Shown in pieces: positions 1-64,000 of a stretch of 64,000 nt of DNA. The notes under the pieces are model-generated. The model searched no databases, had not been told where the DNA came from, and saw nothing but the letters and a program-made list of their open reading frames with translations. Source of the DNA: Pseudoxanthomonas sp. SL93 (lineage in GTDB: Bacteria > Pseudomonadota > Gammaproteobacteria > Xanthomonadales > Xanthomonadaceae); the NCBI RefSeq assembly GCF_026625825.1, contig NZ_CP113065.1, positions 3,525,501 to 3,589,500 of the forward strand, in the 5' to 3' direction. A program made the position numbers and the translations under genes. Every line of letters starts with the position of its first letter. Within the stretch, counting starts at the first letter, position 1.

Positions 1-332
1 TCCCGCACCTGCGGCAGATGGCCGCCACCGTGCGCGTGCAGCGCAGCGTGGACCATCACGCGCTGTCCGCGATCACCGCGCTGCGCGACGGCTCGCTGCA
101 CACGACGCCGGCCTATGAGGTATCGCCGATCGTCGACCGCATCGGCACCGGTGATGCCTTCGCTGCCGGTGTGCTGCACGGTGATCTCACCGGCATGCCG
201 GCGGCGGACGCGCTGCATTTCGGCGTGGCGGCGGCCTGCCTCAAGCATTCCATCCCCGGCGATTTCAATCTGGTGGGCGCGGCCGAAGTGCAGGCCTTCC
301 TTGGGGAAAACAGCTTGGACGTGAAGCGCTGA
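1..332 (+). CDS. kdgK: PfkB-family sugar kinase, C-terminal part (2-dehydro-3-deoxygluconokinase-like)
   Basis: Partial gene cut by the left edge; reading frame opens at base 3 and about 109 residues remain. The motif DRIGTGDAFAAG is the PfkB/ribokinase signature 2, with the catalytic Asp in GTGDAF acting as base for phosphoryl transfer from ATP to a sugar hydroxyl. The downstream text (AFAAGVLHG, then a Ser-Ile-Pro-Gly-Asp stretch) resembles 2-keto-3-deoxygluconate kinases, which make KDPG for the Entner-Doudoroff route. Substrate is an inference because the N-terminal sugar-binding half lies outside the window; another PfkB sugar kinase is possible. Confidence 0.75.
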   Translation, partial: PHLRQMAATVRVQRSVDHHALSAITALRDGSLHTTPAYEVSPIVDRIGTGDAFAAGVLHGDLTGMPAADALHFGVAAACLKHSIPGDFNLVGAAEVQAFLGENSLDVKR

Positions 333-343
333 GCGTCTCTGTC

Positions 344-392
344 TTTACGCAGTATTTACGGCGGCGGCGCGGGCCGGAATAGCGACTTTACG
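344..392 (+). promoter_or_regulatory. Candidate response-regulator site: three TTTACG direct repeats upstream of the porin-kdp operon
   Basis: TTTACG occurs at 344-349, 355-360 and 387-392. The first two start 11 bases apart, about one helical turn, the arrangement bound by OmpR/PhoB-family dimers such as KdpE. The site lies about 57-105 bases before the porin start. Assignment to KdpE is inference from position only. Confidence 0.35.
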
Positions 393-448
393 CGGGGGAA
401 GACCAGACTTTCGCGGTCGGCGGAACTCCTCCCGCCAGGATCGCATCC

Positions 449-1174
449 ATGTCTTTCTCGTCGTTCCACCCGCGCAGCGCGTCGCCTGCGCGTCCCGTCG
501 TTTCCGCGGTCGCCACCGGCCTGCTGCTGGCGGTGGCGTGCACCGCGCAGGCCGCGACCTTCAACGGTTCCGGCGCGCTCACCACCGACTATGTCTGGCG
601 CGGCACCTCCCAGACCCAGGGCGACCCGGCCGTGCAGGCCGGCTTCAAGGCCTCGGCCGTCAATGGTCTCTACGGCGCGGTGTGGGGCTCGAATGTCGAG
701 TTCGCACCGGAAACCAAGGCCAGCAGCGAAATCGACGTCACCGTCGGCTGGGGCGGCACGCTGACCGACGACTGGGCGCTCGACGTCAACCTGACCCACT
801 ACCGCTACCCGTCCACCACCGTCGACCTCGACTGGACCGAGGCCATCGGCACGCTGACCTGGAAGCAGAACTACTGGGCGCAGCTGGGCTACTCCACCGA
901 AGCATTGGCCACCGACGAAGCCGGCGCCTACGCGCAGCTCGGCGCGAAGCTTCCGCTGGGCGAACAGGTCCGCTTGGAAGCCGCTGCCGGCTACTACTGG
1001 CTGGAAGACGCCTACGACGACAGCTACACGCACGCACAGCTGGGCGCCGTGTGGGCATTCAGGGCCCCGTTCGAACTGCGCGTCACCGCGCACGCCACCG
1101 ACAGCAGCGCCAAGACGCTGTTCCCCGGGCTGGCGGGCTCGCGCGTGGAAGCAGCACTGCAAGCCGCGTTCTGA
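449..1174 (+). CDS. TorF-family putative outer-membrane porin
   Basis: 241 residues. The N-terminus has a basic region, a hydrophobic stretch and an Ala-X-Ala cleavage site (AQAA) near residue 30, so the protein is exported. The mature start (GALTTDYVWRGTSQTQGDPA) matches the TorF/TIGR02001 'SDY-x-RG-x-SQT-x-xxPA' pattern, followed by alternating beta-strand segments rich in Tyr, Trp and Thr and a terminal Phe, as expected for an outer-membrane beta-barrel. It ends 8 bases before kdpF with no terminator between, so it is likely transcribed with kdpFABC. A role in outer-membrane passage of K+ is inferred from this linkage, not shown. Confidence 0.75.
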   Translation: MSFSSFHPRSASPARPVVSAVATGLLLAVACTAQAATFNGSGALTTDYVWRGTSQTQGDPAVQAGFKASAVNGLYGAVWGSNVEFAPETKASSEIDVTVGWGGTLTDDWALDVNLTHYRYPSTTVDLDWTEAIGTLTWKQNYWAQLGYSTEALATDEAGAYAQLGAKLPLGEQVRLEAAAGYYWLEDAYDDSYTHAQLGAVWAFRAPFELRVTAHATDSSAKTLFPGLAGSRVEAALQAAF

Positions 1175-1182
1175 GCACCGCC

Positions 1183-1302
1183 ATGGTCACCGACTTCCTT
1201 CACCTGCTGCTGGCCCTGGTGGGCGTGCTCGCCGGCGCCGGCCTCCTGTTCCTGATGATCACGCGGCGTGCGCGCATGCCGATGGATGACTCCCATGACT
1301 GA
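1183..1302 (+). CDS. kdpF: KdpF-like small membrane subunit
   Basis: 39-residue peptide with one strongly hydrophobic segment (roughly residues 5-27) followed by a basic RRAR stretch, giving a single-span membrane peptide. It sits directly before kdpA, overlapping its start by 8 bases, which is where KdpF is encoded in other kdp operons; KdpF stabilises the KdpABC complex. It is longer than the 29-residue E. coli KdpF by an acidic C-terminal tail. Sequence identity to KdpF is weak at this length, so the call rests on position and topology. Confidence 0.6.
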   Translation: MVTDFLHLLLALVGVLAGAGLLFLMITRRARMPMDDSHD

Positions 1303-2998
1303 ATTCCTCCTCGTCTTTGCGCTGGCCATCGCGCTGGGTTGGCCACTGGGCCGCTACCTCGCCGCGGTGATGCGCGGTGCGCCGATGCGCGGCGACCGTC
1401 TGTTCGGGGTGATCGAGCGCCCCGTCTATCGCATGCTCGGCGTCGATCCGGCGCAGGGCATGGGCTGGAAGGCGTATGCGAAGGCCTTCCTGCTGAGCAA
1501 CCTGGTGCTGGGCCTGCTGGCCTGGGGCGTCTTCATGACCCAGGCCTGGTTGCCGCTAAACCCCAACGACGCGCCGAACATGCGCTGGGACCTGGCGCTG
1601 CACACCATGGTGTCGTTCCTCACCAACACCAACCAGCAGCACTATTCCGGCCAGGCGCAGCTGTCGTACCTGGCGCAGATGACGGGCATCGTCGGCCTGC
1701 AGGTGGTCACGCCGATGATGGGCCTGGCGTTGGTGGTGGCGACGTTGCGTGGGCTGTTCGGCGGGCGCGGCAAGGACGCTGTCGGCACCGCGGCGAACAA
1801 CGAACCCGACGTCGGCAACTACTGGGCCGACGTCATCCGCCCGGCCGTGCGCGTCATGCTGCCGCTGTGCCTGCTGTGGTCGCTGCTGCTGACCTGGCAG
1901 GGCGTGCCGTCGACGCTGCAGGGCGGGCCGGTCGCGACGCCGATCGATGCCTCGGCGCAGATGGCCGAACAGAAGATCCCGCTGGGCCCGGTCGCACCGA
2001 TGGTGGCCATCAAGCAACTGGGCACGAATGGCGGTGGCTGGTACGGCCCCAACAGCGCGGTGCCGCTGGAAAACCCCACGCCGTTCTCCAACCTGCTGGA
2101 AACGCTGGCCATCATCCTGATTCCGGTCAGCATCGCCTTCATGGTGGGCGGCTTCACCGGCCGCCGGAAGTTCACCGCGCTCGTTTTCGGCACCATGCTG
2201 ACGATGTCGCTGGTCTCGACGGGCGCGGCGCTCTGGTCCGAAAGCCTGTCCGGCAGCTCCGGCGACATCGCGCTGATGGAAGGCAAGGAAGTGCGCTTCG
2301 GCGCCGCGCCGTCCGCACTGTGGGCCGCCGTCACCACGCAGACATCGAACGGCTCCGTCAATTCCATGCACGACTCGCTGGCACCGCTGACCGGCCTGGT
2401 GACGCTCGGCAACATGCTGGTGAACGCCATCTGGGGCGGCATCGGCTGCGGCCTGCAGCAGTTCCTCGTCTACCTGCTGCTCAGCGTGTTCCTCGCCGGC
2501 CTGATGACCGGCCGCACGCCGGAACTGTTCGGCCGCAAGATCGAAGCGCACGAAGTGAAGCTGCTGGCCGCGCTGGTGCTGCTGCAGCCGCTGGCGCTGC
2601 TGGCCTTCACCGCCATCACGCTGGCCGTACCGTCGCTCACCGGCAACTCCAATCCGTCCTTCCATGGCATCAGCCAGGTGTTCTACGAGTACACCTCGGC
2701 GTTCGCCAACAACGGTTCCGGTTTCGAAGGGCTGGGCGATGCGACCTATTGGTGGAACCTCAGCACCACGCTGATGCTGCTGCTCGGCCGCTACCCGGCG
2801 CTGATCATCCCGCTGGCCATCGCCGCTTCGCTCGCGCGCAAGCGCGCCACGCCCGAAGGCCCCGGCACCCTCCAGGTGGAAACGCCGACCTTCGCGCTCA
2901 CCCTGATCGCCGTGGTCGTCATCCTGACCCTGCTGCAGTTCATGCCCGTGCTGGTCCTCGGCCCGATCGCCGACCACCTGGCCCTGAGCGCGCTCTGA
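1295..2998 (+). CDS. kdpA: Potassium-transporting ATPase potassium-binding subunit KdpA
   Basis: 567 residues, close to the usual 557-580. KdpA is the channel-like subunit of the high-affinity K+ pump KdpFABC in the inner membrane. The protein shows many hydrophobic spans and family-typical stretches: N-terminal [45 protein letters not shown] and [11 protein letters not shown], which contribute the four pore loops and selectivity filter. The start at MTEFLLVF is chosen over an upstream in-frame Met because it gives a normal N-terminus and an 8-base overlap with kdpF. Followed by kdpB after 10 bases. Confidence 0.97.
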
Positions 2999-3008
2999 GA
3001 ACATCGAC

Positions 3009-5072
3009 ATGACCCCTTCAACCGTTTCCCCGCGCCACGCCCGTGCAACGGCCCTGCTCGACCGCGCAGGTCTCCGCGCCGCCGTCTTCGGTGCCTTCAC
3101 CAAGCTGGCCCCGCAGCACGCCTTCAAGAACCCGGTCATGGCCGTGGTCTGGCTGGGCACGCTGCTCACCGCCGGCCTGACCCTGGCCGGCACCACCACG
3201 CCCGGCATCGGCTGGGCGGTGACCGCGTTGCTGTTCGTCACCGTGCTGTTCGCCAACTTCGCCGAAGCCATCGCCGAAGCGCGCGGCCGCGGCCAGGCCG
3301 CCTCGCTGCGGCGGGCCCGCAAGGACCTGGTCGCGCGTCGCGTCGACACGCCCCTCGGCGGTGCGGAACGGCGCATGCCCGCGGCGGACCTGAGGCCCGG
3401 CGACTACGTCATCGTCTCGGCGGGCGAACAGATTCCCGCCGACGGCGAGATCATCAGAGGGTTGGCGACGATCAACGAATCCGCGGTCACCGGCGAATCC
3501 GCCCCCGTGCTGCGCGAGGCCGGCACCGATCGCAGCGGCGTGATCGGCGGCACCAAGGTGCTGTCCGACGAGATCGTGGTGAAGATCACCGCCGAGCCCG
3601 GGCACAGCTTCCTCGACCGCATGATCGCGCTGGTCGAAGGCGCCAACCGGCAGAAGACGCCGAACGAGATCGCGCTGGGCCTGCTGCTCATGACGATGAC
3701 GCTGACGTTCCTGATCGTCGTGGTCACGCTGCCCTTCATCGCCGGTTTCGTCGGCGCGAAGCTCGACCCGCTGCTGCTCGTCGCGCTGCTGGTCTGCCTC
3801 ATCCCGACCACCATCGGCGGCCTGCTGCCGGCCATCGGCATCGCCGGCATGAACCGTGCGCTGGCCGCCAACGTGCTGGCCAAGTCGGGCAAGGCGGTGG
3901 AAGTGGCCGGCGATGTCGACGTGCTGCTGCTCGACAAGACCGGCACCATCACCCATGGCGACCGCCAGGCCACGCTGTTCCATCCCTTGGCCGGCATCGA
4001 CCGCGAGCAACTGCGCGATGCGGCCATGCTCGGCTCGTTGGCCGACCCCACGCCCGAGGGCAAGTCGATCGTGAAGCTGGCGCGCGAGCAGGGCGCCACG
4101 CTGGCCGATCCCGAACGTGCGCAGTTCGTCGCCTTCACCGCGCAGACCCGCATGTCCGGCGTGGACCTGCCGGACGATGGCCGCGGCCACGCGCGCGTCA
4201 TCCGCAAGGGTGCGTCGGACGCGATCCTCGCGCACGTGAAGGCGGGCGGCGGCAGCGCGCCGGCCGAACTCACCGCCCGCGTCGAGCAGGTCGCCCGCAA
4301 CGGTGCTACGCCGCTGGTGGTCAGCGACGGCAACCACGTGCTCGGCGTGGTCGAACTCTCCGACGTGGTCAAGCACGGCATCAAGGAGAAGTTCGCCCAC
4401 ATGCGCGCCATGGGCATCCGCACGGTGATGATCACCGGCGACAACCCGCTGACCGCCGCCGCCATCGCCGCCGAAGCCGGCGTGGACGACTACATCGCCG
4501 AGGCGCGTCCCGAGGACAAGCTGGCGCGCATCCGCCAGGAACAGGCCGGCGGCCGCCTGGTCGCCATGGTCGGCGACGGCACCAACGACGCCCCCGCGCT
4601 GGCGCAGGCCGACGTCGGCCTGGCGATGAACTCCGGCACGCAGGCGGCGAAGGAGGCCGGCAACATGGTCGACCTGGACTCCGATCCGGCCAAGTTGCTG
4701 GAGGTGGTGGAAGTCGGCAAGCAGCAGCTGATCACGCGTGGCGCGCTGACCACGTTTTCGCTGGCCAACGACGTGTCGAAGTATTTCGCGATCCTGCCGG
4801 CGCTGTTCGCCGCCGCCATCCCGTCGATGAGCGCGCTCGACGTGATGCAGCTGTCCAGCCCGACGAACGCGGTGCTGGCCGCGTTGATCTTCAACGCCAT
4901 CATCATCCCGCTGCTGATCCCGCTGGCGTTGCGCGGCGTGCGCTTCCGCCCGGCCGGCGCCACCGCGCTGCTGCGCCGGAACATGCTGGTCTACGGCGTG
5001 GGCGGCGTGCTGCTGCCGTTCGCCGCGATCAAGCTCATCGACCTGTTGCTGGCCGCCGTCATTGGCGCCTGA
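3009..5072 (+). CDS. kdpB: Potassium-transporting ATPase ATP-binding subunit KdpB
   Basis: 687 residues; P-type ATPase of class IA that energises K+ uptake through KdpA. Visible motifs: actuator-domain TGES (in AVTGESAPV), the phosphorylation site DKTGTIT with Asp309, [11 protein letters not shown], and the hinge [10 protein letters not shown]. Hydrophobic hairpins flank the actuator domain and at least three more lie at the C-terminus. A Ser just after TGES (TGESAP) is the one regulated by phosphorylation in E. coli KdpB (Ser162); conservation of control is inferred. Middle gene of kdpFABC. Confidence 0.98.
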
Positions 5073-5081
5073 GGAACTCCC

Positions 5082-5663
5082 ATGAACGTTTCAACGACTG
5101 CTTCCACCCCGGTATGGCGCGCCTCGCTGGTGCTGGCGCTGGTCACGCTGCTCGGCTTCGGCCTGCTGTACTCGCTGGCCGGCACCGGCCTGGGCCGCAT
5201 GCTGTTCCCGCACCAGGCCACCGGCAGCCTGATCGAACGCGAGGGCAGGGTGGTCGGCTCGTCGCTGGTCGCCCAGCCGTTCGCCGATGACCGCTACTTC
5301 CAGTCGCGCCCGTCCGCCGCAAGCTACGACGTGATGGCGCTGGCCGGCAGCAACCAGGCCCGCACGAATCCGGATCTGCGCCGCCGCATCGACGAGGCAC
5401 GCGCCGCCGTCGCCGCACGCGAGGGGGTGGCGCCGGCCGACGTGCCCGGCGACCTGGTCACCCAGTCCGGCGGCGGCATTGATCCGCACCTGTCGCCGGC
5501 GGCGGTGCGCATCCAGATCGCCCGCGTCGCGCGTGCGCGCGGCATCGAGGCGGCGGAAGTCGAACGCCTCGTCGCCGCGCATACCGAGGCTCCGCAGTTC
5601 GGCGTGCTGGGCGCGCCGCGGATCAACGTGCTGGAACTGAATCTGGCGCTGGATGCGCGCTGA
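5082..5663 (+). CDS. kdpC: Potassium-transporting ATPase subunit KdpC
   Basis: 193 residues, normal for KdpC. One N-terminal transmembrane helix (about residues 14-36) is followed by a periplasmic domain with the family signatures GSLI, FQSRPSAA.YD and SGSGxDPHLSP-like text (here SGGGIDPHLSPAA). KdpC is thought to help K+ loading of the KdpA pore entrance. It lies 9 bases after kdpB. Downstream the operon meets the repeat-rich spacer rather than running directly into kdpD. Confidence 0.97.
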   Translation: MNVSTTASTPVWRASLVLALVTLLGFGLLYSLAGTGLGRMLFPHQATGSLIEREGRVVGSSLVAQPFADDRYFQSRPSAASYDVMALAGSNQARTNPDLRRRIDEARAAVAAREGVAPADVPGDLVTQSGGGIDPHLSPAAVRIQIARVARARGIEAAEVERLVAAHTEAPQFGVLGAPRINVLELNLALDAR

Positions 5664-5682
5664 TCCGCGCGAGGGGATGGCG

Positions 5683-5746
5683 GTGGGAGCGACGTAGGTC
5701 GCGACGACATCGTCGCAGAATCCCTCGCGACTTGCGTCGCTCCCAC
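5683..5746. repeat. REP-like palindrome, GTGGGAGCGAC family, copy 1
   Basis: Left arm GTGGGAGCGACGTAGGTCGC and right arm ending GCGACTTGCGTCGCTCCCAC are inverted copies around a short centre. Similar elements are at 27038-27123, 56591-56691 and 61041-61104. All four are intergenic. It lies 19 bases after the kdpC stop and may also limit read-through or protect the 3' end of the kdp message. Confidence 0.8.
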
Positions 5747-5782
5747 AGAGCGGGTTTCGTGTTTTGACCCGCTGCAGCCTGC

Positions 5783-5815
5783 GTAGCCCGGATAAGGCCA
5801 GCGGCCGCCTCCGGG
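5783..5815. repeat. Second REP-like element (GTAGCCCGGATAAGGCC type)
   Basis: The stretch GTAGCCCGGATAAGGCC followed by GGCCGCCTCCGGG resembles the classic enterobacterial-type REP pattern (GTAG-CCGGATAAGGC ... GCCGCATCCGGC). A further inverted CCCGGGCTGCG follows near 5863, so the two may form a larger hairpin. No gene is seen between 5747 and 5927. Confidence 0.5.
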
Positions 5816-5927
5816 GGACCGGGGTGCCGACAGGTCCCGGTGCCCCGGGGGTGCTGTGCTTGCCCGGGCTGCGCCGCTCCACGCAAGTGGAGAGAAGGTG
5901 TTTCGTGGCGATGTGGATCGGCAGTTT

Positions 5928-6129
5928 CCCTCTCCCCGCCTGCGGGGAGAGGGTGCCGAAGGCGGGTGAGGGGGTGGACGGAGCCGCGGTCGTTGGCATT
6001 GCAAGGCGGATCGAGTGTCGGGAAACGACACGCACGCACGTGGAGATGCTTCGTGACCGCACAGATCCCAGCCTCCGCTCGCCCCTCATCCGCCCGCTGG
6101 GCACCTTCTCCCCACAGGCGGGGAGAAGG
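5928..6129. repeat. Pair of long inverted repeats, each internally palindromic
   Basis: Left unit 5928-5974 and right unit 6082-6129 are inverted near-copies. Each contains a self-complementary core (CCTCTCCCCGCC/GGGGAGAGG type) plus a G/C-rich tail ending GGGTGAGGGG on the inner side. The 107 bases between them hold no convincing gene. The design is the same as the pair around the DUF559 gene at 42239-42683: palindromic core outside, GTGAGGGG tail pointing inward. Confidence 0.75.
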
Positions 6130-6160
6130 CATGGGTGTGCTTGCTACGAGCAAGGGTGAT

Positions 6161-6595
6161 GCGACGAGGAGAATCGCCCTGCTTGCGAGCTTCTTCGGTG
6201 AGACAACACAGGAAGAACCCTCGCGCGTGAACCAGAAAGGTGTGGCATCGAGGCAGAAAGGTGAGGTGACGGAGCAGATTTCCCTGGCGTCGAGGTTCAA
6301 AGCGTCGGCGACGAGGAAAATTTCCTCGCTCGCGGACCAGAAAGGTGCGGCATCGAGGCGGATATGTGAGACGACGAGGCATATTTCTGCCCACGCAACG
6401 TTTTCGGGTGAGTTGACGAGGAAAAAAAGCCCGCCACCGAACCAGAAAGGTGCGACGCCGAGGCAGATAGGTGAGACGACGAAGCACGAAGGTTCTTCAT
6501 GGAACATGAAAGCCTCACGGCCAAGGAAAATTGCCTTGACGTCGGGGAAAATTTCCTCGGCGGCGATGTCCGGCGCCAAGGGGCGAAGGCGCTGA
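6161..6595. repeat. 21-bp-phased minisatellite with a 105-bp higher-order unit
   Basis: Three units start with ACCAGAAAGGTG at 6231, 6336 and 6441, exactly 105 bases apart. Read in frame from 6161 on the plus strand the sequence is heptads, five per unit (for example xxxQKGA, ASRxxxE, xTRKISx). The minus strand is also open through it and gives heptads such as APFWFxx and xxICLVV; that frame runs from 6657 into the REP region. Base composition is A/G-rich on the plus strand, unlike neighbouring genes. Neither strand shows a ribosome site with a recognisable protein, so I treat it as a repeat and not a gene. Part of it may carry the kdpD promoter. Confidence 0.7.
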
Positions 6596-6683
6596 TGCCA
6601 ACGGCGGCTCCCGGGTCGCGACGGACGTCGCTCGCCCGCCTGCGTTTCTGTTTTCACATAACAGTTGAGAGCACACTATCCCC

Positions 6684-9329
6684 ATGACCGACCCCCGCCA
6701 TCGCCAGGCCGATGCCCTGATCGACCATCTGCAGCGCGAGCAGGGCGGGCGGCTGACGATCTTCCTGGGCGCGGCGCCGGGGGTGGGCAAGACCTACACC
6801 ATGCTGTCGCGCGCGCGCGAACTGCGCCGCCAGGGCCGTGACGTGGTGGTGGGCATCGTGGAGACGCACGGCCGGGGCGAGACCGCCGCGCTGACCGAAG
6901 GGTTGGACATCCTGCCCCGCAAGCGCGTGGCCTACCAAGGCCGCTGGCTGGAAGAGATGGACCTGGACGCGCTGCTCGCGCGCCGCCCGCAGGTCGCGCT
7001 GGTGGACGAGCTGGCGCATCGCAACGCCCCCGGCAGCCGCCACGAGCGCCGCTGGCAGGACGTGATCGAACTGCTCGACGCCGGCATCGACGTGCACACC
7101 ACGATCAACATCCAGCACCTCGAAAGCCTCAATGATGTCGTCCACCGGATCACCGGCGTGCGCGTCAGCGAAACCGTGCCGGACGCCGTGTTTGATCGCC
7201 TGCGCGACATCGTGCTGGTGGACCTGCCACCGCGCGAGCTGATCGAACGGCTGCACCAGGGCAAGGTCTACCTGCCGGAACAGGCCTCGCAGGCGCTGCA
7301 GGCGTTCTTTTCGCCGTCCAACCTGATCGCGCTGCGCGAACTGGCCATGCAGACCGCGGCCGACCGCGTCGACGCCGACCTGCGCGAAGACCAGGCGGCA
7401 CGCGGCCTGCCCGGCATGCCGCTGCGGCGGCGTGTGCTGGTGGCGATCGACGGCCGTGGCCAGTCCGAATACCTGGTGCGCGCCGCGCGCCGCATCGCCG
7501 AACGCCGCGATGCGCCGTGGAGCGTGGTGACGGTGCAGGTCTCCGATGCCGTGGACGAGGCCCGCCAGCGCGAGATCGACCAGGCATTCGCGCTGGCGCG
7601 CCGGCTGGGTGCGGACACCGATGTGCTGCGCGGCACGCGCATCGCCGATGCGCTGCTCGACCACGCCACCCAGGGCGGCGTTTCCACGCTGGTACTGGGG
7701 CGCACGCGCGAGCGGCCGGTGGCGCGCATGTTCAACCGCACGCTGACCCAGCAGCTGCTGCAACGCGGCGCGCACTACGAACTGGTCATCATCAGCACCC
7801 CGGAGGCGCGTGCGCGCTCGCGTCGCGGCGGGGCCCGCCTGTCGGAGCTGCTGGGCCGGCACGACCTGGCCTTCGCCGCGGTGGCCTCGGTGCTGGCCGT
7901 CGGCGTGGCCGCGCTGGCCGAACGCTGGGTGGGGCTGGACGACCTGTCGATGGTGTTCATCGTGGCGGTGGTGCTGGTGGCCGCGCGCACGCGCATGACC
8001 GCCGCGGTGGTGGCCGCGCTGCTGAGCTTCCTGGCCTACAACTTCTTCTTCATCGAGCCGCGCTTCACCTTCAACATCGGCGCGCGCCAGGGCGTGACCA
8101 CGGTGTTCCTGTTCCTGGTGGCCGCGCTGGTCGCCGGGCGCCTGGCCTCGCGGCTGCGCATGCAGGTGGTCGCGTTGCGCGCGGCGAACGCGCAGGCCAT
8201 CGCGCTGCAGGCGCTGGCCCGCGACCTGGCCGGCGCGGCGGACCTGGGCCAGGTGCTGGCCGCGGGTCGCAAGGCGCTGGCGCGCGCGTTGTCCGCCGAG
8301 GCGTGGCTGCGCGTGCAGGGGCGTGAGGCGCCGGATGGCATCGCGCTGAGCGAGATCGACCGCGCCGCGGCCGACTGGGCGCAGCAGCATGGCCAGCCCA
8401 CCGGGCGCCACACCGACACGCTGGCCGGCGCGGGACGCTGGTTCCTGCCGCTGCGGGGCGATCGGGGCAGCCTGGGGGTGCTGGGCCTGCGCTTCGACGA
8501 CGACGTGCGCCTGCTGCCGGAGCAGCGCCGCCTGGCCGAGGCGATGGCCGACGACATCGCCCAGGCGGTCGTGCGCACGCGGCTGGTGGCCGAACTGGAA
8601 GACGCGCGCGTCGGGGGCGAGACCGAGCGCCTGCGATCGGCGCTGCTGTCGTCGGTCTCGCACGACCTGCGCTCGCCATTGGCCTCGATGATCGGCTCGG
8701 CCAGCAGCCTGGCCAGTTACTGGGACGCGATGGGCGGCGACGACCGGCGCGCGCTGCTGGACACCATCCAGCAGGAAGGCGAGCGGCTGGACCGCTACAT
8801 CCAGAACCTGCTCGACATGACGCGGCTGGGCCACAGCGGCCTCACCCTCAACCGCGACTGGATCGGCGTGGACGAACTGCTGGGCTCGGCGGTATCGCGC
8901 CTGCAGCGTTACCAGCCGGACGTACGCGTGCAGACCACGGTCGCCGCGGACGTGCCGGCGATCTGGGTGCACCCGGCGCTGATCGAGCAGGCGGTGTTCA
9001 ACGTGCTGGAGAACGCGGCGAAGTTCTCGCCGCCCGGCGAACCGGTGCAGCTCGACGCGAAGCTCGTCGATGGTGCGCTGCGCATCGATGTGCGCGACCG
9101 TGGCCCGGGCATTCCGGAAGAGGAACGCGCGCGCATCTTCGACATGTTCTACAGCGTGGAACGTGGCGACCGCGGCCGCCACGGCACCGGGCTTGGCCTG
9201 GCGATCTGCCAGGGCATGGTGGGCGCGCATGGCGGCAGCGTGCAGGCGCTGCCGGGGCTGGATGGCCGCGGCACGGTGATCCGGATTACCCTGCCGCTGC
9301 TGACGCCCACGCCGCAGGAACCGGTTTGA
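6684..9329 (+). CDS. kdpD: Sensor histidine kinase KdpD
   Basis: 881 residues, matching the usual ~890. Order: N-terminal KdpD domain with Walker A GAAPGVGKT (about residues 28-36), a universal-stress-protein-like domain (about 245-365), four closely spaced membrane helices (about 390-490), a GAF-like region, then the HisKA domain with phospho-acceptor His660 in SVSHDLRSPLAS and an HATPase domain with NVLENAAKFSP and GTGLGLAICQGMVGAHGG. KdpD senses K+ limitation and phosphorylates KdpE, which activates kdpFABC. The stop overlaps the kdpE start by four bases. It is separated from kdpC by a repeat-filled kilobase, so it may have its own promoter. Confidence 0.97.
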   Translation: MTDPRHRQADALIDHLQREQGGRLTIFLGAAPGVGKTYTMLSRARELRRQGRDVVVGIVETHGRGETAALTEGLDILPRKRVAYQGRWLEEMDLDALLARRPQVALVDELAHRNAPGSRHERRWQDVIELLDAGIDVHTTINIQHLESLNDVVHRITGVRVSETVPDAVFDRLRDIVLVDLPPRELIERLHQGKVYLPEQASQALQAFFSPSNLIALRELAMQTAADRVDADLREDQAARGLPGMPLRRRVLVAIDGRGQSEYLVRAARRIAERRDAPWSVVTVQVSDAVDEARQREIDQAFALARRLGADTDVLRGTRIADALLDHATQGGVSTLVLGRTRERPVARMFNRTLTQQLLQRGAHYELVIISTPEARARSRRGGARLSELLGRHDLAFAAVASVLAVGVAALAERWVGLDDLSMVFIVAVVLVAARTRMTAAVVAALLSFLAYNFFFIEPRFTFNIGARQGVTTVFLFLVAALVAGRLASRLRMQVVALRAANAQAIALQALARDLAGAADLGQVLAAGRKALARALSAEAWLRVQGREAPDGIALSEIDRAAADWAQQHGQPTGRHTDTLAGAGRWFLPLRGDRGSLGVLGLRFDDDVRLLPEQRRLAEAMADDIAQAVVRTRLVAELEDARVGGETERLRSALLSSVSHDLRSPLASMIGSASSLASYWDAMGGDDRRALLDTIQQEGERLDRYIQNLLDMTRLGHSGLTLNRDWIGVDELLGSAVSRLQRYQPDVRVQTTVAADVPAIWVHPALIEQAVFNVLENAAKFSPPGEPVQLDAKLVDGALRIDVRDRGPGIPEEERARIFDMFYSVERGDRGRHGTGLGLAICQGMVGAHGGSVQALPGLDGRGTVIRITLPLLTPTPQEPV

Positions 9330-10051
9330 CCTACACCGCACCACCGCCCACTGCTTCCGCGCCGCCGGCGCGCGTGCTGGTCATCGACGACGAACCGCAG
9401 ATCCGCCGGTTCCTCGACATCAGCCTGCGTGCGCAGGGCTACCGCGTGGCGCTGGCCGACAGTGGGCACGCCGGGCTGGCGGAACTGGCCGCGCACGGCG
9501 CCGACCTGGTCGTGCTGGACATCGGCCTGCCCGACCTGGATGGCCATGAGGTGCTGCGCGAACTCCGTCAGTGGTCGCAGGTGCCGGTGATCATGCTGAC
9601 CGTGCGCAGCGGCGAAGGCGAGAAAGTCGCCGCGCTGGATGGCGGTGCCAACGACTACGTCACCAAGCCGTTCGGCGTGCAGGAACTGATGGCGCGCATC
9701 CGCGGCCTGCTGCGCACGCACGCCACCGCGGCCGACGCCGGCATGCCGCGGTTCGACGACGGCCACCTGCATGTGGATCTGGGCCGCCGCGAAGTGACGC
9801 TGGACGGCGAACCGGTGGTGCTGAGTCGCAAGGAGTTCGCCCTGCTGGCGCTGCTGCTTCAGCATGCCGGCCGCGTGGTGACGCAACCGCAGATCCTGCG
9901 CGAACTGTGGGGCCCCAGCCACCAGCACGACACCCACTACCTGCGCATCCTGGTGGGCAAGCTGCGGCAGAAACTGCATGACGATGCGACGGCGCCGCGG
10001 TACATCGCGACGGAGCCGGGGGTTGGGTTGAGGTTCGTCCCCGGCGGCTAG
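9326..10051 (+). CDS. kdpE: DNA-binding response regulator KdpE
   Basis: 241 residues. Receiver domain with acidic pair DDE (21-23), phospho-acceptor Asp65 in VVLDIGLPD and the conserved Lys in TKPFGVQEL; then an OmpR/PhoB winged helix (SRKEFALLALLL, HYLRILVGKLRQKL, GLRFV). Start is TTG at 9326, embedded in the kdpD stop (TTGA), which indicates translational coupling; the next in-frame candidate (GTG at 9374) would remove the first strand. Expected target is the promoter ahead of the porin-kdpFABC unit. Confidence 0.95.
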   Translation: MTYTAPPPTASAPPARVLVIDDEPQIRRFLDISLRAQGYRVALADSGHAGLAELAAHGADLVVLDIGLPDLDGHEVLRELRQWSQVPVIMLTVRSGEGEKVAALDGGANDYVTKPFGVQELMARIRGLLRTHATAADAGMPRFDDGHLHVDLGRREVTLDGEPVVLSRKEFALLALLLQHAGRVVTQPQILRELWGPSHQHDTHYLRILVGKLRQKLHDDATAPRYIATEPGVGLRFVPGG

Positions 10052-10101
10052 CGACCGCCGCGCCGGACGGGAAGCGAAAGCCGCCACGCTACAATGGCCG
10101 C

Positions 10102-11100
10102 ATGACGTCCCCCGCGATTCCCCACGAAGCCCTGCGCCTGTCCGTCGCCCCGATGATGGACTGGACCGATTCGCACTGCCGGGTGTTCCACCGTCAGCTG
10201 GCGCCGCATGCGCGGTTGTATACCGAGATGGTGCATGCGCAGGCGGTGATCCATGGGGATCGCGATCGGCTGCTGGGGTTCGACACGGTCGAGCATCCGG
10301 TGGCGGTGCAGCTGGGTGGCAGCGAACCGCAGGACCTGGCGCAGGCCGCGCGCATCGCGCAGGACTGGGGCTACGACGAAGTCAATCTCAATGTGGGGTG
10401 TCCGTCGGACCGGGTGCAGGCGGGCCGCTTCGGCGCGTGCCTGATGAAGGAGCCCGCGCTGGTCGCCGACTGCGTGGCGGCGATGATCGCCGCCGTCGAC
10501 GTGCCGGTGACGGTGAAGTGCCGGCTGGGCGTGGACGAACAGGAAGACTATGACCTGTTCCATGCCTTCATCGACCAGGTCTCCGCCGCCGGTTGCCGGG
10601 TGTTCTTCGTGCATGCACGCAAGGCCTGGCTGCAGGGCCTGTCGCCGAAGGAGAACCGCGAGATCCCGCCGCTGCGCTACGACTGGGCCTACCGGCTCAA
10701 GCGCGAGCGCCCGGAACTGACCGTGGCCATCAACGGTGGCATCACCACGGCGGAACAGGTGCGCGAGCACCTGCAGCACACCGACGGCGCGATGATCGGC
10801 CGCACCGCCTACCACGAGCCCTACGAGCTGCACCGCATGGATGTCGCCATGTTCGGCGGCGAGCTGCGCGCGCGCGCCGACCTGCTGCGCGGCTGGCGTC
10901 CGTATGTGGAAGCGCAGCTGGGCAGGGGCGTGGCGCTGAAGCACCTGACCCGCCATGTGCTGGGTCTCTTCCATGCGCAGCCGGGCGGCCGCGCCTTCCG
11001 CCAGATCCTCAGCGAGGGCGCACACAAGCCCGGCGCCGACTGGTCGCTGGTGGAACGGGCGCTGGATGCCACCTCCCGCGAACTGCGACCGGCTGCCTGA
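10102..11100 (+). CDS. dusA: tRNA-dihydrouridine(20/20a) synthase DusA
   Basis: 332 residues, typical. FMN-dependent enzyme that reduces U20/U20a in the D-loop of tRNA with NADPH. Diagnostic features: N-terminal SVAPMMDWTDSHCR, NLNVGCPSDRVQAGRFGACL with the proton donor Cys100, and the DusA-specific HARKAWLQGLSPKENR stretch, followed by AINGGI and DGAMIGRTAYHEPY. It begins about 50 bases after kdpE and is followed 7 bases later by the amidinotransferase-family gene, so the two are probably co-transcribed. Confidence 0.97.
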   Translation: MTSPAIPHEALRLSVAPMMDWTDSHCRVFHRQLAPHARLYTEMVHAQAVIHGDRDRLLGFDTVEHPVAVQLGGSEPQDLAQAARIAQDWGYDEVNLNVGCPSDRVQAGRFGACLMKEPALVADCVAAMIAAVDVPVTVKCRLGVDEQEDYDLFHAFIDQVSAAGCRVFFVHARKAWLQGLSPKENREIPPLRYDWAYRLKRERPELTVAINGGITTAEQVREHLQHTDGAMIGRTAYHEPYELHRMDVAMFGGELRARADLLRGWRPYVEAQLGRGVALKHLTRHVLGLFHAQPGGRAFRQILSEGAHKPGADWSLVERALDATSRELRPAA

Positions 11101-11107
11101 GGCGCGC

Positions 11108-12022
11108 ATGCTGACGCGCGACCCGCAGCAGTTCCTTGCCTGCGCCCGCACGCTGGCGCCGGATTTCGGCCCGGCCACCGCGCGCGCGGCTTTCCTGGTG
11201 TCGCCGGATGGCTTCCTGCGGGCCGAGCAGTCGGCGCAGGACAACCACTATATGGCGGACGCGGAGGCCTTCGATGGCGACGCGGCATTGCGCGAACACC
11301 ACGAGCTGCATCGCGCGCTGGCGGCGCACCTGCCGGTGATCTGCTTCCCCGGCCGCGAAGACACGCCGGATGCGGTGTTTCCGAACAACGTGTTCGCGAC
11401 CGTGGCGGGCCGGCTGATCGTGGGCCGCATGCGCCACGAGGTGCGTCAGCGCGAGGCGCGGCGACCGGACATCCGTGGTTTTTTCCGCGACGTGCTGGGT
11501 TACGCCGAAGTCGACCTCTCAGCACAGCACCATCCTTGCGAGCTGACCGGCGCGCTGGTCATCGACCGCGCACGCGGGCTGGGTTTCTGCGGGCTGTCGG
11601 AGCGGTGCGACGAGGCCGGTGCGGCACTGATGCACGCGGCCTTCGGCCTGCGCGCCACGTTGATGTTCGACCTCGCGCCCGGCGAGTACCACACCAATGT
11701 GGTGCTGGCGGTGCTTGCCGGTCGCGCGGCACTCGTCTGTGCGGGGGGCTTCGCCGATCCCGCCGTGGTCGACATGCTGGGCGCGCTGTACGGGCCACAG
11801 GCGGTGATGCTGTCCGCCGCGGAACATGCCGCCTTCGCCGGCAATGCCATCGCCCTGGCTGGCGACGCGGTCTGGATGAGCCGGCGGGCCGACCAGGCGC
11901 TGTCGGCCGCCACCCGCCACGCCCTGGAACACACAGCCGGGCTGCGCGTGCACAGCATGCCCCTGCAGGCCATCGAAGCGGGCGGGGGTTCGCTAAGGTG
12001 TTGTGTGGCCGAGGTTTTCTAG
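11108..12022 (+). CDS. Arginine deiminase/amidinotransferase-family protein (CtlX-like)
   Basis: 304 residues. Motifs fit the guanidino-group-modifying superfamily related to CtlX and dimethylargininase: TPDAVFPNNVFAT (substrate-binding Asp/Asn region, about residues 86-98), GEYHTNVVL with catalytic His195, and a C-terminal GGGSLRCCVAEVF where a Cys should be the nucleophile. Such enzymes hydrolyse or transfer amidino groups from arginine-like substrates; the exact substrate cannot be told. Arginase is encoded 9 kb away at 21285, so arginine catabolism is a plausible theme. Start chosen at the Met giving MLTRDPQQFL, 7 bases after dusA. Confidence 0.8.
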   Translation: MLTRDPQQFLACARTLAPDFGPATARAAFLVSPDGFLRAEQSAQDNHYMADAEAFDGDAALREHHELHRALAAHLPVICFPGREDTPDAVFPNNVFATVAGRLIVGRMRHEVRQREARRPDIRGFFRDVLGYAEVDLSAQHHPCELTGALVIDRARGLGFCGLSERCDEAGAALMHAAFGLRATLMFDLAPGEYHTNVVLAVLAGRAALVCAGGFADPAVVDMLGALYGPQAVMLSAAEHAAFAGNAIALAGDAVWMSRRADQALSAATRHALEHTAGLRVHSMPLQAIEAGGGSLRCCVAEVF

Positions 12023-12024
12023 CT

Positions 12025-12040
12025 GTTCAGCAGCCTGAAC
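12025..12040. promoter_or_regulatory. Inverted repeat GTTCAG-N4-CTGAAC between ctlX-like gene and phoPQ unit
   Basis: Perfect 6-base arms with a 4-base centre start 3 bases after the upstream stop. GTTCAG recurs near 12063 and 12131 before the PepSY-like gene. It could be a weak terminator hairpin or a regulator site; nothing decides between them. Confidence 0.3.
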
Positions 12041-12169
12041 TGGCGGCATCATGCTGTGGATAAGTTCAGATCGGATTCACTGCGCCGGGCCAAGACTTCG
12101 CTTCCATTCCCAGCAGGTGGTTTGGGGCTACGTTCAGTTTCGCGCCCCCAGATCCGTTACGATTCCGTT

Positions 12170-12571
12170 ATGCCGAGCCTTCGTTCATTTTCCCGTTTCA
12201 TGGTCCTCGCGGGCCTGCTCGCCTGCATGGGGGGCATCGCCACCGTGCACGCCCAGGACGGGCAGGAACGCAGCGATGCACCACCGCCGCGCGACCGCGG
12301 TTTCCCGCGTAATGAAGACCGGGGGCACCGCAGCTCGATGTCCGATTCGGTGCGCCGCGTGCGCAACGAAACCGGTGGCCAGGTGCTGAGCGTCGAGCGC
12401 ATGCAGTACGACGGCCGCGACGTGAACCGGGTCAAGTACGTGGACGAGAATGGCCGCGTGCGCACGATGGATGATGCCGCGGGTGTCCGGCGCAGCGATT
12501 CACGCATCCGGCCGTCGCGCGAGTTCCCGCGTTCCCAGCCTGCACGCGGTGATAACCCCTCCCGCCCGTAG
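12170..12571 (+). CDS. Secreted PepSY-like protein upstream of phoPQ
   Basis: 133 residues. The first ~30 residues form a signal peptide (basic start, hydrophobic MVLAGLLACMGGIATVHA, then a QDG mature start). The mature part is charged, with the stretch RRVRNETGGQVLSVERMQYD followed by GRDVNRVKYVDENGRVRTM, which follows the PepSY domain pattern (helix, Gly-Gly, strand, D-GR-xxRVK strand, NGRV). The C-terminus is disordered, rich in Arg, Ser and Pro. It lies 84 bases ahead of phoP on the same strand. A periplasmic role in modulating PhoQ is possible by context but unproven. Confidence 0.7.
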   Translation: MPSLRSFSRFMVLAGLLACMGGIATVHAQDGQERSDAPPPRDRGFPRNEDRGHRSSMSDSVRRVRNETGGQVLSVERMQYDGRDVNRVKYVDENGRVRTMDDAAGVRRSDSRIRPSREFPRSQPARGDNPSRP

Positions 12572-12655
12572 TCTTACGTAGAATCCCGGTCGACGTTTTA
12601 CCGGGTCACGTTGAATAGCCGCGGCACGCGCCGCCTGCATCATCAAGGAGATTCC

Positions 12656-13342
12656 ATGCGTATCCTGCTGGTCGAAGACGAAGCCCCCCTGCGCGAAACC
12701 CTGGCCGCGCGCCTGAAGCGCGAAGGCTTTGCGGTGGATGCAGCGCAGGACGGCGAGGAAGGCCTGTACATGGGGCGCGAAGTGCCGTTCGACGTCGGCA
12801 TCATCGATCTCGGCCTGCCCAAGATGTCGGGCATGGAGCTGATCAAGGCCCTGCGCGACGAGGGCAAGAAGTTTCCGGTGCTGATCCTGACTGCCCGTTC
12901 CAGCTGGCAGGACAAGGTGGAAGGCCTGAAGCAGGGCGCCGACGATTACCTGGTCAAGCCTTTCCACGTGGAAGAGCTGCTGGCCCGCGTCAACGCGCTG
13001 CTGCGCCGCGCCGCCGGCTGGAGCAAGCCCACGCTGGAGTGCGGACCGGTCGCACTGGACCTGGCGGCGCAGACGGTCAGCGTCAACGGCAGCAATGTCG
13101 ACCTGACCAGCTACGAGTACAAGGTGCTCGAGTACCTGATGATGCACGCCGGCGAGCTGGTCTCTAAAGCCGACCTTACCGAGCACATCTACCAGCAGGA
13201 TTTCGACCGCGATTCCAACGTGCTGGAAGTCTTCATCGGCCGCCTGCGCAAGAAGCTGGATCCCGAAGGCGAACTCAAGCCCATCGAGACCGTGCGCGGA
13301 CGCGGCTACCGCTTCGCCATCCCGCGCACCGGCGACGCCTGA
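12656..13342 (+). CDS. phoP: Response regulator PhoP
   Basis: 228 residues. Receiver domain: MRILLVEDEA, phospho-acceptor Asp51 in IIDLGLPKMSG, and LTARSSWQDKVEGLKQGADD with the Lys of VKPFHVEEL. The 'SWQDKVE' stretch is shared with E. coli PhoP. C-terminal winged helix: TSYEYKVLEYLM, LEVFIGRLRKKL, ETVRGRGYRF. Start at 12656 is set by AAGGAG at 12645-12650; an in-frame Met 45 bases upstream has no such site. Followed by phoQ after 28 bases. PhoP usually answers low Mg2+, antimicrobial peptides or acid and adjusts the envelope. Confidence 0.92.
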   Translation: MRILLVEDEAPLRETLAARLKREGFAVDAAQDGEEGLYMGREVPFDVGIIDLGLPKMSGMELIKALRDEGKKFPVLILTARSSWQDKVEGLKQGADDYLVKPFHVEELLARVNALLRRAAGWSKPTLECGPVALDLAAQTVSVNGSNVDLTSYEYKVLEYLMMHAGELVSKADLTEHIYQQDFDRDSNVLEVFIGRLRKKLDPEGELKPIETVRGRGYRFAIPRTGDA

Positions 13343-13370
13343 TGCGCGGCCCCGGCTGCATTGAACGCTG

Positions 13371-14834
13371 ATGCCCGCGCCGGGTGCCGGCGCGGCGACG
13401 CCCTCCCACACCGGGCACGCGCCGGCCGGCCGTGACCGCTTCGACGGCTGGCGCCCGCGCTCGTTGCGCGCGCGCCAGCTGCTTGCCGCGAGCCTGGCCC
13501 TGCTGGCCTTCCTCGCACTGGCCGGCTACGCGCTGGACCGCGCCTTCGTGGATACCGCGCAGGACAACCTGCGCCAGCGCCTGAAAAGCTACGCGCTGAA
13601 GTACACCGACGACGTCGAGTTCACCCGCAACGGCCTGCTGGTGCCGCCGTACAACACACCCGATCCGCGTTTCGACATGCCCGACAGTGGCCTGTATGCG
13701 CAGGTGCTGTTGCCCGGGGGACCCTGGGGTTCCAACTCCACGCTCGGTCCCCGGCTGCCGGAGCCGCCCATGCTCGGCGCCCTGCAGGAATCGTTCGAAG
13801 GCCCCTTGCCGATCACCCGCGCCGACGGCACGCCGGCCGAGGTCTATCGCTATGGCGTCGGCTACGTCTGGCCGGGTACCAGCCAGCATGCGGAGATTCC
13901 CTACAGCATCTATGTGCTGGAAGACGCGCAGTCGCTGACCACGCAGATCCGCGTGTTCCGCGGCTCGCTGTGGGTCTACCTGGGCGGCGCGGGACTGATC
14001 CTGCTGCTGCTGCAGATGCTGGTGCTCCGCTGGAGCCTGCGTCCGTTGCGCCGGGTGATCTCGGAACTGACGCGCGTGCAGCGCGGCGAGCTGTCGGGCA
14101 TGACCGAGCGCCATCCGCGCGAACTCGAACCGCTGACCGACAGCATCAATGCCTTCATCGAAAGCGAGCGCGAAAACCTGGAGCGCCAGCGCAACACCTT
14201 GGCGGACCTGGCGCACAGCCTGAAGACCCCGCTGGCCGTGCTGCGCACCCAGCTTGACCACCAGAACGACCCGACCGAAATGCGCGAGGAGCTGGACGTG
14301 CAGCTCAAGCGCATGAACAACCTGGTGTCGTACCAGCTGGCGCGCGCGGCCTCCAGCGGCCACAAGCTGTTCTCCGCGCCGGTGGCGATCGAGCCGCATG
14401 CGGAAGAGATCGTGCGCGGGCTGGAGAAGGTCTACGCCGCCAAGGGCGTGCTGTGCGAATTCGAGATCGATCCCCGGGCGCGCTTCCACGGTGAGCCGGG
14501 CGACCTGCAGGAGCTGATGGGCAACCTGCTGGAAAATGCCTTCAAGTGGGCGCGTTCGCGCGTGCTGCTGACGGTCAGGCTCGGCGCCACTGCGCCGCAG
14601 CGCAGGCCCGGGCTGTACCTGGCGGTGGACGACGACGGCCCCGGCATCGCGGAAGAGGATGTCGCCAAGGTGCTCCAGCGTGGCGTGCGCGGCGACGAGC
14701 GCGTGCAGGGCCATGGCATCGGCCTGTCCATCGTGCAGGACCTGATCCGCGACTACCGCGGCGAACTGCAGGTACTGCGTTCGGAAGAACTGGGCGGTGC
14801 ACGCTTTGAAGTGACGTTGCCGCCGGGCCTGTAG
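13371..14834 (+). CDS. phoQ: Sensor histidine kinase PhoQ
   Basis: 487 residues. Two membrane helices (about 35-58 and 200-222) bracket a periplasmic sensor domain; then a HAMP linker, the H-box LADLAHSLKTPLAVL with phospho-acceptor His282, and an ATPase domain with ENAFKWA (N box), DDDGPGI (G1) and GHGIGLSIVQDL (G2). The HSLKTPLAVL box is nearly that of E. coli PhoQ and differs from the usual HELRTP of other kinases. The start gives a 30-residue Pro/Ala-rich cytoplasmic leader; a later start cannot be excluded. Convergent with mtfA. Confidence 0.9.
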   Translation: MPAPGAGAATPSHTGHAPAGRDRFDGWRPRSLRARQLLAASLALLAFLALAGYALDRAFVDTAQDNLRQRLKSYALKYTDDVEFTRNGLLVPPYNTPDPRFDMPDSGLYAQVLLPGGPWGSNSTLGPRLPEPPMLGALQESFEGPLPITRADGTPAEVYRYGVGYVWPGTSQHAEIPYSIYVLEDAQSLTTQIRVFRGSLWVYLGGAGLILLLLQMLVLRWSLRPLRRVISELTRVQRGELSGMTERHPRELEPLTDSINAFIESERENLERQRNTLADLAHSLKTPLAVLRTQLDHQNDPTEMREELDVQLKRMNNLVSYQLARAASSGHKLFSAPVAIEPHAEEIVRGLEKVYAAKGVLCEFEIDPRARFHGEPGDLQELMGNLLENAFKWARSRVLLTVRLGATAPQRRPGLYLAVDDDGPGIAEEDVAKVLQRGVRGDERVQGHGIGLSIVQDLIRDYRGELQVLRSEELGGARFEVTLPPGL

Positions 14835-14853
14835 CGGCCAGTACTGCCGCTAC
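14831..14853. terminator. Hairpin shared by the convergent phoQ and mtfA ends
   Basis: GTAGCGGC (14831-14838) pairs with GCCGCTAC (14846-14853) around a 7-base loop. It overlaps both stop codons. No T-run follows on either strand, so termination strength is uncertain. Confidence 0.45.
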
Positions 14854-15608
14854 GGCGATGGCGCGAAGGGCGAAACCCCGTAGAAGCGGCGAAGGTGGCC
14901 CGCGACGATGGGCATCGCGTCGGCAAGCAGGTCCGGTGCGGAAAAGTGGTATTCCGTGGTCACCGCGAAGAATTCCTCCGGCGCCTCCGCGGCATACGGA
15001 TCGATCGCCGTTTCCGTTTCCAGGTCCACCTGCATGCAGAAGTCGTCGTAGGCGCGCTGGAAGTCGCGCGCCCACTGGCGGTGCCAGTCGCGTGGCAGCG
15101 GCGGCGTGCCATCCATTTCGCCGTCCAGCACGTCCAGCTTGTGCGCCATCTCGTGCACGGCCACGCAGAAGCCGGCATCGGGCTCGGCCAGGTCCGCCTG
15201 CACGTCCGCCCACGACAGGATCAGCGGGCCCGCACCCCAGGCTTCGCCGGCCAGTTCGTCATCCCATTCGTGCAGCACGCCGGCGGCATCGGTGTGCGTG
15301 CGATGCACGCGGAACGCATCGGGGTACACGATCAACTGCGACCAGCCACGCAGGCCACCTTCACCGAACTCCAGCAGCGGCAGGCAGCACAGCGCCGCCA
15401 GCTGCACGCGCTGTGCATCGTCCAGCGCCAGGCCGGCGACGGGGGTGATGGTCTTCTGGTGCAGGAAGCGGGCTGTCAGTGCACGCAATGCCTGCGCGCG
15501 CGGTGGCGCAAGCCTGTCTACCCACGGCGTCGTCGCACTGGCGGTTTGCCACAGGGCGTCTTCAACGAACGGAGCGGGGCGACGGAACCGTCGCAGCAGC
15601 CCTATCAC
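14850..15608 (-). CDS. mtfA: MtfA-like zinc peptidase
   Basis: 252 residues, typical of the M90/DUF980 family. The zinc motif is VHEMAHKLD (His152, Glu153, His156), with a later Glu in PEEFFAVTTEYHF that is the third ligand region. E. coli MtfA is a cytosolic aminopeptidase that binds the glucose-repressor Mlc and so affects PTS sugar uptake; whether an Mlc partner exists here is unknown. It reads toward phoQ and lies 33 bases downstream of the small exported protein gene, with which it may be transcribed. Confidence 0.92.
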   Translation of the reverse strand: MIGLLRRFRRPAPFVEDALWQTASATTPWVDRLAPPRAQALRALTARFLHQKTITPVAGLALDDAQRVQLAALCCLPLLEFGEGGLRGWSQLIVYPDAFRVHRTHTDAAGVLHEWDDELAGEAWGAGPLILSWADVQADLAEPDAGFCVAVHEMAHKLDVLDGEMDGTPPLPRDWHRQWARDFQRAYDDFCMQVDLETETAIDPYAAEAPEEFFAVTTEYHFSAPDLLADAMPIVAGHLRRFYGVSPFAPSP

Positions 15609-15641
15609 CGGACAAGGAGCGGTTGGATCACGGCCCGTGGT

Positions 15642-15974
15642 TCAACGGAACATGCCGGGCAGGAAGCTGTGCCACTTCGAGCCGCGGCTGCGCGGCAACG
15701 GGGAATCGTCGTCGTCCCCTCCGCCGCGCGAGGTCGACGGCAACCCCGTCGCCTGGCCGGCGTACTTGCTGCGTACGGCCGTGGCGCGTGCGCGGCGGCC
15801 CTCGGTGACCGCGGGCACCGCATCGCCGGCACGATCAGGGACGACGCGGTCGGCACTGATCCTGTCCGCGATGTCCTGGCAGGTCGTGGCATTGCCCGGG
15901 GCAGTGCGCCCGTTCTGGGCAAGCACGGCGGCCGAGGCACCGAGGAGGAGCAGGGCAAGGCTGGCGCGAAGCAT
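15642..15974 (-). CDS. Small exported protein of unknown function
   Basis: 110 residues. A clear signal peptide (MLRASLALLLLGASAAVLAQ, cleavage after the Ala-X-Ala near residue 19) precedes a short mature region containing one Cys, many Arg/Asp residues and an acidic run GGGDDDD. No known domain recognised. On the same strand and just upstream of mtfA. The region from 15975 to 16166 before the next gene holds no other gene that I can support. Confidence 0.6.
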   Translation of the reverse strand: MLRASLALLLLGASAAVLAQNGRTAPGNATTCQDIADRISADRVVPDRAGDAVPAVTEGRRARATAVRSKYAGQATGLPSTSRGGGDDDDSPLPRSRGSKWHSFLPGMFR

Positions 15975-16166
15975 CGGAAGACTCCTGTCTGTCGGGGTAC
16001 AGCGGCCAGGGAACGCAGCGGACTATAGCGGGAAAGCGCCCCGCAGGGCTGAATGGGCAGGCCTTCTGCGACGAAACGCCCGCAGGCGGCGACGGATCGT
16101 GGGGAAGCCCGGCATGGCTGCTGCGGCGCAGCAGGCCTGCGCCCCGGGTTGCGGCAGACTCGTTCC

Positions 16167-17987
16167 ATGCCGACCGTGCCCGAGCGTCCCCTGACCGCCC
16201 CCGCCCTGCGCCTGGCGCTGATCGCCGGCGCCCGCCGGGTCATTGCCGCCCGCGACGGTCTGAACCGCATCAACGTGTTCCCGGTGGCCGACGGCGACAC
16301 CGGCAACAATCTCGCATCCACGCTGGGCAGCGTGCTCAACGGCGCACTCAGCCAGCCCAGCCGCCATGCCGGCGACCTGCTCAAGCGCGTCGGCAACGAC
16401 GCCATCGATGGCGCACGCGGCAACTCCGGCGCGATCCTGGCGCAGTTCCTCTACGGCGTGGCCGAACACGTCCGCAACCTGCCGGAACTCGACGCGCGCT
16501 CGCTGGCGGCGGCCGTCCGCCAAGGTGCCACCAGCGCGCGCCTGGCCCTGGCGCAACCGGTCGAAGGCACCATCCTCAGCGTCATCAGCGCATTCGCCGA
16601 CGAACTGGAAGCCACCGCGGCCCCGGGTACCGCCTCTGCCGATGCGCGCAGCGGCTTTGCGCGCGCGCTGTTACGCGCGCGGCGCGCCCTGGCCGATACG
16701 CCACGACAGATGGCATTGCTGCAACGCGCGGGCGTGGTGGACGCCGGTGCGCAGGGATTCGTCGACCTGCTGGAGGGCATCGCCGAGTTCGTCGAAGGCG
16801 GACCGCGCGCGGTGCGCATGCGCGGCAACGTGCCGGCCGCGGCAAACGAAGCCGTCGAGCTGGACGCGCACGGCCACGACATCGATCCGCATCGGCGCTG
16901 GTGCACCGAATGCCTGCTGCTGGGCGAAGGGCTTGATCGCGCGCGACTGCGCGCCGCACTGGAAGCCGAGGGCGCCGATTCCATCGTCATCGCGGGCGGA
17001 CCCACCCGGCTGCGCGTGCACGCGCATACCGGCAGTCCGCAGGCGCTGTTCGATGCATGCGCGCGGCAAGGCCAGGTCGAAGGCATGAAGGCGGACGACA
17101 TGGTGCGACAGCAGCACAGCGCCAGCCTGCCGCAGAAGCTGGTCATCGTGACGGACAGCGCCGCCGACCTGCCCGATGAGATCGGTGAGCGCTACGGCAT
17201 CGGCGTGGTGCCGGCCCGCGTGGACCTGGACGGCCGCGATTACCTGGACAAGGTGGGCCTGTCGACGGCGGAGTTCTACCGGCGCATGGCCGTGTCGAAG
17301 CAGTTGCCGCGCACCAGCCAGCCGCCGCCGGGGGATTTCCGCCGGCAGTTCGAGTTGTCGCTGGCACACCATGCGCGCGTGATGTACGTGGGCCTGTCGC
17401 GGGCCCTGTCGGGCACGCTGCAGTCGGGCGAACACGCCGCCGCGCGTGACGAAGGCCGGCGCGTGCACGTGTTCGACACCATCAACGCCGCCTGCGGACA
17501 GGCACTGCTGGTCTGGCGCGCGGCCGAGCTGGCGGAACAGGGACGCAGTGAAGCCGACGTGGTCGCCGAACTGGAACGCCTGCGCCCGCTGACACGCATG
17601 TGGGCCACCGCGCCGGATATTTCCCATGCGGTGCGCGGCGGTCGCATTCCGCGCTGGGCCGCCCCCATCGCGCGCTTCACCGCGCTGACGCCGATGGCAC
17701 GCATGAATGCCGAAGGCCGCATGGCGGTGGCGGGCGTGCTGTTCACCCGTGAGCGGGCGCCGGAAGCGTTCGCGCGGCGGGTGGCCGGCAAGCTGGCGGC
17801 AGGCACGCGCTGGCGCGTGATCGTGGGGCATTGCGATGCGCGACCGCAGGCCGAACGCCTGCTGGCCGCGTTGCGCCAGCGTGTGTCCATCCACGAGGAC
17901 CATCTGGTCGAAACCGGTGCGGCGATCGGTGCACATGCAGGGCCCGGTGCATTGATCGTGGCGGTGCAGCCGGCACCGGAAGGCTGA
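16167..17987 (+). CDS. DAK2-DegV fusion protein, probable fatty-acid kinase (FakA-FakB-like)
   Basis: 606 residues. N-terminal DAK2 domain (about 8-210): RINVFPVADGDTGNNL is the Mg-nucleotide motif and DGARGNSGAILAQFL the second signature, as in FakA/YloV. A middle domain follows, then a C-terminal DegV domain (about 325-600) opening with VIVTDSAADLPDE and carrying RTSQPPPGDF, the motifs lining the fatty-acid head group in FakB proteins. In Gram-positives FakA phosphorylates FakB-bound fatty acid to acyl-phosphate; here both parts are in one chain. The gene ends 30 bases before plsY, whose product consumes acyl-phosphate. Start taken at MPTVPERPLT; an upstream in-frame Met adds 38 atypical residues. 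Confidence 0.85.
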   Translation: MPTVPERPLTAPALRLALIAGARRVIAARDGLNRINVFPVADGDTGNNLASTLGSVLNGALSQPSRHAGDLLKRVGNDAIDGARGNSGAILAQFLYGVAEHVRNLPELDARSLAAAVRQGATSARLALAQPVEGTILSVISAFADELEATAAPGTASADARSGFARALLRARRALADTPRQMALLQRAGVVDAGAQGFVDLLEGIAEFVEGGPRAVRMRGNVPAAANEAVELDAHGHDIDPHRRWCTECLLLGEGLDRARLRAALEAEGADSIVIAGGPTRLRVHAHTGSPQALFDACARQGQVEGMKADDMVRQQHSASLPQKLVIVTDSAADLPDEIGERYGIGVVPARVDLDGRDYLDKVGLSTAEFYRRMAVSKQLPRTSQPPPGDFRRQFELSLAHHARVMYVGLSRALSGTLQSGEHAAARDEGRRVHVFDTINAACGQALLVWRAAELAEQGRSEADVVAELERLRPLTRMWATAPDISHAVRGGRIPRWAAPIARFTALTPMARMNAEGRMAVAGVLFTRERAPEAFARRVAGKLAAGTRWRVIVGHCDARPQAERLLAALRQRVSIHEDHLVETGAAIGAHAGPGALIVAVQPAPEG

Positions 17988-18017
17988 GGCGCGCGCGGCC
18001 TGGCCCATAATGGCGCC

Positions 18018-18644
18018 ATGCCGACCACGCTCGTCCTGCTGCTCTTCGCCTACCTGCTGGGTTCCGTCTCCGGCAGCCTGCTGCTGGGCCGGTTCCGTGG
18101 CGTCGACATCCGTACCCGGGGCAGTGGCAATGCCGGCGGCACGAATGCGTTGCGCACGCTGGGCTGGAAGTTCGCGCTGGGCGTGGTGGTCATCGACATC
18201 GGCAAGGGGGTGCTGGCCACCTGGCTGGCGTTGACGTTCGCGCCGGCGGACGGCCCCTGGGCACCACGCGCGCTGGGTTTCGCGGCGGCATTCGTGGCGG
18301 CGATGGGCCATGTATGGCCGTTGTGGCACGGCTTCCGCGGCGGCAAGGGGGTCGGCACCTTGCTGGGCGGCCTGGTGGTGTTGTGGCCGCTGGCGTTGCT
18401 GCCGCTGTTCCTCGTGTGGGTCTGCGTGCTGGTGGCCAGCGGGTATGTCGGGCTGGCCTCCATCATCGCCACCGCATGCCTGGTTCCGTTGGCCGTGTGG
18501 ACGAAGGTGGACCTGCCAGCCCAGGTGTTTTCCGTCGCGGCCCCGCTGCTGGTGGTCTTCACCCATCGCGCCAACGTGCGGCGCCTGCTTGCCGGCACCG
18601 AGTCGCGTTTCGAGCGCGTGCGCTTCTGGCGCCGTCGCGCATGA
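18018..18644 (+). CDS. plsY: Glycerol-3-phosphate acyltransferase PlsY
   Basis: 208 residues, five or so membrane helices. Transfers acyl from acyl-phosphate to sn-glycerol-3-phosphate, the first step of phospholipid synthesis. Three PlsY motifs are visible: GSVSGSLLLGRFRGVDIR, the glycine-rich GSGNAGGTNALRTLG, and GHVWPLWHGFRGGKGVGT. It overlaps birA by four bases (ATGA) and follows the DAK2-DegV gene by 30 bases. In most Proteobacteria acyl-phosphate is supplied by PlsX; the neighbour here suggests a second supply. Confidence 0.97.
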   Translation: MPTTLVLLLFAYLLGSVSGSLLLGRFRGVDIRTRGSGNAGGTNALRTLGWKFALGVVVIDIGKGVLATWLALTFAPADGPWAPRALGFAAAFVAAMGHVWPLWHGFRGGKGVGTLLGGLVVLWPLALLPLFLVWVCVLVASGYVGLASIIATACLVPLAVWTKVDLPAQVFSVAAPLLVVFTHRANVRRLLAGTESRFERVRFWRRRA

Positions 18645-19612
18645 GCGGGGAGCGCGAACTGCTGCAGCGGCTGATCGAGGGGCCGGTCTCCGGGGATGCG
18701 CTGGCGCGTGATGCCGGATTGACGCGCGCCGCGATGTGGAAGCGCATCGAGGCGCTTCGCGACGGCGGCGTGCAGATCGAGGCACGTCCGGGACGGGGCT
18801 ACGCGCTTGCGACGCCGATTGAACTGCTGGACCCGGCCGACATCCGCGCACGCATCGATGCGGCCGCGCGCGTTCACCTGGCTCGACTCGATGTCGCGTG
18901 GTCGCTGGATTCGACCAACAGCGAACTGCTGCGCCGCGCCGCGCCCGATGCCGGGGTCGCGGTGCTGCTGGCGGAACAGCAGACCGTCGGCCGTGGCCGG
19001 CGGGGACGGCAGTGGGCCTCCCCGATGGCGACCAACCTGTACGTCTCGTTCTCCCGGCAATTCTCGGGAGGCCTGGCGCGACTGGGTGGCCTGAGTCTGG
19101 TGGCCGGCATCGCCGTTGCCGAGGCCCTGCACCAGGCCGGCTATCCGCAGGTGGCGTTGAAGTGGCCGAACGACCTGGTGGTGGATGGACGCAAACTGGG
19201 TGGCGTGCTGGTGGAAGGGGGGGGCGAGCACGGAGGGCCGGTGCGCGCGGTCGTGGGCATCGGCGTGAATGTCCGCATGCCTGCCACGACGGCCGCGCAG
19301 ATCGACCAGCCCTGGGTGGATCTGGCGACGCTGTCACCGGCTGCGCTGTCGCGCAATGCGATCGCGGCACAGCTGGTGTCCGCGCTGCTGCCGGCGCTGG
19401 ACCAATTCGACCGCGACGGACTGGCGCCCTTCCTGCCGCGCTTCGCCGCGCTGGATGCGCTAGCCGGGTGCGACGTTACGTTGCATGCCACCGCGGGCGG
19501 CGAAACACATGGCATGGCGGAAGGCATCGGCGGTGACGGGGCGCTGCGCGTGCGCGTCGGCGATGCCATGCAGTACGTGCATGCAGGGGAAGTGAGCGTG
19601 AGGACTCCATGA
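18641..19612 (+). CDS. birA: Biotin-protein ligase / biotin operon repressor BirA
   Basis: 323 residues. The N-terminal ~60 residues form a winged helix (SGDALARDAGLTRAAMWKRI), followed by the ligase domain with the biotinyl-AMP loop VGRGRRGRQW, KWPNDLVVDGRKLGGVLVE and a C-terminal SH3-like domain. It attaches biotin to the acetyl-CoA carboxylase carrier protein and, having the DNA-binding part, probably represses biotin genes. The overlap ATGA with plsY and again with coaX places the three in one transcript. Confidence 0.95.
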   Translation: MSGERELLQRLIEGPVSGDALARDAGLTRAAMWKRIEALRDGGVQIEARPGRGYALATPIELLDPADIRARIDAAARVHLARLDVAWSLDSTNSELLRRAAPDAGVAVLLAEQQTVGRGRRGRQWASPMATNLYVSFSRQFSGGLARLGGLSLVAGIAVAEALHQAGYPQVALKWPNDLVVDGRKLGGVLVEGGGEHGGPVRAVVGIGVNVRMPATTAAQIDQPWVDLATLSPAALSRNAIAAQLVSALLPALDQFDRDGLAPFLPRFAALDALAGCDVTLHATAGGETHGMAEGIGGDGALRVRVGDAMQYVHAGEVSVRTP

Positions 19613-20361
19613 GCCACTGGCTGTTCGATCTGGGAAATTCGCGACTGAAGTTCGCCCACCTGCGCGAGGACGGCTCGCTGGGCGAGGTGGTCGCACTGGA
19701 CCATGGCGACCGTGATCTGGTCGCTGCACTGGAGACGGCACTGCCGTCCCGCGGGGAACTTGCAGCGGCATCGGCCTGCCTGGCCAGTGTTGCTTCGCCG
19801 GCGTTGACCGCGGGCGTGGTGGACGCACTGACCACGCGCTTCGCCTGCATTTCCCTGGCACGCACGCAATCGGCGATGGCGGGCGTGCGGATCGCCTATG
19901 CCGCACCGGAACGCCTGGGGGTGGACCGCTTCCTCGCGTTGCTGGCGGCGCATGCGCGTGCGCGCCACGCGTGGCTGGTGGTGGGCGTGGGGACCGCAGT
20001 GACCATCGACCTGCTGGCGGCGGATGGCCAGCATCGGGGTGGGCGCATCGGCCCTTCTCCCCGATTGATGCGGGACGCGCTGCATCGCGCCGCCGTGCAG
20101 CTTCCGGCGAGCGGCGGCGACTACCTGGAGTTCGCGACCGATACGGCCGACGCGCTCGCATCCGGTTGCGAGGGCGCGGCGGCAGGTCTGATCGAGCGCA
20201 GCCTGCAGCAGGCGCGCACGCAATTGGGCGAGACGCCAGCGCTGCTGCTGCATGGGGGCGGGGCCGCCGCACTGCAGTCCCTGTTGCCGGAAAGCGTGAT
20301 GGCGTCCGCGCTGGTGCTGGAAGGGCTCGCGCTCTGGGCCCGCGCCGGTATCCGCGCATGA
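19609..20361 (+). CDS. coaX: Type III pantothenate kinase
   Basis: 250 residues. First step of coenzyme A synthesis, ATP-dependent phosphorylation of pantothenate. The actin-fold motifs are WLFDLGNSRLKFA (phosphate 1), APERLGVDRFLALLAA and VGVGTAVTIDLL (phosphate 2). Type III enzymes need a monovalent cation and resist CoA feedback. birA-coaX adjacency is common in Proteobacteria. The start overlaps the birA stop (ATGA). The SPOR gene starts 23 bases after the stop. Confidence 0.95.
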   Translation: MSHWLFDLGNSRLKFAHLREDGSLGEVVALDHGDRDLVAALETALPSRGELAAASACLASVASPALTAGVVDALTTRFACISLARTQSAMAGVRIAYAAPERLGVDRFLALLAAHARARHAWLVVGVGTAVTIDLLAADGQHRGGRIGPSPRLMRDALHRAAVQLPASGGDYLEFATDTADALASGCEGAAAGLIERSLQQARTQLGETPALLLHGGGAAALQSLLPESVMASALVLEGLALWARAGIRA

Positions 20362-20384
20362 AGGCCTGTGGCTAGAATCCCCGC

Positions 20385-21088
20385 ATGCTGATCCGCGCCT
20401 TGATTGTCCTGTTGATCGTGTTGAACCTCGGGGTCGCCGCCTGGTGGCTGACACGGCAGGAACCACTGCCCCCGCCTCCGCCGGAACTCCCTTCGGGCGT
20501 CGCCCGCCTGCAACTGGTGGACGAGCCAGCGCCGGCCACTGCTGCCTCCACCCCATCGACCGGTGCGGTAGCCGAGCCGTCGGCACCGGCGTCGCTTCCC
20601 GCCGGCAGTGTGGAGCCCGCCCGATGCTTCAGCCTGGGGCCTTTCACCAGTGAGGCCAGCGCCATCCTGGCGCAGAACGGCTTGCAGCCGCAGTTGCTGC
20701 GCGCGCGGTTGCGCGAGGTGCCAGCGCCCAGCGCCAGCGGCTACGAGGTGCTGATGCCGCCCGCACCCAGCCGCGAGGAAGCGCAGGCGACGGCCGCGCG
20801 GATCGGTGCGGCCGGCTTCGACGATTTCCTGGTGATCAACCAAGGAGAAAACACCCACGGCATCGCGTTGGGCCGCTATCGCAGCCGCGAGGCGGCGGAA
20901 CGCCGCCAGTCCGCGTTGCAGGCCGCGGGATTCCCGGCACGGCTGGCGCCGGTGGGCCGCATCGCCGCACCGCGCCTTCGCAGTGGTGGATCGATGCGGG
21001 CGTCGCCGAGGGCGTGGATCTCGCGGGATTGGCGCGCACGGCCTCCACCGGCAGCCCGCTCGCGCTGGAATGCACGGCACTGCGGTAG
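20385..21088 (+). pseudogene. SPOR-domain protein, frameshifted near its 3' end
   Basis: The frame opens with one membrane helix (MLIRALIVLLIVLNLGVAAWW), then a Pro-rich linker and a SPOR domain from about residue 80 ([13 protein letters not shown] ... GIALGRYRSREAAERR), expected to bind denuded peptidoglycan at the division site. After about 20961-20974 the frame stops making sense: the same frame runs on to 21170 through the tRNA gene. Shifting to the -1 frame at 20975 gives PSQWWIDAGVAEGVDLAGLA and ends at TAG 21086-21088, which fits the family's conserved WW-D tail. One base seems to be missing (or two extra). I cannot tell a true mutation from a sequencing error. Confidence 0.7.
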
Positions 21089-21125
21089 AATTGCCGTTGC
21101 GCCGGCCACCGCCGGTCCGCCTCGT

Positions 21126-21201
21126 GCCGCTTTAGCTCAGCTGGTAGAGCAACCGCCTTGTAAGCGGTAGGTCATCCGTTCGATTCGGATAAGCGGCACC
21201 A
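21126..21201 (+). tRNA. tRNA-Thr (anticodon TGT)
   Basis: 76 bases with encoded CCA. Acceptor arms GCCGCTT and AAGCGGC pair fully, the D-arm holds AGCTCAGCTGGTAGAGC, the anticodon loop reads CTTGTAA with anticodon TGT, and the T-arm carries GTTCGATTC. Reads ACA and, by wobble, other Thr codons. Confidence 0.97.
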
Positions 21202-21284
21202 TTTCCCTCCCGTGCTGCAACGCCATAACGTCATCACCTTGGCGGGGATAGACTGCCGGTCCTGTTTCCGCATCTGGACCTGCC

Positions 21285-22208
21285 ATGAGTCGTGCGTTTC
21301 CTCCCGTTTCCCTGATCGGCGTACCCACGGACGTGGGTGCGGGCCACCGCGGTGCGCGCATGGGACCGGATGCGCTGCGTATCGCCGGCCTGGGCGAGGC
21401 GCTGGCGGCGCGCGGCGTGGACGTGGTGGACACGGGCAACGTGGATGGCCCGCGCAATCCCTGGACCGATCCGGTGAAGGGCTACCGCCACCTGGATGAA
21501 GTCGTGGCCTGGAACCGCGCCGTCATGGAGGCGACTGCCGCCGAGCTGCAGAAGGGCCGGCTGCCGATCATGATGGGCGGCGACCATTGCCTGGCGGTCG
21601 GTTCCATCACCGCGGTCGCGCGCCACTGCCGACAAGCCGGCAAGAAGCTGCGGGTGCTCTGGCTGGACGCGCATTCGGACTTCAACACCAGCGACGTGAC
21701 GCCTTCCGGCAACATCCACGGCATGCCGGTGGCATGCCTGTGCGGCATCGGGCCGGAGGCACTGACCCGGCTGGGCGGCGACGCACCGGCCATCACGCCG
21801 GCCATGGTCCGGCAGATCGGCATCCGTTCCGTGGATCCGGAAGAGAAGAAGCTCATCAAGGACCACGCAGTCGATGTCTACGACATGCGCTACATCGACG
21901 AGGTCGGCATGAAGCGCACGCTGGAAGCCGCGCTGGAAGGCCTGGATGCCGACACCCACCTGCATGTCAGCTTCGACGTCGACTTCCTGGACCCCAGCAT
22001 CGCGCCGGGCGTGGGCACCACGGTGCCGGGTGGCCCCAACTACCGCGAGGCGCAGCTGGTGATGGAAATGATCGCCGATACGCGCCTGATGGGCTCGCTG
22101 GACATCGTGGAACTGAACCCCGTGCTGGACCGCCGCAACCGGACCGCCAAGCTGACGGTGGACCTGGTGGAAAGCCTGTTCGGCAAGTCCACGCTGATGC
22201 GTGACTGA
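21285..22208 (+). CDS. rocF: Arginase
   Basis: 307 residues. Mn2+ enzyme hydrolysing L-arginine to ornithine and urea. All ureohydrolase signatures are present: GGDHCLAVGS, DAHSDFNT (with the Asp-Ala-His-Asp metal ligands) and SFDVDFLDPSIAPG. The N-terminus IGVPTDVGAGHRGARMGPDALR separates arginase from agmatinase. It stands alone after tRNA-Thr. No ornithine-using gene is next to it. Confidence 0.95.
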   Translation: MSRAFPPVSLIGVPTDVGAGHRGARMGPDALRIAGLGEALAARGVDVVDTGNVDGPRNPWTDPVKGYRHLDEVVAWNRAVMEATAAELQKGRLPIMMGGDHCLAVGSITAVARHCRQAGKKLRVLWLDAHSDFNTSDVTPSGNIHGMPVACLCGIGPEALTRLGGDAPAITPAMVRQIGIRSVDPEEKKLIKDHAVDVYDMRYIDEVGMKRTLEAALEGLDADTHLHVSFDVDFLDPSIAPGVGTTVPGGPNYREAQLVMEMIADTRLMGSLDIVELNPVLDRRNRTAKLTVDLVESLFGKSTLMRD

Positions 22209-22323
22209 ACGGGTCCCCGGGGGTTTCACGCGTTCTATACGTCGCGCCGTCGAAGGTGGTGCCACCCGCCACCGCAGCGTCTCCCGTACCTTGCGGCGGC
22301 CCATTCCAGACGAGGAGCGACAC

Positions 22324-22476
22324 ATGAAGCGTACGATGGCCCTGTTGATGTTGGCGATGTTTTCCACTGCCGTTCTGTCGGGCTGCAACACCATGGCCGG
22401 TGCCGGCCAGGATGTGCAGAAGGTCGGCGAAAAGGTCGAAGACAAGGCCCAGGACTGCAAGGACGGCAAGTGCTGA
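22324..22476 (+). CDS. Entericidin-like lipoprotein, copy 1
   Basis: 50 residues. Signal peptide with lipobox LSGC (Cys at about residue 21), then CNTMAGAGQDVQKVGEKVED, the entericidin A/B pattern. It ends with two extra Cys residues. Entericidins are tiny cell-envelope lipoproteins, described in E. coli as a toxin/antidote pair tied to stationary-phase lysis. A second copy follows at 22672. Preceded by GAGGAGCGAC, a good ribosome site. Confidence 0.88.
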   Translation: MKRTMALLMLAMFSTAVLSGCNTMAGAGQDVQKVGEKVEDKAQDCKDGKC

Positions 22477-22517
22477 TGCGCTTCACCCGCTGAGCACCCT
22501 CCGTGGTGTGAGCTGAA

Positions 22518-22543
22518 GGAAGGGCCGGGCGACCGGCCCTTCC
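22518..22543. terminator. Hairpin after entericidin copy 1
   Basis: GGAAGGGCCGG (22518-22528) pairs perfectly with CCGGCCCTTCC (22533-22543) over a GCGA loop. The tail TGCTTTCC is only weakly T-rich. Confidence 0.65.
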
Positions 22544-22671
22544 TGCTTTCCGGTGCCTTGGTCAGGCGCCAGCCAGCGTGCTTAAATCAGACTGTTGGGG
22601 TGGGAAGCAGGACGGACCTCGCCGGTCCGGGATGCCTTCCCGGCAATGGGAACCGTCCACAGGAGTCGTGT

Positions 22672-22806
22672 ATGAAGCGTGTCGTCGCATTGATGTTGTT
22701 GTCCCTGTTCTCCATCGGCGTGCTGTCCGGCTGCAACACCGTCAAGGGGTTCGGCAAGGACGTGCAGAAGGTGGGCGAAAAGGTCGAGGATTCTTCGGGC
22801 AAGTAA
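22672..22806 (+). CDS. Entericidin-like lipoprotein, copy 2
   Basis: 44 residues. Same plan as the upstream copy: signal peptide with lipobox LSGC, then CNTVKGFGKDVQKVGEKVED. The QKVGEKVED core is identical in both, which supports tandem duplication; this copy lacks the terminal Cys residues. A ribosome site (AGGAG) precedes the ATG. The two genes have separate terminators, so they may be regulated apart, as ecnA and ecnB are. Confidence 0.88.
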   Translation: MKRVVALMLLSLFSIGVLSGCNTVKGFGKDVQKVGEKVEDSSGK

Positions 22807-22830
22807 GTCCGGAGATGCCAGGGCATGAAG

Positions 22831-22860
22831 AACGGGCCGCCGGAATGCGGCCCGTTTTTC
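22831..22860 (+). terminator. Rho-independent terminator after entericidin copy 2
   Basis: AACGGGCCGC (22831-22840) pairs with GCGGCCCGTT (22847-22856), loop CGGAAT, directly followed by TTTC TTT. A textbook intrinsic terminator. Confidence 0.88.
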
Positions 22861-22878
22861 TTTGCGGAAGGCGGACAG

Positions 22879-22896
22879 CAAGTTGATACCAACTTG
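22879..22896. promoter_or_regulatory. Palindrome CAAGTTG-N4-CAACTTG upstream of csbD
   Basis: Seven-base perfect inverted arms with ATAC between, about 185 bases before csbD in an otherwise gene-free 270-base gap. Could be an operator; no regulator is assigned. Confidence 0.3.
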
Positions 22897-23079
22897 GCGC
22901 GATAGAGGTGGCTGCGCGAAGAGCATGCACGCATTCATCCGTGCGAACGGATCCTCATGCCACTGAACGATTCAGCATTTCCTAATGGCGTGTTGACGCG
23001 CGCTTGATCGGATGGGAACGCATCGCCTGCGATGCTGTTCCCGCGGCGCCCCCTGCCGCTCAATTAGCGAGGAAATACC

Positions 23080-23301
23080 ATGAATCAGGACATCATCGCC
23101 GGCAACTGGAAGCAGCTGAAGGGCAAGATGCAGGCCAAATGGGGCGACCTGACCGACGACGATTTCAAGGTCGCGCAGGGCAATGCCGAATACCTCGAAG
23201 GCAAGTTGCAGGAACGCTACGGCTACGACCGCGACCGCGCGCACAGCGAAGTCGAGGACTTCCAGCGCACGCTGCGCTCCGACAGCAGCTTCAGGCACTG
23301 A
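23080..23301 (+). CDS. CsbD-family general stress protein
   Basis: 73 residues, the normal size. The text [20 protein letters not shown] then [19 protein letters not shown] is the CsbD signature: a small, helical, very hydrophilic protein induced by stationary phase and osmotic or envelope stress in many bacteria; molecular role unknown. The ribosome site is AGCGAGG just before the ATG. Followed by its own hairpin terminator. Confidence 0.93.
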
Positions 23302-23323
23302 TCGAAGGAATCAGCGACACCAC

Positions 23324-23348
23324 GCGGGCCGTCCTTGGGGCGGCCCGC
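23324..23348 (+). terminator. Hairpin terminator after csbD
   Basis: GCGGGCCG (23324-23331) pairs with CGGCCCGC (23341-23348), loop of 9; a short TTCTAGTT tail follows. It lies between the convergent csbD and the next minus-strand gene and may serve both. Confidence 0.6.
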
Positions 23349-23401
23349 TTCTAGTTGTGACGGCGGAACCTGCGCGCTGACCTTGCAGCTCGCGCCCGAC
23401 C

Positions 23402-24202
23402 TTAGCGGTAACCCGGCGGATCGGCGACGAACCCATCCGGGAAGGCACGCGGCGATGTCTCCCGCCAGTGGGGCCCCTGATGGCGTGGCAGCACGCCCAT
23501 CGCGACCAGACGGCGGCGTTCGTCATAGCGCAGTTCGCTGACCTGCTCCGGCTGCCGGCTCGCGCGCTGGAAGCCGGTGTGCGTGGTGGGCGCCCATTCG
23601 CGCTGGCCGTGGCCTGTGCCGATGCTCTGCTGCCGCGCTGTGCTGTCCGCCATGGCTTCACTCGCGGCGGCCGCCGGCGCGCCCGCTTCGCTGCGACGCT
23701 TCTCCGCATGGGGACGCGTGATCGGGGGCGGCGAATATCGTGGCCCGTGGTGGTAGGGCGCCTGGCGGAACACGGCAACACCGATCACGCCCACGTTGCG
23801 GGGACGTCCCGTGCGCGCGGCGTAACTATCGCCCAGATCGGTGAAGACGAACTGGGCCACGTCATCCATCGACTTCCGCCAACCGGAAATCTCGGTGCTC
23901 TGCCACGGCTCCAGCACGTACCCTGCCTGGCTTGGATGCGCGGTCTGCCCGGTGATCGCGTTCACGCCATCCACCGACAGCACCACCAGCACGCGTTCGC
24001 CGGTGGTGTTGGCCAGGCGAACGCTGTAGCGATGCCCGGGGGTTCCCGCCACCCAGGTGTCGCCGCGGTGCGGGTGGCGGGGCAGCCATTCGCCGGTGTC
24101 GCGGTCGACCACGCTGACGTCCACCAGCGGACGGGCGTCGAGAGGTACGCACGCGGCCAGCAGGCCGAGCAGCGCGAAAGAGGCAAGGATTCGTTGCAGC
24201 AT
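23402..24202 (-). CDS. Putative lipoprotein of unknown function
   Basis: 266 residues. Signal peptide with lipobox LLAAC at residues 14-18 (Cys18 lipidated). The mature N-terminal half (about 25-150) looks like a folded beta-rich domain (VDVSVVDRDTGEWLPRHPHR, RYSVRLANTTGERVLVVLSV, DGVNAITGQTA, VFTDLGDSYAARTGRPRN), and the C-terminal half is low-complexity, rich in His, Arg, Ala and Pro. No family name assigned. It faces csbD and is divergent from trpS, about 200 bases away. Confidence 0.75.
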   Translation of the reverse strand: MLQRILASFALLGLLAACVPLDARPLVDVSVVDRDTGEWLPRHPHRGDTWVAGTPGHRYSVRLANTTGERVLVVLSVDGVNAITGQTAHPSQAGYVLEPWQSTEISGWRKSMDDVAQFVFTDLGDSYAARTGRPRNVGVIGVAVFRQAPYHHGPRYSPPPITRPHAEKRRSEAGAPAAAASEAMADSTARQQSIGTGHGQREWAPTTHTGFQRASRQPEQVSELRYDERRRLVAMGVLPRHQGPHWRETSPRAFPDGFVADPPGYR

Positions 24203-24399
24203 GGCCGTTCTCCGGGTTGGGACGATGCCAGAAACGGGCGAGCCGGCAATGCGGGGTCGTGGGTTGCCGGACGGCGCCGCCCCGGTTCATGCGGCAGACG
24301 GGATCGGCGCCTGCGACGCCGTGTCGCAGGGGCGCCGGCAGCAGTCGATGGCCCCAGCCGGTAGACTGGCGGTCTTTCCGCATTCCCTGCCGCACACGC

Positions 24400-25692
24400 A
24401 TGACCACCCGCATCCTGACCGGCATCACCACTTCCGGCACGCCCCACCTGGGCAACTATGTCGGCGCGATCCGCCCGGCCGTGGCGGCCAGCCGCGCCGC
24501 CGGCGTGGAGAGCTTCTATTTCCTGGCCGACTACCATGCGCTGATCAAGGTGCAGGAGCCCGCGCGCGTGCAGCGCTCCACGCTGGAGATCGCCGCGACG
24601 TGGCTGGCCTGCGGGCTGGAGCCGGACAAGGTGTGGTTCTACCGCCAGAGCGACATTCCCGAGATCCCGGAGCTGACCTGGCTGCTGACCTGCGTGGCCG
24701 GCAAGGGCATCCTCAACCGCGCGCATGCCTACAAGGCGGCCGTGGACAAGAACCGCGCCGACGGCGAGGACGATGACGCGGGCATCACCGCGGGCCTCTT
24801 CATGTACCCGGTGCTGATGGCGGCGGACATCCTGATCTTCAACGCCGACAAGGTGCCGGTGGGGCGCGACCAGATCCAGCACATCGAGATGGCGCGCGAC
24901 TTCGGCCAGCGCTTCAACCATCTGTTCGGCAAGGAGTACTTCGCGCTGCCGGAAGCGGCCATCGAAGAGAACGTGGCGACCTTGCCCGGCCTGGATGGCC
25001 GCAAGATGAGCAAGAGCTACGACAACACGATCCCGCTGTTCGCGCCCCGCAACGAGCTGAAGAAGCTCATCGCCTCCATCGTCACCGACTCGAAGGCGCC
25101 GGGTGAGGCGAAGGACGCGGATGGCTCGCACGTCTTCCAGCTGTACCAGGCTTTCGCCTCGCAGGAAGAAACCAGCCGCATGCGCCAGGCCTTCGCCGAC
25201 GGCATCGGCTGGGGTGACGCCAAGCAGGCGTTGTTCGACCGCATCGATGCCGAGGTCGCGCCGCTGCGCGAGAAGTACGAAGCATTGATGGCCAGGCCAG
25301 CCGAGATCGAGGCGATCCTGCGCGACGGCGCGCAGCGGCTGCGTGCGCGCTATGCCACGCCCTTCGTCGCCGAGTTGCGCCACGCCGTCGGCCTGCGCGA
25401 TCTCTCGCAGCAGGCCACGGTGGAGAAGGCGAGCGCCGGCAAGGCCGCGCTACCGCAGTTCAAGCAGTACCGCGAGACCGACGGGCGCTTCTACTTCAAG
25501 CTGGTCGATGCGGACGGCAACGTACTGGTGCAGAGCAACGGGTTCGACTCCCCGAAGGATGCGGGCAAGCTGATCGGCGTGCTGAAACAGGCCGAACATG
25601 CCGATGCGATGGCAACGCCGGAGATCGTCCTGCAGGTGCCGGCCGACGAGGTGCTGTCGGCGCTGGCCGCACTGCGCGAGGTCGATGCCTGA
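24400..25692 (+). CDS. trpS: Tryptophanyl-tRNA synthetase
   Basis: 430 residues, the longer TrpRS type with a C-terminal extension (about 340-430). Class Ic synthetase motifs: TSGTPHLGNYVGAIRP (HIGH-like) at residues 11-26, MYPVLMAADILIF, VGRDQIQHIE and GRKMSKSYDN (KMSKS). Charges tRNA-Trp in the cytoplasm. Start at 24400 follows from MTTRILTGITTSG; an in-frame upstream extension is not TrpRS-like. The stop overlaps the next gene start (TGATG). Confidence 0.95.
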   Translation: MTTRILTGITTSGTPHLGNYVGAIRPAVAASRAAGVESFYFLADYHALIKVQEPARVQRSTLEIAATWLACGLEPDKVWFYRQSDIPEIPELTWLLTCVAGKGILNRAHAYKAAVDKNRADGEDDDAGITAGLFMYPVLMAADILIFNADKVPVGRDQIQHIEMARDFGQRFNHLFGKEYFALPEAAIEENVATLPGLDGRKMSKSYDNTIPLFAPRNELKKLIASIVTDSKAPGEAKDADGSHVFQLYQAFASQEETSRMRQAFADGIGWGDAKQALFDRIDAEVAPLREKYEALMARPAEIEAILRDGAQRLRARYATPFVAELRHAVGLRDLSQQATVEKASAGKAALPQFKQYRETDGRFYFKLVDADGNVLVQSNGFDSPKDAGKLIGVLKQAEHADAMATPEIVLQVPADEVLSALAALREVDA

Positions 25693-25991
25693 TGCCGTAC
25701 CTCGCCGTCATCCTTTTCCTGCCGTGGTTCCTGCTGCTGGGGTCGCTGTTCTGGCTGTTCCCGCGCCAGCCCCGCAACGCACGTCGCAAGGCCTTCGATA
25801 TCGCCACGCTCGCCGTCGCCTTCGTGCTGAGTTTCGTCGGCATGCAGTGGGGCTATGCGCTGGGCCTGGCGGACGCGGGCACCGGTGCGATCTGGAAGCA
25901 GGTACTGGCTACCTTGGTGGCCTACGGTGCCTTCCTGTTCGTGCTGACGATGGCCGTGCCGCTGCGTGGCTGGTGGCTGTCGCGCCGTTGA
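25692..25991 (+). CDS. Small integral membrane protein of unknown function
   Basis: 99 residues with three hydrophobic helices (about 4-23, 38-60, 70-92) and basic loops (RQPRNARRK, final SRR). Its start codon overlaps the trpS stop by one base, so its translation is coupled to trpS. No family recognised. Confidence 0.75.
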   Translation: MPYLAVILFLPWFLLLGSLFWLFPRQPRNARRKAFDIATLAVAFVLSFVGMQWGYALGLADAGTGAIWKQVLATLVAYGAFLFVLTMAVPLRGWWLSRR

Positions 25992-26084
25992 GGCCGCCCC
26001 CGCGGCGCGCATCCGACCAAAGACGGGTCGTGCGGTATGCGTGGCCCGCATAGAATCGGGTATCCGCAGCGACGAGGCCACCGG

Positions 26085-27014
26085 ATGAACGCGCACGGCA
26101 TCCACACCATCGATACCGCTTTCCAGCGTGACCATTTCGATGCGGCGTACCTGATCGTCGAGAACGGGCGTGGTGCCTTCGTCGATTGCGGCACCAACCA
26201 CTCGGTACCGCATCTCATGGCCGCGTTGCAGGCGGCGGGATTGCAACCCGCCGATGTCGACTGGCTGATCGTCACCCACGTGCACCTGGATCATGCCGGC
26301 GGCGCCGGCCTGCTGATGCAGCAGCTGCCGACGGCCACGCTGGTGGCGCACCCGCGCGCCGCGCCGCATCTGGTGGATCCCGCCAAGCTGATCGCCGGCG
26401 CGACCGCCGTGTATGGCGAAGCGGAAATGCAGCGCAGCTACGGCCAGATCCTGCCGGTGCCCGAGGCGCGCGTGCGCGTGATGCAGGATCGCGAGGTCAT
26501 CGCGCTGGCGGGGCGGCGGCTGGAATGCATCGATACGCCGGGCCACGCGCGCCACCACCATTGCATCTGGGATGAACGCAGCCGCAGCTGGTTCACCGGC
26601 GACACCTTCGGCCTGTCCTACCGGGAGCTGGATGGTCCGCAGGGTGCATACATCCTGCCCACCTCCACGCCCGTGCAGTTCGAGCCGGAGGCCCTGAAAG
26701 CCAGCATCACGCGGATGCTGACGTACGCGCCCGATGCGATGTACCTGACGCATTACGGGCGTGTGGGCGACGTCACGCGCCTGGCGCAGGCGCTGCATGA
26801 GCAGATCGATGCGATGGTGGCCATCGCGGATGCCTGCGACGGTCGTCCCGATCGCCACCGCTGCCTGGTCACAGGGCTGACGGCGCTGTACCTGGAACGC
26901 GCGCATGCGCTTGGCGTGCCGCAATCCGACGAGGACGTGCAGCGGATACTGGCGATGGATATCGAGCTGAACGCACAGGGCCTGGGCGTGTGGCTGGATC
27001 GCGGCCGGCCCTGA
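26085..27014 (+). CDS. MBL-fold metallo-hydrolase
   Basis: 309 residues. The zinc motif THVHLDHAGG is at residues 64-73 (His65, His67, Asp69, His70); downstream come DTPGHARHHH, GDTFGLSYRELDG and a C-terminal YLTHYG with the last His ligand. The N-terminal part matches glyoxalase II-like/lactonase members. Substrate unknown. Start at MNAHGIHTIDT, chosen because the next upstream Met gives a Arg-rich leader not seen in the family. Confidence 0.88.
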   Translation: MNAHGIHTIDTAFQRDHFDAAYLIVENGRGAFVDCGTNHSVPHLMAALQAAGLQPADVDWLIVTHVHLDHAGGAGLLMQQLPTATLVAHPRAAPHLVDPAKLIAGATAVYGEAEMQRSYGQILPVPEARVRVMQDREVIALAGRRLECIDTPGHARHHHCIWDERSRSWFTGDTFGLSYRELDGPQGAYILPTSTPVQFEPEALKASITRMLTYAPDAMYLTHYGRVGDVTRLAQALHEQIDAMVAIADACDGRPDRHRCLVTGLTALYLERAHALGVPQSDEDVQRILAMDIELNAQGLGVWLDRGRP

Positions 27015-27037
27015 GCGGCGTCACCTTCTTTCTGACG

Positions 27038-27123
27038 GTGGGGGCGACGTGAGTCGCGACAGCGGACGGTAGATCCTCCTGCACAGCCCACCATCCAGGC
27101 GCGATCGCGTCTCACGTCGCCCC
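27038..27123. repeat. REP-like palindrome, GTGGGAGCGAC family, copy 2 (diverged)
   Basis: Left arm GTGGGGGCGACGTGAGTCGC and right arm ending TCTCACGTCGCCCC are inverted copies over a longer centre than copy 1. It occupies the gap between the MBL hydrolase stop and the M28 peptidase start. Confidence 0.7.
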
Positions 27124-27175
27124 GGCGGGAATCCCGTAGACTCCCGCCGTCATGTCGAGTGAAGCAGGCTGTGCG

Positions 27176-28834
27176 ATGAAATACGCGATTCCGTTGCTGT
27201 GGATGTCCTTGTACGGGTTGCCTGCAGCGGCCGCCGACCTGCCGGGTGGCGGCATCAGCGCGGAGCATCTTTCGCGCCATGTGCAGGTGCTGGCCTCGGA
27301 TGCGTTCGAGGGCCGCGCACCGGCCACGCCGGGCGAAGAGAAGACGGTCGCCTATCTGATCGACGCACTGAAGACCGCGGGCGTCCAGCCCGGCGGCGAC
27401 AATGGCGGATGGACGCAGGCGGTGCCGTTGGTGCGCGCGCAGGTCGAGGGTCCGGTACAGGCGACGCTGCGCGTGGGTGGCAAGTCGCAGTCGCTGGTGA
27501 ATGGCGAAGACCTGGTGCTGCAGAGCCTGGTGCCGGTGGAGCGCGTGCAGGTGGAGGCGGCACCGCTGGTGTTCGTCGGCTATGGCGTGAGCGCGCCCGA
27601 GCGCGGCTGGGATGATTACAAGGGCGCCGACCTGCGCGGCAAGATCGCGGTGGTGCTGGTCAACGACCCGGATTTCGAGACACCGCAGCCGGGTGCGTTC
27701 GATGGGCGCGCAGTGACGTATTACGGCCGGTGGACCTACAAGTACGAGGAGCTTGCGCGACAGGGCGCCACCGGCGTGCTGATCGTGCACGAGACCGCGC
27801 CGGCCGCGTACGGCTGGGCCACGGTGAAGAGTTCGGGGCTTTCTCCGTTGTTCGATATCCCGCGCAAGGATGCGGCGCGCCATCACACGCTGCTGCGCGG
27901 ATGGATGCAGCGCGAACTGGCGGTGTCGCTGTTCCAGCGCGCTGGCCTGGATTTCGAGGCCGAGAAGAAGAAGGCGCAGACCGCGCAGTTCAAGCCCGTG
28001 CCGCTGGGCGACGCGACGCTGTCGGCGGCCTTCGGCGTGAAGCGCGACCAGGTGGTCACGCACAACGTCATCGGCAAGCTGGAAGGCACCGAACGGCCGG
28101 ACGAGACGGTCATCTATTCCGCGCACTGGGATGCGTTCGGCGTGGGCCAGCCGGCCGCTGACGGCGATCGCATCCGCCATGGCGCCGTGGACAACGCCAC
28201 CGGCGTGGCCGCGGTGCTGGAACTGGCGCGCGTGTTCGCCGCCGGACCTCGCCCCCGGCGCAGCCTGCTGTTCATGGCGTTGACGGCGGAAGAGAAGGGG
28301 CTGCAGGGGGCCACCTACTTCGCCGCCAATCCGTCGGTTTCGCTGGACAAAACGGCCGCTGTCATCAACATCGAGATGCTGAGCCCGGACGGCCCGAACC
28401 GCGACATTGCCTCGTGGGGCAACGGTCGTGTCTCGCTGGAGCAGGACCTGAAGCGCGTGGCCGAAGCGCGCGGACGCACGTATTCGCCCGACCCCAACCT
28501 GGAAGCGGGTTTCTTCTACCGCGCGGACCACTTCGCGTTCGCGCGCGTCGGCGTGCCGGCGATCACCGCCGGGGCCGGCCTGGACCGTCGCGACGGTGGG
28601 CTGCAGCGCGGCAAGGCGCTGCGCGACACCTACTTCGCCAACTGCTACCACCAGCCGTGCGATGCATGGACGCCGGCGTGGAATGCCACCGGGCAGGCAC
28701 AGGACGTGACGTTGCTGTACGACCTGGGCCACGGCATCGCCAACGACGCGGGCTGGCCCGAGTGGCAGGAGGGGTCGGAGTTCAAGGCGGTGCGCGAACA
28801 AAGCGAGGCTGCGCGGCGGTTGCCACGGAACTGA
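27176..28834 (+). CDS. Secreted M28-family zinc aminopeptidase
   Basis: 552 residues from the preferred start. A signal peptide (MKYAIPLLWMSLYGLPAAAA) is followed by a region with LSRHVQVLASDAFEGRAPAT typical of M28 exopeptidases, an inserted PA domain (about 130-260), and the catalytic domain with zinc and active residues in YSAHWDAFG, HGAVDNATGVAAVLELAR, ALTAEEKGLQG and NIEMLS, ending at a YRADHFAFA His. Probably periplasmic or exported peptide degradation. A Met eight codons earlier (27152) is in frame but would put a charged leader before the signal peptide. Confidence 0.9.
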   Translation: MKYAIPLLWMSLYGLPAAAADLPGGGISAEHLSRHVQVLASDAFEGRAPATPGEEKTVAYLIDALKTAGVQPGGDNGGWTQAVPLVRAQVEGPVQATLRVGGKSQSLVNGEDLVLQSLVPVERVQVEAAPLVFVGYGVSAPERGWDDYKGADLRGKIAVVLVNDPDFETPQPGAFDGRAVTYYGRWTYKYEELARQGATGVLIVHETAPAAYGWATVKSSGLSPLFDIPRKDAARHHTLLRGWMQRELAVSLFQRAGLDFEAEKKKAQTAQFKPVPLGDATLSAAFGVKRDQVVTHNVIGKLEGTERPDETVIYSAHWDAFGVGQPAADGDRIRHGAVDNATGVAAVLELARVFAAGPRPRRSLLFMALTAEEKGLQGATYFAANPSVSLDKTAAVINIEMLSPDGPNRDIASWGNGRVSLEQDLKRVAEARGRTYSPDPNLEAGFFYRADHFAFARVGVPAITAGAGLDRRDGGLQRGKALRDTYFANCYHQPCDAWTPAWNATGQAQDVTLLYDLGHGIANDAGWPEWQEGSEFKAVREQSEAARRLPRN

Positions 28835-28868
28835 CGATTACGGCCGCTCTCTTCGCCGCGGATGCCGC

Positions 28869-28891
28869 GCGTGAAGGCTTCGCCTTTACGC
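28869..28891 (+). terminator. Possible hairpin after the peptidase
   Basis: GCGTGAAGGC (28869-28878) pairs with GCCTTTACGC (28882-28891) with one G-T pair and a three-base loop. No T-run. Lies between the peptidase and the BLUF gene. Confidence 0.35.
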
Positions 28892-28942
28892 GGCGCGGCA
28901 CGGGGAACGGTAAGCTGGGCGCCCGAAGGAGCAGGACACCCC

Positions 28943-29377
28943 ATGGAAACGCTGGTTTCACTGGTCTATCGCAGCCGGGCGACGCGCCCGCTCGACACGG
29001 GTGATATGGATGCCCTGCTGCTCGATGCCCGCGCGAACAACCAGATGGTGGACGTGACCGGTGCGCTGCTCCATCACGGGCAGGCCTTCCTCCAGTATCT
29101 GGAGGGGCCGTCGCATGGCGTGGCGCATGTCTTCGCCCGCATCCAGCGCGCAAACCAGCACGCAGGGATCGAAACGCTGCAGCACGGTCCCACGCCCCTC
29201 CGTCATTTCCAGCGTTGGCACATGGGCTTCGCGCGGGCACCGGACAGCCTGCTGCAGAAACTGAGCCACGAACAATGGACGCGCACCGTGCCCTGGCTCG
29301 AGGACGAAGAAGCAGCATCGCCCGGCCTGGGACACCTGCTGGCATTCTGGAACCAGGCCACGCATACCGCCGCCTGA
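28943..29377 (+). CDS. BLUF-domain blue-light photoreceptor
   Basis: 144 residues, a single BLUF domain with a short C-terminal cap. FAD-binding photochemistry residues are in place: Tyr9 in SLVYRS, Asn33, Gln51 in FLQYLEG, at the same spacing as AppA Tyr21-Asn45-Gln63, and the RWHM segment gives the conserved Trp and Met. There is no fused output domain, so it must act on a partner such as a regulator or an EAL/GGDEF protein; none is encoded next to it. GGAG about 12 bases ahead of the ATG serves as ribosome site. Confidence 0.92.
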   Translation: METLVSLVYRSRATRPLDTGDMDALLLDARANNQMVDVTGALLHHGQAFLQYLEGPSHGVAHVFARIQRANQHAGIETLQHGPTPLRHFQRWHMGFARAPDSLLQKLSHEQWTRTVPWLEDEEAASPGLGHLLAFWNQATHTAA

Positions 29378-29390
29378 CGTCGTCGCCGGG

Positions 29391-29777
29391 TCACGCCCAG
29401 CGGTTCGGTTTCCCGCGCTTGCTCGATTCGTCCATCGGCACCACGCAGAAGCGGTGGCCGGTGGGGGCTTCCATCACCCACCAGCGGTCGCGCACGTGCT
29501 GGATGCGCTTGGCGCCCAGCGCTTCCAGGCGGGCCACCTCGGCCTCGATGTCGTCGGTCTCGATGTCCAGGTGCAGGCGTGATGCGTGCGCCACCTTCTG
29601 CACCTCGATGTGCAGCCCGCCGGGGCCGGGTTCGAACTTGTCGTAGATGCCCAGACCGCCGTCGTCGGGATGGGTGACCTTCAACCCGAGCGCGGCGCTC
29701 CAGAACGCGGAAGCGGCGGGCAGGTCGTCGACCTGGCTGTCGATGATGAAACCGGCAAGGCGGCTGCGATGGGCCAT
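29391..29777 (-). CDS. VOC-family (glyoxalase/bleomycin-resistance fold) protein, copy A
   Basis: 128 residues, two beta-alpha-beta-beta-beta modules of a glyoxalase-fold protein. Key text: RSRLAGFIIDSQVDDLPAASAFW at the start, LHIEVQKVAHASRLHLDIETDD, and WWVMEAPTGHRFCVV at the end. His and Glu residues at strand positions could bind metal, but no substrate can be named. It lies 29 bases after its paralogue on the same strand; the two share most of their N- and C-terminal blocks and must be a tandem duplication. Confidence 0.85.
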   Translation of the reverse strand: MAHRSRLAGFIIDSQVDDLPAASAFWSAALGLKVTHPDDGGLGIYDKFEPGPGGLHIEVQKVAHASRLHLDIETDDIEAEVARLEALGAKRIQHVRDRWWVMEAPTGHRFCVVPMDESSKRGKPNRWA

Positions 29778-29806
29778 GGTGTGCTCCGGGCAGTGGAAAG
29801 GTGCGG

Positions 29807-30190
29807 TCAGTCCCAGACGTTGGGTTCGGCGGCGCCGGCACGGTCACGCAGGCGCACGATGCAGAAACGGTGCCCTGTCGGGGCTTCCATCACCCACCAG
29901 CGCTTGACGAAGCCGATGCGCTTCGCGCCCAGCGCTTCGAGGCGGTCCGCTTCGGCATCGATATCATCGCTTTCGATGTCCAGGTGCACGCGCGAGGCAT
30001 GGCTGACGCGCTGGACTTCGACATGCAGGCCGCCCGGTGCGTTTTCCAGTTCGGCGTAGCGTGCCTCACCGTCCTCGTAGGTCTCGCCCTGCGCCAGGCC
30101 GAGTGCGCGGCTCCAGAACGTGGCGGCGGCATCGTGGTCATCACCCTGGCAGTCGATGATGAAACCCGCCAATCGGCTGCGATGGGTCAT
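29807..30190 (-). CDS. VOC-family protein, copy B
   Basis: 127 residues, paralogue of the downstream gene: RSRLAGFIID, RVHLDIESDDIDAEADRLEAL, GAKRI and WWVMEAPTGHRFC are nearly the same in both, while the central part (TYEDGEARYAELENAPGG) differs. First gene of the pair. Divergent function after duplication is plausible but not visible. Confidence 0.85.
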   Translation of the reverse strand: MTHRSRLAGFIIDCQGDDHDAAATFWSRALGLAQGETYEDGEARYAELENAPGGLHVEVQRVSHASRVHLDIESDDIDAEADRLEALGAKRIGFVKRWWVMEAPTGHRFCIVRLRDRAGAAEPNVWD

Positions 30191-30283
30191 GGGACACCTT
30201 GCGGGCGGGTGTCACCCGCCGTTCTCCGGATGCATCCAGCATAGCCGTGCCTGCGGTCAGCGCGCAGGCGACGGCGCCCGCGA

Positions 30284-31636
30284 TCACGCCGGCAGGGCGA
30301 GATCGTCGATCAAGGCCTTCAGGAAGCGCGCGGCTTCGCCACCCGTGCAGGCCCGGTGGTCGAAGGTCACCGACAGCGGGACCACCTTGTGCGATTCGAA
30401 CCCGCCCATCACCGGGGTGACCTGGTGGCGCGCGCGGCCCGCGGCCACGATGGCCACGCACGGCGGCACCACCACGGGCGTCGCGTAACGCCCGGCGAAC
30501 ATGCCGAAGTTGGACAGCGAAATGGTGTAGCCGCTCAGCTCCGAGGCGGGAATGCTGCGGTCGGCCACCTGCGTGCGCAGCCGGTTGATGCCTTCGCGCA
30601 CGCCTTGTGCGTCCATGATGTCGGCATTACGCAGCGCCGGCACGAACAGGCCGTCGTCGGTGTCCACGGCGACGCCGATGTCCACCTGCGGGTGCAGCGT
30701 GCGGGTGAGCTTGTCGCCGTCGAACCACGCGTTCATCGCGGGCACCGCCTTGCAGGCGCGCACGATGGCGCGCACCAGGCGCACGGTCATGTCGTTGCCG
30801 GGCTGCCAGGCATGCACGTCGGCGTCGTCGCTCAACGTGGTGGGCACCACCTTGGCATGCGCGTCGGCCATCACCCGCGCCATGTTGCGGCGGACGCCCT
30901 TGAGCTGTTCCGGCTGGCCGCTGGCGGATACGCCCGGGGGCTGTGTGCGCATCGGCTTGCCGGAGGCCGACAGCGCGGTGCGCTGTGGCGCCACGGCCGA
31001 CGCGGTGTCAGCGTTCGCCGCGCGCACCGACACCTGCGCACTGGACACACCGGCGCGCGCAGAACCCTGGGCTGCCGCCTGTTTCACGTCCTGCATCGTC
31101 ACCGCGCCGTCGGCACCGGTGGCGCGCACGCGGGTCAGGTCCACGCCCAGCTTTTTCGCCGTCGCGCGCACCGCCGGCATCGCCTTGATGCCGCCGACTG
31201 CGACCGCCTGCTCGGTGTGGATGGCGTTGGAAGACTGCATGGCGCCGACCACGGTGCCGGCGTCATCGCGTTCGGTCTCGGCCTTGGCGGGCGTGGCCTC
31301 GACGGCCACCGCCGACACCGGTGCCGCGGTGTCCTTCGGCGGTCCGTGGTGGTGGCCGGTGTCCTGGCCTTCCGCGCGCTGCGGCAGGGTGGGGTCGGGT
31401 TCGAACACGGCCAACATGCTGCCGGTGACGACCACGTCACCCGCGCCACCCGCGAGCCTCACCACCTTGCCGGAGACAGGCGAAGGCACTTCGACGACGG
31501 CCTTGGCGGTTTCCATCGACACCAGCGGTTCGTCGAGCCGGATCACGTCGCCCTCCTTGACGAACCATTCGACGATGGTCGCGTCCGGGAGGCCTTCACC
31601 CAGGTCGGGAAGATGGAAGGTCTTGCTGTCGCTCAT
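30284..31636 (-). CDS. 2-oxoacid dehydrogenase E2 component (dihydrolipoamide acyltransferase, branched-chain type)
   Basis: 450 residues. One lipoyl domain (about 5-80) with the lipoylated Lys in METAKAVVEVPSP; an Ala/Pro-rich linker; a peripheral subunit-binding domain (about 140-175, MPAVRATAKKLGVDLTRVRATG); then the acyltransferase core ending at FDHRACTGGEAARF. The usual HxxxDG active motif reads HRACTG, with Thr for Asp, a variant I recall from gammaproteobacterial relatives (DHRxNTGG). Transfers an acyl group from lipoyl to CoA. Gene 4 of an operon with E1alpha, E1beta and an SH3-like protein; start overlaps the preceding stop (ATGA). No E3 gene is in the window. Pyruvate as substrate cannot be excluded. 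Confidence 0.88.
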   Translation of the reverse strand: MSDSKTFHLPDLGEGLPDATIVEWFVKEGDVIRLDEPLVSMETAKAVVEVPSPVSGKVVRLAGGAGDVVVTGSMLAVFEPDPTLPQRAEGQDTGHHHGPPKDTAAPVSAVAVEATPAKAETERDDAGTVVGAMQSSNAIHTEQAVAVGGIKAMPAVRATAKKLGVDLTRVRATGADGAVTMQDVKQAAAQGSARAGVSSAQVSVRAANADTASAVAPQRTALSASGKPMRTQPPGVSASGQPEQLKGVRRNMARVMADAHAKVVPTTLSDDADVHAWQPGNDMTVRLVRAIVRACKAVPAMNAWFDGDKLTRTLHPQVDIGVAVDTDDGLFVPALRNADIMDAQGVREGINRLRTQVADRSIPASELSGYTISLSNFGMFAGRYATPVVVPPCVAIVAAGRARHQVTPVMGGFESHKVVPLSVTFDHRACTGGEAARFLKALIDDLALPA

Positions 31637-32028
31637 GCGGGTTTCTCTTCTGAAGGCGGTTCTGTAGGGGATTCTGCGGGAGGGGATGCCGTGAAGGGTT
31701 CCAGGTTGCGCGCGGGGATCCAGCCGGTGGTGCCCAGGACATTCTCGGCCCACCACCAGTGCGCGATCTCGTGGTGCAGCACCAGCACTTCGCCGGCCTC
31801 CGCATCCAGCTCGCGCGTGTCGTAATCGTCACGGGCTCTGGCCGCGCCACGTTCGGCATCGAACATCGCCGCCGGCATCCAGCCGCCCAGTCCGCTGGCC
31901 AACGTGGCCCAGACGAAATGCGGCCAGTCGATGTCGCGGTCGCCCAGCGTCACCGTGTCGCCGGCCACGACGCGGATGGCCGGGCGGTCCGGCGCGCGGT
32001 GCGTCACGATGACCCGCGCGCGTTTCAT
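31633..32028 (-). CDS. Small tandem SH3-like protein inside the 2-oxoacid dehydrogenase operon
   Basis: 131 residues, cytoplasmic by sequence (no signal peptide). Two similar modules: VTLGDRDIDWPHFVWAT then GLGGWMPAAMF in the first, and EVLVLHHEIAHWWWAENV then GTTGWIPARNLE in the second. Each has the SH3 pattern of a strand with D/H-W, an aromatic-rich strand, and a G-x-GWxPAxx(F/L) end. The C-terminus is a Pro/Glu-rich tail. Start overlaps the E1beta stop by one base (TGATG) and stop overlaps the E2 start by four, so it is made with the complex. Function unknown; a complex-assembly or binding role is inferred. Confidence 0.75.
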   Translation of the reverse strand: MKRARVIVTHRAPDRPAIRVVAGDTVTLGDRDIDWPHFVWATLASGLGGWMPAAMFDAERGAARARDDYDTRELDAEAGEVLVLHHEIAHWWWAENVLGTTGWIPARNLEPFTASPPAESPTEPPSEEKPA

Positions 32029-33071
32029 CACCCGTTGGCCAGTGCGCGCTTGGCCGCCGCGACGATCTTGTCGACGCTGGGCAGGTACTTCATCTCCAGG
32101 CGGAACAGCGGGATGTGGGTGTCGAAGCCGGTCACGCGCTCGACCGGCGAGAGCAGGTCGTACATCGAATGTTCGGCCAGGCGCGCGGCGATCTCGGCGC
32201 CGAAGCCCGCGGTGCGCGGCGCTTCGTGCACGATCACGCAGCGCCCGGTCTTGCTGACCGACTCGGCGATGGTGTCGAAGTCCAGCGGCTTGAGCGTGGC
32301 CACGTCGATCACTTCCGCGCTGATACCGTCGGCGGCCAGCTTGTCCGCCGCTTCCAGCGTTTCCTTGACCTGCGCACCCCAGGTGACCAAGGTCACGTCG
32401 GTGCCGTCGCGCAACACGAAGCACACGTCCAGCGGCAGCGCTTCGCCGTCGTCGGCCACCACTTCCTTGTACTGGCGGTAGATGCGCTTGGGCTCCATGT
32501 AGATGACCGGATCCGGATCGCGGATCGCCGCCAGCAACAGACCGTAGGCGCGCTGCGGCGAGGACGGCATCACCACGCGCAGGCCGGGCACGTTGGTGAA
32601 GATGGATTCGTTGGCTTCGGAATGGTGTTCCGGCGCGCGGATGCCGCCACCCCACGGCACGCGCAGCACCATCGGGCAGTGCAGACGGCCGCGCGTGCGG
32701 TAGCGCATGCGCGCGGCATGGCAGATGATGTGGTCGACCATCGGATAGACGAAACCGTCGAACTGCGCTTCGGCCACCGGCTTCATGCCCTGCACGGCCA
32801 GGCCGACGGTAAGGCCGGCGATGGTGGTCTCGTCCAGCGGCGTGTCCAGCACGCGGTCGGCGCCGAAGCGCTGCTGCAGGCCGGCGGTGGCGCGGAACAC
32901 GCCACCGTTCACGCCCACGTCCTCGCCCAGCACCATCACGGTGTCATCGTGCGCGATCTCCCAGGCCAGCGCCTGGGTGATGGCCTCGATCAGGGTGATG
33001 GCGGTCGGGGTGGCGACGGCATCGGTGGCCTTGTGGGTTGCCACGGTCTTGTTCTCCATCACGGCACTCAT
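32028..33071 (-). CDS. 2-oxoacid dehydrogenase E1 component, beta subunit (branched-chain type)
   Basis: 347 residues. Transketolase-like pyrimidine-binding and C-terminal domains: VMVLGEDVGVNGGVF (Glu that activates TPP), LDTPLDETTIAGLTVGLA, AEAQFDGFVYP, RVPWGGGIRAPEHHSE (active-site His pair), and VIDVATLKPLD. Pairs with the E1alpha encoded just upstream for the TPP-dependent decarboxylation of branched-chain 2-oxoacids or pyruvate. Overlaps E1alpha stop by four bases (ATGA). A short alternative start at MENKTV lies five codons in. Confidence 0.92.
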   Translation of the reverse strand: MSAVMENKTVATHKATDAVATPTAITLIEAITQALAWEIAHDDTVMVLGEDVGVNGGVFRATAGLQQRFGADRVLDTPLDETTIAGLTVGLAVQGMKPVAEAQFDGFVYPMVDHIICHAARMRYRTRGRLHCPMVLRVPWGGGIRAPEHHSEANESIFTNVPGLRVVMPSSPQRAYGLLLAAIRDPDPVIYMEPKRIYRQYKEVVADDGEALPLDVCFVLRDGTDVTLVTWGAQVKETLEAADKLAADGISAEVIDVATLKPLDFDTIAESVSKTGRCVIVHEAPRTAGFGAEIAARLAEHSMYDLLSPVERVTGFDTHIPLFRLEMKYLPSVDKIVAAAKRALANG

Positions 33072-34144
33072 GAGCGGCCCTCCGCGGCCAGCGCGGCGGC
33101 GCGCTGCTGCAGCAGTTCCGGTGGCGGATCGGCGTAGAGATAGTCGAACATCGCTTCGACCGGCTGCACCGGCGTATTGAGGTAGGCGTTGACTTCCTCG
33201 TCCACGCGCAGGCCGCATTCTTCCTTCCAGGCGGCTTCCTCGGTTTCGCTCCATGCGCCCTGCGCGGTCAGCCAGGTGCGCAGGCGCGTCACCGGTTCCC
33301 GCTCCCAGCCTGCCTTCACTTCGGCATCGTCGCGGTAGCGGCGCGCATCGTCCGCGGTCGTATGGTCGGACAGGCGATAGGTGACGAACTCGATCACCGT
33401 GCCGCCCTGGCCCTTGCGGGCGCGCTCGGCGGCGCGGCGCATGCCTTCCAGCACGGCGATCAGGTCGTTGCCGTCCACCTGCAGGCAGTGCAGCCCGCCC
33501 GCCAGGCCTTTCTGCGCGAGCGTCTGCGCGCCGGTCTGCGCCTTGCGCGGCACGGAAATGGCCCAGCCGTTGTTGATCACGCACAGCACCAGCGGCAGTT
33601 CGTACGCACCGGCGGAATTGAGCGCGGCGTAGAAGTCCGTCTTCGACGAACCGCCATCGCCACAGGTGGTCACCGCCATGTAAGGCTGCTTGCGCAGCTT
33701 GAATGCCAGCGCCGCCCCGGCCGCATGCAGGCACTGGGTGGAGATCGGCACGCTCCAGGCGAAGTCGTGCCTGGCCACCTTGAAGTCGTTGCCGCGTTCG
33801 TCACCGCCCCAGTACATCAGCACGTCACGCGGCTCCACGCCGCGCATGAACTGCGCGCCGTACTCGCGGTAACTGGGGGCGAAGACGTCTTCCGGCTTCA
33901 TCGACGCGCCGATGCCGACGTGGGTGGCCTCGTGGCCCAGGCAACTGGCATAGGTGCCCAGCTTGCCGGTGCGCTGCAGCGCGATGGCCTTGGTGTCGAA
34001 GGTGCGCACGAACAGCATCTGCTTGAACAGCTCGCGCAGGCGCGGGATGTCGCGCCCGGATTCGGGCAGGTCGTTGCGCACGAGGGTGCCGTCCGGCCCC
34101 AGGTACTGCAGGTATTCGATCTCGAAGGTTGCGGCGATGGTCAT
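33068..34144 (-). CDS. 2-oxoacid dehydrogenase E1 component, alpha subunit (branched-chain type)
   Basis: 358 residues. The TPP motif runs from GDGGSSKTDFYAALN to VINNGWAIS. Other family text: TYASCLGHEATHVGIGASM, RLSDHTTADDARRY with the phosphorylation-loop region present in eukaryotic homologues. Length and the heterotetramer-type split E1 favour the branched-chain complex over the single-chain proteobacterial pyruvate E1. First gene of the four-gene operon; ATG is preceded by AACC rather than a strong ribosome site. The promoter should lie in 34145-34380, which holds no gene. Confidence 0.92.
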   Translation of the reverse strand: MTIAATFEIEYLQYLGPDGTLVRNDLPESGRDIPRLRELFKQMLFVRTFDTKAIALQRTGKLGTYASCLGHEATHVGIGASMKPEDVFAPSYREYGAQFMRGVEPRDVLMYWGGDERGNDFKVARHDFAWSVPISTQCLHAAGAALAFKLRKQPYMAVTTCGDGGSSKTDFYAALNSAGAYELPLVLCVINNGWAISVPRKAQTGAQTLAQKGLAGGLHCLQVDGNDLIAVLEGMRRAAERARKGQGGTVIEFVTYRLSDHTTADDARRYRDDAEVKAGWEREPVTRLRTWLTAQGAWSETEEAAWKEECGLRVDEEVNAYLNTPVQPVEAMFDYLYADPPPELLQQRAAALAAEGRS

Positions 34145-34382
34145 CGGGTACGGTTCGCTTGTCGGCCGTCGGAAATGGTTTCAGATGTAATTTTAGGGAA
34201 TGCCGGCGTCGCAGCCTTCGTGCATTGCAGCAAGACGATGGCGCATGGCATACCCGTCCACGGGAAAATGGCGTGAAAACAGACGCTTGCCATGTGTCGT
34301 GCGGTGTCAGCGCCGCGGACGTGAACAGGGCAGGGAGCGTGATGCGCATCCCGCGCTGCGCCGTGGGCACGCGCGGAAACGA

Positions 34383-34410
34383 ACAAGGGCGCGGATGACC
34401 GCGCCCTTGT
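34383..34410 (-). terminator. Terminator for the secreted nuclease gene
   Basis: ACAAGGGCGCGG (34383-34394) pairs perfectly with CCGCGCCCTTGT (34399-34410), loop ATGA, 23 bases after the nuclease stop in its direction. On the minus strand the tail is TTCGTTTCC, moderately T-rich. Confidence 0.8.
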
Positions 34411-34433
34411 CGACCGCATCCTGCGGTGGACGT

Positions 34434-37400
34434 TCAGCGGATGCGCTGTGTCAGCCGGTCGCGGTTGTTGCCTGCGTCCGGGTCGGGCGTGTTGCTGCTG
34501 ACGACGGCTTCGAACTCGAACATCGTCCCGCGTTTGGGCTTGCCAGGTACCACCATGGCGAACGCCAGGGTCTGCACGCTGCGCGGCATCGCGCCGCGAC
34601 GCGTGCATTCCGCCGTCGATCCCTCGGGAGTGTCGCGTACCCGCGTGCAGCTCCAGCCCGTGGGTGCGGCGACGGCGGCGTAGCTGGCATCCACGTTGCT
34701 GGTCAGTACCACCTTGACCTGTTCGGCTGCATCCGGCCCGGCATTGCGCACCGGGACCAGCAGCGTCGCCATGGTGCCGCGGCGCAGCGGCAGCGCGCCG
34801 CCCAGCAGTTGCACCGACAGGTCCGCCTTGCTGACCGGCAGTGCCGCCACGTCGATGGCCACCGCCGTGGTGTTGTCGGCGTTGGCCGGGTCCAGCACCG
34901 GCGAGTTCGCCGATACACCCAGCCCCAGCGTGGCGCCGGCCGTGCTGGCGGGGACGATGGCGTCGACGGCGAACAGGGCGTCCGCATTGACGGCCAGCGA
35001 TGGGGTGGTGCAGGTGATGCGGGTGGTGCCTGCCGACTGTGCAGGTGCGTCGCAGGTCCAGCCCGGCGCGATGGTCGTCATCACCGGCAGCAGTTCCGCC
35101 GCGAACACGAACGCCACCGCGGCCGGCGCGGCATTGCCCGGACCGGCGTTGCGCACCGTGGCGGTGTAACGCACGGTATCGCCGACGCTGGCGCTGCTGC
35201 GGTCGGCCGAGGCCACCACCGACAGGTCGGCGCGGGCGAAGCCGGGCACGCGGATGCTCAGGCGCACCGGGTCGTGGTCGGACGAGCGTACCGGGATGGT
35301 CGCATCGCCGAAGTTGTCCACGCCGAAGTCCGCGTTGATGCGCGCGTGGTCCACGCGCAGCGCCGCGTCCATCACCAGCGCCTCGTTGACCAGCACGTGG
35401 TCCAGCGTCTGCGCATTGCCCTCGAAAACGTACGAGTAGCGTTGCGCGGGATCGGCGATCAGCTGCGATCCGTCCACCAGCGGCGTGGTCAGCGGACTGT
35501 CGATGAAGGTCAGCACCTGGTCCGCGGGCGCTTCGTCGCCGCGGATCACGCCCATCACGTCAACGTAGCCGTCGTTGAACTCGAAGGCGTTGAAGTCGCC
35601 GACCAGCACGATCTTCTCGCCCGGGTTCGCCACCTGCATCTGCTCCACCAGGCCGGCCAGGTAGGCCGCCTGCACGCCGCGCTTCACCCGGACGCGTTCG
35701 CCACCGGTGGCCCAGCCGCTGCTGCCGGGCAGGGTGTCGTTGATGTCGTTGAGCGAACGCAGGTGGTTGACGATGACGGTGACGGGGTAGCTGCTGCTGG
35801 CGTCCTGGTGCACGCGGGCGCGCAGGCGCAGCGGCGGACGATCGTTCAACAGGCTGGTGCTGCCATCCGGGTTGTCCAGCGTGGTGGTCTTGCCGAACTG
35901 CGCCACGTCCAGCACTTCGACGCGGGCGACGCCGCCGGCGGTGGCGCGTGTGCTGACCAGGAAACCCACGTTGATGCCGCCGACGTCGTTGCCGGGCTCC
36001 AGGTACGGGACATAGCCGGGACGGCGGGCGCAGGTGGCGTCGATGCGCTCGGACAGCAACTGCAGCACGCGCAGGTTTTCAACTTCCACCACGCCCAGGA
36101 TGTCGGGCGCCTTCAGCGAGTCGCAGATCGCCAGCGAAGCCTTGGCAAGACGCTTGTCCAGCGCCTGCGGCGTCAGCGTCACCGCACCGTTGCTGTCGTT
36201 GATCTCGTCGAACAGCCGCAGCAGGTTGAAGCTGCCGATGGTGACTTCGTCGTAACGCGCGTCTTCGACGGCGCGCGGCGCGATGCCGCCACTGACCGAC
36301 GGCGGCGTGGCCGTGTCGGGCAGCAACGCCCAGGTGCCCGCGAAGTAATCCAGCGCACCGACCAGGCCGGCCACGTTGGCGCCGGTGTCCACCGGGATCG
36401 GGAGTGCACCCACCTGGCCGCGGCTGCGCACCATCAGGCGTTCCTGGTTGGTGTCGAAGCGCGGCGGGTTCTTGCCCGCGGGGATCGGCGTGACATCCAG
36501 TACGCCGATGCCGGTTTCGCGGAACGGGCGCGCCACGTCCGGCAGTGCGACGTGGAAGACGCCATCGGTGGAAGCATTGGCGTCGTTCTCGTCGATGCTG
36601 CCACCCGACGGCGCGATCACCACCGCCCGGGCCACGCTGACGCGCATGCCTTCCAACCGTTCCAGCGTGCCGGGCAGCGCGCCGGCGCCGAGGTCGGCGG
36701 CGGTCAGTTCGACCGATGCCGGCAGGGCCACGCCGGTTTCCAGCAGTTCCACGCTCGGCGTGACGATCTCGGTGATCGCCAGCTGGTGCGGGTTGGAGGA
36801 GGGCGTGAACTCGTCCACGGTGCCGGTGACGCGCACGCGGTTGCCCACGGCGGCCGTGGCCGGGGGCGCGCTGCTGGTGAAGACGAAGATGCCTTCCGAC
36901 GTGGCGGGGTTGCCGTCATCGTTGGCGGCCTGCAGGAAGAAGCCGTTGTTGAACTTCAACGCGGTGACGATGCCTTCGGTGACCACGCGCTTGCCGTCAT
37001 GCGGCGACAGCAGGCCAATGCCCTGGATCTGCGCGATGGTCAGCGCCAGCGGCGGATCCGGCGGATCCGGCGGCGCGGCGCCGCTGTTGCGCGGGTTCGG
37101 CGCACCGACGGCGAAGTCGGCGCCGTTGACGTTGGTGTCGATGCTGCCGTCGCCATTGCGCAGCGCGGCGGTGGTGTTGCTGAGCGTGGCGGTCGGCACG
37201 TTGCCTTCGGAACAGTTGGCCGCGCTGCCGAAGCCGACGAAGTCGGCGACATTCGCATCGGCGGTGGGGCAGGTGCCGGTCAGCGCGGTGGTGCTGCGGC
37301 TCAACGCGACCTTGCCCGCCGTGCCCGCCATGGCGATCGTGCCCGTGGCGTCGGGCGTGGGAAGGTCGACGGTGCCGCCGGCGCCCTGCGCCTGCTGGAT

Positions 37401-37676
37401 CAGATAGAAGCCGCCGGCCGGGATGGTCCCGCTCAGGTTGGTGCGGCTCCAGGTGCTGCCGGCGGACGAGGCGTACTGCACGCTCCAGCCGCCCAGGTCG
37501 ACGGCGGTCGGCCCGTTGTTGCGCAGTTCGATGAAGTCATTCCTGAGGGTGGCGCCCGAGTTTCCGCCGCCGCCATAGACCTGGCTGATGACGACCTGCG
37601 CGTGCGCCGATGTGGCCGCAAGCAGGCTCGCCAGGGAAAAGAGCAAGGCCGCGATGCGGCCGCGTGGCATTTCCAT
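34434..37676 (-). CDS. Secreted ExeM/NucH-type extracellular nuclease
   Basis: 1080 residues. Signal peptide to about residue 26 (LLFSLASLLAATSAHA, then QVVISQVYGGGGNSG). A lamin-tail domain follows (about 27-150: DFIELRNNGPTAVDLGGWSV). The endonuclease/exonuclease/phosphatase domain is at about 480-805, with GSFNLLRLFDE, VVEVENLRVLQLLSE, VNHLRSLND, VGDFNAFEF and SSDHDPVRL holding the catalytic Asn, Glu and His positions. C-terminal repeats (about 810-1080) are DUF11/CARDB-like beta-domains (VRYTATVRNAGPGNAA, LLVPVRNAGPDAAEQVKV). Degrades extracellular DNA, perhaps in biofilm turnover or phosphate scavenging. Upstream in-frame Met codons precede the signal peptide and were discarded. Confidence 0.9.
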   Translation of the reverse strand: MEMPRGRIAALLFSLASLLAATSAHAQVVISQVYGGGGNSGATLRNDFIELRNNGPTAVDLGGWSVQYASSAGSTWSRTNLSGTIPAGGFYLIQQAQGAGGTVDLPTPDATGTIAMAGTAGKVALSRSTTALTGTCPTADANVADFVGFGSAANCSEGNVPTATLSNTTAALRNGDGSIDTNVNGADFAVGAPNPRNSGAAPPDPPDPPLALTIAQIQGIGLLSPHDGKRVVTEGIVTALKFNNGFFLQAANDDGNPATSEGIFVFTSSAPPATAAVGNRVRVTGTVDEFTPSSNPHQLAITEIVTPSVELLETGVALPASVELTAADLGAGALPGTLERLEGMRVSVARAVVIAPSGGSIDENDANASTDGVFHVALPDVARPFRETGIGVLDVTPIPAGKNPPRFDTNQERLMVRSRGQVGALPIPVDTGANVAGLVGALDYFAGTWALLPDTATPPSVSGGIAPRAVEDARYDEVTIGSFNLLRLFDEINDSNGAVTLTPQALDKRLAKASLAICDSLKAPDILGVVEVENLRVLQLLSERIDATCARRPGYVPYLEPGNDVGGINVGFLVSTRATAGGVARVEVLDVAQFGKTTTLDNPDGSTSLLNDRPPLRLRARVHQDASSSYPVTVIVNHLRSLNDINDTLPGSSGWATGGERVRVKRGVQAAYLAGLVEQMQVANPGEKIVLVGDFNAFEFNDGYVDVMGVIRGDEAPADQVLTFIDSPLTTPLVDGSQLIADPAQRYSYVFEGNAQTLDHVLVNEALVMDAALRVDHARINADFGVDNFGDATIPVRSSDHDPVRLSIRVPGFARADLSVVASADRSSASVGDTVRYTATVRNAGPGNAAPAAVAFVFAAELLPVMTTIAPGWTCDAPAQSAGTTRITCTTPSLAVNADALFAVDAIVPASTAGATLGLGVSANSPVLDPANADNTTAVAIDVAALPVSKADLSVQLLGGALPLRRGTMATLLVPVRNAGPDAAEQVKVVLTSNVDASYAAVAAPTGWSCTRVRDTPEGSTAECTRRGAMPRSVQTLAFAMVVPGKPKRGTMFEFEAVVSSNTPDPDAGNNRDRLTQRIR

Positions 37677-37896
37677 GGAACAGACTCTCCCTCTGTGGTG
37701 TGGACGCCGCCCCCTGTCGATGGCGAACCCGCCACCGGCCGACGCACTGTAGCCGAAGGGTCGGCCCGGTGCATTGCAGGGCCATGACATACGTGGCGGT
37801 TTTTGTTGGGCTTTGCCGGCAAGCAGGAAGCCCGCCGAGCGCAATCGGTTACGCTTCGGCCATTGCTGCGACCGCAGCGCTCCCCCGAACCGCCTG

Positions 37897-38775
37897 ATGC
37901 CTGTCGAGAAGAACGAACGCCCGCTGGAAGCCGGCATCCACACCGATCTTTCTGGCCGGATGAGCTACGGCGGCTACCTGCGGCTGGACCAGCTGCTGTC
38001 CGCGCAGCAGCCGGTGTCGGACCCGATGCACCACGACGAGATGCTGTTCATCGTGCAGCACCAGGTGTCCGAGCTGTGGATGAAGCTGATGATCCACGAG
38101 CTGCGCGCGGCCATCGACTTCCTGCAGCGCGACCAGGTCTGGCAATGCCGCAAGGTGCTGGCGCGCAGCAAGCAGGTGCTGCGCCAGCTGACCGAGCAAT
38201 GGTCGGTGCTGGAAACGCTGACGCCTTCGGAATACATGGGCTTCCGCGACCTGCTGGGCCCGTCCTCCGGCTTCCAGTCGCTGCAGTACCGCACCATCGA
38301 GTTTCTGCTGGGCAACAAGAACGCCGCCATGCTCAAGGTGTTCTCGCACGACCCGGCGGGGCACGCGGGACTGGAAGCGGTGCTGGACGCGCCCAGCCTG
38401 TACGACGAATTCCTGAAGTACCTGGCGCGCTTCGGCCACGCCATCCCCGCGCAGCACCTGCAACGCGACTGGCGGCAGGCGCATGCGTCCGACGCGGCGC
38501 TGCTGCCGGTGTTCGAAGCCATCTACGAGGACACCGACCGCTACTGGCGCGAGTATTCGCTTTGCGAAGACCTGGTGGACCTGGAAACGCAGTTCCAGCT
38601 GTGGCGCTTCCGCCACATGCGCACGGTGATGCGCATCATCGGTTTCAAGCGCGGCACCGGGGGCTCCAGTGGCGTGGGCTTCCTGCGGCAGGCGCTGGAA
38701 CTGACCTTCTTCCCGGAATTGTTCGAGGTGCGCACCACCATCGACGGCCAGCCGGGGTCTTCGCAGGCCTATTGA
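37897..38775 (+). CDS. kynA: Tryptophan 2,3-dioxygenase
   Basis: 292 residues, the bacterial size. Haem enzyme that opens tryptophan to N-formylkynurenine. Family text: [72 protein letters not shown] (with the proximal His) and [15 protein letters not shown]. Start at [11 protein letters not shown], placed by family length; the longer in-frame extension is Arg-rich and unlike TDO. Divergent from the nuclease. No other kynurenine-pathway gene is nearby. Confidence 0.96.
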
Positions 38776-38962
38776 GGCCGCCCTGTTCAGCCCGGGAAAT
38801 CCCGGCGAATTCAGCGGGTTACCGGGTGGCCGCCCTGCGCCGGACGCCAGCACAACGATGTTTCAGCCATTTGACGCGGCCCCGGCGGGTCGGTAATCCT
38901 CCCGGGTCCCGTGCGTTTCGCACGGTCTTGTCATTCCTGAATCATTTGAAGGGGGAGCCCGC

Positions 38963-40462
38963 ATGAGCGGAGCCGTCGATACGCAAACGCCGGGGCACGT
39001 GCCCGAATACGCCCAGGTCATGGGCCACCCGCGTCCGCTCTGGATGCTGTTCATGACCGAGTTCTGGGAACGCTTCGCCTTCTACGGCATCCGCTGGGCG
39101 CTGGTGCTGTACATCGTCGCGCAGTTCCATGGCGGCAGCGGCACGGGCGAAGCCCCGGCCAACCAGATCTACGGCGCCTACCTGGCGCTGGTGTATGCCG
39201 CGGCGATCTTCGGCGGCTACGTGGCGGACCGCGTGATCGGCTATCAGCGCTCCATCCTGGTGGGCGCGGTGATCATGGCAGCGGGTCTGTTCATGATCGC
39301 GGTGCCCGACGAGAACATCTTCCAGCTGGGCCTGGCCACGATCATCGCCGGCAACGGCCTGTTCAAGCCCAACATCTCGACGATGGTCGGCAAGCTCTAC
39401 ACCGTCACCGACGAACGTCGCGATTCCGGCTTCACCCTGTTCTACATGGGCATCAACCTGGGTGCGATGGTCTCGCCGCTGCTGACCGGCTGGTTGGCCG
39501 AGAAGGTCTTCGGCGCGGAAGGCATGCCGGCGTACAAGGTGGTGTTCATCACCTCGGGCATCGGCATGCTGGTGAGCCTGGTGTGGTTCTGGTTCGGTCG
39601 CACCCAGCTCAAGGGCGTGGGCGCGCCGCCTGCCGGCGGTGAAGGCAAGGGTCGCGTGCTGATGACCGCGATCGGCGCGGTGCTGGCCATCCCGGTCATC
39701 TACTTCCTGCTGCGCCTTGGCGCGAGCACGCTGCAGTGGGTGCTGACGGCGATGTTCGTCGGCCTGGGCATCCTGTTGCTGGTGGAAGGCATCCGCAACG
39801 GACCCAAGCAGCGCGACATGGTCATCGCCATGCTGATCATCTTCGCGTTCAACGTGCTGTTCTGGTGTTTCTTCGAACAGGCGGGCAGCTCCTTCAGCTT
39901 CCTGGCGGACAAGATCGTCAACCGCGATTTCGGCGGCTGGATCTTCCCGGTGGGCTGGTTCCAGTCCGTCAACTCGGTGGCCATCATCACGCTGGCGCCG
40001 ATCATGGCGTGGCTGTGGGTGAAGATGGGACGCGCCAATCCGTCGATCCCGCGCAAGTTCGGCCTGGGCCTGATCTTCAATGGCCTGGCGTTCCTGCTGC
40101 TGATGTTCGCGCTGTCCACGCTGGTGGACGGCTTCGGCAAGATCCCGTTCTGGACGCTGTTCGCGGTGTACTGGATCCAGTCCATCGGTGAGCTGTGCCT
40201 GTCGCCGATCGGCCTGTCGATGGTCACCAAGCTGGCACCGCTGCGCCTGGTCGGCTTCGGCATGGGTGGCTGGTTCCTGTCCACCGGCATCGGCAACAAC
40301 CTGTCCGGCATCTTCGCCAGCCACGTGAGTGGCGAGGGCGGCATGAACGTGCAGTCGGCGCTGTCCGGTTACACCTTCGGCTTCTGGGCGCTGGTGATCC
40401 CGGGCGTGCTGCTGTTCCTGATCGCGCCGCTGATCCAGAAGCTGATGCACGGCGTGAAGTGA
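38963..40462 (+). CDS. POT/PTR-family proton-dependent oligopeptide transporter
   Basis: 499 residues, about 14 membrane helices. The POT signature EFWERFAFYGIR (proton-coupling ExxERFxYY type) is at residues 33-44, followed by GGYVADRVIGYQRSI and GNGLFKPNISTMVG. Takes up di- and tripeptides with protons across the inner membrane. Preceded by 187 bases with no gene, with a good AAGGGGGAG ribosome site. Ends at a strong bidirectional terminator shared with the MarR gene. Confidence 0.94.
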   Translation: MSGAVDTQTPGHVPEYAQVMGHPRPLWMLFMTEFWERFAFYGIRWALVLYIVAQFHGGSGTGEAPANQIYGAYLALVYAAAIFGGYVADRVIGYQRSILVGAVIMAAGLFMIAVPDENIFQLGLATIIAGNGLFKPNISTMVGKLYTVTDERRDSGFTLFYMGINLGAMVSPLLTGWLAEKVFGAEGMPAYKVVFITSGIGMLVSLVWFWFGRTQLKGVGAPPAGGEGKGRVLMTAIGAVLAIPVIYFLLRLGASTLQWVLTAMFVGLGILLLVEGIRNGPKQRDMVIAMLIIFAFNVLFWCFFEQAGSSFSFLADKIVNRDFGGWIFPVGWFQSVNSVAIITLAPIMAWLWVKMGRANPSIPRKFGLGLIFNGLAFLLLMFALSTLVDGFGKIPFWTLFAVYWIQSIGELCLSPIGLSMVTKLAPLRLVGFGMGGWFLSTGIGNNLSGIFASHVSGEGGMNVQSALSGYTFGFWALVIPGVLLFLIAPLIQKLMHGVK

Positions 40463-40497
40463 CGCCAGGCGTCCCGGCACCGGCCGGGATTCACAGG

Positions 40498-40526
40498 AAA
40501 AACGGCGGCCCATGGCCGCCGTTTTT
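40498..40526. terminator. Bidirectional intrinsic terminator
   Basis: AAAAACGGCGGCC pairs with GGCCGCCGTTTTT around a CAT/C centre; an A-run on one side and T-run on the other make it work in both directions, between the convergent peptide transporter and MarR gene. Confidence 0.92.
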
Positions 40527-40543
40527 CGTTGCAGATGGGCGCG

Positions 40544-41017
40544 TCAGCCCTCGATGCGCTTGACGCCTTCCCCGGCCAGCTTGTCGATCAGCTGGTCCAG
40601 CATCGCGCGCTCTTCACTGGTGAGCGGCTCCAGCATGCGCTGGTGGTATTCGATGACCATCGGCGCAACCTCGTCGTAGACGCGGTAGCCCTCGTCGGTC
40701 AGCGCCAGCACCGAGCGGCGGCGGTCGTCGCCGTGGATCTCGCGCTGGATCAGCGCGCGTTCCAGCAGGCGGGCCACCGCCCGGCTGACTGCCACCTTGT
40801 CCATCGCGGTACGCGTGGCGACCTCACCCGCGGACAGGCCCGGGAAGCGCCCCAGCACCGCCATCACCCGCCATTCGGTGATGGCCAGGCCGAAGCGACG
40901 GTGGTATTCCCGGGAGATCGCGCTGCTGATCCGGTTGGACAGCACGCTGAGCCGGTAGGAGAAAAGCCGGTCGAGGTCGAATTCGGCATGGAGGGCGGGG
41001 CTGGCTGGCTGGCTCAT
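40544..41017 (-). CDS. MarR-family transcriptional regulator next to the homogentisate pathway
   Basis: 157 residues. Winged-helix MarR protein: LAITEWRVMAVLGRFPGLSAGEVA, then TAMDKVAVSRAVARLLERALIQRE as recognition helix, and the wing HGDDRRRSVLALTDEG. Transcribed away from hppD, with a shared 110-base divergent promoter region that holds a perfect palindrome. By position it likely represses hppD-hmgA and responds to an aromatic acid; this is an inference. Confidence 0.88.
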   Translation of the reverse strand: MSQPASPALHAEFDLDRLFSYRLSVLSNRISSAISREYHRRFGLAITEWRVMAVLGRFPGLSAGEVATRTAMDKVAVSRAVARLLERALIQREIHGDDRRRSVLALTDEGYRVYDEVAPMVIEYHQRMLEPLTSEERAMLDQLIDKLAGEGVKRIEG

Positions 41018-41039
41018 GCTGCGTTGCTACTTGTGGTTG

Positions 41040-41053
41040 GTTTCAATTGAAAC
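41040..41053. promoter_or_regulatory. Perfect 14-bp palindrome, candidate MarR operator
   Basis: GTTTCAATTGAAAC sits in the divergent gap between the MarR gene start (41017) and hppD (41128). Perfect symmetry, A/T-rich centre and position fit an operator for the adjacent MarR protein. TATAAAG follows on its right, a possible -10-like stretch for hppD. Confidence 0.7.
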
Positions 41054-41127
41054 TATAAAGGGAGGCGCGACATCCGTTCGCTGTGCCGGCTTCCCGGCGG
41101 ACCGCCCACGATTGTAGGAGAACCTCC

Positions 41128-42225
41128 ATGAGCGCATATCCCCAGCAGGGCATGCAAGCCGTCACCTTCGACAACCCGATGGGCATCGACGGCTTCGAGT
41201 TCGTCGAGTTTGCCGCACCGGCAGGCCAGGCCGGCCACCTGCACGATTATTTCGCCAAGCTCGGTTTCGTCCAGGTCGCGCGCCACAAGACCCGCGCCAT
41301 CAGCACGTACCGGCAGGGCGACTGCACGTTCCTGATCAACGAAGACCCCGACTCCTTCGCGGCGCGTTTCGCCGCCGAGCACGGCCCCAGCGCCTGCGGT
41401 TTCGCGATCCGCGTCAACAAGCTGGCCGAATGGGCCCGCGTGCAGGCGCTGAAGAACGGTGCCGAATCGTTCGAGACCGCCGACGAACTGACCAAGGCCG
41501 TGGCCGCCCCGGTCATCAAGGGCATCGGTGGCTGCATGCTGTACATCGTCGACCGCTACGACGACAAGGGCACCATCCACGACCCGGACTACGAGTACCT
41601 GCCGGGTGTGGACCTGCTGCCGAAGGGCTTCGGCCTGACCTTCATCGACCACCTGACCCACAACCTCTACCACGGCAACATGGCCAAGTGGGCGGACTAC
41701 TACGAGCGGCTGTTCAACTTCCGCGAGATCCGCTATTTCGACATCAAGGGCGCGAAAACCGGCCTGCTCTCCAAGGCGATGACGGCGCCGGACGGCATGG
41801 TGCGCATCCCGCTGAACGAGTCCAGCGATCCGAAATCGCAGATCAACGAATACCTGGACGCCTACAAGGGTGAAGGCATCCAGCACATCGCCTGCTTCAC
41901 CGACGACATCTACACCACGGTGGAAAAGATGCGCGAAGCCGGCGTCGCCTTCCTGGATACGCCCGAGACCTACTTCGAAGTGATCGACCAGCGCATCCCC
42001 GACCATGGCGAGGACGTCGCGCGTCTGGCCAAGAATGGCATCCTGATCGATGCCGACGTGGAGACCAAGCAGCGCAAGCTGTTGCAGATCTTCACCCAGA
42101 ATGCGCTGGGCCCGATCTTCTTCGAGATCATCCAGCGCAAGGGCAACGAAGGCTTCGGCGAGGGCAACTTCCAGGCGCTGTTCGAGAGCATCGAACGCGA
42201 CCAGATGAAGCGCGGGGTGCTGTAG
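41128..42225 (+). CDS. hppD: 4-hydroxyphenylpyruvate dioxygenase
   Basis: 365 residues. Non-haem Fe(II) enzyme turning 4-hydroxyphenylpyruvate into homogentisate, in tyrosine breakdown (and a source of pyomelanin if hmgA fails). Two VOC modules; iron ligands expected at His in FIDHLTHNLYHGNM, His in GEGIQHIAC and Glu in PIFFEIIQRKG. Start at 41128 is set by TAGGAG at 41115-41120. Followed by the repeat-bounded DUF559 gene instead of directly by hmgA. Confidence 0.97.
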   Translation: MSAYPQQGMQAVTFDNPMGIDGFEFVEFAAPAGQAGHLHDYFAKLGFVQVARHKTRAISTYRQGDCTFLINEDPDSFAARFAAEHGPSACGFAIRVNKLAEWARVQALKNGAESFETADELTKAVAAPVIKGIGGCMLYIVDRYDDKGTIHDPDYEYLPGVDLLPKGFGLTFIDHLTHNLYHGNMAKWADYYERLFNFREIRYFDIKGAKTGLLSKAMTAPDGMVRIPLNESSDPKSQINEYLDAYKGEGIQHIACFTDDIYTTVEKMREAGVAFLDTPETYFEVIDQRIPDHGEDVARLAKNGILIDADVETKQRKLLQIFTQNALGPIFFEIIQRKGNEGFGEGNFQALFESIERDQMKRGVL

Positions 42226-42238
42226 GCTCGTGCCTGAA

Positions 42239-42277
42239 GCCCCTCTCCCGGCGGGAGAGGGGGTTGGGGTGAGGGGC
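42239..42277. repeat. Left inverted repeat of the DUF559 unit
   Basis: 39 bases: a palindromic core CCTCTCCCGGCGGGAGAGG followed by GGTTGGGGTGAGGGGC pointing inward. The reverse complement matches 42646-42683 at all but about three positions. Begins 13 bases after the hppD stop. Confidence 0.9.
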
Positions 42278-42289
42278 AGGAGCATCACG

Positions 42290-42688
42290 ATGACGAACCA
42301 CCGCAGACCTCCCATGGCGACCCGATCCCTCGATCGTGCGCGGGAACTGCGCGGCGGTTCGACGGATGCAGAGCGCAAGCTCTGGTCTGTCCTGCGTGGA
42401 GGCAACATCGACGGGCTGAAATTCCGCCGACAGCATCCCATCCCGCCCTACACGGTCGACTTCTGCTGTTTGTCGGCCGATCTGGTGGTTGAAGTCGACG
42501 GATCGCAACACTCGGAAGAATCTGATCGCGCGCGGACCCGGTTTCTTGAGTCGAAGGGTTTCACTGTCCTGCGCTTCTGGGACAACGACGTACTGATGCA
42601 GATTGAAGCGGTGGTCGAGGCGATCTGCCGGACCGTCTCACCATCGCCCCTTACCCCAACCCCTCTCCCGTCGGGAGAGGGGCTTTAA
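42290..42688 (+). CDS. DUF559 endonuclease-like protein
   Basis: 132 residues. Matches the DUF559 pattern: RGGSTDAERKLWSVLR, GLKFRRQHPIPPYTVDF (Asp57), LVVEVDGSQHSEE (Glu68, Asp70, His74) and GFTVLRFWDNDVL. This is the core of a small PD-(D/E)XK-like nuclease fold related to Vsr; nuclease activity is expected but unproven. The last ~14 codons (SPSPLTPTPLPSGEG) are read through the right inverted repeat, and an in-frame extension upstream of the chosen start is read from the left repeat. Codon third positions look less GC-biased than in hppD and hmgA. A second possible start is at 42314. No methylase gene lies nearby. Confidence 0.85.
   Translation: MTNHRRPPMATRSLDRARELRGGSTDAERKLWSVLRGGNIDGLKFRRQHPIPPYTVDFCCLSADLVVEVDGSQHSEESDRARTRFLESKGFTVLRFWDNDVLMQIEAVVEAICRTVSPSPLTPTPLPSGEGL
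42646..42683. repeat. Right inverted repeat of the DUF559 unit
   Basis: 38 bases: GCCCCTTACCCCAACC then the palindromic core CCTCTCCCGTCGGGAGAGG. Inverted match of 42239-42277. It contains the end of the DUF559 reading frame and stops 17 bases before the hmgA ATG. Confidence 0.9.
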
Positions 42689-42700
42689 AGGCATTCGAGA

Positions 42701-44008
42701 ATGAAGACCTCCACAGACTACGGTTACATGACCGGCTTCGCCAACCACTTCGCCACCGAGGCGATCCCCGGCACGCTGCCGGAGGGCCGCAACTCGCCGC
42801 AGCGCGTGGCGCATGGGCTGTATGCCGAACAGTTGAGCGGCACCGCGTTCACCGCGCCGCGCAGCGAGAACCGGCGCAGCTGGCTGTACCGCATCCGTCC
42901 GGCGGCGATGCACGGTACGTTCGCCCCGTACGGGCAGCAGCGGCTGCACAGCGACTTCAGCGCAGGCCCGGTATCGCCCGACCAGATGCGCTGGTCGCCG
43001 CTGCCGGTGCCGGAGGCGCCGACGGACTTCGTCGATGGCCTGTACACGATGGCCGGCAACGGGGCGCCGGAAGCCATGCATGGCGTGGGCATCCACCTGT
43101 ACGCGGCCAACCGGTCCATGCAAGGCCGCTACTTCTACGATGCCGATGGCGAATTGCTGATCGTGCCCCAGCAGGGGCGGCTGCACATCGCGACCGAACT
43201 GGGCGTGCTGGACATCGAACCGCAGCAGATCGCGGTGATCCCGCGGGGCGTGCGTTTCCGCGTCGACCTGCCGGACGGGGCCTCACGCGGTTATGTGTGC
43301 GAGAACTTCGGCGCACCGCTGCGCCTGCCTGACCTGGGGCCGATCGGCTCCAACGGCCTGGCCAATCCGCGCGACTTCGAGACGCCGGTCGCCGCCTACG
43401 AAGACCTTGAAGGCGCGTTCGAACTGGTGGCGAAATTCCAGGGCCACCTGTGGCGCGCCGACATCGGGCATTCGCCGCTGGACGTGGTGGGCTGGCATGG
43501 CAATTACGCGCCGTACCGTTACGACCTGCGCCGTTTCAACACGATCGGCTCGATCAGCCACGACCACCCGGATCCGTCGATCTTCCTGGTGCTGACCTCG
43601 CCCAGCGATACGCCGGGCGTGGGCAACATGGATTTCGTGATCTTCCCGCCGCGCTGGCTGGTGGCGCAGGACACCTTCCGGCCGCCGTGGTTCCACCGCA
43701 ACATCGCCAGTGAATTCATGGGGCTCATCCATGGCGTCTACGATGCCAAGGCCGAAGGCTTCGCGCCCGGCGGTGCCTCCCTGCACAACTGCATGACCGG
43801 CCATGGCCCGGACGCGGCGACCTTCGAGAAAGCGTCGGCCGCCGACCTGTCGAAGCCCGACGTCATCACCGGCACGATGGCCTTCATGTTCGAGACGCGA
43901 GCGGTGATCCGGCCCACGGCACAAGCCGTCCAGGCCGCGCACCGGCAGCGCGATTACCAGGCCTGCTGGTCGGGCCTGCGCAAGCACTTCGTGCCGCCGG
44001 CCGGCTGA
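42701..44008 (+). CDS. hmgA: Homogentisate 1,2-dioxygenase
   Basis: 435 residues, typical. Fe(II) enzyme opening the homogentisate ring to maleylacetoacetate. Family text: [13 protein letters not shown] at the N-terminus, [28 protein letters not shown] (active site), [20 protein letters not shown] with iron-binding His, EFMGLIHG with the Glu ligand and [10 protein letters not shown] with the last His. Downstream of hppD but separated by the DUF559 unit. The later steps (isomerase, fumarylacetoacetase) are not in the window. Confidence 0.97.
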
Positions 44009-44024
44009 GCGGCGCACGCGGCGT

Positions 44025-44546
44025 TCAATCGAGCGCCGCTTCGGTTTCCGCCGGCGCGCTCGCACCCAACGCGTGCAGGTATTCCTGCGGCAGCACCTCG
44101 CCCAGGCGTTCGCGGATGCGGTGTGCCAGCGAGACCGCGACACGCGACTGCAGGAACTGCAGCGCCGCGGCCAGTGCCGACACCGTGGTGGCGTCATCGG
44201 GACAGGACTGCAGCTGCCGGCGATAGGCGGCGGCCTCGTCGTCGCGTTGCAGTTCCAGCATGCCGGCCAGATAGACGCGCGCGGCAACCAGCGAGCGGCG
44301 GGGCGTGCTGGGGGGCGCCTTCGGTTCCGGCGGCGCGGGGGCGGGTGCAGGGATGGTGCCGGTCAGGTAGCCGCCTTCTTCAAGACGCTGCAGCAGCGTC
44401 GCCGCGTCGGCGCCCAGCATGCCGACCAGTTCCGCCACATCGCGCTGGCCGTCGCACAGGATCAGTGCACGGCGTTCGCGCATGCCCAGCGAGCCGCGAT
44501 GCGACTGCAGCGTCTGTCGGGCCAGGTCGGTCTTTTGCGGTCGCAT
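44025..44546 (-). CDS. Hypothetical cytoplasmic protein
   Basis: 173 residues. N-terminal ~70 residues look like a winged-helix-type module (ARQTLQSHRGSLGMRERRAL, CDGQRDVAELVGMLGADAATLLQRLEEGGYL), followed by a Pro/Ala linker and a helical C-terminal half with LVAARVYLAGMLELQRDDEAA. No signal peptide, no family name known. The start was set at MRPQKTDLAR; an upstream in-frame Met adds 24 residues. Convergent with hmgA. Confidence 0.65.
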   Translation of the reverse strand: MRPQKTDLARQTLQSHRGSLGMRERRALILCDGQRDVAELVGMLGADAATLLQRLEEGGYLTGTIPAPAPAPPEPKAPPSTPRRSLVAARVYLAGMLELQRDDEAAAYRRQLQSCPDDATTVSALAAALQFLQSRVAVSLAHRIRERLGEVLPQEYLHALGASAPAETEAALD

Positions 44547-44691
44547 GGGGGCGTGCCAGCGGGATCGGCCGCCCACGCTAGCGGCAGCGGATGAAACCCC
44601 GGTGACAGGCCGCAACATGGGGGCGGGCCGCTTCGCAAAGGGTTAACGCCGTGTCGTTAGTCTTCCCGGTTACCCCTACGGAGAGATGCCC

Positions 44692-45324
44692 ATGAAGTCG
44701 ATGCTGCCGATGGTGTTGGTGATGACCAGTGCGTTGCTCGTGACCGCGTGCAAGCAGCCGGAGGCGCCGGTGGAACCGGTGACCGCCCCGCTGTCCACGG
44801 CCGCCAGTTCGCCGGTCGCCGCCACGCCTGCGCCGGCACCGGCGGCCACGGACACCGCCGCTCCGGCCGGTCCGGTCAGCCAGGCCAGCTTCCTGGGCTA
44901 CGGCGACATGAAGCTGGGCAGCACCATCGAGGAGGCGCGCACCGCGTGGGGCGGCGAATTGAACGGGGCACCGATGGAAGGCACCACCTGCCATTACCTG
45001 TGGCCGAAATGGATCAGCCGTCCTTCCGAATTCGCTTTCATGATGGAAGAAGGCAAGTTCGTCCGCTACGACGTCGGCACCGACAAGGAAACCGCACCCG
45101 GTGGCGGCAAGGTCGGCATGAGCGCCGACGAGTTGAAGAAGCTCTACGGCGATGCGCTGAAGTCAGCGCCGCACAAGTACACGCAGGGTGGCCAGTACCT
45201 GTCGCTCGACGCGGGCGACGTGGCGCCGACGCGGCTGGTGTTCGAAGCCGATGCCGTGGGCAAGATCACGTCGTGGCGGGTCGGCCTGTCGCCCCAGGTG
45301 GACTACGTGGAAGGCTGCTCCTGA
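44692..45324 (+). CDS. Putative lipoprotein of unknown function
   Basis: 210 residues. Signal peptide with lipobox LVTAC (Cys20), a Pro/Ala/Thr-rich linker to about residue 65, then a folded domain: GYGDMKLGSTIEEARTAWGG, TCHYLWPKWISRPSEFAFM, GMSADELKKLYGDAL, and a C-terminal VDYVEGCS with a second Cys. The pattern 'G-x-x-LGSTxEEArxAWGG ... C-x-Y' occurs in small secreted proteins of Xanthomonadaceae; role unknown. Ribosome site GGAGAG precedes; of two adjacent Met codons the second is preferred. Confidence 0.75.
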   Translation: MKSMLPMVLVMTSALLVTACKQPEAPVEPVTAPLSTAASSPVAATPAPAPAATDTAAPAGPVSQASFLGYGDMKLGSTIEEARTAWGGELNGAPMEGTTCHYLWPKWISRPSEFAFMMEEGKFVRYDVGTDKETAPGGGKVGMSADELKKLYGDALKSAPHKYTQGGQYLSLDAGDVAPTRLVFEADAVGKITSWRVGLSPQVDYVEGCS

Positions 45325-45416
45325 GCCGATCCGCCGTTGGCGACCAGGCAGGGCGCTGGCCCTGCCGTCGCACGCGGGCATAGAATCGCCGCACACCACA
45401 CGGGAAGGGGACGGCG

Positions 45417-46367
45417 ATGACGGAAGCCTGGGGATACTTCGCACTGGGCCTGCTGCTGCTGGCGTTGGGCGGCGATTCCATCGTCAAGGGCGCATCCGGG
45501 CTGGCGCAGCGCGTCGGCGCCTCGCCGTTCGTGGCGGGCCTGCTGCTGATCGCCTTCGGCACCTCGCTGCCCGAGCTCGCGGTCAACGCGCGCGCGGCCT
45601 GGGTGGGCGCGCAGGAACTGGCGCTGGGCAATGCGGTGGGCAGCAACATCGTCAACCTCGGCCTGACCCTGGGGCTGGCCGCGCTGGTGGCGCCGGTGCT
45701 GATCCGCATGCGCGTGCTGTCGCCGCTACTGGTGCTGCTGGCGGTGGCGACGCTGGCGCTGATCGTGTTCGGCCTGGACGGCGTGGTCAGCCGGGGCGAG
45801 GGCGCCGCATTGCTGCTGGGTTTCGTGGCGATGCTGGCGTTCGTGCTGGCGCGCGCACCGCGTGAGTCGCAGGAGATCCGTGCCGAAGTCGAAGCGTTCG
45901 CCAACACCCGCGTGGTGTTGTGGATGAACCTGCTGCGCTTCGTGGTGGCCGCGGTCCTGCTGTATTACGGCGCACGCTACGTGGTGCAGGGTGCACCGAT
46001 GATCGGCGCGCACTGGGGTCTGTCGCCGCTGCTGACCGGCCTGCTGCCCGTCGCGATCGGCACGGCGCTGCCGGAAGTGGCGGCGGCGGTGATGGCCGCG
46101 CGGCGCGGGCAGGGCGACATGGTGGCCGGGCATGTCATCGGCTCGAGCCTGTTCAATCTGCTGGTCGTGGTCGGTGGCATGGCGGCCTTCCGGCCGTTGC
46201 CGCTTCCGGAGTCGTTCGTGCGGCTGGAACTTCCCGCCGCCATCGCCTTCGTGCTGGTGCTGTATCCCATGTTGCGTGGCGACCTGAAGGTCAGTCGCGC
46301 CGAGGGCGGGATCCTCGTGGCGGCGTTCGTCGGCTGGGTGCTGCTGGAGATCGCGCTGCTGCGCTGA
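45417..46367 (+). CDS. Calcium/sodium antiporter (YrbG/CaxA-like)
   Basis: 316 residues, about ten membrane helices in two inverted Na_Ca_ex domains. Ion-site motifs: AFGTSLPELAVNARAAW with GNAVGSNIVN in the first half, AIGTALPEVAAAVMAARRG with GHVIGSSLFNLL in the second. Exchanges Ca2+ for Na+ or H+ across the inner membrane. Followed 110 bases later by the mrp antiporter operon, so Na+ circulation is a shared theme. Confidence 0.93.
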   Translation: MTEAWGYFALGLLLLALGGDSIVKGASGLAQRVGASPFVAGLLLIAFGTSLPELAVNARAAWVGAQELALGNAVGSNIVNLGLTLGLAALVAPVLIRMRVLSPLLVLLAVATLALIVFGLDGVVSRGEGAALLLGFVAMLAFVLARAPRESQEIRAEVEAFANTRVVLWMNLLRFVVAAVLLYYGARYVVQGAPMIGAHWGLSPLLTGLLPVAIGTALPEVAAAVMAARRGQGDMVAGHVIGSSLFNLLVVVGGMAAFRPLPLPESFVRLELPAAIAFVLVLYPMLRGDLKVSRAEGGILVAAFVGWVLLEIALLR

Positions 46368-46477
46368 TCGCAACGTCGTGTGGCCTTGATCGCCCGATGC
46401 GGGCAGGGAGGCGTGCGGGCCTGTTAAACTCGGGCATTGCTCGCGAATGACGAATTCCCTGCAACGCAAGGCGGTTG

Positions 46478-49303
46478 ATGATCCCTTTCCTTGAAATCCT
46501 GCTGGCCCTGCCGTTCGTGTTGGCGCTGGTGGTGGCGTTGGCGCGCGGCGTATCGCGTGGCACGACAGCCTGGCTGGCGGCGTCCGCGCCGGTGCTGGGC
46601 CTGCTGATCCTGGCCTGGCTGACGCCTGCCGTGCTGGCCGACCACACGGTCCGGGGCGAGCATGCATGGCTGCCGCAGATCGGCCTGGCCTTCTCGTTGC
46701 GGCTCGACGGGCTGGCATGGATGTTCGCCGGCATGGTGCTGGCCATCGGTGCGCTGGTGGTGATGTACGCGCACTACTACCTGGGCCGCAACGACAGCGC
46801 GCCACGCTTCTACGCCTACCTGCTGCTGTTCATGGGCGCGATGCTGGGCATGGTGCTGGCGGGCAACCTGCTGCTGCTGGTGGTGTTCTGGGAACTGACC
46901 AGCATCAGCTCGTTCCTGCTGATCGGGTTCTGGTCGCACCAGAAGGAAGCGCGCGAAGGCGCACGCATGGCGCTGGTCATCACGGGGGGCGGCGGGCTGG
47001 CCCTGCTGGGTGGCGTGGTGCTGATCGGTCGCATCGTGGGCAGCTACGAGATCGATGCGGTCTACGCGGCCGCCGACCAGATCCGCGCGAGCGCGCTCTA
47101 CCCGTGGGCGTTGGTCCTGGTGCTGGCGGGCGTGTTCACCAAGAGCGCGCAGTTCCCGTTCCACTTCTGGCTGCCGCATGCGATGGCGGCGCCCACGCCG
47201 GTGTCGGCCTACCTGCATTCGGCGACGATGGTGAAGGCGGGCGTATTCCTGCTGGCACGGCTGCATCCCGCGCTGGCCGGCACGGATCTGTTCTTCTACG
47301 TGGTCAGCACGGTGGGCGCGCTGACGTTGCTGATCGGCGCGTGGAACGCGATCTTCCAGCACGACCTGAAGGGCATGCTGGCGTATTCCACCATCTCGCA
47401 CCTGGGGCTGATCACGCTGCTGTTCGGCCTGTCCAAGCCGATGGCGGTGGTGGCGGCGCTGTTCCACATCCTCAACCACGCCACGTTCAAGGCGTCGTTG
47501 TTCATGGCCGCGGGCATCATCGACCACGAGACCGGCACCCGCGACATCCGCCGGCTGGGCAACCTGCGTCGTTCGATGCCGTTCACCAGCGCGCTGGCGA
47601 TCATCGCGTCGCTCGCGATGGCCGGCATTCCGCTGCTCAACGGCTTCCTGTCGAAAGAGATGTTCTTCGCCGAAGCGCTGGAGATCGACCAGCAGGGCCC
47701 CGTGCGCGTGGCGATGATCGTCGCCGCCTTCCTGGCCGGCGTGTTCGGCGTGGCGTACAGCCTTCGCTTCGTCTACGAGACGTTCTTCGGCACGGGGCCG
47801 CGCGCGCTGGACCGCGTTCCGCATGAGCCGCCGCGCTGGATGAAGATTCCGGTGGAAGTGCTGGTGGTGGCGTGCCTGGCGGTAGGCGTCGTGCCGGCCT
47901 GGACCATCGCGCCCGCGCTGCACGCCGCCGCGCTGTCGTTGCTGGGCGAGCGCATGCCGGCGTACAGCCTGGCGGTGTGGCACGGCTTCAACCTGCCGCT
48001 GCTGATGAGCGTGGGCGGCATGATCGGTGGCGTCGCGCTGTATTTCGGCTTGCGCAGGTTGCTGGACCTGCATGCGCTGATGCGGCGATCGGTCGGGCGT
48101 GCGCTCTTCCAGTTCAACCTGGAGGCGGCCTTCCGGTTGGCGGCGCGCTTCACCGGCATGTTGGCCAACGGCAGCCAGCAGCGCAGCCTCGTGTGGCTGG
48201 TGGTGGCCGCGCTGGTGGCGGGAACGCTGCCGTTCGCGGCCGACCTTCGCCTCCCCACGCCTCGACTGCATGCGATGCCGGCCTTCGGCTGGCTGCTCTG
48301 GCTGGGCCTGGTGGCCGCCACGGTCATGACCGTCGTGCTGTACCGGCAGCGCCTGCTGGCAGTGATCGTGGTCGGCGTGGCCGGGCTGATGGTGAGCCTG
48401 GCGTTCGCATTCCTGTCGGCGCCGGACCTGGCACTGACGCAGCTGCTGGTGGAAATGGTGACGCTGGCGCTGATCCTGCTGGCGATGAACTACCTGCCTT
48501 CCGCATCACCGGTCGAACGCAGCACCCTGCGTCGCGTCCGCGATGCCGCCATCGCACTGGTGGCGGGCACGGGGGTGGCGGTGCTGGCCTATGCGGTGAT
48601 GACCCGGCCGGCCGACACGATCGCCGGCGAGCTGCTGGCGCGGTCGTTGCCGGAGGCTTACGGCAGCAACGTGGTCAACGTGATCCTGGTGGACTTCCGT
48701 GGCTTCGATACCTTCGGCGAGATCACCGTGTTCGGCATCGCCGCGCTGGTGGTGCACGCGCTGCTGCGAAAGGTACGGATGGCGCCGGAGAAGCGCATGC
48801 CCGGCGGTCCGGTGGACCTGCCGGTGCCTGCCGACCTGACCCAGCTGCTGTTCCCGATGGCGCTGACGGTGTCCGTTTACCTGTTCCTGCGCGGGCACAA
48901 CGCACCCGGCGGCGGCTTCATCGCCGGTCTCGTGCTGGCGGTCCCGTTGCTGATGCAGTACGTGGTGCAGGGCGCGGCGTCGGTGGAATCGCGCTTCGGT
49001 TTCAACTACGTGGCCTGCATCGGCATCGGCCTGCTCGCGGCCGGGATCACCGGCGTGGTGCCGATGCTGTCCGGCCTGCCGTTCCTGACCAGTGGCCATG
49101 CCGAACCGGTGCTGCCGTGGATCGGCGAGGTCGCGCTGGCCAGCGCCATCGGCTTCGACATCGGCGTGTACCTGGTGGTCTTCGGTGGGGCCATGCTCAT
49201 CCTGTCCATGATGGGCACCATCGAACCCGCCCGCCGTCGCGCGTCGCGTCGCGGCACCATCGATCCGGCGAAGCGTTCGCCCCTGACCGCGGAGCTGCGC
49301 TGA
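46478..49303 (+). CDS. mrpA: Na+/H+ antiporter subunit MrpA fused to MrpB domain
   Basis: 941 residues, largest subunit of the Mrp (Mnh/Sha) cation/proton antiporter. N-terminal NuoL/ND5-type antiporter part with conserved Lys/Glu helices (WELTSISSFLLIGFW, FPFHFWLPHAMAAPTPVSAYLHSATMVKAG), then an MbhD/MbhE region (about 610-790). The last ~140 residues (LTQLLFPMALTVSVYLFLRGHNAPGGGF split as two motifs here) are MrpB, so the operon needs no separate mrpB. ATG at 46478 is preferred to TTG three bases before because AAGG at 46468 is better spaced. First gene of mrpABCDEFG. Confidence 0.93.
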   Translation: MIPFLEILLALPFVLALVVALARGVSRGTTAWLAASAPVLGLLILAWLTPAVLADHTVRGEHAWLPQIGLAFSLRLDGLAWMFAGMVLAIGALVVMYAHYYLGRNDSAPRFYAYLLLFMGAMLGMVLAGNLLLLVVFWELTSISSFLLIGFWSHQKEAREGARMALVITGGGGLALLGGVVLIGRIVGSYEIDAVYAAADQIRASALYPWALVLVLAGVFTKSAQFPFHFWLPHAMAAPTPVSAYLHSATMVKAGVFLLARLHPALAGTDLFFYVVSTVGALTLLIGAWNAIFQHDLKGMLAYSTISHLGLITLLFGLSKPMAVVAALFHILNHATFKASLFMAAGIIDHETGTRDIRRLGNLRRSMPFTSALAIIASLAMAGIPLLNGFLSKEMFFAEALEIDQQGPVRVAMIVAAFLAGVFGVAYSLRFVYETFFGTGPRALDRVPHEPPRWMKIPVEVLVVACLAVGVVPAWTIAPALHAAALSLLGERMPAYSLAVWHGFNLPLLMSVGGMIGGVALYFGLRRLLDLHALMRRSVGRALFQFNLEAAFRLAARFTGMLANGSQQRSLVWLVVAALVAGTLPFAADLRLPTPRLHAMPAFGWLLWLGLVAATVMTVVLYRQRLLAVIVVGVAGLMVSLAFAFLSAPDLALTQLLVEMVTLALILLAMNYLPSASPVERSTLRRVRDAAIALVAGTGVAVLAYAVMTRPADTIAGELLARSLPEAYGSNVVNVILVDFRGFDTFGEITVFGIAALVVHALLRKVRMAPEKRMPGGPVDLPVPADLTQLLFPMALTVSVYLFLRGHNAPGGGFIAGLVLAVPLLMQYVVQGAASVESRFGFNYVACIGIGLLAAGITGVVPMLSGLPFLTSGHAEPVLPWIGEVALASAIGFDIGVYLVVFGGAMLILSMMGTIEPARRRASRRGTIDPAKRSPLTAELR

Positions 49304-49701
49304 TGGAAATCGCACTGGCCAGCGCCATCGGCATCCTGACCGCCGCCGGCATCTACCTGCTGCTGCGCGCGCGCAGCTTCGACGTCATTCTCGGCCTGAC
49401 GCTGCTTTCCTACGCCACCAACCTGCTGATCTTTTCCGGTGGTCGCCTGTCGGTGGGGCGTGCCCCGGTGCTGCGCGATGGCGTGCCGGCCACGCTGCAG
49501 AACTACATCGATCCGCTCCCCCAGGCGCTGGTGCTGACCGCGATCGTCATCGCTTTCGCGATGACGGCGGTGACCATCGTGGTCGCGATGCGCAGCCGTT
49601 CGGACAACCATAGCGACCACGTCGACGCCAGGCTGGACGCCGAACCCTTGCCGACACCCCCGGATGGACGGGAAGCGCATCGGCAGGAGGACGCGGCGTG
49701 A
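49303..49701 (+). CDS. mrpC: Na+/H+ antiporter subunit MrpC
   Basis: 132 residues; NuoK-like with three helices. Family text: ILTAAGIYLLLRARSFDVILGL, LLSYATNLLIFSGGR, DPLPQALVLTAIVIAFAMTA. The tail (about 100-132) is hydrophilic. ATG overlaps the mrpA stop (TGATG) and the stop overlaps the mrpD GTG start by four bases. Confidence 0.93.
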   Translation: MEIALASAIGILTAAGIYLLLRARSFDVILGLTLLSYATNLLIFSGGRLSVGRAPVLRDGVPATLQNYIDPLPQALVLTAIVIAFAMTAVTIVVAMRSRSDNHSDHVDARLDAEPLPTPPDGREAHRQEDAA

Positions 49702-51221
49702 CGCACCTGCCTGTCCTGCCGGTCCTGCTGCCGCTGTTCACCGGTGCGCTGATCCTGCTGCTGGAGCGTCGCGGCCGTGGCGTGCAGCGTGCGTTGTCGG
49801 GCGCGGGGATGGTGGCTCTGCTGGTGGTGGTCTGGCTGCTGCTGTCGCGGGCGTCGGCCGGTGAAGTGCCGGTCTATCTGCTGGGCGACTGGCCGGCCCG
49901 TCTGGGCATCGCGCTGGTCGCGGACCGGCTGGCCGTGCTGATGCTGGTGGCCAGCAACCTGCTGGCGGCGGCATGTCTGCTGTACGCCAGTGCCGGCTGG
50001 GACCGTCGTGCACCGCACTTCCATGCGCTGTTCCAGTTCCAGCTGATGGGCCTGAATGGCGCTTTCCTGACCGGCGACGTGTTCAACCTGTTCGTGTTCT
50101 TCGAGGTCATGCTGATCGCGTCGTACGGCCTGATGCTCAGTGGCGGGCGCGATGAGCGCATGCGCGCGGGCCTGCATTACGTCACCTTCAACATCGCGGC
50201 GTCCACGTTGTTCCTGATTTCCCTCGGCCTGCTGTACGGGCTGCTGGGGACCTTGAACATGGCCGAGATGGCATTGCGCATCGGCAGCCTGCCCGCGGAG
50301 AACGTGCGGCTGGTGCAGGCGGCCGGCGGCCTGATGCTGGTGGTCTTCTGTGCGAAGGCGGCCCTGCTGCCGTTGTACTTCTGGCTGCCCGATGCGTACG
50401 CACGCACCCCTGCGGCGGTGGCGGCGCTGTTCGCCATCATGACCAAGGTGGGCCTGTATGCCGTGCTGCGGGTCGGCACGCTGCTGTTCGGCAGTGCGGC
50501 CGGTGCACTGGCTGGCTTCGCGTGGGACGGCCTGCTCTACCTGGGGCTGGCCACGCTGCTGCTCGCCGCGCTCGGCGTGCTGGCGGCGGTGCGGCTGCGC
50601 ATGATGGTGGCGTACCTGGTGCTGGTGTCGGCGGCCACGCTGTTCATCGCATTCTCGCTGGACAGCGCGAACGCGATCGGCGCGGGCCTGTACTACCTGG
50701 TGCACAGCACGCTGGTGGGCGCCGCGCTGTTCCTGATCGCCGACCTGATCGGCCGCCGGCGTGGCGAGGCAGGCGACCGCCTCGACCTGGTCGCGCCGAT
50801 GCCGCGCAGGACCGGGTTGGGCATCCTGTTCCTGCTGGCGGCGATTTCCGTGGCCGGGCTGCCGCCGCTGCCGGGCTTCCTGGGCAAGGTCATGCTGATG
50901 CAGGTGGTGCCGCCGGGGCGCACCGCGCTGGTGTGGACGGTGCTGCTGCTGAGCAGTTTCATGGTGCTGGTGGGGCTGGCGCGTGCGGGCAGCCGCATCT
51001 TCTGGCGGATCGACGAGGTGTCGGTGCTCGAGCCCGCGCCCATCCGCCGGATCGAGACGGCGGCCGTCGTCGTGCTGCTGGCGCTGGGCGTGGTGCTGAT
51101 GGTCAGGGCCGACACGGTGATGGGCTACGTGCAGGCCGCGGCGAAGCAGCTGAGGGAACCCGCCGCGGCGATCGAACACGTGCGCGGTACCACGCCGGTG
51201 AAGCGGAGCCCATCGCCATGA
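49698..51221 (+). CDS. mrpD: Na+/H+ antiporter subunit MrpD
   Basis: 507 residues; NuoN/NuoM-like proton-translocating subunit with about 14 helices. Motifs: GDVFNLFVFFEVMLIASYGLM (conserved Glu), CAKAALLPLYFWLPDAYA and AVAALFAIMTKVGLYAVLR (Lys residues). Start is GTG at 49698 within the GTGA overlap. Stop overlaps mrpE (ATGA). Confidence 0.94.
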   Translation: MTHLPVLPVLLPLFTGALILLLERRGRGVQRALSGAGMVALLVVVWLLLSRASAGEVPVYLLGDWPARLGIALVADRLAVLMLVASNLLAAACLLYASAGWDRRAPHFHALFQFQLMGLNGAFLTGDVFNLFVFFEVMLIASYGLMLSGGRDERMRAGLHYVTFNIAASTLFLISLGLLYGLLGTLNMAEMALRIGSLPAENVRLVQAAGGLMLVVFCAKAALLPLYFWLPDAYARTPAAVAALFAIMTKVGLYAVLRVGTLLFGSAAGALAGFAWDGLLYLGLATLLLAALGVLAAVRLRMMVAYLVLVSAATLFIAFSLDSANAIGAGLYYLVHSTLVGAALFLIADLIGRRRGEAGDRLDLVAPMPRRTGLGILFLLAAISVAGLPPLPGFLGKVMLMQVVPPGRTALVWTVLLLSSFMVLVGLARAGSRIFWRIDEVSVLEPAPIRRIETAAVVVLLALGVVLMVRADTVMGYVQAAAKQLREPAAAIEHVRGTTPVKRSPSP

Positions 51222-51715
51222 GTTCGTTCGCACGCAAGCTGTTCCCGTCGGTGCCGTTCGCCGTGCTGATCTTCCTGTTCTGGCTGCTGATGGCCGACAG
51301 CGTGACACCGGGCAACCTGGTGATGGCGGCGCTGCTCGGCGTGGTGGTGCCCCTCTTCGGCGCACGCCTGGACCGCGAGTTCGCCCGCATCGGCACGTTG
51401 AAGCCGGTGCCGCGCATGCTGTGGGTGGTGGCGTGGGACATCGTGCTGTCCAACGTGGAGGTGGCGCGCCGCATCCTGGGCCCCGAATCCGCGATCACGC
51501 CGGGCTTCATCTGGGTGCCGCTGGACATCCGCAACATCCACGGCATCGCGGTGCTGACCAGCATCATCACGCTGACGCCGGGGACGGTCTCGGCGGAACT
51601 GTCGCCTGACCGCCGCTACCTGCTGGTGCACTGCTTCAACCTGAAGGACGCGCAGGCGACGATCGATGAGATCAAGCGTCGCTACGAGGCCCCGCTGATG
51701 GAGATATTCCCATGA
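51218..51715 (+). CDS. mrpE: Na+/H+ antiporter subunit MrpE
   Basis: 165 residues. Two N-terminal helices then an amphipathic domain: VAWDIVLSNVEVARRIL, GFIWVPLDIRN, LTSIITLTPGTVSAEL and RYLLVHCFN, all typical of MrpE/MnhE. ATGA overlaps on both sides with mrpD and mrpF. Role is structural or assembly in the Mrp complex. Confidence 0.94.
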   Translation: MSSFARKLFPSVPFAVLIFLFWLLMADSVTPGNLVMAALLGVVVPLFGARLDREFARIGTLKPVPRMLWVVAWDIVLSNVEVARRILGPESAITPGFIWVPLDIRNIHGIAVLTSIITLTPGTVSAELSPDRRYLLVHCFNLKDAQATIDEIKRRYEAPLMEIFP

Positions 51716-51981
51716 TCGAGTACGCGATCACCGGTTCGATGATGGTGGTGGGCGTGTCCATGCTGATGGCGCTGTACCGCGTGCTGCGTGGCCCCACCGT
51801 CCCCGACCGCATCCTGGCGCTGGACACGCTGAACATCGCGGCCATCGCGGAGCTGATGCTGTTCGGCATGCACCTGGGCACCGCGATCTATTTCGAGGCG
51901 GCCCTGATCATCGCGCTGCTGGGTTTCGTCAGCACGGTGGTACTGAGCAAGTACGTGATCCGGCGGGATATCGTGGAATGA
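51712..51981 (+). CDS. mrpF: Na+/H+ antiporter subunit MrpF
   Basis: 89 residues, three helices, with the family pattern LYRVLRGPTVPDRILALDTLN. Overlaps mrpE and mrpG by four bases each. Confidence 0.94.
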   Translation: MIEYAITGSMMVVGVSMLMALYRVLRGPTVPDRILALDTLNIAAIAELMLFGMHLGTAIYFEAALIIALLGFVSTVVLSKYVIRRDIVE

Positions 51982-52343
51982 ACCTGGTGATCGAGATCAT
52001 GCTGGTGGCGTTGCTGGCGGTGGCCAGCTTCTTCATCTTCGTCGGTTCCCTGGGCCTGCTGAAGCTGAAGGATTTCTTCAAGCGCCTGCATGGGCCCACC
52101 AAGGCCAGCACGCTGGGCGTGGGCTGCGTGCTGATCGCATCGATCGGCTACCACGCCTACACCGGTACCGACCCGCAGCCGCGCGAGCTGCTGATCACCG
52201 CGTTCGTCTTCATCACGGCGCCGATCAGCGCGCACCTCATGGCGAAGGCCGCGCTGTCGCTGATGATGGAAGACCGCCCGTCGCTGCCCGAAACGACGGA
52301 CACGCCCGGCACCGACACGCGCGACGCCGGCCGGGAGCCTTGA
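51978..52343 (+). CDS. mrpG: Na+/H+ antiporter subunit MrpG
   Basis: 121 residues with three helices. Typical text: GSLGLLKLKDFFKRLHGPTK and ITAFVFITAPISAHLMAKAA. The C-terminal ~20 residues are hydrophilic (Thr, Asp, Pro). Last subunit of the antiporter; the next gene starts one base after the stop, so the transcript probably continues. Confidence 0.94.
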   Translation: MNLVIEIMLVALLAVASFFIFVGSLGLLKLKDFFKRLHGPTKASTLGVGCVLIASIGYHAYTGTDPQPRELLITAFVFITAPISAHLMAKAALSLMMEDRPSLPETTDTPGTDTRDAGREP

Positions 52344-52344
52344 G

Positions 52345-53217
52345 TTGACGCGTACCGCACTGGTCTTCGGCGGCACCGGGCAGATCGGTGCGCCGCTGTT
52401 GCCGCTTCTGCACGACGCGGGCTGGCAGGTGGTGGCCGTCTCGCGCGAGCCAAGGCCCGATCAGCCGGGCGTACGCTGGCTGACCGGAGGCTTTGACCAC
52501 TGCGACGATCTGCCAACGCACGTGGATGCGATCTTCAGCCTGGGACCGCTGGATCGCTTCGCCGCGTGGTATGCGCGTGGCGACGTGCAGACGCCGCGCG
52601 TGATCGCGTTCGGATCGACCAGTGTCGATACCAAGATCGCTTCGGCAGACGCCTACGAACGCGACCTGGTCCACCGCCTGCAGGCGGGCGAGGCGTCGGT
52701 GCTGGCGACGGCCCGCGAACGCGGTGCCGCGGCGACGCTGTTGCGGCCCACGCTGGTCTACGGCGCGGGGCGCGACCAGACGCTGACGCGCATCGCGGCC
52801 ATTGCCGGGAAGCTGGGGTTCTTCGTGTTGCCGGGCGGCGCCACCGGACGGCGCCAGCCCGTGCATGTCGAAGACCTGGCCAGCGCGGCCTTGGCGGTGG
52901 TGGATGCGCAGGCGACCGCGGGACGTGCATACGCTTTGCCCGGTGGCGAAACCTTGTCGTACCGGGACATGGTTGCCCGCACCCTGGCGGCGATGGCGCC
53001 ACCGGCGCGGCTGATCGAAGTGCCGTCGGCAGTGTTCCGTGGTGCGCTTTGGCTGGCGCGGCTGGCAGGCCGCATGGGCGGCCTGAGCGATGCCGCGATC
53101 GATCGCATGCGGCAGGACCTGGTGTTCGACGCGGCGCCGGCGCGCACCGATTTCGGCTACGCGCCGCGCCCTTTCACGCCCGACGCGCATGCGCTGGGCA
53201 GCACGCGTGCGTCGTGA
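52345..53217 (+). CDS. NAD(P)-dependent epimerase/dehydratase-family (atypical SDR) protein
   Basis: 290 residues. N-terminal Rossmann motif ALVFGGTGQIGAPLLPLL (GxxGxxG), then AFGSTSVDTK and LLRPTLVYGAGRD in the active-site region, where the usual YxxxK is not clear (the segment is ADAYERDLV, with Lys absent), so it may bind nucleotide without classic SDR catalysis. Start is TTG, one base after the mrpG stop. Substrate unknown. Convergent with the Mpo1-like gene. Confidence 0.8.
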   Translation: MTRTALVFGGTGQIGAPLLPLLHDAGWQVVAVSREPRPDQPGVRWLTGGFDHCDDLPTHVDAIFSLGPLDRFAAWYARGDVQTPRVIAFGSTSVDTKIASADAYERDLVHRLQAGEASVLATARERGAAATLLRPTLVYGAGRDQTLTRIAAIAGKLGFFVLPGGATGRRQPVHVEDLASAALAVVDAQATAGRAYALPGGETLSYRDMVARTLAAMAPPARLIEVPSAVFRGALWLARLAGRMGGLSDAAIDRMRQDLVFDAAPARTDFGYAPRPFTPDAHALGSTRAS

Positions 53218-53227
53218 AACGCGACGC

Positions 53228-53707
53228 TCAGTATTTCCAGCCCATCTTCCGGTAGAACTTGCTGAGCACCCATGCCGGGCCGATCAGCAGGTAGGTGAGG
53301 TCGGTCAGGAAGCTGGGCTTCTTGCCCTCGATCTTGTGGCCGATGAACTGCGCGATCCACGCGACCACGAACACGCCCAGCGCCAGGAAGAACAGGTTCT
53401 GGATGCCGAGCGCGGCCTCCAGCCAGCGGGTCAGCCACGCCATGACGATGAAGATGGCCAGCATGCCGAAGCCCAGCGGGCGCGACAGCTTGTAGTAGTA
53501 CATCCACGCGCCGAACATCGCCAGCGCGGCCCAGGCGCCGGACTTGATCCAGGTGCCGAACACGGGGATGCACCACAGCAGCGCGATCACCGTCCACAGG
53601 ATGGCGGGCACGGCGAACACGTGGATCAGCTGGTTGGTGTCGTTGCGATGGTCGCCGGAGTAACTGGCGAACCAGCGGTCGACCGGGCGTTGCGCGGTTG
53701 CGTTCAT
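53228..53707 (-). CDS. Mpo1-like/DUF962 membrane protein
   Basis: 159 residues. N-terminal HRNDTNQLIHVFAVP holds the conserved Asn and His of the Mpo1/DUF962 family, followed by four hydrophobic segments and the late motif WIAQFIGHKIEGKKPSFLTDL with a conserved His, then GPAWVLSKFYRK. Yeast Mpo1 is an Fe(II) dioxygenase acting on 2-hydroxy fatty acids; the same chemistry here is an inference. Confidence 0.9.
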   Translation of the reverse strand: MNATAQRPVDRWFASYSGDHRNDTNQLIHVFAVPAILWTVIALLWCIPVFGTWIKSGAWAALAMFGAWMYYYKLSRPLGFGMLAIFIVMAWLTRWLEAALGIQNLFFLALGVFVVAWIAQFIGHKIEGKKPSFLTDLTYLLIGPAWVLSKFYRKMGWKY

Positions 53708-53797
53708 TCATCCCTCCCGAGGATGGCAATGCGGCAGGGTATGGAGCATACCCCAGCCCGGCCGGACGTGTCGGGCCGGCGGTCAAGCCGCGCGTAT

Positions 53798-54133
53798 TCA
53801 GTGTGCGGCGGTCGTGGAGAACAGCTGGATCACGGCCACGCCGGCGACGATCAGCCCCATGCCCAGGATGGCCGGCAGGTCCAGCGGCTGTTTCAGCACC
53901 AGCCAGCCCACCAGGCCGATCAGCACGATGCCCGCGCCCGACCAGATCGCGTATGCCACGCCGACCGGCACACTCTTCAGTACCAGCGACAGGAAATAGA
54001 ACGCGGTGACGTAACCGGCGGCCACGATGAGCGAGGGCAGGGGGCGTGTGAAGCCCTCCGAGGCCTTCAGTGCGCTGGTGGCGATGACTTCGGCCACGAT
54101 GGCGATGCCCAGATACAGGTAGCCGGTGTTCAT
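53798..54133 (-). CDS. Small multidrug resistance (SMR) family efflux protein, EmrE/SugE type
   Basis: 111 residues, four helices. The essential Glu15 is in [13 protein letters not shown], as Glu14 of Emr[21 protein letters not shown] carries the conserved Trp/Gly region. EmrE-type members export quaternary cations with proton exchange. Single gene, no partner alongside. Confidence 0.93.
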
Positions 54134-54258
54134 GGTGCGGGCCTCGACGCTACGGGGTGGGCCGCGATGCTACTGCATCGTGGGGTGAACCCTGCCCGGA
54201 TCCATTGACGCCGGTGCGCTTGCCCATGCCGATGCGCTGTGCGCACGCAGGATGGCTT

Positions 54259-54296
54259 CGCTGGCGTGGCACCGGGCTCCCGGTGCCACGCCAGCG
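54259..54296 (-). terminator. 18-bp perfect hairpin downstream of purC
   Basis: CGCTGGCGTGGCACCGGG pairs with CCCGGTGCCACGCCAGCG with only CT between, ten bases after the purC stop. Very stable, no T-run. The rest of 54134-54305 has no gene. Confidence 0.75.
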
Positions 54297-54305
54297 ACGT
54301 GCGTG

Positions 54306-55241
54306 TCAGTCGACCACGATGCCGGCGAGCTTCTGCAAGGCTTCGGCGTATTTGGCGCGGGTGCGTTCGATGACCTCGGCAGGCAGTGCGGGGCCGGGCG
54401 CGGTCTTGTCCCAGTCCAGCGTTTCCAGATAGTCGCGCACGAACTGCTTGTCGTAGCTGGGCGGGCTGGTGCCCACCTGGTATTCATCGGCCGGCCAGTA
54501 GCGCGACGAATCCGGCGTCAGCATCTCGTCCATGATGTACAGGCGGCCGTCTTCGTCGGTGCCGAACTCGAACTTGGTATCCGCCAGCAGGATGCCGCGT
54601 TCGGCGGCATAGTCCGCGGCAAAGCGGTAGATGCGCAGGGTGGCGTCACGCACCCGCTCGGCCAGTTCGGCGCCGACGGTCTTCACCATGGCGTCGAAAT
54701 CGATGTTCTCGTCGTGGTCGCCGACGGCGGCCTTGGTCGACGGGGTGAAGATCGGCTCGGCCAGCTGTTCGGCCTGGCGCAGGCCGTCGGGCAGTTCGAT
54801 GCCGCTGACCTTGCCGGTGCGCTGGTAGTCCTTCCAGCCACTGCCGATCAGGTAACCGCGTGCGATGGCCTCCACCGGGACGGGCTTCAGCTTCTTGGTC
54901 ACCACCGCGCGCTTGGCGTACAACGTCGCATCGACGCCGGCGGGCAGCACGCTGGCCACGTCGATGCCGGTCAGGTGGTTGGGCAGCAGGTGTGCGGTCT
55001 TGGCGAACCAGAAGTTCGAGATCTGGCAGAGCATCTCGCCCTTGCCGGGAATCGGATCGGGCAGCACCACGTCGAACGCGCTGAGGCGATCGGTGGCGAC
55101 CATCAGCAGGTAGTCACCGGTGAAGGACGAGGCGGGATCGACGGGCAGGCGGTCGCGGGGCAGGTCGAACACATCGCGGACCTTGCCGCGGTGGCGCAGC
55201 GTCAGACCGGGCAGATCGGATTGGAGCAACGTCGTGGGCAC
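54306..55241 (-). CDS. purC: Phosphoribosylaminoimidazole-succinocarboxamide synthase
   Basis: 311 residues, the longer Ade1-like SAICAR synthetase. Ligates aspartate to CAIR with ATP in purine synthesis. Motifs: [61 protein letters not shown] and [14 protein letters not shown]. The start is GTG at 55241, since AAGGAG lies five bases upstream of it; an ATG 15 codons earlier has no such site. Confidence 0.93.
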
Positions 55242-55439
55242 AAACACTCCTTGGGGAGTCCGGAAACCATCGAGGTACAGCGGCATCCTCGGGGGACCGG
55301 CAGGCCGGTCGTCCCGTGCCCCGGGGCGGCCGTTCTTCCGCCATGGCGGGGCCAGGTACCGGACCGGGCCGCGTAGTGTACGGCGCTTGGGGCCGTCGTG
55401 TGCCGTAAAATGCCCCGATTGCTGAAGAAGGCGGGCCGG

Positions 55440-55766
55440 ATGAAGCGTTGGTACGGGAAACTGCTGGGATTCGTGGCCGGCTGGCTGCTGATGCGTCATC
55501 CCTTGGGCGGCCTGGTGGGACTGATCATCGGCCATGCCTTCGACGAGGACTGGTTCAAGCTCAGCCGCGACAACCCGTATCGCGTGTTCAACCTGACCAG
55601 TGACGCCAGCGATGCCGAGATCGACCAGGCGTACCGTCGCCTGATTTCCCAGTACCACCCCGACAAGATGGCAGGCGCGGCGGACGACCTGCGCCGCCAG
55701 GCCGAACTGAAGGCGGGCGAGATCAACGCCGCCTACGACCGCATCAAGACCCTGCGCAAACGCTGA
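55440..55766 (+). CDS. J-domain co-chaperone (DjlA-like, short)
   Basis: 108 residues. The N-terminal ~33 residues form a glycine-rich membrane-inserting stretch ([26 protein letters not shown]) as in DjlA; the rest is a J domain with [15 protein letters not shown] and the HPD motif (His73-Pro-Asp75 in QYHPDKMAG). Would recruit and stimulate DnaK at the inner membrane. The TerB middle domain of full DjlA is missing. Divergent from purC; 8 bases before rpe. Confidence 0.88.
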
Positions 55767-55774
55767 GAGCCCCC

Positions 55775-56452
55775 ATGTCCAACTGCATCATCGCCCCGTC
55801 CATCCTCTCCGCCGATTTCGCCCGCCTGGGCGAGGAAGTGGACAACGTGCTGAAGGCGGGCGCCGACTGGGTGCACTTCGACGTGATGGACAACCACTAC
55901 GTCCCCAACCTGACAATCGGCCCGATGGTCTGCAGTGCGCTGCGCAAGCATGGCGTCACCGCGCCCATCGACGTGCACCTGATGGTGGAGCCCGTAGACC
56001 GCATCGTGCCGGATTTCGCCGAGGCCGGCGCCAGCATCATCAGCTTCCACCCGGAAGCCTCCAGGCACGTGCACCGCACCATCCAGCTGATCAAGTCGCA
56101 CGGGTGCAAGGCAGGCCTGGTGCTGAATCCGGGCACGCCGGTCGACGTGCTGGACTGGGTGCTGGAAGAACTCGACCTGGTGCTGCTGATGTCGGTGAAC
56201 CCCGGCTTCGGCGGCCAGGCGTTCATTCCGTCGGCACTGGACAAGCTGCGTGCCGTGCGCAGCAGGATCGACGCGACCGGCAAGGACATCCGCCTGGAGA
56301 TCGATGGTGGCGTGAAGGCAGACAACATCGGCCGGATCGCGGCAGCGGGCGCGGACGCGTTCGTCGCGGGTTCGGCGATCTTCAATGCGCCGGACTACGC
56401 GGATGTCATCGGCCGCATGCGCCAGGCCGTCGCGGAAGCGCGCGGTGCCTGA
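55775..56452 (+). CDS. rpe: Ribulose-phosphate 3-epimerase
   Basis: 225 residues, TIM barrel. Interconverts ribulose-5-P and xylulose-5-P. Motifs: [31 protein letters not shown] (metal His, Asp), [23 protein letters not shown] and [10 protein letters not shown]. Eight bases after the J-domain gene, so a transcript is shared. The 279 bases that follow hold a REP palindrome. Confidence 0.97.
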
Positions 56453-56590
56453 AAAGCAGAAGGGCGATGGCCTGCGCCACCGCCCCGGAACATTGGAGGC
56501 TGATCCCGCCTCCGCCCGTCATCCCTGCTATGGCCTTCCACGCTACGGATGGTCTGTGACGGGAAGATGACGATGCGGTAGTCGTTGGTT

Positions 56591-56691
56591 GTGGGAGCGA
56601 CGCAAGTCGCGAGCTTTCCAGCCAGCCAGCGCGATCGCATCAGCGGCCCAGGGATCTCGAGGACGATGTTCGCGACTCACGTCGCTCCCAC
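56591..56691. repeat. REP-like palindrome, GTGGGAGCGAC family, copy 3
   Basis: Left arm GTGGGAGCGACGCAAGTCGC; right arm GCGACTCACGTCGCTCCCAC. About 60 bases separate the arms. Between rpe and the lipid kinase gene. Confidence 0.85.
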
Positions 56692-56731
56692 AGTCGACCG
56701 GGTATGCTCAGGCGACCTGCAAGGAACCCCC

Positions 56732-57664
56732 ATGCCCCCACCCCGCTGGCGCCTGATCCTCAACGGAAAATCCGCCGGCGATGACGACCTGCGCGAGGCA
56801 GTAGGCGCCTTGCGCGAGGCGGGCATCGCACTCGACGTGCGGGTCACCTGGGAAGGCGGCGACGCCCAACGCTACGTGGACGAAGCCCTCCGCGATGGCG
56901 TGGACACCGTGGTCGCTGCCGGCGGCGACGGCACGCTCAGCGAAGTGGCCACCGCGCTGGCGCAACGGGCCGAACTGGCCGCGCAGCTGCCTTCGCTGGG
57001 GCTGGTGCCGCTGGGCACGGCCAACGATTTCGCCAGCGCCGCCGGCCTCCCCGACACACCCCTCGAAGCCCTGCAGCGGATCCGCGACAGCAGGGCCGTG
57101 CCGATGGACCTGCTGCGCATCGACGCCGACGACGACACGCACTGGTGCGCCAACCTCGCCAGCGGCGGGTTCGGTACCGAGGTGACCGTGGAAACCGATG
57201 AGGGCCTGAAGAAGATGCTGGGTGGCCTGGCGTACCTGATCACCGGCATCGCCAAGCTTGGCCGCATCGAGCCGCTAACCGCACGCGTGAACGGGCCGGA
57301 TTTCAGCTGGCAGGGCGACTTCATCGCATTGGGGCTCGGCAACGGCCGGCAGGCCGGTGGCGGCCAGGCCTTGTGTCCGGACGCAGTGGCGGATGATGGC
57401 CTGCTCGACCTTACCCTCGTGCGCGAGCTGTCGGGAGAGGTGGCGTCCACCATCGGCACGCTGGTCAAGGACGGCAAGCACGCAGCGCTGGATCGTGTCG
57501 CGGTGCGTGCGCGACTGCCCTGGGTGGAACTGGTCGCCGATGAGCCGCTGACGCTCAATCTGGATGGTGAACCGGTGGCGTCGCGTCGTTTCCGGGTGAG
57601 CTGCGTGCCGGGCCGCATCCGCATGCATCTGCCCCCGGAGTCACCGCTGCTGACCCCCCGGTAG
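56732..57664 (+). CDS. YegS-like diacylglycerol/lipid kinase
   Basis: 310 residues. DAGK-cat fold: [15 protein letters not shown] (NGK nucleotide loop), [17 protein letters not shown] (GGDGT) and [12 protein letters not shown], then [30 protein letters not shown], the YegS family signature. Phosphorylates a membrane lipid such as phosphatidylglycerol in YegS; substrate here is not known. The start is set at [12 protein letters not shown] after an AAGGA site. Confidence 0.9.
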
Positions 57665-57882
57665 GGCGAGGGCTGCACGGCCGCCGGGCGAGGAGCGGCA
57701 GCGTGCGGCGCACGCCCGTATCTGCGCCCCGGCAGGCTGGCCCGTCCGCCCGGCCATCGGGTAAAGTACGGCCGTGTCCCACCATACGATCCCGCTTTCC
57801 AGACATTCCGCTCGCCGTTGCTGGCGATGGTGGCCCGTTGCCGTCGCCCACCCCGCACCCGCGCCCCGGAAGGAAAGCCCGC

Positions 57883-59355
57883 TTGATCTCGCACGACCAG
57901 TTCCAGCAGCACGCTGCTGAAGGCCACACACGTATTCCCGTTGTCCGTGAGGTGCTGTCCGACCTGGACACGCCGCTTTCGGTCTACCTGAAACTCGCCG
58001 ACGCCCCGCACACCTACCTGTTCGAATCGGTGGAAGGGGGTGAGCGTTTCGGCCGCTACTCCATCATCGGCCTGCCGGTGCGACGCGTGGCGACCTTCCG
58101 CGGGCACACGCTGCAGGTCCACGACAACGGGCAGTTGGTCGAGACACGCGAAGTGCAGGACCCCTTCGCCGAGGTCGAGGCGCTGCGCGCCGCGTATTCC
58201 GTGCCCCGCCTGGAAGGCCTGCCGGGTTTCACCGGGGGACTGGTGGGCTGGTTCGGGTTCGAGTGCATCGGCTACATCGAGCCGCGATTGGCGAAGGGCG
58301 AGAAACCCGACGAGCTGGAGACCCCCGACATCCTGCTGATGCAGTCGGAGGAAGTCGCCGTCTTCGACAACCTGAAGGGCCGTCTTTACCTGATCGTGCA
58401 TGCCGACCCCCGCGAGCCCGATGCGTGGGAGCACGCGCAGGCGCGCCTGGACGAACTGACCCGCAAGCTGCGCCAGCCCGGTTCGTACCCCACGCCGATC
58501 ACCCGCGACGTGCTGGACGAAAGCCACTTCGTGTCCGGCTTCACCCATGACGGTTTCATCGCGGCGGTGGAGAAATCCAAGGAATACATCCGCGCCGGCG
58601 ACATTTTCCAGGTCGTGCTGAGCCAGCGCCTGAGCGTGCCGTTCAACGCGCGGCCGGTGGATGTCTACCGCGCGCTGCGGGCATTGAATCCCTCGCCGTA
58701 CATGTACTTCCTGGATGTGGGCGACGTGCAGGTGGTAGGTTCGTCGCCCGAAATCCTGGTACGCCTGGAGCAGGGCGACGTCACCGTGCGCCCCATCGCC
58801 GGCACGCGTCCGCGCGGCAGGACGCACGACGAAGATCTTGCGCTGGAGGCCGAACTGCTGGCCGACCCGAAGGAGCGCGCCGAGCACCTGATGCTGATCG
58901 ACCTGGGCCGCAACGACGCTGGGCGTGTATCGGAAGCCGGCACCGTGCAGGTGGGCGAGCAGTTCGTCATCGAGCGCTACAGCCACGTCATGCACATCGT
59001 CAGCGAGGTCACCGGCAGGCTGCTGCCCGGCCTGAGCTACGCCGACGTGCTGCGCGCGACATTCCCTGCCGGTACCGTCAGCGGCGCACCGAAGATCCGC
59101 GCGCTGGAAGTGATCCGCGAGCTGGAACCGATCAAGCGGAATGTCTATGCCGGCAGCATCGGCTACATCGGCTGGCATGGCGATGCCGATACCGCCATCG
59201 CCATCCGCACCGCCGTCATCAAGGACGGTCGCCTGCATGTGCAGGCCGGTGCCGGCATCGTCTACGACTCCGATCCCGAGAAGGAATGGGACGAGACGAT
59301 GAACAAGGGCCGTGCGCTGTTCCGCGCGGTGGCGGAAGCGGCGAAGGGGTTGTGA
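57883..59355 (+). CDS. trpE: Anthranilate synthase component I
   Basis: 490 residues. Converts chorismate to anthranilate with TrpG. Feedback region: TYLFESVEGGERFGRYS (Ser of the Trp-binding LLES-type element). Catalytic region: VVLSQRLSVPF, SPYMYFLDVGDVQVVGSSPE, PIAGTRPRG, DLGRNDAGRVSE, and FPAGTVSGAPKIRA. Start is TTG at 57883 after GGAAGGAAAG; earlier in-frame Met codons give a leader unlike TrpE. First gene of the trp cluster. It overlaps the next start by one base. Confidence 0.95.
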   Translation: MISHDQFQQHAAEGHTRIPVVREVLSDLDTPLSVYLKLADAPHTYLFESVEGGERFGRYSIIGLPVRRVATFRGHTLQVHDNGQLVETREVQDPFAEVEALRAAYSVPRLEGLPGFTGGLVGWFGFECIGYIEPRLAKGEKPDELETPDILLMQSEEVAVFDNLKGRLYLIVHADPREPDAWEHAQARLDELTRKLRQPGSYPTPITRDVLDESHFVSGFTHDGFIAAVEKSKEYIRAGDIFQVVLSQRLSVPFNARPVDVYRALRALNPSPYMYFLDVGDVQVVGSSPEILVRLEQGDVTVRPIAGTRPRGRTHDEDLALEAELLADPKERAEHLMLIDLGRNDAGRVSEAGTVQVGEQFVIERYSHVMHIVSEVTGRLLPGLSYADVLRATFPAGTVSGAPKIRALEVIRELEPIKRNVYAGSIGYIGWHGDADTAIAIRTAVIKDGRLHVQAGAGIVYDSDPEKEWDETMNKGRALFRAVAEAAKGL

Positions 59356-60446
59356 TGCAAATTGGCACCGACAACGCCAGGATCAGCCTGCGCAACGACT
59401 ACAGCGAGGGCGCGCACCCGCGCCTGCTGCAGGCACTGGCCGTGGCCAGCGCCGAAACCAATCGCGGCTACGGCATGGACACCCACAGTGCGCGTGCCGC
59501 GGCGCTGATCCGTGACCGCCTTGGCCGGGACGCCGACGTGCATTTCCTCGCTGGCGGCACCCAGACCAACATGGTCGCGCTGGCGGCTTTCCTGCGCCCT
59601 CATGAAGCCGTGATCGCACCGGCAAGCGGCCACATCGCCACCCACGAAGCCGGCGCCATCGAAGCCAGTGGTCACAAGGTGCTGACCGTTCCCACTGCGG
59701 ACGGCAAGCTGACTCCCGCGTCGGTCCAGTCCTGCGTGGAGGGCCACCACAGCGAACATATGGTGAAGCCGCGTCTGGTCTATATCTCCAATACGACCGA
59801 ATGGGGCACGGTCTACCGTGCCGCGGAACTGCAGGCGCTGGGCGCGTTCTGCCGCAGCCGGGACCTTCTGCTCTACGTCGACGGTGCGCGCCTCGGATCG
59901 GCGCTGACGACGCCGGGCAATAACGTGGATCTTGCGATCCTGTCGAAGGAGGCCGATGCCTTCTACATCGGCGGCACCAAGAACGGCGCGCTGCTGGGCG
60001 AAGCCCTTGTGATCGTGAACGCTGCGCTGCGTGCCGACTTCCGCCACGTCATCAAGCAGCGCGGTGCCATGCTGGCCAAAGGCATGGTGGTCGGCGCGCA
60101 GTTCGAAGCGCTGTTCGATGACGGCCTTTACTTCGTGCTGGCGACACATGCGAACGTCATGGCTGCTCGCCTGCGCGACGTCCTGCAGCAGGTCGGTGTG
60201 CCGCTGGCTGTGGACTCGCCGAGCAATCAGCTGTTTCCGGTGCTGCCTGACTCGGTCGTCGAGCGTCTGCAGCAGCACGTGGAGTTTGAGGTATGGGAGC
60301 GGCGGGGTGATGGCACCACGGTGATCCGGTTGATGACGTCGTGGGCGACCCCCCAATCTGCCATCGATGCGTTCTCCGCGATCTTTCCCGCGCTTTTCCA
60401 GGACGGCCAGGCCGTGATGGCTGCCTCGCAGGCACAAGGAGCCTGA
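59355..60446 (+). CDS. PLP-dependent beta-eliminating lyase, threonine aldolase-like
   Basis: 363 residues. Fold-type I PLP enzyme of the Beta_elim_lyase family. Motifs: NDYSEGAHPRLLQAL, YGMDTHSARAAALI, FLAGGTQTNMVAL, SNTTEWGTVY, YVDGARLGSAL (Asp to pyridine nitrogen) and YIGGTKNGALLGEAL with the Schiff-base Lys. Closest in look to low-specificity L-threonine aldolase, which splits threonine to glycine and acetaldehyde. It is wedged between trpE and trpG (start overlaps the trpE stop; trpG follows after 3 bases). Third codon positions look less GC-biased than in trpE, suggesting separate origin. Confidence 0.85.
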   Translation: MQIGTDNARISLRNDYSEGAHPRLLQALAVASAETNRGYGMDTHSARAAALIRDRLGRDADVHFLAGGTQTNMVALAAFLRPHEAVIAPASGHIATHEAGAIEASGHKVLTVPTADGKLTPASVQSCVEGHHSEHMVKPRLVYISNTTEWGTVYRAAELQALGAFCRSRDLLLYVDGARLGSALTTPGNNVDLAILSKEADAFYIGGTKNGALLGEALVIVNAALRADFRHVIKQRGAMLAKGMVVGAQFEALFDDGLYFVLATHANVMAARLRDVLQQVGVPLAVDSPSNQLFPVLPDSVVERLQQHVEFEVWERRGDGTTVIRLMTSWATPQSAIDAFSAIFPALFQDGQAVMAASQAQGA

Positions 60447-60449
60447 CCC

Positions 60450-61028
60450 ATGCTGTTGATGATCGACAACTACGACAGCTTCACCTACAACCTGGTGCAG
60501 TACCTGCAGTCGCTGGGTGCCGAGGTGAAGGTGGTGCGCAACGATGCGCTGACCGTCGACGAGATCGCGAAGCTCGCACCCGAGCGCATCGTCATTTCGC
60601 CCGGTCCCTGCACGCCGAATGAAGCGGGCGTATCGCTTGAGATCATCGAACGCCTGGGTGCCAGCACGCCGATCCTGGGCGTCTGCCTGGGCCACCAGAG
60701 CCTCGGCCAGGCCTACGGCGGCAACGTCATCCGCGCCGGGCAGATCATGCATGGCAAGACCTCACGCATCCGCCATGAAGGCAAGGGCGTCTTCGCCGGT
60801 CTTCCGGATGCCTACGAGGCTACCCGCTACCACTCGCTGGTGGTCGAGCGAAGCAGCCTGCCCGACGCGCTGGAGATCACCGCGTGGACGGAGAACCCCG
60901 ACGGCAGCTTCGAGGAGATCATGGGCTTGCGGCACCGGGAGTATCCGGTGGAAGGCGTGCAGTTCCATCCCGAATCCATCCTCACCGAGCATGGCCACGC
61001 CCTGCTGAAGAACTTCCTAGAACGATGA
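60450..61028 (+). CDS. trpG: Anthranilate synthase component II (glutamine amidotransferase)
   Basis: 192 residues. Class I amidotransferase supplying ammonia to Trp[42 protein letters not shown] with nucleophile Cys79, and VQFHPESIL with the His-Glu pair. May also serve PabB (it resembles dual trpG/pabA). Ends 13 bases before a REP palindrome that separates it from trpD. Confidence 0.95.
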
Positions 61029-61040
61029 CGCTGCGCTTTA

Positions 61041-61104
61041 TGGGAGCGACGTCGGTCGCGAACACCCGAACCACGGAATCCAGTCGCGACTCACGTCGCT
61101 CCCA
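61041..61104. repeat. REP-like palindrome, GTGGGAGCGAC family, copy 4, inside the trp cluster
   Basis: TGGGAGCGACGTCGGTCGCG and GTCGCGACTCACGTCGCTCCCA form inverted arms. It fills almost the whole 88-base gap between trpG and trpD. Confidence 0.85.
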
Positions 61105-61116
61105 CGGGAACTCCCT

Positions 61117-62163
61117 ATGCCACTGACCCCCCAAGAAGCCCTGCAGCGCACCATCGAGCATCGCGAGATCTTCCACGACGAGATGGTCGATCTGATGCGC
61201 CAGATCATGCGCGGCGACGTGTCGCCGACCATGACATCGGCCATCCTGACCGGCCTCCGCGTCAAGAAGGAAACCGTCGGTGAAATCGCCGGCGCCGCCA
61301 CCGTGATGCGGGAGTTCTCGCGTACCGTCGACGTGGCCGACCGCACGCACCTGGTCGACATCGTCGGCACCGGTGGCGATGGGTCGCATACCTTCAACAT
61401 TTCCACGTGCTCGATGTTCGTCGCCGCGGCGGCGGGCGCGCGCATCGCAAAGCACGGCAACCGCAGTGTGTCGTCCAAGTCCGGCAGCGCGGACGTACTG
61501 GAGGCGCTGGGCGCCAACATCGAACTGCAGCCGGAGCAGGTGGCGCAGTCCATTGCGCAGGCAGGCATCGGCTTCATGTTCGCCCCCGTGCATCACCCGG
61601 CGATGAAGGTGGTCGCACCAGTGCGCCGTGAAATGGGCGTGCGCACCATCTTCAACATCCTCGGTCCGCTGACCAATCCGGCCGGCGCGCCCGGCATCCT
61701 GATGGGCGTGTTCCATCCCGACCTGGTCGGCATCCAAGCCCGCGTGCTGCAGGAGCTGGGCGCCGATCGCGCGCTGGTGGTGTGGGGCCGCGACGGCATG
61801 GACGAACTCTCGCTCGGTGCCGGTACCCTGGTGGGTGAGCTGCGCGATGGACAGGTGCGGGAATACGAATTGCACCCGGAGGACTTCGGTATCGCCATGT
61901 CGGCCAGCCGCAACCTGCGCGTGGCCGATGCCGCGGAATCCAAGACCATGTTGCTGGGCGTGCTGGACAACAAGCCCGGCCCCGCCCGCGAGATCGTCGT
62001 GCTGAACGCCGGCGCGGCCCTGTATGTGGCCGGCGTGGCGGAGAGCATCGAGGACGGCATCGCCCTTTCGCGCGACGCCATCGCCAGCGGCAAGGCACTG
62101 GAGCGCCTGCAGCAGTTCGTCGCCACCACGCAGGCCCTGGGCCTGCCACGCAAGGAGGCATGA
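61117..62163 (+). CDS. trpD: Anthranilate phosphoribosyltransferase
   Basis: 348 residues. Adds phosphoribosyl from PRPP to anthranilate. Motifs: [18 protein letters not shown] (PRPP loop), [33 protein letters not shown] and [11 protein letters not shown], and [13 protein letters not shown]. Third enzyme-coding gene of the trp cluster. ATG follows a weak ribosome site formed after the REP palindrome, so expression could be tuned separately from trpEG. Confidence 0.97.
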
Positions 62164-62164
62164 C

Positions 62165-62515
62165 ATGGCCGGCGGAGGATTCGCGGCGCTGCCCAAGCCG
62201 CCCTATTACGCAGTGATCTTCTCCTCGCAGCGTAATGCCGACGACGACGCCGGCTATGGTGCGATGGCGGAGCGGATGGTGGAACTGGCGGCACAGCAGC
62301 CGGGTTTCCTGGGCGTGGAGTCCACGCGCGGCGCCGACGGCTTCGGCATCACCGTGGCGTACTGGGACAGCGAGGCCTCCATCCGCGCCTGGCGGCAGCA
62401 TGCCGAACATACCGCCGCCCGCGAGCAGGGGCGGCGTGACTGGTACGACCATTTCGAGCTCCGGGTGGCGAAGGTCGAGCGGGCATACGGCTGGGACCGC
62501 GCCGACACCCTGTAG
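62165..62515 (+). CDS. Antibiotic biosynthesis monooxygenase (ABM)-fold protein
   Basis: 116 residues, a dimeric alpha/beta ABM ferredoxin-like fold: [56 protein letters not shown] and [14 protein letters not shown]. Role unknown; the fold includes cofactor-free monooxygenases and haem-degrading enzymes. One base after trpD stop and 116 bases before trpC, so part of the trp transcript. Confidence 0.88.
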
Positions 62516-62631
62516 GGGCTTTTACCTGCCGGAGCGCGGAGCACGCGACCGTGGCAGGGCGCGTCCTTGTCCCCGGCGGATGCGACAATACGACGCCCGC
62601 CCACCCGTGCGGGACACGACACAAGGTTTCG

Positions 62632-63426
62632 ATGAGCGACATCCTCACCACCATCCTCGCCCGCAAGGCGGAAGAAGTTGCCGCACGCAGCGCCCGGGTT
62701 TCGCTGGCGGACCTGCGCGCGCTGGTCGACGACGCACCACCGACGCGGGGGTTCGCCGATGCGCTGAATGCGATGGTCGCGCAGGGTGATCCGGCGGTGA
62801 TCGCCGAAGTGAAGAAGGCCAGCCCGTCCAAGGGCGTGATCCGCCAGGATTTCCGTCCGGCCGATATCGCGGTGAGCTACGAGTTCGGCGGCGCAGCCTG
62901 CCTGTCGGTGCTCACCGACGTGGATTTCTTCCAGGGCGCCGACGATTACCTGAAGCAGGCACGCGAGGCATGCACGTTGCCGGTGCTGCGCAAGGACTTC
63001 ACCGTCGACCCGTACCAGGTGTACGAGGCGCGCGTGCTGGGCGCGGATTGCATTCTGTTGATCGTCGCCGCGCTGGACGATGCACGGCTGGTGGACCTGT
63101 CCGGGCTGGCCATGCAGCTGGGCATGGACGTGCTGGTGGAAGTGCACGATATCGACGAACTGGAGCGGGCCCTGCAGGTACCCGTGCCGCTGGTGGGCAT
63201 CAACAACCGCAACCTGCGCACGTTCGACGTCTCGCTGGAGACCACGCTGGCAATGAAGGATGCCGTGCCGAAGGACCGCCTGCTGGTGACCGAGAGCGGC
63301 ATCCTGGTGCCGCAGGACGTGGCCACGATGCGTGCCGCCGGCGTCAACGCCTTCCTGGTGGGCGAGACGTTCATGCGGGCCGAGGAGCCGGGCGAGGCCC
63401 TGCGTCAGCTATTCTTTGCCGCATGA
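62632..63426 (+). CDS. trpC: Indole-3-glycerol phosphate synthase
   Basis: 264 residues, single-domain TIM barrel (no TrpF fusion). Motifs: [29 protein letters not shown] (catalytic Lys and Glu), [43 protein letters not shown] and VTESGI. Converts CdRP to indole-3-glycerol phosphate. Its stop overlaps the following HAD phosphatase start by four bases. Confidence 0.97.
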
Positions 63427-64000
63427 GCACGCCTGCCTACCCGATCCCACGCGCGGAAGCGCCGCTGGTGGTGTTCGACTTCGACCACACGCTGTACGAC
63501 GGCGATTCCGGCGGCCACCTGGTCAAATGGCTGATCAAGCGCAACCCGCTGCGCATGCTGGTGGCGCTGGCCGCGACGGTGGTGCTGGGGCCGATGGTGG
63601 CCTTTCTGCCCACGCGGCGCCGCGGCATCTCCGGCTACATCTGGATCGGCACGTTCGGCCTGCATGGCAGAAGGAGTTTCGATGCGCTGATCGACCAGTA
63701 CGTGGCCACGCATCGCGAGGAAGTGCAGGGACGCCTGCTGCCGCAGGCGCTGGACGTCTTCCGCGACCACCGGGCCACCGGTGACCGGGTGGTCGTGGCT
63801 ACCGGTGCACCGCCGGAACTGGCGCGCGCGATCCTGAGCTTCGTGGCGCACGAGGACGTGCCGGTGATCGGCACCGCCGTGGGCCCGCGCCTGGGCGCCG
63901 TGGTCGCCACGCGTCACTGCCACAGTGAAGAGAAGATGCGCATGCTGCGCGAACGCGGTTACGGTGATATCGCGGTGGCGTACTCGGACAGCAGTGCCGA
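63423..64000 (+). CDS. HAD-IB-family hydrolase (SerB/PgpB-like), 5' part
   Basis: Partial; runs off the right edge after about 192 residues. Motif I is [16 protein letters not shown] (Asp19 nucleophile and Asp21), motif II Thr is in VATGAPPEL, and the chain ends in YSDSSA, the start of motif IV (Ser-Asp). Between them is a cap region with one hydrophobic stretch ([18 protein letters not shown]). HAD-IB members include phosphoserine phosphatases and phosphatidylglycerophosphatase C; which is not decided. Starts inside the trpC stop (ATGA). Confidence 0.85.

What the first reader, a model, noticed from the sequence alone, without database searches (positions are those of the whole stretch)
42239..42683. 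DUF559 nuclease-like gene carried in a 445-bp unit bounded by long, internally palindromic inverted repeats
Seen: a 39-base left repeat and a 38-base right repeat, near-perfect inverted copies, each with a hairpin core, frame a DUF559 gene. The gene's last codons lie inside the right repeat, so gene and repeats form one unit. It splits hppD from hmgA, which are normally adjacent in tyrosine-catabolic clusters. Codon bias looks weaker than in the flanking genes. Inference: this is a small mobile or semi-mobile element (like a REPIN or MITE with a nuclease gene) that spreads on hairpin ends, perhaps with DUF559 as its own recombinase or homing nuclease. DUF559 proteins are widespread and functionally undescribed.
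Basis: partly seen in the sequence, partly recalled or inferred. Interest (0 to 1): 0.72.

Follow-up and report, generated by a model that had tools for sequence, protein, structure and literature searches.

The report
Nuclease gene bracketed by folding repeats
A small bacterial nuclease gene of unknown function sits between two mirror-image DNA repeats that can fold into hairpins with a third strand, and because most of the relatives sampled sit in the same frame, it may be the missing partner enzyme of a common family of scattered genome repeats.

Summary
In detail: a DUF559 gene (42290-42688) lies between inverted hairpin repeats. Each end is a pyrimidine arm, short loop, purine arm and an inner G-rich head mirroring the purine arm: the layout of the published "intrastrand triplex motif" (Holder 2015, PMC4666352), for which no mobility enzyme was found. 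In a motif-free test, inverted repeats frame DUF559 in 24 of 35 systematically drawn family loci (0 of 505 control positions), 54 of 79 best named relatives (2 of 1076) but only 11 of 29 phylum loci. Of 249 hairpin ends, 248 have the purine arm toward the gene. Repeat A reaches 5 copies in 57 of 84 family genomes with DUF559 and 1 of 65 without; the REP transposase RAYT alone does not explain it (1 of 38). The gene is an old resident of the hppD-hmgA gap, lost and exchanged there; gene-less repeat pairs of about 120 bp are what is dispersed. Best reading: a REPIN-like system whose partner enzyme is a Vsr/homing-endonuclease-like nuclease. That DUF559 cuts the repeat is inferred, not shown.

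The parts
42237..42277 (+). left repeat: pyrimidine arm 42240-42249, loop 42250-42252, purine arm 42253-42262, inner G-rich head (proposed third strand) 42263-42277
42278..42282 (+). AGGAG, likely ribosome-binding site directly after the left head
   Evidence: sequence; assignment by eye
42290..42688 (+). DUF559 (PF04480) Vsr-like nuclease gene, 132 aa; median dN/dS about 0.10 over 21 pairs of 7 close copies
42646..42685 (-). right repeat, inverted copy of the left: hairpin 42660-42682, loop 42670-42672, inner head 42646-42659; overlaps the 3' end of the gene
41128..42225 (+). hppD, left neighbour of the unit
42701..44008 (+). hmgA, right neighbour of the unit
5928..6129 (.). a gene-less inward-facing pair of the same repeat class (CTCTCC end left, TTCTCC end right) elsewhere in the window
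   Evidence: paired by eye

Best explanation
A repeat-plus-nuclease system that works like REPIN/RAYT but with a different enzyme. The repeat has the layout of the known bacterial intrastrand triplex motif (hairpin plus a G-rich third strand). The DUF559 protein, a small Vsr/EDxHD-type nuclease, is its partner: the gene is framed by two inward-facing repeats and stays for long times at one chromosomal site, while gene-less inward-facing pairs (about 120 bp in the two cases examined in the host genome) are scattered through genomes of the genus. Proposed mechanism: when a repeat is single-stranded (for example at a replication fork) it folds; DUF559 recognises the folded end and nicks at its base or loop; the stretch between two such ends is then excised or copied and re-inserted, in cis or in trans. 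Shown by computation: architecture and fixed orientation of the ends, constraint on stems and heads but not loops, association with DUF559 in several phyla, copy-number coupling in one family, dispersal and presence/absence of gene-less pairs. Inferred: binding, cutting, and the movement chemistry.
For: Inverted repeats frame DUF559 (score 18 or more): 24/35 systematic family loci vs 0/505 control positions; 24/30 top-scoring family loci and 11/29 top-scoring phylum loci vs 1/122; 54/79 named loci vs 2/1076 (N-run artefact L194 removed). Leaving out the hppD-hmgA loci: 16/27, 21/27 (family) and 45/70. Of 346 ends of 173 loci, 249 have a purine/pyrimidine hairpin, 248 with the purine arm toward the gene; 202/248 have an inner mirror head at 0.8 or more against 18/248 outside, 146/248 at p<0.02 by shuffling. 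The two ends match in type in 83/95 loci, 31.7 expected. Repeat type clusters on the DUF559 tree (30 changes, shuffled mean 50.2; as low in 0/200); the host genome's two DUF559 genes carry different types and each groups with proteins of its own type. Repeat A in 5 or more copies: 57/84 DUF559+ vs 1/65 DUF559- genomes; 1/38 in RAYT+ DUF559-, 5/12 in RAYT- DUF559+. Of 13 genera with both states, DUF559+ higher in 12, 1 tie (A plus B). Diversity among 7 close copies: stems 0, heads 0-0.02, loops 0.16-0.40, third codon positions 0.29. Gene-less pairs dispersed and present/absent between relatives.
Against: No experiment. Many DUF559 loci show no framing repeats at this threshold: 11/35 systematic, 6/30 and 18/29 top-scoring, 25/79 named. 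Flanks of different loci also match at times: 21/359 cross-locus pairings reach 18. RAYT presence taken alone is also linked to repeat A (53/110 vs 5/39 with 5 or more copies). Two DUF559-negative genomes carry 5 or more copies of A plus B (G036, G045). Repeat B gives a weaker signal (5 or more in 13/84 vs 1/65). No clear target-site duplication (4 nt or more: 6 of 69, 4.8 in shuffles; 5 nt or more: 4 vs 1.3). I saw no recent jump of the gene unit to a new site. The window's right head mirrors the arm at 0.90 but with p 0.12. E. coli ycjD has the repeat on its downstream side only. The direction of cause in the copy-number link is open.
Confidence: 0.58

Rival explanations
1. DUF559 is a homing endonuclease that spreads into empty alleles of the same intergenic site (here hppD-hmgA) by break repair; the repeats are its recognition or protective ends, and gene-less pairs are by-products.
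For: Second-nearest solved structure is homing endonuclease I-Bth0305I (TM 0.68; HMM E 2.4e-4). Same-site exchange: within one clade of 15 close hosts, three DUF559 lineages plus three gaps without the gene. L068 shares its right outer flank with L066/L067 but carries another lineage.
Against: Gene-less pairs at many other sites are not explained by homing. Ordinary homologous recombination across hppD and hmgA explains the exchange too. No intron or intein seen.
Confidence: 0.2
2. Reverse cause: the repeats spread or arise by other means (replication slippage, another enzyme) and genomes rich in them keep DUF559 because it resolves or repairs the folded structures, with the gene regulated or insulated by its own pair.
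For: The copy-number link has no direction. Strong purifying selection (dN/dS about 0.10) and long residence at one site fit a host service. Holder 2015 reports higher variability at these motifs in E. coli (abstract and discussion part 1 read).
Against: Does not by itself explain why the gene is framed by inward-facing ends of matching type.
Confidence: 0.15
3. DUF559 is a Vsr-type mismatch or methylation-linked nuclease; the repeats are incidental.
For: Fold like Vsr (TM 0.64, but Foldseek E only 0.018-0.019); Caulobacter VsrA has a DUF559 domain and the DNA damage response seen when the cytosine methylase ScmA is lost depends on it (PMC12907096, passages).
Against: The wide framing would be coincidence; 13.4 bits against a cut-off of 97.85 for the Vsr family model.
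Confidence: 0.05
4. The repeats are REPs moved by RAYT, and DUF559 is cargo.
For: RAYT-like genes are common in the family (110/149) and the host genome has two matches; RAYT alone is linked to repeat A (53/110 vs 5/39).
Against: RAYT without DUF559 goes with 5 or more copies in 1/38 genomes, DUF559 without RAYT in 5/12; no GTAG tag at the window's ends (sequence; the tag is recalled and stands in the title of PMC3733652, listing).
Confidence: 0.02

Closest known systems
REPIN/RAYT (REP sequences with a Y1 HUH transposase; its features here are recalled)
   Same: inward-facing pairs of hairpin repeats, dispersed gene-less pairs, a resident gene framed by the repeats
   Different: the enzyme is a Vsr-fold nuclease, the repeats carry a purine third strand and no GTAG tag, and copy number is not explained by RAYT
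Intrastrand triplex motif (TM, TMECO, earlier PIT; BoxC named alongside), Holder et al. 2015 PMC4666352
   Same: same layout: pyrimidine arm, purine arm, mirror purine third strand; intergenic; they note inverted pairs too
   Different: the passages and sections I saw name no partner gene and no nuclease (term search); here it frames DUF559 genes
I-Bth0305I, EDxHD homing endonuclease (PDB 3r3p)
   Same: catalytic fold
   Different: 3r3p is named a mobile intron protein; here a free-standing intergenic gene framed by repeats
Vsr mismatch endonuclease
   Same: fold
   Different: far below the Vsr family cut-off; repeat association
Caulobacter/Brucella CIR repeats (Chen and Shapiro 2003, via passages of PMC2229807)
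   Same: about 110 bp, two inverted-repeat arms with a linker, how they move not known there
   Different: their link to a DUF559 gene was not tested here
E. coli YcjD (DUF559)
   Same: same Pfam family; triplex-type repeat directly downstream
   Different: upstream side carries a different inverted repeat; the window's protein is below the YcjD-type model cut-off (NF007294, 99.3 bits against 218)

Membership tests
REPIN/RAYT | HUH Y1 tyrosine transposase in the unit | tested here: not met
   the gene is PF04480 with a Vsr-like fold
REPIN/RAYT | inward-facing pairs of hairpin repeats, dispersed without the gene | tested here: met
REPIN/RAYT | repeat copy number follows RAYT | tested here: not met
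   linked when taken alone (53/110 vs 5/39), but only 1/38 RAYT+ DUF559- genomes have 5 or more copies, against 5/12 RAYT- DUF559+
REPIN/RAYT | enzyme cuts the repeat in vitro | not testable with these tools
   needs protein
intrastrand triplex motif | purine/pyrimidine hairpin followed by a mirror purine strand | tested here: met
   202/248 gene-facing heads mirror the arm at 0.8 or more; window ends 1.00 (p 0.003) and 0.90 (p 0.12)
intrastrand triplex motif | forms a triplex in solution | not testable with these tools
   needs NMR or CD; only hairpin energies computed
EDxHD homing endonuclease | catalytic fold | tested here: met
   3r3p TM 0.68, E 3.6e-6; HMM E 2.4e-4
EDxHD homing endonuclease | intron or intein context | tested here: not met
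   gene lies between hppD and hmgA, both whole; no RNA-family search was run for an intron
EDxHD homing endonuclease | cleaves the empty allele of its own site | not testable with these tools
   same-site exchange seen, but recombination explains it too
Vsr | passes the Vsr family model | tested here: not met
   TIGR00632 13.4 bits, cut-off 97.85
classical IS/MITE | target-site duplication | tested here: inconclusive
   4 nt or more in 6 of 69 vs 4.8 in shuffles; 5 nt or more 4 vs 1.3

The most novel reading that the evidence does not exclude
DUF559/YcjD proteins are the missing enzymes of the bacterial intrastrand-triplex repeats (TM/PIT, and perhaps the Caulobacter/Brucella CIR elements): a widespread class of repeat-mobilising nucleases with a Vsr fold that recognise a folded hairpin-plus-third-strand DNA end, unrelated to RAYT and to known transposases.
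Probability: 0.45. Interest if true: 0.92.

Novelty: new variant of a known kind. Interest (0 to 1): 0.8.

Why it matters
These repeats are common and unexplained: Holder et al. [quoted passage not shown] coli copies they never found activities that provide mobility. A partner enzyme would turn that open question into a bench test, would give a testable function to DUF559 (including E. coli ycjD), and would be a second, independent solution to what RAYT does for REPs. It also offers a nuclease that may read an unusual folded DNA structure.

Tried and rejected
Freely hopping gene unit: dropped, since the 21 DUF559 loci found at hppD-hmgA (of 176 checked) all fall in one DUF559 clade, so the gaps without the gene are more likely losses or same-site exchange. 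The absence of the unit in four congeners of G029, first read as a fresh insertion, is left open between loss and gain. RAYT as the mover: put aside. Target-site duplications: searched, none clear. Reversed-pattern control: unusable, because the repeat is close to its own mirror image (its counts were nearly as high as the real ones); the DUF559-negative genomes served as comparison instead. In one search the same control was near zero. E. coli as a clean empty-site series: abandoned, because the four strains without ycjD that I opened carry efflux genes at that place (same region described in PMC12817139, passages). Defence-system reading: only a weak DpdF match (16.5 bits). The sequence-string paper search gave 1,955 papers, 40 listed, of which only the Holder paper was of use.

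L032 and L088 were cut by contig ends and count as misses. L194 was dropped as an N-run. For the systematic set I took every third unfetched row of the listed part (weaker matches were not listed there): 35 of 38, leaving out one row that lay beside another chosen gene and the last two. For the type tree only the 127 loci with one agreed, named type were kept. Counts were copied by hand. In some searches the first look scored only 10 candidates a genome, so pair counts are lower bounds. The copy-number test covers one bacterial family only.

Full report
What is there. The window (in a 3.85-Mb single-contig genome; nearest named locus Pseudoxanthomonas mexicana, 94% over the DUF559 domain) carries a 132-aa DUF559 gene at 42290-42688 between hppD and hmgA. 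It is framed by two inverted repeats, 42237-42277 and 42646-42685. Each is a hairpin (10-nt arms, 3-nt loop) followed on the gene side by a G-rich head. None of 100 shuffles of the window gave such a core and both ends fold well as single strands.

The head looks like a third strand. The inner head GGGGTGAGGG is the mirror image of the purine arm GGGAGAGGGG if A and T are taken as equal. This is the layout of the intrastrand triplex motif of Holder et al. 2015 (PMC4666352; I read the abstract, results section 15, part 1 of the discussion and passages). [quoted passage not shown] coli copies they never found mobility activities. In my set of 173 DUF559 loci (346 ends), 249 ends have a pure purine/pyrimidine hairpin (arms 8 or longer, loop up to 12), and 248 of these have the purine arm toward the gene (the other, L226, is a G run); 202 of 248 show the mirror head inside at 0.8 or better (146 at p<0.02 by shuffling), 18 of 248 outside. 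The window's own ends score 1.00 (p 0.003) and 0.90 (p 0.12).

It is general to many DUF559 genes. A motif-free test scores the best inverted match between 250 nt upstream and 250 nt downstream of the domain. Score 18 or more: 24 of 30 top-scoring family loci and 11 of 29 top-scoring phylum loci against 1 of 122 control positions; 24 of 35 loci drawn systematically against 0 of 505; 54 of 79 named loci against 2 of 1076 (55 of 80 with the N-run artefact L194). Pairing the left flank of one locus with the right flank of another reaches 18 in 21 of 359, because types are shared between loci. Named loci that pass include alpha-, beta- and gammaproteobacteria, Thermodesulfobacteriota, Nitrospirota, Chloroflexota, Omnitrophota and Melainabacteria. 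Leaving out the loci at hppD-hmgA gives 21/27 (top family), 16/27 (systematic) and 45/70 (named). Misses are real too: 6 of 30, 18 of 29, 11 of 35, 25 of 79.

Repeat type goes with the protein. Several repeat types occur (CTCTCC, TTCTCC, TTCCCC, CCTCCCC). The two ends agree in 83 of 95 loci against 31.7 expected; on a tree of 127 DUF559 proteins (loci with one agreed type) the type needs 30 changes against a shuffled mean of 50.2, as low in 0 of 200 shuffles (the tree has few columns, and near relatives help this count). The host genome's two DUF559 genes carry different types: L001 (TTCTCC) groups with L050 and L146 (TTCTCC, 100/82), L002 (CTCTCC) lies in the 22-row CTCTCC clade (97/89).

Copy number goes with DUF559, and RAYT does not explain it. 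In 149 family genomes, repeat A occurs in 5 or more copies in 57 of 84 genomes with DUF559 and 1 of 65 without. RAYT taken alone is linked too (53 of 110 against 5 of 39), but with RAYT and no DUF559 it is 1 of 38, and with DUF559 and no RAYT 5 of 12. Repeat B gives 13 of 84 against 1 of 65. In the 13 genera that hold both states, DUF559+ genomes have the higher mean in 12, 1 tie, none lower (A plus B). Two DUF559- genomes have 5 or more copies of A plus B (G036, G045).

The protein. Twenty diverse members share 17 invariant columns, among them E18, D47, E58, D60, H64 and D69. The AlphaFold2 model (pLDDT 87) matches NGO0050 (3hrl, TM 0.77), the homing endonuclease I-Bth0305I (3r3p, TM 0.68, E 3.6e-6) and Vsr (TM 0.64, E about 0.02); the profile finds 3r3p at E 2.4e-4. 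Reading the residues as an E-D-x-H-D site rests on recall. YcjD was used as a known PD-(D/E)XK member and related to Vsr before (PMC1189080, passages). Seven close copies give a median dN/dS of about 0.10 over 21 pairs; in them stems do not vary, heads hardly (0-0.02), loops do (0.16-0.40); third codon positions 0.29, outer intergenic columns 0.22.

History at this site. Of 38 genus genomes 36 have hmgA and the gap was read in 35. DUF559 is in 19, and all 19 have a hairpin at both ends of the gap content; of the 16 without DUF559, L085 holds a lone palindrome by pattern and L120 a decayed one by eye, 14 neither. L085 looks like the result of joining the two palindrome cores, which are also direct repeats of each other; this is an inference. 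In one clade of 15 close hosts there are three DUF559 lineages and three gaps without it, and L068 shares its right outer flank with L066 and L067 while carrying another lineage. Yet the 21 DUF559 loci at hppD-hmgA among the 176 loci checked are 21 of the 22 rows of one clade (the 22nd, L165, showed neither gene), across at least ten genera. So the gene is an old resident of this site, lost and exchanged there, rather than a freely hopping unit. Two copies are broken (L073 has an internal stop; L086 changes frame).

What moves. The host genome's other repeats form gene-less inward-facing pairs (for example 2774532/2774633, 2856999/2857095, 3185197/3185293; among the 29 sites listed by the patterns the only neighbours 200-2000 bp apart are the two ends of the DUF559 unit; the decayed right end of the second DUF559 gene is not in that list). 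One such pair of about 123 bp recurs at many other places in genus genomes, in the listed rows at 74-89% identity. At the L005 place, some relatives have clean empty sites (L280, L285: stop and start codons of the neighbours overlap), while three relatives carry a pair in the opposite orientation (L273-L275; four further occupied loci were not resolved). The same 27-nt variant inside one hairpin occurs in a DUF559 unit (L116) and in gene-less pairs (L304, L308), which suggests that ends are exchanged between the two forms.

Mechanism and verdict. The best-supported reading is a REPIN-like system with a Vsr/EDxHD-type nuclease as partner. Recognition of the folded repeat, cutting and re-insertion are inferences; no clear target-site duplication was found. 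The main alternatives are homing at one site and reverse cause (DUF559 kept because the repeats are there). In the listings of my searches I saw no paper that links DUF559 to these repeats; I read only passages or sections of five of the papers (PMC12907096, PMC2229807, PMC4666352, PMC1189080, PMC12817139), and most subscription journals are outside that library.

Noticed in passing
window 5928-6129: A gene-less inward-facing pair of the same repeat class (CTCTCC left, TTCTCC right), not mentioned in the finding.
   Followed up: partly
L001 about 1340-1870 (G000:C1 about 1638887-1639417): Second DUF559 gene of the host genome, framed by the TTCTCC type with a partly decayed right end.
   Followed up: yes
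L070, L081, L082 (hppD-hmgA gap): Where DUF559 is absent, the same gap can hold another inverted pair (GTAGGAGCG... type, like a RAYT-type REP pair by its look).
   Followed up: no
L072, L118, L119 (hppD-hmgA gap): Three genus genomes carry other sequence of about 465-585 bp in the gap, possibly coding.
   Followed up: no
L266 about 3935-3985: Directly upstream of E. coli ycjD lies an inverted repeat (CACCTCATTCTGACAAGA...), a possible operator, unlike the triplex repeat downstream.
   Followed up: no
G094:C1:5250-5645 and G101:C1:1482747-1483006: The repeat heads also occur in regular direct arrays about 187 or 60 bp apart.
   Followed up: no
L153, L154: Two DUF559 loci are framed by a different repeat (AAATCCCCCC...TTTTTCAAAGGGGGGA), perhaps another end type.
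   Followed up: no
control genomes: The family search did not ring in its E. coli control genome although ycjD (DUF559) is annotated in many E. coli genomes and named for K-12 in PMC12817139; the control strain is not stated.
   Followed up: no
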